Shown here: positions 1 to 23,389 of the stretch, one piece after another
Position numbering within the stretch: position 1 is the stretch's first letter
Layout of the letters: every line of letters starts with the position of its first letter
Origin: a virus
Reading direction: 5' to 3' (one strand)
DNA: 23,389 nt
Virus record (IMG/VR): IMGVR_UViG_3300035698_006629
Coordinates: 1-23,389 of that record
The notes under the pieces: model-generated
What the model saw: the letters and a program-made list of their open reading frames with translations, nothing else
Told to the model about the DNA's origin: nothing
Database searches by the model: none
Position numbers and translations under genes: made by a program

Positions 1-128
1 GTAGGCTCCCAAACGCTTGTCATATAGTTTATGCCGTCGATAGTCTCGTCAGATATGGCAAGAGAGTTATACTCTTCCTGATCCTCTGCAAGAACACGTG
101 TAGTATTTGATGGTTTAAGGGATTTCAT
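1..128 (-). CDS. Start of an unknown gene, cut by the window edge
   Basis: An open frame begins at the ATG whose complement is at 126-128 and runs to the left edge for about 42 codons without a stop. The N-terminus reads MKSLKPSNTTRVLAEDQEEY and continues as an acidic, polar sequence. A GGAG Shine-Dalgarno lies 5 nt upstream of the ATG. A copy of the 14-bp palindrome lies 21 nt upstream of the start codon. I do not recognise the family from so short a fragment. The start is well supported by the ribosome binding site and by the fact that the gene follows the same strand and spacing pattern as its neighbours. Confidence 0.65.
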   Translation of the reverse strand, partial: MKSLKPSNTTRVLAEDQEEYNSLAISDETIDGINYMTSVWEP

Positions 129-149
129 GATGACTCCGTATGGGTTAGT

Positions 150-163
150 TGCAATCGATTGTA
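150..163. repeat. 14-bp palindromic repeat, copy 1 (variant right half)
   Basis: TGCAATCGATTGTA on the + strand, one base off the perfect palindrome TGCAATCGATTGCA. It lies between the structured intergenic region and the partial gene, 21 nt upstream of that gene's ATG. Confidence 0.9.
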
Positions 164-171
164 ATCTGATA

Positions 172-269
172 CTGGGGGCCGCTTGGAGGTACCGGGCGGG
201 TGTGGGAGGTGGACACCTGCAACAAGCAGCCCCCAGCATATCCCGGCGTACCTGTAGCATCATACGCCG
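172..269 (-). other. Structured intergenic RNA region (two hairpins)
   Basis: The stretch between the stop at 286 and the start at 128 holds no gene but has two strong inverted repeats. Read on the minus strand, the first is CGGCGTA (269-263) pairing with TACGCCG (250-244), a perfect 7-bp stem with a 12-nt loop. The second is a 14-bp arm pair, 236-223 with 185-172, complete apart from one G-U pair, enclosing a 37-nt loop that can itself pair (AGGT with ACCT, GGTGT with ACACC). No U-tract follows either stem, so this does not look like an ordinary intrinsic terminator. A T-arm, a CCA end and a tRNA layout are absent. It may be an mRNA-stabilising or processing element, or a small RNA. Function unknown. 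Confidence 0.6.
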
Positions 270-285
270 AGAACCTTGCTTAGAT

Positions 286-777
286 TTAGGTCGGCTCTTC
301 GGATTTTTTCACAGGCCAAGTGCCCTTTTCTCGGAAGAAAAGCAGGTCGGCGAGCAATTCCTTGGTCGTGCCGTCGTCCTTTGTAATGGTAGGGTCGCCG
401 CCTGTTTCCTCATTGATCTGCTCTACAAGTTCAGTTTTGTTGTAGTTTTTTGCCAGTTCTTCGGCGGTCGGCAGTTCGTCAAGCGTTAGTTCGCGATAAT
501 AAAAGCCAGCGGGAATGCCAAAAGGATTGTTCTCACTGATTTCGTAGCCGTCATTCCGAGCCTGCACCATAGGCGTTACCTTAGTTACACCGCCTGTCAT
601 AAGGGCAATAGCTTCCGTATATTCCTCTGCGGGCTGGCCGGGACCTCCAAGAGCGGCGCACACCGAATAGGCGCAGTTACGAATACGGCTTTCTGCGGCA
701 ACACCGCCATAGGTGGTGGCAAAGTGCTGAATGACGGCAGCAGCAGCTTCAATCTGTAGGGGGGTTGGTCGGTTCAT
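286..777 (-). CDS. Hypothetical protein, 163 aa
   Basis: The ATG at 777 has a GAGG ribosome binding site 9 nt upstream and overlaps the end of the preceding gene by 29 nt, so the two are probably co-translated. The protein has an N-terminal region with a GGPGQP motif around residue 45. Its C-terminal third (from about residue 108, NKTELVEQINEETG and then GTTKELLADLL) resembles the short helix-extended-loop-helix (HeH/SAP-like) nucleic-acid-binding motif found at the ends of several phage proteins. That resemblance is by eye only. It is the last gene of the Ycf35-DUF2997 cluster before the structured intergenic region. Function unknown. Confidence 0.8.
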   Translation of the reverse strand: MNRPTPLQIEAAAAVIQHFATTYGGVAAESRIRNCAYSVCAALGGPGQPAEEYTEAIALMTGGVTKVTPMVQARNDGYEISENNPFGIPAGFYYRELTLDELPTAEELAKNYNKTELVEQINEETGGDPTITKDDGTTKELLADLLFFREKGTWPVKKSEEPT

Positions 778-1159
778 GGGTAGTATCCTCTTTTTCTGGT
801 TCGCTTGCTACCGCCACCATACACTCGCGATACTGTGGCGGGTTAAGTCGGGTGTTCAAGACTTCATAAGGCTTGCCGCGCCACATTACCACGTCAGGGA
901 ACTCACGGGTATGGGGAATTTCAACAGCCTCTATCACAGCGGTAACGTCTTCATTCATAAGGTCTACCGTTATCCACGGCTTATGCTTATGTATATCGTA
1001 CCTGTTTTTTCTGGTGACGTTATCTACCTTTCCGCCGTCTGGGGTGCGGACTAGTAGGCGGCTAGACGTTACAGCAGGAAGGGGGCCGCTTTCGTGACCC
1101 CCGCCCTTGCTTTTTTTATCCTTGTTTTTCTTAGCCACCGAAGACCCGTTCGCCGCCAT
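749..1159 (-). CDS. Hypothetical basic/polar protein, about 136 aa
   Basis: The frame is open well upstream (to 1228), but the likely start is the ATG at 1159 or the GTG at 1138. Both overlap the end of the DUF2997 gene. The GTG start gives an N-terminus beginning VAKKNKDKKSKGGG. No convincing Shine-Dalgarno decides between them, so the start is uncertain. After the Lys-rich, presumably disordered N-terminus comes a compact region with VVMWRGKPYEVLNTRL and a short acidic/proline tail (PEKEDTTHEPTNPPTD). I do not recognise a family. Position suggests it is translated with the DUF2997 protein and the 163-aa gene that follows. Confidence 0.7.
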   Translation of the reverse strand: MAANGSSVAKKNKDKKSKGGGHESGPLPAVTSSRLLVRTPDGGKVDNVTRKNRYDIHKHKPWITVDLMNEDVTAVIEAVEIPHTREFPDVVMWRGKPYEVLNTRLNPPQYRECMVAVASEPEKEDTTHEPTNPPTD

Positions 1160-1328
1160 CCTTGTCGTCGCCAGCGCAGGCACCGACCATTTCGCGTAGA
1201 CGTTCGGTTGTGCCGAATAAGTCCTCAAAGGGCGCAGTGGCGTCTAGGCAGGTTCCGCCCTCATACCCTTGCGCTTCGACAGTAGTAGCCCCGTTGGGGT
1301 CGATATGAAGTAGAACTTTTTTAGCCAT
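1131..1328 (-). CDS. DUF2997-family small protein
   Basis: This 65-aa protein starts MAKKVLLHIDPNG and carries GYEGGTCLDATAPFEDLFG around residues 21-39. A short beta-strand start with an IDPxG turn followed by a G-x-x-C-L-x-A-T motif (Cys27) and a helix is what I know as the DUF2997 family. The ATG is preceded by AAGGA at 8-nt spacing. In bacteria this family is typically encoded next to a Ycf35/DUF1257 protein and a Ycf46-like AAA+ ATPase, and both are present nearby here (1663-2067 and 4161-6728). Its biochemical role is not established. The acidic and glycine-rich tail (DDKDGGERVFGG) is an extension I cannot assign. Confidence 0.8.
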   Translation of the reverse strand: MAKKVLLHIDPNGATTVEAQGYEGGTCLDATAPFEDLFGTTERLREMVGACAGDDKDGGERVFGG

Positions 1329-1342
1329 GGTGTATTTCCTTT

Positions 1343-1630
1343 TTATCGAATGGGGGGTCGCTCACTAGCACTACTAGGCCCGCCGTCAACGCGGACCTTG
1401 TCATGTTTCTTTTTACCGAGTTCCAATCTTTCGGCATCCAGCATTTCAAGACGTGGCACGTCGAAAAATCTAGGTTCAACGAATTTGTTGTCCCCGTCCA
1501 TTTTTGGCTGAACAAGCAGTTGTGCGCATCCAGTGATGAAGGCCGCAATGCCAGTGACGTGCCCCTCCATTCCGGTGATGGTATCCTTGACGTAAGCGCC
1601 AAGAGTAATGCCGTTGGTGTCGATTTTCAT
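1343..1630 (-). CDS. Conserved small phage-type protein, 95 aa
   Basis: The ATG at 1630 has AAGGA at 7-nt spacing, and a palindrome copy lies immediately upstream of that site. The sequence VKDTITGMEGHVTGIAAF, then TGCAQLLVQPK and FFDVPRLEML, matches a pattern I recognise from many small uncharacterised phage proteins: V-x-D-x-I-T-G-x-E-G, later G-C-x-Q-x-x-V-x-P, then a W/F-D-x-x-R-L/V motif. This supports the frame over the competing overlapping frame at 1321-1602. The stop precedes the DUF2997 ribosome binding site by only a few nucleotides, so the two genes are one unit. No biochemical function is known to me. Confidence 0.8.
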   Translation of the reverse strand: MKIDTNGITLGAYVKDTITGMEGHVTGIAAFITGCAQLLVQPKMDGDNKFVEPRFFDVPRLEMLDAERLELGKKKHDKVRVDGGPSSASERPPIR

Positions 1631-1644
1631 AGAGTTTCCTTCGC

Positions 1645-1658
1645 TGCAATCGATTGCA
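1645..1658. repeat. 14-bp palindromic repeat, copy 2
   Basis: Perfect TGCAATCGATTGCA, symmetric out to 16 bp (CTGCAATCGATTGCAG). It begins 4 nt past the stop codon of the Ycf35 gene and ends 14 nt before the next ATG, just upstream of its ribosome binding site. Confidence 0.95.
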
Positions 1659-1662
1659 GTAG

Positions 1663-2067
1663 TTAGTTGGCAGCTACCAGTTCGAGCGTTACCATGCCTT
1701 TTTCTCCCTCAATCCGCTGGGAGGACATACCGCGCTGTGCTGCTTCGTACTCGGCTTCCCGCAGCGCGTATTCCTGCAATAGCCCGCCGATATGGTTGGT
1801 AGCAAATGCGCCACGCAAGCACGTGTCCATCGTGTACGGATCGAACATAGGCGAGTAGCTTCCGTCATTGTTGCGGATAAGGCCAACATCGTGTTTGCCG
1901 GGTAGCACGATAGCTGCCTGACACTGGTTGGGTTGACCGTGATAGGTACGAAACTTGGTGGCGCTCTTGTCGAGGACGGCTTTACCCCCTGAGATTTCCA
2001 TAGCGACGGTGGCGAGAACGTCGAGGTCCCGTATCTTAACGCCGGATAGTTTAATATTGTGCGACAT
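1663..2067 (-). CDS. Ycf35-like protein (DUF1257)
   Basis: I chose the ATG at 2067 (134 aa) rather than the longer open frame to 2214, because GGGAG lies 7 nt upstream and the family characteristically begins MSH. The sequence starts MSHNIKLSGVKIRDLDVL, then gives CQAAIVLPGKHDVGLIRNNDG (residues 49-69), a YSPMFDPY segment, and LLQEYALREAEYEAAQRG (residues 96-113). It ends in a hydrophobic beta-strand (MVTLELVAAN). This order of an MSH start, an 'I-x-D' strand, a V-G-L/F strand and an LxQxYA helix is that of DUF1257/Ycf35, first named from plastid and cyanobacterial genomes. Family members often neighbour DUF2997 and a Ycf46-type AAA+ ATPase. A candidate promoter sits about 35 nt upstream. Function unknown. 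Confidence 0.8.
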   Translation of the reverse strand: MSHNIKLSGVKIRDLDVLATVAMEISGGKAVLDKSATKFRTYHGQPNQCQAAIVLPGKHDVGLIRNNDGSYSPMFDPYTMDTCLRGAFATNHIGGLLQEYALREAEYEAAQRGMSSQRIEGEKGMVTLELVAAN

Positions 2068-2100
2068 AGTCGGCTCCCGATAAGTTGTAAGTGTGAATGT

Positions 2101-2129
2101 AGTATATACGGTTAACAGTGTTTGCGCAA
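2101..2129 (-). promoter_or_regulatory. Candidate sigma-70-type promoter for the Ycf35 gene cluster
   Basis: On the minus strand, TTGCGC (2129-2124) and TATACT (2106-2101) are separated by 17 bp. The -10 matches the consensus at five of six positions; the -35 matches at three. It lies in the gap between the preceding gene's stop and the Ycf35 ATG. The same TTGCGC hexamer stands in front of the AAA+ gene promoter at 6754-6781. Confidence 0.5.
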
Positions 2130-2146
2130 TATAACGCTGCCGTACA

Positions 2147-2824
2147 TTATCTCGTTTTGATACGGCGAGTGCGTCGAATTCGAACCCGCGCCTGTCCTGT
2201 AGGGGTTTCGTCAACTACCGCTTTCGTCAGACTCTTAACCCGGCGTTCCAATTCCTGAGCATGGAAGTAGGGATTTTCTTGGGTAGGGTCAAGAATGTCT
2301 GATAGGTTATACTCTGACATATCCAAGCCTAGTTTATCCGCCCATATTGCGGGCGCACCCTTCGGTAGCTGAGAGTCCTTAGATATTATCTCAAACCTAC
2401 CTTGAAAGAATATGTAGGGCACCGCCGATAGCCTATGCGGTGGTAACTGTAACATGACCTGCCATAAAGGGGCGTTGTTATTACAAAGCAATAACAGATA
2501 CTCTATGTTCTCTTCGAAAGCTGAATTAACAGCACGGTGACGATATTCCAGAAGGATTTCCGTACCGGGTGCAACTTCGTGGCGGTTCTGGTGCCATGAC
2601 CCTGTGATGTTAGGGTGAAAGCTGGATGTGGCGGGAATAGTGGCAAACTGAGAAGTTTCCCTAAACCCTTTTACTTTGCGTTGGTACGCGGCAAACAGCG
2701 GGATAATCGTATTACCCTCTCCATCATTTTTTACGCGAACAAACGCTTGTACTGATACGTTTCGTTTGTCGCTGCCGTCACTTGCGCGTAGGCTGTCTTT
2801 GCCCGTGGTTAATTCGATAAAAAT
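2147..2824 (-). CDS. Hypothetical protein, 225 aa, apparently starting at ATT
   Basis: The frame that conventional start codons would open only at a TTG (2491) continues upstream without a stop for 111 more codons, with coherent protein sequence (for example VQAFVRVKNDGEGNT, SWHQNRHEVAPGTEILLEYR). There is no in-frame ATG, GTG or TTG in that extension. A perfect AAGGAGG at 2839-2833 sits 8 nt upstream of an in-frame ATT at 2824-2822, giving ATT-TTT-ATC-GAA. An in-frame TAG at 2866-2864 closes the frame upstream. The N-terminal half looks beta-rich. The C-terminus is strongly basic (RVRIRRTRRIKTR), suggesting nucleic-acid contact. I recognise no family. The alternative is a sequencing error that hid a normal start. 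Confidence 0.7.
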   Translation of the reverse strand: MFIELTTGKDSLRASDGSDKRNVSVQAFVRVKNDGEGNTIIPLFAAYQRKVKGFRETSQFATIPATSSFHPNITGSWHQNRHEVAPGTEILLEYRHRAVNSAFEENIEYLLLLCNNNAPLWQVMLQLPPHRLSAVPYIFFQGRFEIISKDSQLPKGAPAIWADKLGLDMSEYNLSDILDPTQENPYFHAQELERRVKSLTKAVVDETPTGQARVRIRRTRRIKTR

Positions 2825-2832
2825 GGTAACAC

Positions 2833-2839
2833 CCTCCTT
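2833..2839 (-). promoter_or_regulatory. Consensus ribosome binding site that defines the ATT start
   Basis: AAGGAGG on the minus strand, the best Shine-Dalgarno in the window. The only start-like codon at proper spacing (8 nt) is ATT. The GTG that directly abuts the site is too close and is in a frame that ends after seven codons. Confidence 0.75.
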
Positions 2840-2915
2840 GTATAGGCTTCGCGTATTGTACCGCTATAGTAGTTCCGCGTACTATAAAAAGGAAGAGTGT
2901 TTTTAATTACTCCGC

Positions 2916-2929
2916 AGCAATCGATTGCA
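2916..2929. repeat. 14-bp palindromic repeat, copy 3 (variant left end)
   Basis: AGCAATCGATTGCA; only the outermost left base departs from the consensus. It lies 3 nt past the stop of the collagen-like gene. A GCGGAG motif follows it on the minus strand, as after copy 11, but no start codon stands there. The rest of the roughly 110-nt gap is AT-rich, with only weak promoter-like hexamers. Confidence 0.92.
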
Positions 2930-2932
2930 ACG

Positions 2933-3721
2933 TCATACCATTCTGAAAAGTACGTTCGGGGAGCTACCAACGATACTCAGAGTGGTTGCTAGGTTGAAAG
3001 TGGTTGGTAAAGAACCCGGTGCAATTCCAGTAGGACGAAACATAGCTTCGCTTACTTGGCTATTGACATACGGAACACCGTAGCCGATCTGATTTTCTGG
3101 TACAAACGTATATACGTTTATGTTAGCACTAGCTACCGCACCTACGAAATACCGGGTATTAGCTAACAAGGTGTAGTCCCAAGTTTCTGTTAAATCGCCA
3201 GTGGAAGAGGCGTCTAACAGCGCGGTTTCTTTTACTATAGTAAGAGTTCCTATAGGGTCCTCTATTCCTACAAATAGTTGAATATCTACGTCCGAAATTC
3301 CTGTACTCACATAAAGCGCAATTTGGTCTACCTCAATATCTATCGGTGGAATGAATAAGGTAAAGGCAGGTCTATCTGTAAGTAGGGAGGATGCCGATAT
3401 GGGATCGACACCGCCGCTGGACACAATACCGGGTCCTACAAAGTTCCCAGTTTTTGTACCTGCAAGCTGTATGGTAGGTGCGTACAAACCGCCGCCGCCA
3501 CCGCCGCCCGACTGGTCTACCCATTCGGTATCGTTATCTGTGTCACTGGCCTTAGCTAGTACCTGTCCAGTAGTACCTCCCGCAGGAACGCCGAGGCCGT
3601 CCGCACCAGCAGCACCATTCGTACCGTTCGTACCATCTACGCCGTCCGCTCCGGGCGAGCCTTGTAAGATTTCTATTACAGTGCTTTCTTTTACCAGAAT
3701 TGTGACTGTGTTATTAGACAT
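2933..3721 (-). CDS. Collagen-like tail fibre or virion protein, 262 aa
   Basis: After a short N-terminal strand (MSNNTVTILVKESTVIEILQ) comes a collagen-like Gly-X-Y run at about residues 22-45 (GSPGADGVDGTNGTNGAAG). It is followed by TTGQVLAKASDTDNDTEWVD and a poly-Gly hinge (about residues 74-80). This Gly-X-Y plus 'TTGQVLxKxSxxDxDxxW' arrangement is common in phage fibre proteins, where it makes a trimeric shaft. The remaining 180 residues look beta-rich and would form the distal domain. The ATG overlaps the end of the preceding gene by 8 nt (ATGTCTAA), so the two are translationally coupled. It is probably an accessory fibre or receptor-contacting protein; the exact location in the virion is unknown. 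Confidence 0.8.
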   Translation of the reverse strand: MSNNTVTILVKESTVIEILQGSPGADGVDGTNGTNGAAGADGLGVPAGGTTGQVLAKASDTDNDTEWVDQSGGGGGGGLYAPTIQLAGTKTGNFVGPGIVSSGGVDPISASSLLTDRPAFTLFIPPIDIEVDQIALYVSTGISDVDIQLFVGIEDPIGTLTIVKETALLDASSTGDLTETWDYTLLANTRYFVGAVASANINVYTFVPENQIGYGVPYVNSQVSEAMFRPTGIAPGSLPTTFNLATTLSIVGSSPNVLFRMV

Positions 3722-4079
3722 TGGAGTTTATACCCTTCTCTACGACGACGCGCCCATGCAATATAGTAGTCTCTGTGGCTCCTATGATTTCTTCTAATTC
3801 ATATAGAAGTATTCTATTGGCAGGCAGTGTAAGAATTTCTTCGCGTGTTAGTGAAACGAGTATAGCGCCGTTCAGCGGCGTTACTGTAATCCCATACCCG
3901 ATAGTTTTACTGAGAAGAGTAGTTGCTCCGTCCTTAATGATGAAGGAATAGCTGCGTCCAGTGAGGTTGGCTACTATACCTGTAACGGCATCCTTCATAA
4001 CAGCATTTAGTCCAGCGGAGTTACCGACTATCCCGGTGTTACCATGCTTAACTTTTAGAGTGTAATTAGTAATCTGCAC
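3714..4079 (-). CDS. Probable virion beta-domain protein, 121 aa
   Basis: The start is a GTG at 4079 with an AGAAAGG site about 7 nt upstream. The protein is made of alternating hydrophobic strands (YSFIIKDGATTLLSKTIGYG, ITVTPLNGAILVSLTREEIL, RILLYELEEII, ILHGRVVVEKG). This layout resembles the small immunoglobulin-like or BppU-N-terminal-like domains that anchor fibres in phage baseplates. In that type, a T-F/S-F strand, an 'I-x-V/I-S-L-T' strand and a final 'x-G-x-V-x-V' strand occur in that order. I assign it by pattern only. It is coupled to the collagen-like gene downstream, which suggests an adaptor-fibre pair. Confidence 0.65.
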   Translation of the reverse strand: MQITNYTLKVKHGNTGIVGNSAGLNAVMKDAVTGIVANLTGRSYSFIIKDGATTLLSKTIGYGITVTPLNGAILVSLTREEILTLPANRILLYELEEIIGATETTILHGRVVVEKGINSNV

Positions 4080-4142
4080 GAGGAACCCTTTCTCTGTTTC
4101 GACGCAATTAGTACATCAAAAAAGGTTAAGTGTCTATCCCCG

Positions 4143-4156
4143 TGCAATCGATTGCA
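4143..4156. repeat. 14-bp palindromic repeat, copy 4
   Basis: Perfect TGCAATCGATTGCA, 4 nt past the stop of the AAA+ gene. A TTTTTT run follows about 20 nt later on the minus strand, but I see no stable stem just before it, so I do not call a terminator. Confidence 0.95.
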
Positions 4157-4160
4157 AGCA

Positions 4161-6728
4161 CTAGTCAGGGGTTTCGTCGTCCCGTGTTACCCGTGTACGA
4201 ACCCGCTTAGGTTTACGGCCCCGTATACCCTTTGCAAGGGGGGCAGCAGTCTCGGTAGAGGCTTCGGGCGATGACGCAGGCCGCGCATTGGTTTCCGCCC
4301 AAGAGCGCATCGCGCTAAACTCCGCTTCGCGGGTACGTGACATAGGTTTTAGATACCCCTTGGCTTCCTCTAGGTATTCGAAAGAGAGTCCCGGCTTGCC
4401 GCCCAAAGAGATTACGACGGCGTCCTCTATCATGGCTTCGATTTCCGCACCAACGAAACCCTCTGTAATACGCTTGGCTCCGGCCATGTCCTCTTTACTA
4501 AGCTGTTGTTTACGTTTTCTGGCATGAATTTCCACAATCTGCCCACGTTCGTCCCAGTTGGGCAGGGTAACGGACCAAATTTCATCGATACGCCCTTTGC
4601 GTAGTAACTCAGGTGGAAGACCTGTTACGCGGTTGGCCGTCATGATAAGAAACACGGGCCGGGAAGTTTGATTGCGTTCTTGCATCCACGTAAGGAATGT
4701 GCCGAATACTCGCTGAGTAGTACCGTGCCCGCCGTCTGACCCGCCGCCGTCGCCGCCCATACCCGCAAAGCCCTTGTCGATTTCGTCAAGCATGAGTACG
4801 CAAGGTGCCATAGCATCAATAAGACCTAGTACAGACCGCATAGACTGTTCCGATTGCCCGACATAGGCCCCGAATACACGACCTACGTCAAAGCGAATAA
4901 CTGGCAGGTTTAGAATGGAACCCGCAGCTTTGGCTACAAGAGATTTACCCGTATTGTGTGCAATGAACGTGTTCTCGCATACAAAGTTTGCGCAAGGTGA
5001 TGCGAGTTGCAAATCGTAGGTCCGTGCTACACGTCCGTTACCTACCGCTGTTACCGTCAGTTCGCGGGTATATTCGACATTGAGGTTTTCCATGTGCTGC
5101 GCACGGTGCGTTTCAAGATGCGCCGACTTTGTAAGAACCTCAAGATTTCCGATGTTATCGTTAAGCGTGTCTTCGTCCAAGTGATGAACGTCAAAGGCTG
5201 TAGATAAGACAGAACGGAACGGATGGTCAGGCGTGTTTTTAAGGTGGAACAAATATTCATCGTAAGTGAGTCCGTTCATACGCGCTTCTATTATAAGGCG
5301 GGCACGTTGCTGTCTTTTGTAGGTATAATCCCCCACATCGTCGTAAACGGTCTTACTCCAACCGCCATCGTAATATTTCAAACCTTCGATAACCACGCGC
5401 GGGCGGTTGATGCTTCGCCCTCCTTGGGATTGTGGTTTCATGGAACCACGGGAAAGAATAGTATCCCCCGTTTTTATATTCTTGGCTTGGGTGAAAGTGC
5501 CGTCGGCCATAAGGACGCTATCCTCGGCAGTAATACCGAGTTCCACGCCGTTGCTGACCGTAATGTCGATAACTTTCTTTTTGCCCGTAGCGTAGGCTCC
5601 GAGAACTTCATTGTAGAAAATAGCCCCGCTTTCGGCATCCCACGACTGAACGTAGGTAGGTTTTGTGGTATCCCACCCTTTGCTTCGCGCAACGGGATCG
5701 CCGTTGAATTTGGCAACAAAATCTTCGATGAGAATTTGCCGTGCAGAGTTTCGTTTTCCGCGCCGATAATGCAGGACCGTACCTGCGGCTTTGCATCCCG
5801 GAGGTCCTACGACTAAAGCACCACGGGAAGGCGTAACGCCTTGCGCTCTGGCTTCGTCCGTATAAGTAAGCTTGCGTTGGTGCATCCATGCTTTGAATAG
5901 ATCAAGCCCGCCGATTTCGTCCTCCGGTATTTGGGGCTGTAGTTCCAGTACGTTTGTCTTGCGTAGAAGTTGCGTTTTGTAATCCCGCAAACTGTTGAGA
6001 ATGTTGGGTACCCCAAAACCTTCGAGACCTTCGTTTTTTGCCCCGTATTCTGTGATCGCAAGAGCGCAAGCGGTTTCGAAAGAGTTTGCCGTCATGCCCT
6101 GTCCATTGGATAGGATAGAGGACCGCTGTTCATCGGTAAGCTTTGGCTTATCGTCATCGTCCAAGCTATCGAGAATATCGTCAAGAGACGTGCTGAGTTC
6201 ATTGCGACTAGGGTAGCCGAATTCGATAACGTGAGTTAGCGGCGCGATACTCTCCGGCAGTTCCGCAGTTTCGGGAACGATAAGGAATAGCCGTTGCTCG
6301 TTACTCAGTGATCGCTGTGCTTGTTTCCGTATACTGGTTTGTGTTTGCATTTCCCCGAATGAAAAGTAGAGGTCGAGCATTACGAAAAAACCCTTGTCGG
6401 GTAACTGCCCGCTGCTGAGTTGTTCGAATGCCTTACCAATAGCTGCCGATCCTTTGTCCGCATTTTGAGGCACAAGCGGGTCGAACGCTTCGGCGTGGGT
6501 ATCTTCGGGATCGATACGTTGAAATGTTTGCCATCCCTCCGCTGCGGTGTGCAGGCGGAAATCGATAGTCCCGGCCATGGCAAGGGCGTACACTTCGTCA
6601 ACGACCCGATAGACTTCGGTTATGGGGCAACGAATAGCTATGACGCCAATACTGGCATCTGTGGCTATCGTTAGTTCCTGCGCAAGCTTATCGCTGGCAG
6701 TTATTTCGGGTGAGTTAGTCATAGGCAT
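4161..6728 (-). CDS. Ycf46-like AAA+ ATPase interrupted by an intein
   Basis: The 855-residue frame has an N-terminal non-ATPase domain (about 1-260). Its pattern (GFFVMLDLYFSFGE, residues 113-126; RLFLIVPETAELPESI, residues 146-161) matches the Ycf46 family. The AAA+ core follows. The Walker A motif GPPG/TGKS is split: GPPG is residues 308-311 and TGKS residues 593-596, with the intein between. Walker B is VLMLDEIDK (644-652), sensor-1 is in IMTANR (Asn699), and LRKGRIDEIW (709-718) carries the likely arginine finger. The mature host protein would be about 574 aa, which suits the family. The C-terminus is basic (GRKPKRVRTRVTR). CGGAG precedes the ATG at 6728, although the spacing would also allow the second ATG at 6722. 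A good promoter lies just upstream. Without splicing the P-loop is destroyed, so activity should depend on it. The substrate is unknown. Confidence 0.85.
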   Translation of the reverse strand: MPMTNSPEITASDKLAQELTIATDASIGVIAIRCPITEVYRVVDEVYALAMAGTIDFRLHTAAEGWQTFQRIDPEDTHAEAFDPLVPQNADKGSAAIGKAFEQLSSGQLPDKGFFVMLDLYFSFGEMQTQTSIRKQAQRSLSNEQRLFLIVPETAELPESIAPLTHVIEFGYPSRNELSTSLDDILDSLDDDDKPKLTDEQRSSILSNGQGMTANSFETACALAITEYGAKNEGLEGFGVPNILNSLRDYKTQLLRKTNVLELQPQIPEDEIGGLDLFKAWMHQRKLTYTDEARAQGVTPSRGALVVGPPGCKAAGTVLHYRRGKRNSARQILIEDFVAKFNGDPVARSKGWDTTKPTYVQSWDAESGAIFYNEVLGAYATGKKKVIDITVSNGVELGITAEDSVLMADGTFTQAKNIKTGDTILSRGSMKPQSQGGRSINRPRVVIEGLKYYDGGWSKTVYDDVGDYTYKRQQRARLIIEARMNGLTYDEYLFHLKNTPDHPFRSVLSTAFDVHHLDEDTLNDNIGNLEVLTKSAHLETHRAQHMENLNVEYTRELTVTAVGNGRVARTYDLQLASPCANFVCENTFIAHNTGKSLVAKAAGSILNLPVIRFDVGRVFGAYVGQSEQSMRSVLGLIDAMAPCVLMLDEIDKGFAGMGGDGGGSDGGHGTTQRVFGTFLTWMQERNQTSRPVFLIMTANRVTGLPPELLRKGRIDEIWSVTLPNWDERGQIVEIHARKRKQQLSKEDMAGAKRITEGFVGAEIEAMIEDAVVISLGGKPGLSFEYLEEAKGYLKPMSRTREAEFSAMRSWAETNARPASSPEASTETAAPLAKGIRGRKPKRVRTRVTRDDETPD
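4953..5795 (-). other. Intein with HNH endonuclease domain, 281 residues
   Basis: The intein runs from Cys312 to Asn592 of the host frame. The N-terminal block begins CKAAGTVLHYRRG. A block-B-like segment (TAEDSVLMADGTF, from residue 400) is followed by NIKTGDTI. Block F/G ends YDLQLASPCANFVCENTFIAHN in two overlapping stretches, with penultimate His591 and terminal Asn592; the +1 extein residue is Thr593. Between the splicing blocks, DVHHLDEDTLNDNIGNLEVL (513-532) and a later His537 form an HNH nuclease motif, the usual homing endonuclease of such elements. The block-B Thr-x-x-His is here Thr-Ala-Glu-Asp, so the conserved His is missing. Insertion in the most conserved ATP-binding loop is a classic homing site. 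Confidence 0.9.
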
Positions 6729-6753
6729 ATTGCTCCGATTGTTAGGTTTGCTT

Positions 6754-6781
6754 ATTATAGCAAATAGAAATACATGCGCAA
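6754..6781 (-). promoter_or_regulatory. Promoter of the AAA+ gene (extended -10)
   Basis: On the minus strand, TTGCGC (6781-6776) lies 16 bp from a perfect TATAAT (6759-6754). TGC directly precedes the -10, giving the extended -10 form TGnTATAAT. Transcription would begin near 6747, about 20 nt before the ATG. Confidence 0.7.
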
Positions 6782-6819
6782 ACGAGAAAGCGCGGCACAG
6801 CTATTACACCGTACCGCGC
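6779..6819 (-). terminator. Hairpin followed by a U-rich stretch (candidate terminator)
   Basis: On the minus strand the arm 6819-6811 (GCGCGGTAC) pairs over nine positions (one G-U) with 6798-6790 (GTGCCGCGC), around a 12-nt loop. It is followed by TTTCTCGTTT. The stem is strong and GC-rich; the U-tract is interrupted. It lies directly upstream of the AAA+ promoter and could end a short transcript from the promoter at 6874-6902, or insulate the AAA+ gene. Confidence 0.55.
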
Positions 6820-6867
6820 CCCCTGACGACACAGAAGAATATAAAATAGCCTCTGGCGTCACACACC
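6785..6867 (-). ncRNA. Possible small RNA of about 80 nt
   Basis: A promoter-like sequence (6874-6902) points into a stretch with no credible open frame that ends about 80 nt later in the hairpin and U-rich tail at 6779-6819. That is the layout of a short non-coding transcript. No known RNA family is recognised, and the ends are estimated from the promoter and hairpin only. The alternative is a leader with an attenuator for the AAA+ gene. The upstream part of the same gap (6903-7060) also has no gene; it holds GC-rich inverted repeats (GGTGC with GCACC near 6970-6990) and a weak TTGCAT/TATAAA pair near 7011-7039. Confidence 0.35.
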
Positions 6868-6873
6868 TAGGGT

Positions 6874-6902
6874 AATGTATGACCTAACGCATTCTTTGTC
6901 AA
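6874..6902 (-). promoter_or_regulatory. Candidate promoter with perfect -35
   Basis: On the minus strand, TTGACA (6902-6897) and TACATT (6879-6874) are separated by 17 bp. The -35 is consensus; the -10 matches at four of six positions. Predicted start is near 6867. Confidence 0.55.
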
Positions 6903-7060
6903 TGTATGGGATAATTTTGTGGCACCCGCCCTGTCGATAGTACGCAAAACTAATCGGAGCATCAAGGCAGGTGCCGTGTTGCGCACCCGGCAGGGTATGC
7001 GCTTGTGTTTTATATAGTAGCAAAGTCTGCGATGCAAGCTATATGTTGTATCCTTCCATA

Positions 7061-7086
7061 CAAAAGGGGCGACAACCGCCGCCCCT
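7061..7086 (-). terminator. Intrinsic terminator after the Ala-rich gene
   Basis: On the minus strand AGGGGCG (7086-7080) pairs perfectly with CGCCCCT (7071-7065) around an 8-nt loop and runs into TTTTG. It lies about 30 nt past the stop of the 266-aa gene, beyond a palindrome copy. Confidence 0.8.
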
Positions 7087-7089
7087 CGC

Positions 7090-7103
7090 TGCAATCGATT
7101 GCA
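7090..7103. repeat. 14-bp palindromic repeat, copy 5
   Basis: Perfect core with symmetry extending to 16 bp (CTGCAATCGATTGCAG). It sits between the stop codon at 7118 (14 nt away) and the terminator stem, so it is transcribed before termination. Confidence 0.95.
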
Positions 7104-7117
7104 GTAGTATATTCGGC

Positions 7118-7918
7118 TTACACGGTAACGTCGCCGTTCGTAAACTTCCAAGAGGGGTTATGCGTAGCGACCACAAATGGCCCAATAGCGGGGGCGTTCG
7201 CAGCGGTCAGTTGCGCAATCAAGGAAGCGATGTTGTTGCGCAGAGCGGTAAGCGCACTTTCGACAGAAACCTCAGTAAGAGAGTCCTCACCAGCCGCAGC
7301 AGCGGTGCCCGTGGCGGCAGCGTCAGGAAGTGCGTAATTCATGATGATTGCGCCGCCCGAGCCGTCTGCAATGGGCGCAAGGCCCTGTGCAACACTGATC
7401 CAATTTACCGCCCGTGCAAGTGTGGCCTGAATGTTGCGAGCCTGTACGATCTGCGCAATACCCGTGGCATCCTCTACGCCTTGGTCAGCCGCAGCCGAAC
7501 CAGTCAAGGCAACAGTGATAGCAGCGGCGGTATCGTTAGCGGTTGCAGCCGCGTCAATAGAGGCCGGAGCGAGCGAACCTGTAGCGATCAGGGCAATGAT
7601 TTCCGCCGCCTTGACGCCGATTTCTTCGTGAGCGTCCTCGATAAGACCGATCTGCGTATCAAAGGCTGTTTTAGGTGCCAGAAGCGCAACTCCATTCTGA
7701 GTTACGACGGTAGGGGTGACAACCGCTACAAGAGCATTGGCAGAAGCGGCGGTACCGCCTGTGCTATCGGTCAGGTCAGTAACGGAACCTGTGGAAACAC
7801 GGGCACGAGCATTTTCTTGAGCGAGCGCAGCGACAGCGAGGTTCAGGTCACGTGCGTTAGGGTTGGCTTGGGCTACCCCAAGTTCGATAATCTTTTTGAT
7901 CTGCGTTTGCTGGGCCAT
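7118..7918 (-). CDS. Ala/Thr-rich protein of unknown function, 266 aa, own transcription unit
   Basis: The ATG at 7918 has AGGAG at 6-nt spacing, one of the best ribosome binding sites here. The protein begins MAQQTQIKKIIELGVAQANP and is rich in Ala, Thr, Val and Ile, with few charged residues. Long stretches look helical and of low complexity (DAAATANDTAAAITVALTG; DAAATGTAAAAGEDS). The last 30 residues (PAIGPFVVATHNPSWKFTNG) look like a small beta cap. There is no signal peptide or obvious membrane helix. It is flanked by its own promoter (7985-8013) and intrinsic terminator (7061-7086), so it may be made in quantity independently of its neighbours. That would suit a structural or decoration protein, but I recognise no family. 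Confidence 0.8.
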   Translation of the reverse strand: MAQQTQIKKIIELGVAQANPNARDLNLAVAALAQENARARVSTGSVTDLTDSTGGTAASANALVAVVTPTVVTQNGVALLAPKTAFDTQIGLIEDAHEEIGVKAAEIIALIATGSLAPASIDAAATANDTAAAITVALTGSAAADQGVEDATGIAQIVQARNIQATLARAVNWISVAQGLAPIADGSGGAIIMNYALPDAAATGTAAAAGEDSLTEVSVESALTALRNNIASLIAQLTAANAPAIGPFVVATHNPSWKFTNGDVTV

Positions 7919-7984
7919 GTGTATCTCCTGTGTTGGCGTTCAGCTTCTCCGGTATCGGCTATTCCTTCTCCGGGCCACGTGCGT

Positions 7985-8013
7985 ACTTTACTGTCCAAGC
8001 ATCCCTTGGTCAA
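7985..8013 (-). promoter_or_regulatory. Promoter of the Ala-rich gene
   Basis: On the minus strand, TTGACC (8013-8008) and TAAAGT (7990-7985) are separated by exactly 17 bp, matching the sigma-70 consensus at five and four positions. The spacer holds a small inverted repeat (CCAAG/CTTGG). Between promoter and ATG are two copies of CCGGAGAAG, 23 nt apart, of unknown role. Confidence 0.6.
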
Positions 8014-8027
8014 GTAAACTTTACCTG

Positions 8028-8720
8028 TTACGGCGCTACGTAGTAAGCAAACAGTTCTTCGTATCCGGCGGGTACAGAATAATCGAAGGCCAAAGACTGC
8101 GCTCTAAAGATACTGTCGGACCCGTCATCGGACAAACACCAAGCTGCGTAGTAGTCAGAACCTATGCTTTGTACGGTCCAAGAGGGCGTACTGCCCGGTG
8201 TAGCGGCCCATGTCCCGTTCTTACCAAAGTATACGCCACCAGTGGAATGATCGTAAGCCAACATTACAACATCGCCGTTAGCTATAGTACCAGTCCCGCT
8301 GGCTCCCTTAAGCGAGCCGCCAGCGACTATATTTCCGTTAACAATAACACCTACCCCATTTGGATGGTGTAATGGGCCACTGAAACGGTTAAGAGAGTTA
8401 GAGCGGTTGGCTCCTAATGTCACGCCAAAGCATTCATTAGTGAATAAAGTAGTTACCTTAACTTCCCAGTACACTTTTTCCTGTAGTAGGATACTGGAAA
8501 GAGCATAGGCAGACGATGCACCGCCGCTACTAGTTACCCGGTTAAGTATTCCGCCCGGTTCAAAAGTATAACGACTGTTTATATAGTCGTCGTCAAGTAC
8601 AGAAGTTAAAACAGCGGGAGTGCCACCGCCTAGCCCCATACCAATAGGATTACGGCTAGATGCCAGACTGAAAACACCGGAAGAACCCGCTCCTACCGCT
8701 TTATTAAGTATCTTTACCAT
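8028..8720 (-). CDS. SPRY-domain virion protein, 230 aa
   Basis: The ATG has GGAG at 8-nt spacing. Residues about 80-205 form a SPRY (B30.2-like) beta-sandwich: KVYWEVKVT (82-90), CFGVTLG, a loop region, then NGDVVMLAYDHSTGGVYFGK (149-167 plus flank) with NGTW, and a final strand with YYAAWCLSDDG. The G-D-V-x-x-x-A-Y-D-x-x-T-G-x-x-x-x-G-K-N-G-x-W signature is diagnostic. The N-terminal 80 residues are Gly/Ser-rich and may attach the domain to the virion. SPRY domains bind peptides or proteins in eukaryotes; in phage particles they are presumed to contact receptors. It shares its fold and key motifs with the N-terminal half of the upstream 442-aa protein. Confidence 0.8.
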   Translation of the reverse strand: MVKILNKAVGAGSSGVFSLASSRNPIGMGLGGGTPAVLTSVLDDDYINSRYTFEPGGILNRVTSSGGASSAYALSSILLQEKVYWEVKVTTLFTNECFGVTLGANRSNSLNRFSGPLHHPNGVGVIVNGNIVAGGSLKGASGTGTIANGDVVMLAYDHSTGGVYFGKNGTWAATPGSTPSWTVQSIGSDYYAAWCLSDDGSDSIFRAQSLAFDYSVPAGYEELFAYYVAP

Positions 8721-8740
8721 CGTAGTTCTCCGTGCAAGGC

Positions 8741-8754
8741 TGCAATCGATTGCA
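8741..8754. repeat. 14-bp palindromic repeat, copy 6
   Basis: Perfect TGCAATCGATTGCA, 5 nt past the stop of the SPRY-LamG gene and 20 nt before the ATG of the next SPRY gene. Confidence 0.95.
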
Positions 8755-8759
8755 AGCGT

Positions 8760-10088
8760 TTAGTCTCTTGGTAGGGCGGCGATAGGCGGGGTGAATGTAG
8801 TATCTATCTGATAACGACCTGCCGCAGTTATACGAATATCGTCCATCCAGCATTCCGTAAATTCACCAAGCTGTATTACGTCCTGTATTCTATTTAGTGG
8901 GACGCCATACGCTTCGACGCTATCCTGCATAACGCCGTCCAAGAACAGGCGCATCGTTGACTCATAGCGACATAGCGCAAAGTGGTACCACGTACCAGTG
9001 GTCATAGCAGTGGTGCCGCGTAATAGTAGCTGGTCAGCCCCGTTCATATAGAACTCTAGGTAATGGGTGCCGCTCTGTTTGCCTATAGCCCAAGACCCTT
9101 TTATAGAGTTGTCGTAGTTTGAAATAAACCGATCCGCTCCACCTAGCGAATTCAGGCGTATCCATCCCTCTACGGTGAAGTCGCCTATAAGTGTGGATAT
9201 AAGCGAGCCATCAAATTCTGCGTAGTCGTCGTTGTCGTCGGGACCTGCATGTAGGGAAGTAGAACCCCATTTGAATTGCGCGTCGTCAACCTGCCCTGCA
9301 CCTACATAAGTTATAGCGATAGCGTGTTTTTCTTCGTCAACGTCGGTGGCTCCATCAGTACCTTCAAAACCTGCCAAGAATTCAACCTCGTCCCAATAAG
9401 GGTCGGTACCCGTACCGTCTGCGGCTGGGCTATCTGGTATATTTAGGTAGGCAGCTTCAAATGACTCATAACCCGCTGGTATAGAATGAGAGAACTCGCT
9501 TTCACGAATACGAAGCTTTACTATATCCTCGGGGCGAACGCCTACCCCCGCCCTGTCTACGGCTAACGCTACATAATAGTTGGCGGCTAGGCCCGTAGTG
9601 AATGCGGAAGGTGTGCCCGACGCTGGGTCATTGCCCCATACGCCATTCTTACCCATATATAAGCCGCCAGTCATGGTATCATAGGCAAACATTAGTACGT
9701 CCCCCGTACCGTAGGCTCCTGTCGATAGAGTACCATAACTGCTTCCGTTTCTTCCGTATATCCCTGTAGATAGGTAAGCGGCACCATCCGGCATTACAAA
9801 GAATGTGTTCTGGTCAAAGTTTGACCTGTAGGTGTCTCGAATAACCCCGACGGTAGCTAAGTGAGAGGCACTAAGCAGAGTTATTTCAACCTCAAAGTAC
9901 GCTTTATCCACGAGAGGGTATATGCTTGTCAGAAACCCTCTGGAAGTGTCAGCAACTACGGTAACTGTATCGTCTGATACAGCGTAATAGGTAACCTCCG
10001 TATAATCTTCATCCCAATAGAGGGGTATCACTTGGAAGCCGCCGCCCGCCGCTGCGGCCCCCCATAAAAGAGGAACACATAGGGTCAT
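8760..10088 (-). CDS. SPRY plus LamG-like (concanavalin A-fold) virion protein, 442 aa
   Basis: Residues about 60-205 are a SPRY domain (KAYFEVEIT, 62-70; GDVLMFAYDTMTGGLYMGK, 129-147, then NGVW; NYYVALAVD). Residues about 232-430 are a LamG/concanavalin-type jelly roll: VEFLAGFEGTDG, STSLHAG, FTVEGWIRLNS, GTWYHFALCRYESTMRLFLD and CWMDDIRITAAGRY, in the order expected for that fold. Such domains bind carbohydrate, so this is a good candidate for a receptor-binding or adhesive tail protein. The N-terminus (LCVPLLWGAAAAGGGFQ) is a Gly/Ala-rich segment like those that begin many fibre-associated proteins. The ATG overlaps the previous stop as ATGA, so the gene is coupled to the 117-aa protein. 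Confidence 0.8.
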   Translation of the reverse strand: MTLCVPLLWGAAAAGGGFQVIPLYWDEDYTEVTYYAVSDDTVTVVADTSRGFLTSIYPLVDKAYFEVEITLLSASHLATVGVIRDTYRSNFDQNTFFVMPDGAAYLSTGIYGRNGSSYGTLSTGAYGTGDVLMFAYDTMTGGLYMGKNGVWGNDPASGTPSAFTTGLAANYYVALAVDRAGVGVRPEDIVKLRIRESEFSHSIPAGYESFEAAYLNIPDSPAADGTGTDPYWDEVEFLAGFEGTDGATDVDEEKHAIAITYVGAGQVDDAQFKWGSTSLHAGPDDNDDYAEFDGSLISTLIGDFTVEGWIRLNSLGGADRFISNYDNSIKGSWAIGKQSGTHYLEFYMNGADQLLLRGTTAMTTGTWYHFALCRYESTMRLFLDGVMQDSVEAYGVPLNRIQDVIQLGEFTECWMDDIRITAAGRYQIDTTFTPPIAALPRD

Positions 10089-10438
10089 GCTTCGCTATCT
10101 CCCGATCCATAGTAGAGGTTACTACCACCGGGAATTATGGTAATCCACGAATACTGCGTCCGTGTTTTCTTCGCTGCGCCTGCAATTCTAAAGGTGCCCG
10201 TGCCGTTAACCGTCACCTGCCCTGAGTTGTCTTGTACAAGCGTAATTGGAGCAAGCCCTACTAGCCCCGTGTTTATAGTAAAATTCATAGTAGACGCACT
10301 ATTCATGCGAAATATACGGTGGTATCCGTCGAAGGTTAGATCAGCCTCCGTAAGAGTGTACGAAGCTGTTTTCTCTATCCACAACGGGGTGGCAAAGCGA
10401 GGTAACCCGTCCTGCCACCCAAGCTGGTTACTAGGCAT
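10085..10438 (-). CDS. Small virion-type protein, 117 aa
   Basis: The ATG has AAGGA at 7-nt spacing. The sequence shows repeated short strands: ATPLWIEKTASYTLTEADL, STMNFTINTGLVGLAPITLV, GQVTVNGTGTFRI and YSWITIIPGGSNLYYGSG. This 'x-x-x-Y-T-L-T-x-A-D' opening followed by beta strands ending in 'W-x-x-x-G' is seen in small domains of phage fibres and neck or decoration proteins (for example 'tasytltaaDagk'-type stalk segments). It is coupled to the SPRY-LamG gene by an ATGA overlap, which suggests that the two products are assembled together. Exact role unknown. Confidence 0.7.
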   Translation of the reverse strand: MPSNQLGWQDGLPRFATPLWIEKTASYTLTEADLTFDGYHRIFRMNSASTMNFTINTGLVGLAPITLVQDNSGQVTVNGTGTFRIAGAAKKTRTQYSWITIIPGGSNLYYGSGDSEA

Positions 10439-10448
10439 GTTTTATTCC

Positions 10449-10726
10449 TTACGCGGCTGGGTCATAAACGAATAGCTGTCCCTTACGACTGCCAAGCGCT
10501 CTAACATACAGATTTACGGTATCGTCATCCAGCCCGGTAAAGGTCATGGGGTCCATGCCGGGTAGTAGTACGCCAATCTCACCGTCTGCGGCAAGGTCGA
10601 AGTCGTCCACGGCAGGAAGACTATCAGCAAATACAAATCCAATGCGGGCGTTACCCGTATTCTGTAGGATAAGCTTTGCATCTGATCCCTGTCCGACAAG
10701 TTGCCATGCGTTAGTTGCTACATCCA
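10449..10726 (-). CDS. Small conserved-looking protein, 92 aa
   Basis: I start it at the ATG at 10726 (MDVATNAWQLVGQG) because AGAAGGA lies upstream at good spacing. The open frame reaches further, but into the palindrome region. The protein is all strands and turns, with ILQNTGNARIGFVFADSLP, an acidic middle (AVDDFDLAADGEIGVLLPG) and LYVRALGSRKGQLFVYDPAA at the end. It resembles the small beta-sandwich proteins placed near fibres in many phages, in which a '(L/V)Q-N-x-G' strand and a final 'x-x-G-x-L-x-V' strand are typical. I cannot name a family. It sits between the lysis cluster and the receptor-type genes. Confidence 0.75.
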
Positions 10727-10749
10727 TTTTTCTGTCCTTCTTTGTTGCT

Positions 10750-10763
10750 TGCAATCGATTGCA
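10750..10763. repeat. 14-bp palindromic repeat, copy 7
   Basis: Perfect, with symmetry to 16 bp (TTGCAATCGATTGCAA). It lies 3 nt past the holin stop and 23 nt before the next ATG. Confidence 0.95.
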
Positions 10764-10766
10764 AGG

Positions 10767-18183: not shown

Positions 18184-19313
18184 TCGAAGAGTTCCCTAAG
18201 AGTAATGTTCCCAAAGGTAGTGTACGAACTTTCCCGCATACCAGAACCTATTTCGCCTTCCATGTTGTCGTCGCCGTCAAAGCGTACAGGAACATAGAAG
18301 TAGTAACCAGCGGTGATCGCAGCGCCAGTATGCGGGGTCGTTGGCGTTATGGTAATTTCTTCGTCAGTAAAGGTAGCGCCGCCGAATAGATCACCGCTAT
18401 ACCTTTCAAGTACAAGGTTATCGTCGTCTACAGAACGTACCCGCGCAGGCTCGCCACCCATCGCCCTATTGTAAGACCCGTTGGACCATCCGATAACATA
18501 CACAAGATCGTTTTCTTGTAGATCAGAGAATTCCCCGCCTGCCCCTGTAATTATCTGAGTCGATCCATCGCGGCTAAGTGTAGCAGTTATTTCGTCAGCC
18601 TGAGTAAACTCAATCCTATGGTTGACGTAGCTGTAGGTCCAGTTCAGTACGTTAACACCGTCAACCGCTACAATAAGGGTGTCTGGCTTAGGGTAGCGTA
18701 TACGACGCTCTTTCATATGGCTGGCGTATTCATAATATTTGAAAAGCGGATAGGTGGTTACTGACCCTACCGCCGATGCTACTACCTGATCCGTACCCGA
18801 TACATCCGATCCAGACAATGCCGTAGCGGTGTTACTAGACGTGTGATCCATTGGATCGAGAAACAGGAAACCAGCCATAGCGCCAGAGCAAACGTGCCAA
18901 ATATTCATTATCTGTGATTGTTCGTTTGCTGGAATATCCTGCAATTCGATATTGTAAGTGTGGCGCGGATATTCTTGCCTAGCGTTACGGCTTTCCGCTC
19001 CGCTTTCTACCTCTGTCTTATCCGTTACATAATTAGGTGATCCTGTAGAGCCGTAGGCGATGCACTCAGGAAATATAATATCAGTGTAGATCACGTCTGG
19101 TTCCTCCGCGTCTGGTGTCTGTGCGGGATGGTAGGCGGTACCATCGCTTTTATGGTCACGGCGTAGAGCATACTGTAAGCCCACGGCCATTAGGTTAGAG
19201 TTTGGCTGAAAGTCACTCCGTAGATACTGCGCACCCAAAGCTTTTAACTCAGTAGTACCTAAGTCAGTTGGATAGGCGTACTGCGACCCAAATGCGAAAA
19301 GTTCTGTAGCCAT
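18180..19313 (-). CDS. Distal tail protein, DUF2460 / GTA gp12-like, with an N-terminal repeat
   Basis: The 377-aa protein contains the DUF2460 signatures: IIFPECIAYGSTGSPNYVTD followed by RQEYPRHTYNIEL, then SGAMAGFLFLDPMDH (about residue 150), and a C-terminal strand TFGNITLRELFE. These are arranged as in GTA gp12-like distal tail proteins, which form the ring below the tube and carry the hub. The N-terminus is unusual: three consecutive 18-residue units (4-21, 22-39, 40-57) share the pattern L-x-A-x-G-x-Q-Y. A second insertion, roughly residues 225-310, includes DGSTQIITGAGGEFSDLQ. The ATG overlaps the previous stop as TAATG. It sits between the con-A-like gene and the hub. Confidence 0.85.
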   Translation of the reverse strand: MATELFAFGSQYAYPTDLGTTELKALGAQYLRSDFQPNSNLMAVGLQYALRRDHKSDGTAYHPAQTPDAEEPDVIYTDIIFPECIAYGSTGSPNYVTDKTEVESGAESRNARQEYPRHTYNIELQDIPANEQSQIMNIWHVCSGAMAGFLFLDPMDHTSSNTATALSGSDVSGTDQVVASAVGSVTTYPLFKYYEYASHMKERRIRYPKPDTLIVAVDGVNVLNWTYSYVNHRIEFTQADEITATLSRDGSTQIITGAGGEFSDLQENDLVYVIGWSNGSYNRAMGGEPARVRSVDDDNLVLERYSGDLFGGATFTDEEITITPTTPHTGAAITAGYYFYVPVRFDGDDNMEGEIGSGMRESSYTTFGNITLRELFE

Positions 19314-20491
19314 TATACTATGTCACCTGATTTAATGTGCAAGAACATTGCTTCCATTCCATCAATAGTGGTTGGTAGTACGCCCACAGGCCCAAAGGTG
19401 CAGGCGCGTCCTAATACGGTACCTAGGGTAGGTCCTAGCGATTTCTCGCTTGAAAATTCTCTACCTCCAACATCCAAGGTATCCCCGCCGCCAAAGGTTA
19501 TCTTGGATAGGCCGTCTAGGTTTTCCGCAAGTGCGCTTACCATCACACCTGTAATGTTTCCATCTATCCCAGCGTTCGGCTGTGTCAGATTGTAGATAAG
19601 TTCGTCACCGTCGCTGTCGGCCTCTATGCTATCGACGCCTCCTATATATTGAGAAGCGTTTCCTGTCACAGCCCACGAAGACCCGACCTGCTGTGCGTTG
19701 CGGAGTAACGGCAGTATTTGTTGAGGCCCGATCAAGGCGCTATCGTCTACGTCGTCGGACCAAACAAGGTATATGTCGTCTACGTGCATTTCCAACGAGG
19801 TTTGATCGCTGAACCAATTCATAGGTGGAACATATATGGCCGCGTTACTCACGTAGGCATATCCGGTTACTTTAACCAGTGCGAGAGAGTTAAGCGCATC
19901 CATAACGGTGATACCATTTATCCGTACAGTTACGGTTGGTATGGGCGCTAAGTAATCGGCCTGCACTTCCACGTAGTTCCACGCTCCGAATACAAAGGCT
20001 TTAGTGGATGATTGCATCGTAGGAATAGCTGCTAGGGTTTCCTGCGATGCCGTAGAAGTTGCCACGTCTACCGTAGCAAAGAATAGCTGTCCGTTAGGGC
20101 TTACCCAAAGAGACATTTGCTCTTCTAACCCAAAGGCAGTGTCGTAATTAAACGACATTAGAGGGATAGGATCAGTGGCTTGGAATTCGTACTTAACGCC
20201 AAAGCCGAATGCTACCTTTTCACGAACGGCGAAATCGAACGACATTTTCGGAATGTTGGTCAAGCTAGCGCCAGTATCATTTGGTCTCGTAAACAACAAA
20301 GAACGACCGGGCGTAATACGCTGATCGGTCGTGTCTATGGTAACGGTGCCGCTGCCTAGCACAACGCTATCCGCGTCTTCCCCGTCAGTCACCGATGTAC
20401 CCATGTAGGTACGAAGGGCTGAGAACGTATTCATAGTCAGGGTATTTAGGTGCAGTTCGAAACCTTCGAATAGTAGAGGGTAGGTAGCCAT
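19313..20491 (-). CDS. Concanavalin A-like virion protein, 392 aa
   Basis: The ATG has GCGGAG upstream, directly after a palindrome copy. The sequence is beta-rich with the layout of a LamG/concanavalin jelly roll: KMSFDFAVREKVAFGFGVKY, IPLMSFNYD, SLWVSPNGQLFFATVDVAT, AWNYVEVQADYLAPIPTVTV, RINGITVMDAL and LEMHVDDIYLVWSDD. The last motif ('V-D-D-I-Y-L/V') is typical of the fold. The C-terminal third (from about residue 265) is a second, less recognisable domain. Placed between tape measure and distal tail protein, it is an accessory tail protein, perhaps one that binds surface glycans. I cannot name a closer family. Confidence 0.7.
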   Translation of the reverse strand: MATYPLLFEGFELHLNTLTMNTFSALRTYMGTSVTDGEDADSVVLGSGTVTIDTTDQRITPGRSLLFTRPNDTGASLTNIPKMSFDFAVREKVAFGFGVKYEFQATDPIPLMSFNYDTAFGLEEQMSLWVSPNGQLFFATVDVATSTASQETLAAIPTMQSSTKAFVFGAWNYVEVQADYLAPIPTVTVRINGITVMDALNSLALVKVTGYAYVSNAAIYVPPMNWFSDQTSLEMHVDDIYLVWSDDVDDSALIGPQQILPLLRNAQQVGSSWAVTGNASQYIGGVDSIEADSDGDELIYNLTQPNAGIDGNITGVMVSALAENLDGLSKITFGGGDTLDVGGREFSSEKSLGPTLGTVLGRACTFGPVGVLPTTIDGMEAMFLHIKSGDIV

Positions 20492-20506
20492 AGTGCGTAC
20501 TCCGCT

Positions 20507-20520
20507 TGCAATCGATTGTA
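20507..20520. repeat. 14-bp palindromic repeat, copy 11 (variant right half)
   Basis: TGCAATCGATTGTA on the + strand. It fills the 32-nt gap between the tape measure stop (3 nt away) and the next ATG (15 nt away). Confidence 0.92.
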
Positions 20521-20523
20521 ACG

Positions 20524-23389
20524 CTAGGTGTTACGTTTTGCTCTTTCCATATGCCGCGCAAGGCGTTTAGCGTGTTGCGCGGCGGTTCTCTTAAAGCCGT
20601 CGCCAGACTGGTTGCCGCCACTCATACGGTATACCACGTTTACGTTGATGCTATCACCCGCTCTTTTATTGTAGGTGTTACCTCCCGTAGCGTAGTCTCC
20701 CGAACGTGGCTCGTTTGGCATAAGCCTAGGCTCGTAGGCAGGTTGGCCCCCTATGGTGCCTGTATTAAAGAGACCATCCTGCGCATTTCCGCTAAACGGT
20801 GACCCGACAAGTCCACCCTTTGCATAGGCGGGCAGGTTCCCTAGCCCAGCCGCTGCTAGAACAGCTTGTGCAATATCCCCACGTGACGCGCCTTGGTTTA
20901 TAGCCTCTAGCAGCGGCATGAACTCTTTAGCCATATTCGACCGCACGACAAACTCTCCGTCAGACAGCCACGAAAGAATATCGTCACTGGTTCCTGTTCC
21001 GGGGCCAGATACCTTACCGCCTGTGGCTAACTGCAATAGGTTTCCACCGGGCACCGCTGATAGTAAGCCGCCGCCGAGACCGCCGATACCACCGCTGCTG
21101 CTACTTGCCTGCTGCGCGGCCTGTTGGATAGATTGGATAGCGTCGTTAAGCGCCTGTTGGAAGCCCTGTACAAAATCATTCAAAGTTTGCGTGATATTCT
21201 GAGTGAAGTCTTGGAATATTTGCTGTAGCTGCTGTGCGAGTTGCTGCAATACTTGCTGTATTTGTGCAGTGTTTGCGCCGCCCGCGCCCGGAACACCGCC
21301 CTGCTGACCGTTATTGCCGCCCGTTACCGCATTAGCTATACCACCAACGGCACCTGCAATACCGCCAGCATTACCGCCAAGACCCGTTTGACTTGGGCCT
21401 AGTGGTGAAGTGCTTCCTATGCCAAGGGCAGAGAATAGCCCGCCTAGCAAACCGCCAGTACCTACGGACGGTGTACCCGTAGACCCTCCGGGGCCGGGTT
21501 GCAGTACATTGCCGAATATAGAGCCGCCGCCATCCGTCAAGGACGAAATAGCCTGCTGTAGGAACGCCTTAGTAAATCCTTCGAAAATTTGCCGGGAAAT
21601 ATCCAGCATGGTTTTCTTAAAGTTCTCCCATGCGTTTTCGTTATCAAAGATAAAGTCGGCAATACCTGTCGTTACTGCATCAAGGAATTCGAGCGTGGCA
21701 TCCTTAGTAATGTCTACAAGGGTAACAAGGTCCTTTTGATACTCAGCAAACGCAACGCCGATACCTGCCGCAACTTTAGAGAATGTGTTACCGCTGTTGA
21801 ACGCCGCAGTTTCCAAGTCCCTGATAAACAGATCGATTGCCTTAGAGCGCCGTTTCATTTGCGCTTCAAAGCTTAGGGCCGCGTCTATTTCAGCTTTCTT
21901 GGCTTTTTCTGTAAGGGCAATTGCCTCTTCGTAGTAGGCACGAAGCTGGGACGCCTGACCGGGCGAACCTTTGAAGTCGCGGTTAACGTCCTCAAGCTTG
22001 CGTTGTAGGTCTAGTATCTGGTTTTCGTATTTCAGAGCAATCTTATCTAGTTCTAAGTCCTCGAACATTCCAAGACGATCATTGATAGTTAGACCGAATA
22101 CGTTATCTGCAAACGTCTCCTTGGCGTCGATTATTATTTTTTGTGCTTCTAGTATCTGATCCTCTACCTTACGTGCGTCTGCGACGGGATCGCTCTTCGC
22201 GCCACCACCGCCACCGCCGCTTTTCTTAGCACCCCCTGCTGCACGTTTAGCGCGGCCTGTCGCCGCCGTTACTGCGCTACTTACAGCGGCGTCCGCTCCT
22301 GCAATACCAGCAAGTGCTGCGCCCTTAATAGCATCCGCTGACGCTTTCCACGCTGATTGAATTGCTGCAAGCTGCTCGGGGCTAACTATGCCTGCCTGCT
22401 GCATGGCAAATACAAAAGTATTTAACAGTTCTGAGTATACTCGAAATTGCTCTTCAACTATCGCTGCAATTTCTTCTGGCGTACTGTCTGCGGATATTTC
22501 CGCATCTATGGCCTCTTTTAGTGCCCTACCCGTTACCAGATCACTAAGGCCGGGGTATTCCTGCCCTACTACCTGTGCCTGTGCGATGGCAAGAGCCTCC
22601 TGTATGGCTCCGTTAGTACCTAGGCCAAACTGTATCAGCGTTTCGCTATACGACGCACTTAGTTTTTCTTGAATTTCGTTTAAGTCGTCAATTAATTGCA
22701 AGTTGGCAAGTTCGGTTGCAATACGGAAAGCCTCAGAAACGTCCGTTGTTCTAGCCAACTCTAGTTCAAGTATCTTTATCCGCGCCTCTTCCTGTAGCGC
22801 AGCGGCGACGGCCTCATTAGCGGCTACAGCCGCAAGAAGTGCGGTACTATCGTTAATTGCCTTTTGTTCGAAGAATGCTTGTAACGCAGCAATATCGTTT
22901 TCATTCCCGCCAGCTTCTATAAGCTGAGATATAACGTCAATTTGAAAACGGTTTTCGTCACCATCGGCTAAAGCCTCCGCAACTGCGCGGCCTATATTAG
23001 GGCTTTGCGTAAGTACCCGTTTAACAACCTCAGTAAGTGCGAAGTTTTGTTCGTCTAACTGCTGTTCTCCGGTGGCAAGTCTAGATATGTAATCCTGATA
23101 GGCGGCAATCTCGCCCTCAAGTACCGTATCTATGCCGTCCTCGGCTAAATCAGCTTCTCTTTTAAAGCGTGTAAGATTGTCACCTAGCGCGGCTCTTTGA
23201 GCATCGCCATCAGGCCCGAAGTTTTCAAGGGCTTGGGCTAACTCGGCGTCTCTCCTATTGCTCGCATTATACCTTGAAAAAATAGCTGGTGGACCTGCAT
23301 TCGCTAGTTTTGAAAGCACCCTATCGTATCTGGAATTAATGTCTTCTACAGCTTTTTGGTACTCTAGTAAGGCGCTGAATTCTTCCTCA
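20524..23389 (-). CDS. Tail tape measure protein (5' end beyond the window)
   Basis: The frame is open from 23388 at the right edge, beyond the GTG at 23319, with coding sequence reading EEEFSALLEYQKAVEDINSR, so the true start is outside the window. At least 954 residues are visible. Most of it is charged, helical, heptad-like sequence (ARTTDVSEAFRIATELANLQ; DLELDKIALKYENQILDLQR) with a Gln-rich run (QQVLQQLAQQLQQIFQDFTQ). A Gly-rich region precedes the C-terminal motif 'GGKVSGPGTGTSDDILSWLS' with DGEFVV, which is characteristic of tape measure proteins of long-tailed phages. The product sets tail length and is thought to pass into the cell envelope. The end is followed by a palindrome copy. 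Confidence 0.9.
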   Translation of the reverse strand, partial: EEEFSALLEYQKAVEDINSRYDRVLSKLANAGPPAIFSRYNASNRRDAELAQALENFGPDGDAQRAALGDNLTRFKREADLAEDGIDTVLEGEIAAYQDYISRLATGEQQLDEQNFALTEVVKRVLTQSPNIGRAVAEALADGDENRFQIDVISQLIEAGGNENDIAALQAFFEQKAINDSTALLAAVAANEAVAAALQEEARIKILELELARTTDVSEAFRIATELANLQLIDDLNEIQEKLSASYSETLIQFGLGTNGAIQEALAIAQAQVVGQEYPGLSDLVTGRALKEAIDAEISADSTPEEIAAIVEEQFRVYSELLNTFVFAMQQAGIVSPEQLAAIQSAWKASADAIKGAALAGIAGADAAVSSAVTAATGRAKRAAGGAKKSGGGGGGAKSDPVADARKVEDQILEAQKIIIDAKETFADNVFGLTINDRLGMFEDLELDKIALKYENQILDLQRKLEDVNRDFKGSPGQASQLRAYYEEAIALTEKAKKAEIDAALSFEAQMKRRSKAIDLFIRDLETAAFNSGNTFSKVAAGIGVAFAEYQKDLVTLVDITKDATLEFLDAVTTGIADFIFDNENAWENFKKTMLDISRQIFEGFTKAFLQQAISSLTDGGGSIFGNVLQPGPGGSTGTPSVGTGGLLGGLFSALGIGSTSPLGPSQTGLGGNAGGIAGAVGGIANAVTGGNNGQQGGVPGAGGANTAQIQQVLQQLAQQLQQIFQDFTQNITQTLNDFVQGFQQALNDAIQSIQQAAQQASSSSGGIGGLGGGLLSAVPGGNLLQLATGGKVSGPGTGTSDDILSWLSDGEFVVRSNMAKEFMPLLEAINQGASRGDIAQAVLAAAGLGNLPAYAKGGLVGSPFSGNAQDGLFNTGTIGGQPAYEPRLMPNEPRSGDYATGGNTYNKRAGDSINVNVVYRMSGGNQSGDGFKRTAAQHAKRLARHMERAKRNT

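Follow-up and report, generated by a model that had tools for sequence, protein, structure and literature searches.

The closest described relatives of the locus analysed here are the Ycf46 proteins of the slr0374 type, found in cyanobacteria, plastids and other bacteria, which comprise some 500-580 aa, combine a degenerate N-domain with an active AAA domain, carry the signatures FGTFLTWMQE and LPPELLRKGR, and have DUF1257 and DUF2997 genes adjoining them. When Ycf46 (slr0374) is lost, EcaB activity falls, and the slr0374 operon is responsive to iron, sulfur and oxidative stress (PMC7496141). In a related cyanobacterial cluster the DUF2997 and ycf35 (DUF1257) genes adjoin each other and the ferredoxin gene fed7 (PMC4284462). 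No biochemical role for Ycf46 and its partners is given in the literature that we found, and our literature search returned no published phage Ycf46 set. The nearest phage proteins are the phrog_8638 ATPases of unknown function, carried by Rhizobium phage L338C, the Rhodobacter RcTiptonus cluster and the Pseudomonas SM1 group.

Here we describe a version of this system in the window, by which we mean the whole stretch of 23,389 nucleotides analysed (IMG/VR record IMGVR_UViG_3300035698_006629). Its minus strand encodes a Ycf46-like ATPase at 4161-6728, a DUF1257 protein at 1663-2067 and a DUF2997 protein at 1131-1328, which together span about 5.6 kb with other genes interspersed; in relatives the trio is tighter. 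The length, domain make-up, signatures and DUF1257/DUF2997 neighbors of slr0374-type Ycf46 are all shared by the phage version, which differs in that its ATPases form a separate clade (99% support), that a further gene, for what we call protein B, lies between ATPase and DUF1257, that there is no radical-SAM neighbour, and that two phage members have an intein in Walker A. The fed7 cluster differs in having a ferredoxin as partner, no ATPase listed and no protein B. The phrog_8638 phages share both the ATPase family and the four-gene order with the window, but their Walker A is uninterrupted and no tail-fibre-like gene separates their ATPase from B. On balance we favor the view that the bacterial Ycf46 system is present here in a phage form, consisting of an AAA+ protein-remodelling ring, a DUF1257-DUF2997 partner complex and an all-beta protein B, and that the ATPase precursor is inactive until its intein has been spliced out.

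The Ycf46-like ATPase and its bacterial counterparts

Subtracting the 281-aa intein (residues 312-592) from the 855-aa reading frame leaves an ATPase of 574 aa. Its N-extein (aa 1-311; 5796..6728, minus strand) holds a degenerate AAA-like N-domain and the start of the active AAA domain through the GPPG of Walker A, and matches phrog_8638 at 1e-115; the C-extein (4161..4952, minus strand) holds the rest of Walker A, the Walker B motif DEID, the sensor 1 N, two SRH arginines and the lid, and matches Pfam AAA (PF00004) at 5e-23. Walker A, Walker B, sensor 1 and the SRH arginines, all present in the window ATPase once the intein is removed, are conserved across 165 sequences and are invariant or nearly so among phage members. 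In the latter, aromatic residues occupy the pore-loop aromatic position only in part (L 45, Y 20 and F 20%), a point against the reading that we favor. HMMs built solely from bacterial loci detect the full ATPase at 4e-123 and its N-terminal domain alone at 1e-19, and profile-profile comparison of phage and bacterial N-domains by hhalign gives a probability of 99.9% (E 9e-34). Because the N-domain itself aligns with the AAA core (E 8e-6 to 4e-5 in hhalign), the protein reads as a tandem AAA+ ATPase with a degenerate first and an active second domain, which would be expected to form a ring. The label "Ycf46-like" is based on the length and the DUF1257 neighbor of the cyanobacterial members; Pfam and NCBIfam matches, those of the cyanobacterial members included, contained no Ycf46 model.

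The DUF1257 (Ycf35-like) protein (1663..2067, minus strand; 134 aa) scores 21.7 bits against PF06868 (2.4e-4), just under the cut-off of 22.2, which its counterparts in relatives L003, L006 and L009 exceed (relatives' range 24.3 to 36.8 bits); its identity is supported by the bacteria-only HMM, which finds it at 1.5e-12. The DUF2997 protein (1131..1328, minus strand; 65 aa) has a conserved GxxC motif and matches PF11211 at 32.9 bits (6e-8; cut-off 24.1) and the bacteria-only HMM at 5.5e-10. Since the DUF1257, DUF2997 and N-domain matches hold with bacteria-only HMMs, and the N-domain match also with hhalign, the original prediction of these three families stands: neither a lack of DUF1257 or DUF2997 matches nor a grouping of the N-terminus with another AAA+ family was found. 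The DUF1257 protein is confidently predicted to adopt an alpha/beta structure (pLDDT 92), with a best structural match (Z 5.5) below the trusted level, and neither the DUF1257 nor the DUF2997 profile matched a solved structure. At three loci (L084, L110 and L124) the two are fused in one ORF. We picture them as a small complex that would bind and serve the ATPase.

That the three families travel together in bacteria, as originally stated, is borne out by our samples. At least one partner accompanies the ATPase at 66 of 80 bacterial or archaeal Ycf46-like loci, and all 30 Myxococcota loci centred on DUF2997 have DUF1257 and the ATPase adjoining on the same strand; in the reciprocal sample from Bacillota, DUF2997 genes (2/199) were too few for a linkage test. 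A same-strand radical-SAM gene (Fer4_12) lies within about 8 kb of 39 of the 80 loci and on the other strand at none, which favors a different reading, namely that a redox or cofactor-maturation module was taken from bacteria, in which ATPase and partners contribute to the assembly or upkeep of an Fe-S or radical enzyme and which the phage uses as a metabolic booster. The ferredoxin beside DUF2997-ycf35 (PMC4284462) and the EcaB and stress phenotypes of slr0374 (PMC7496141) point the same way. However, of ten phage records with the B version, nine are free of Fer4_12 matches throughout, and the bacterial sets have no protein B; we therefore regard this reading as unlikely.

A conserved phage module with its own partner

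Protein B (2147..2824, minus strand; 225 aa) starts at an ATT codon preceded by AAGGAGG. A separate 114-aa gene at 2147-2491 was dropped, because the frame runs on upstream to this ATT and the longer product aligns with B homologues from its first residues. The AlphaFold2 model (pLDDT 80.8, pTM 0.76) predicts an all-beta fold, Ig-like in arrangement at most, with a basic C-terminal tail. It matched nothing in the PDB at E < 0.001 (best Z 3.9), its two clear matches in BFVD being the phage SM1 homologue and an uncultured phage protein, and neither B nor DUF1257 matched a known adaptor fold. B was seen in viral DNA only, and there in a single phage clade. It is a consistent fourth member of the phage module, since in 20 phage loci a homologue separates the ATPase from DUF1257, and it probably acts as a substrate adaptor or is itself the substrate. 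Together with the DUF1257-DUF2997 fusions, protein B points to likely binding partners.

The survey of phages for the same set that had been suggested as a check revealed the order ATPase, B, DUF1257, DUF2997 in 20 of 20 phage loci carrying the B family, each with both DUFs, across Rhodobacter, Rhizobium, Agrobacterium, Aeromonas and Pseudomonas phages and IMG/VR contigs. The ATPases of the B phages form one clade of 21 members (SH-aLRT 99%), the sole member without a B HMM match having a B-like ORF in the equivalent position. All matches to DUF1257 (97), DUF2997 (87) and B (23) lie on the strand of the ATPase and none on the opposite one. One could still suppose that the genes are chance neighbors in an accessory region and not one system, given that two unrelated genes and a 95-aa gene are interspersed among the four in the window; this is contradicted by the uniform order, the absence of opposite-strand matches, the 30 of 30 Myxococcota loci and the gene fusions, and strikes us as scarcely credible. 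The carriers are a group of tailed phages with their own version of the bacterial Ycf46 machine and a partner known to date from viral DNA alone.

Originally placed in an accessory region, the module does not sit at random: in well-sampled relatives its position is fixed, with lysis/tail genes on one side and replication genes on the other. Because of this constant place just ahead of the replication genes, the target of the machine may lie in phage replication or host takeover. It is also conceivable that the module serves counter-defence or exclusion, the ATPase taking apart a host defence complex or blocking a competing phage. Phage AAA+ proteins are often accessory, and the AAA core shows a distant similarity to IetA, an anti-phage ATPase; this is, however, confined to the AAA core in general, and CDC48-type models match better. 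No PADLOC match was obtained for B, DUF1257 or DUF2997, and the fixed place before replication genes in phages of several host genera points to a core role, such that we judge this reading improbable. IetAS itself, which calls for a whole-protein IetA match and an IetS protease partner, was rejected as an identity for the locus (IetA 38.6 bits against a cut-off of 510); its partners, N-domain and context are unlike those of the window.

Returning to the phage form of the Ycf46 system, the original notion that small partners accompany a ring ATPase is supported; that the ring remodels a protein complex is what we infer. In a second viral clade, made up of 31 Ycf46-like ATPases, neither DUF1257 nor DUF2997 is detectable, and these partners are thus not always needed. 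Ycf46 and its partners occur widely, and compact versions in culturable Rhodobacter, Rhizobium, Agrobacterium and Pseudomonas phages place the whole system in small genomes amenable to deletion tests.

An intein in the ATP-binding loop

The ATPase had been taken for a single continuous protein, which overlooked a 281-aa intein (aa 312-592; 4953..5795, minus strand) inserted within Walker A as GPPG|C...HN|TGKS, with C1, H280-N281 and Thr +1 in place. Scanned alone, the insert matches the splicing-domain profile PF14890 at 37.0 bits (cut-off 35.8), and an HNH_3 endonuclease motif within it (5118..5195, minus strand) matches PF13392 at 25.0 bits (cut-off 24.8) with VHH...N...H kept. Judged by these residues and profiles, the insert is a class 1-like intein with an HNH endonuclease. 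Comparison with the intein-free ATPase of L009 shows an exact, in-frame junction. A related phage contig, L008, has a same-site intein, 58.6% identical and likewise with an intact HNH motif; it is the sole homologue found in IMG/VR, and none was found in 50,697 GenBank phage records. In every other ATPase examined the Walker A loop is intact.

Inteins in ATPase P-loops, with a self-splicing domain and an optional homing endonuclease, have been described in mycobacteriophage terminases and archaeal MCM/CDC21 (PMC5050341, PMC6801210). The present one differs in its Ycf46-like AAA+ host, in its HNH domain, in having TxxD for TxxH, and in its insertion at the GPPG/TGKS boundary, whereas TerL1-a lies between Lys and Thr. 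In both copies an Asp takes the place of the usual block B histidine (TAED in the window, TPED in L008), and the efficiency of splicing is therefore uncertain.

The ATPase would be translated as an 855-aa precursor with its ATP-binding loop split, and protein splicing, which the junction residues suggest, would have to restore GPPG-TGKS before ATP can be bound. The HNH domain may in turn cut intein-free gene copies in a co-infecting phage, by which the intein would spread. Both the split Walker A of the precursor and the replaced TxxH histidine could be taken to mean that the intein has inactivated the ATPase and that the neighbors are remnants. Yet the 855-aa frame is open, both copies retain C1, HN and Thr+1, the neighboring genes are intact, and intein and extein are both under purifying selection, being equally conserved (58.6% and 58.5%) with a dN of 0.39 against a saturated dS; a dead ATPase is thus very improbable. 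With a working phage Ycf46 system as the preferred reading, the intein offers a natural and testable example of an AAA+ ring that can function only once its ATP-binding loop has been spliced together. More speculatively, and we doubt that it is so, the intein could act as a switch that keeps the ATPase off until cell conditions permit splicing, in which case a stress-related bacterial system would have been re-tooled through B into an infection machine gated by a selfish element.

Other genes in the region

No RNA families were found within the window. Between ATPase and protein B lie two genes (2933..4079, minus strand), for a 121-aa protein and a 262-aa collagen-like/tail-fibre-like protein; they are outside the module, B following closely behind the ATPase in relatives L002 and L008-L010 (gap about 10-120 bases). 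Among the small proteins that had been put forward as possible members of the system, the 225-aa protein B has held up and the others, with few relatives, have not: the 163-aa protein and the preceding one, called 136 aa, recur only in the closest, L009, of four relatives compared. The 95-aa protein (1343..1630, minus strand; phrog_16275, 2e-15), which lies between DUF1257 and DUF2997, is probably an inconstant neighbor and not part of the core, its one relative, in L010, being placed elsewhere, downstream of DUF2997.

The Ycf46-like module and its three core genes

The window, which takes in the whole of a 23,389-base IMG/VR virus record, is apparently a siphophage fragment: its right side holds tail genes, tape-measure-like ones included, that are all encoded on the minus strand, the ATPase, DUF1257 and DUF2997 genes lie at its left, likewise on the minus strand, and the genes downstream of the module are cut off by the left end. 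The identities that the original prediction had given to these three genes were borne out. The ATPase (4161-6728) matches Pfam AAA at 5e-23, the DUF2997 protein (1131-1328) its family at 6e-8, and the DUF1257 protein (1663-2067) its own at 2.4e-4, half a bit below the curated cut-off. HMMs made from bacterial loci only, which were seeded from phage sequences but whose typical bacterial members still match Pfam DUF1257 and DUF2997 strongly, gave 4e-123 for the ATPase without its intein, 1.5e-12 for DUF1257 and 5.5e-10 for DUF2997. The proposed Ycf46-like N-terminus also held, with the N-terminal domain alone scoring 1e-19 against the bacteria-only HMM and 99.9% in a profile-profile comparison with the bacterial domain. 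Because of these Pfam, HMM and profile matches, the small proteins can be placed in DUF1257 and DUF2997, and the ATPase N-terminus does not group with other AAA+ families. The name Ycf46 itself comes from cyanobacterial members that were identified by their size and neighbouring genes, since the profile libraries yielded no curated Ycf46 model. The N-domain is, judged by its hhalign alignment with these proteins' own AAA core (E 8e-6 to 4e-5), a degenerate AAA-like domain.

That the three families travel together in bacteria was confirmed from both directions. DUF1257 or DUF2997 lies near the ATPase in 66 of 80 bacterial and archaeal Ycf46-like loci (both are detectable in 24), and none of these loci has an opposite-strand match to either. 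Since the 80 had been picked by ATPase similarity, a reciprocal test was then run from DUF2997, which was found in 33 of 141 Myxococcota genomes. The 30 Myxococcota loci examined comprise the centre genome's own and 29 new ones, and every one of them has both DUF1257 and the ATPase on the DUF2997 strand, no more than about 1.7 kb away. Three loci, one from a Clostridium and the others on two viral contigs, encode DUF1257 and DUF2997 as a single protein, which suggests that the two would bind each other. Some operons, from Bacillota, Gastranaerophilales and Actinomycetota, have a larger protein with no Pfam family at the expected DUF1257 place (L026:9396-10658, L030:9653-10402, L016:9258-9698), adjoined by HHH/GYF proteins and a radical-SAM gene.

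Among the bacterial or archaeal loci, 39 of 80 also have a same-strand Fer4_12 radical-SAM gene. Of ten phage records that carry the protein B version described below, nine gave no match to Fer4_12. In cyanobacteria, DUF2997-ycf35 adjoins the ferredoxin gene fed7 (PMC4284462). The carbonic anhydrase EcaB is less active when Ycf46 is lost, and expression of the Ycf46 operon changes under iron, sulfur and oxidative stress (PMC7496141). Of 14 control genomes, E. coli and Caulobacter among them, only that of Synechococcus has DUF2997 and the other 13 do not; going by these control genomes, phages of Proteobacteria seem to bring with them a system missing from many of their hosts.

A phage-specific fourth member

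Between the ATPase and DUF1257 genes lies protein B (2147-2824, minus strand, 225 aa), which begins at an ATT codon preceded by an AAGGAGG Shine-Dalgarno sequence and aligns to its homologues starting at their first residues. Such homologues occupy the same place in Rhodobacter phage RcKickapoo, Rhizobium phage L338C, Agrobacterium phage JP1, Aeromonas phage HJ05, Pseudomonas phage FBPa45 and three IMG/VR contigs, and when IMG/VR was searched with the ATPase alignment, the number of viral loci with B rose to 20, in every one of which DUF1257 and DUF2997 share a strand with it. No B homologue turned up in the 80 bacterial or archaeal loci searched. In a tree of 165 ATPases, those of the B loci fall in one clade of 21 (99% SH-aLRT); the one further sequence in this clade is from L106, where a B-like ORF occupies the equivalent place. 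Neither Pfam nor PHROG has a family for B. Its AlphaFold2 model is all-beta (pLDDT 81, pTM 0.76) and found no trustworthy match among solved structures; the second-best viral match is the BFVD model of the B homologue of Pseudomonas phage SM1. In the alignment, the C-terminal tail is basic and poorly ordered in most members.

Weak or rare start codons recur in the module: B starts with ATT in the window (2822-2824) and with TTG in the related phage contigs L008 (4920) and L009 (9820), and DUF1257 of RcKickapoo starts with ATC (L002:12102), six codons upstream of the GenBank start. In the window, the ATPase and B are separated (2933-3721) by a gene for a 121-aa protein and a tail-fibre-like one with collagen-like GXY repeats, which is not so in relatives. 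About 16 phage loci have a further small gene after DUF2997 (L003:12428-12796, L002:13587-13934; phrog_38408 in L338C), with a similar-looking one in five more, and may be a fifth module member; its window counterpart would fall past the left end.

Not every phage Ycf46-like protein comes with the set, since neither DUF1257 nor DUF2997 was detected in a separate viral clade of 31 such ATPases, including that of Mycobacterium phage Catdawg. Two other conserved downstream genes occur in this second clade (most of L116-L170, and L007), in 29 and 26 loci, and the clade may represent a different phage system on the same ATPase.

An intein in the Walker A motif

Within the ATPase frame of 855 aa, a 281-aa intein (4953-5795, minus strand, residues 312-592) interrupts Walker A, where GPPG and TGKS flank an insert running from CKAAGT to FIAHN, that is, with Cys first, His-Asn last and Thr next in the extein. 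Scanned alone, the insert scores above the Pfam thresholds of both Intein_splicing (37.0 bits against 35.8) and HNH_3 (25.0 against 24.8), and its DNA junctions, compared with intein-free L009, are clean and in frame. L008 has a 280-aa intein at the same site, 58.6% identical, the exteins being 58.5% identical; between the two inteins dN is 0.39 with dS saturated, and the intein is therefore under purifying selection. In both copies Asp replaces the usual histidine of TxxH. All other ATPases in the set have an intact Walker A, and no relative of the intein was found among 50,697 GenBank phage records, nor in IMG/VR apart from L008. P-loop inteins are known as a class (PMC5050341; PMC6801210); our literature search found none reported in a Ycf46-like protein. 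Because of this anatomy, ATP binding by the ATPase of this phage requires prior splicing; that the intein does splice is what we infer.

Proposed working of the module

All catalytic motifs of the ATPase are present and its two-domain layout is shared with CDC48-type unfoldases, so that the natural reading would be a ring pulling on proteins. DUF1257 and DUF2997 could then form a partner complex bound to the ATPase, with B as a phage-specific adaptor or substrate. In phage relatives the module stands just before HTH, helicase and polymerase genes, a position that points to a possible role in replication or takeover.

A repeated palindrome

The window has 11 copies, against 0.78 expected, of the 12-mer palindrome GCAATCGATTGC (or GCAATCGATTGT), with first bases at 151, 1646, 2917, 4144, 7091, 8742, 10751, 12398, 16963, 18144 and 20508, mostly between genes just upstream of a start. 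It is absent from L003-L006 and L010 and present in L008 (8 cores), L009 (6) and RcKickapoo (9, in 19.6 kb), and has the look of a DNA operator belonging to this subgroup of phages.
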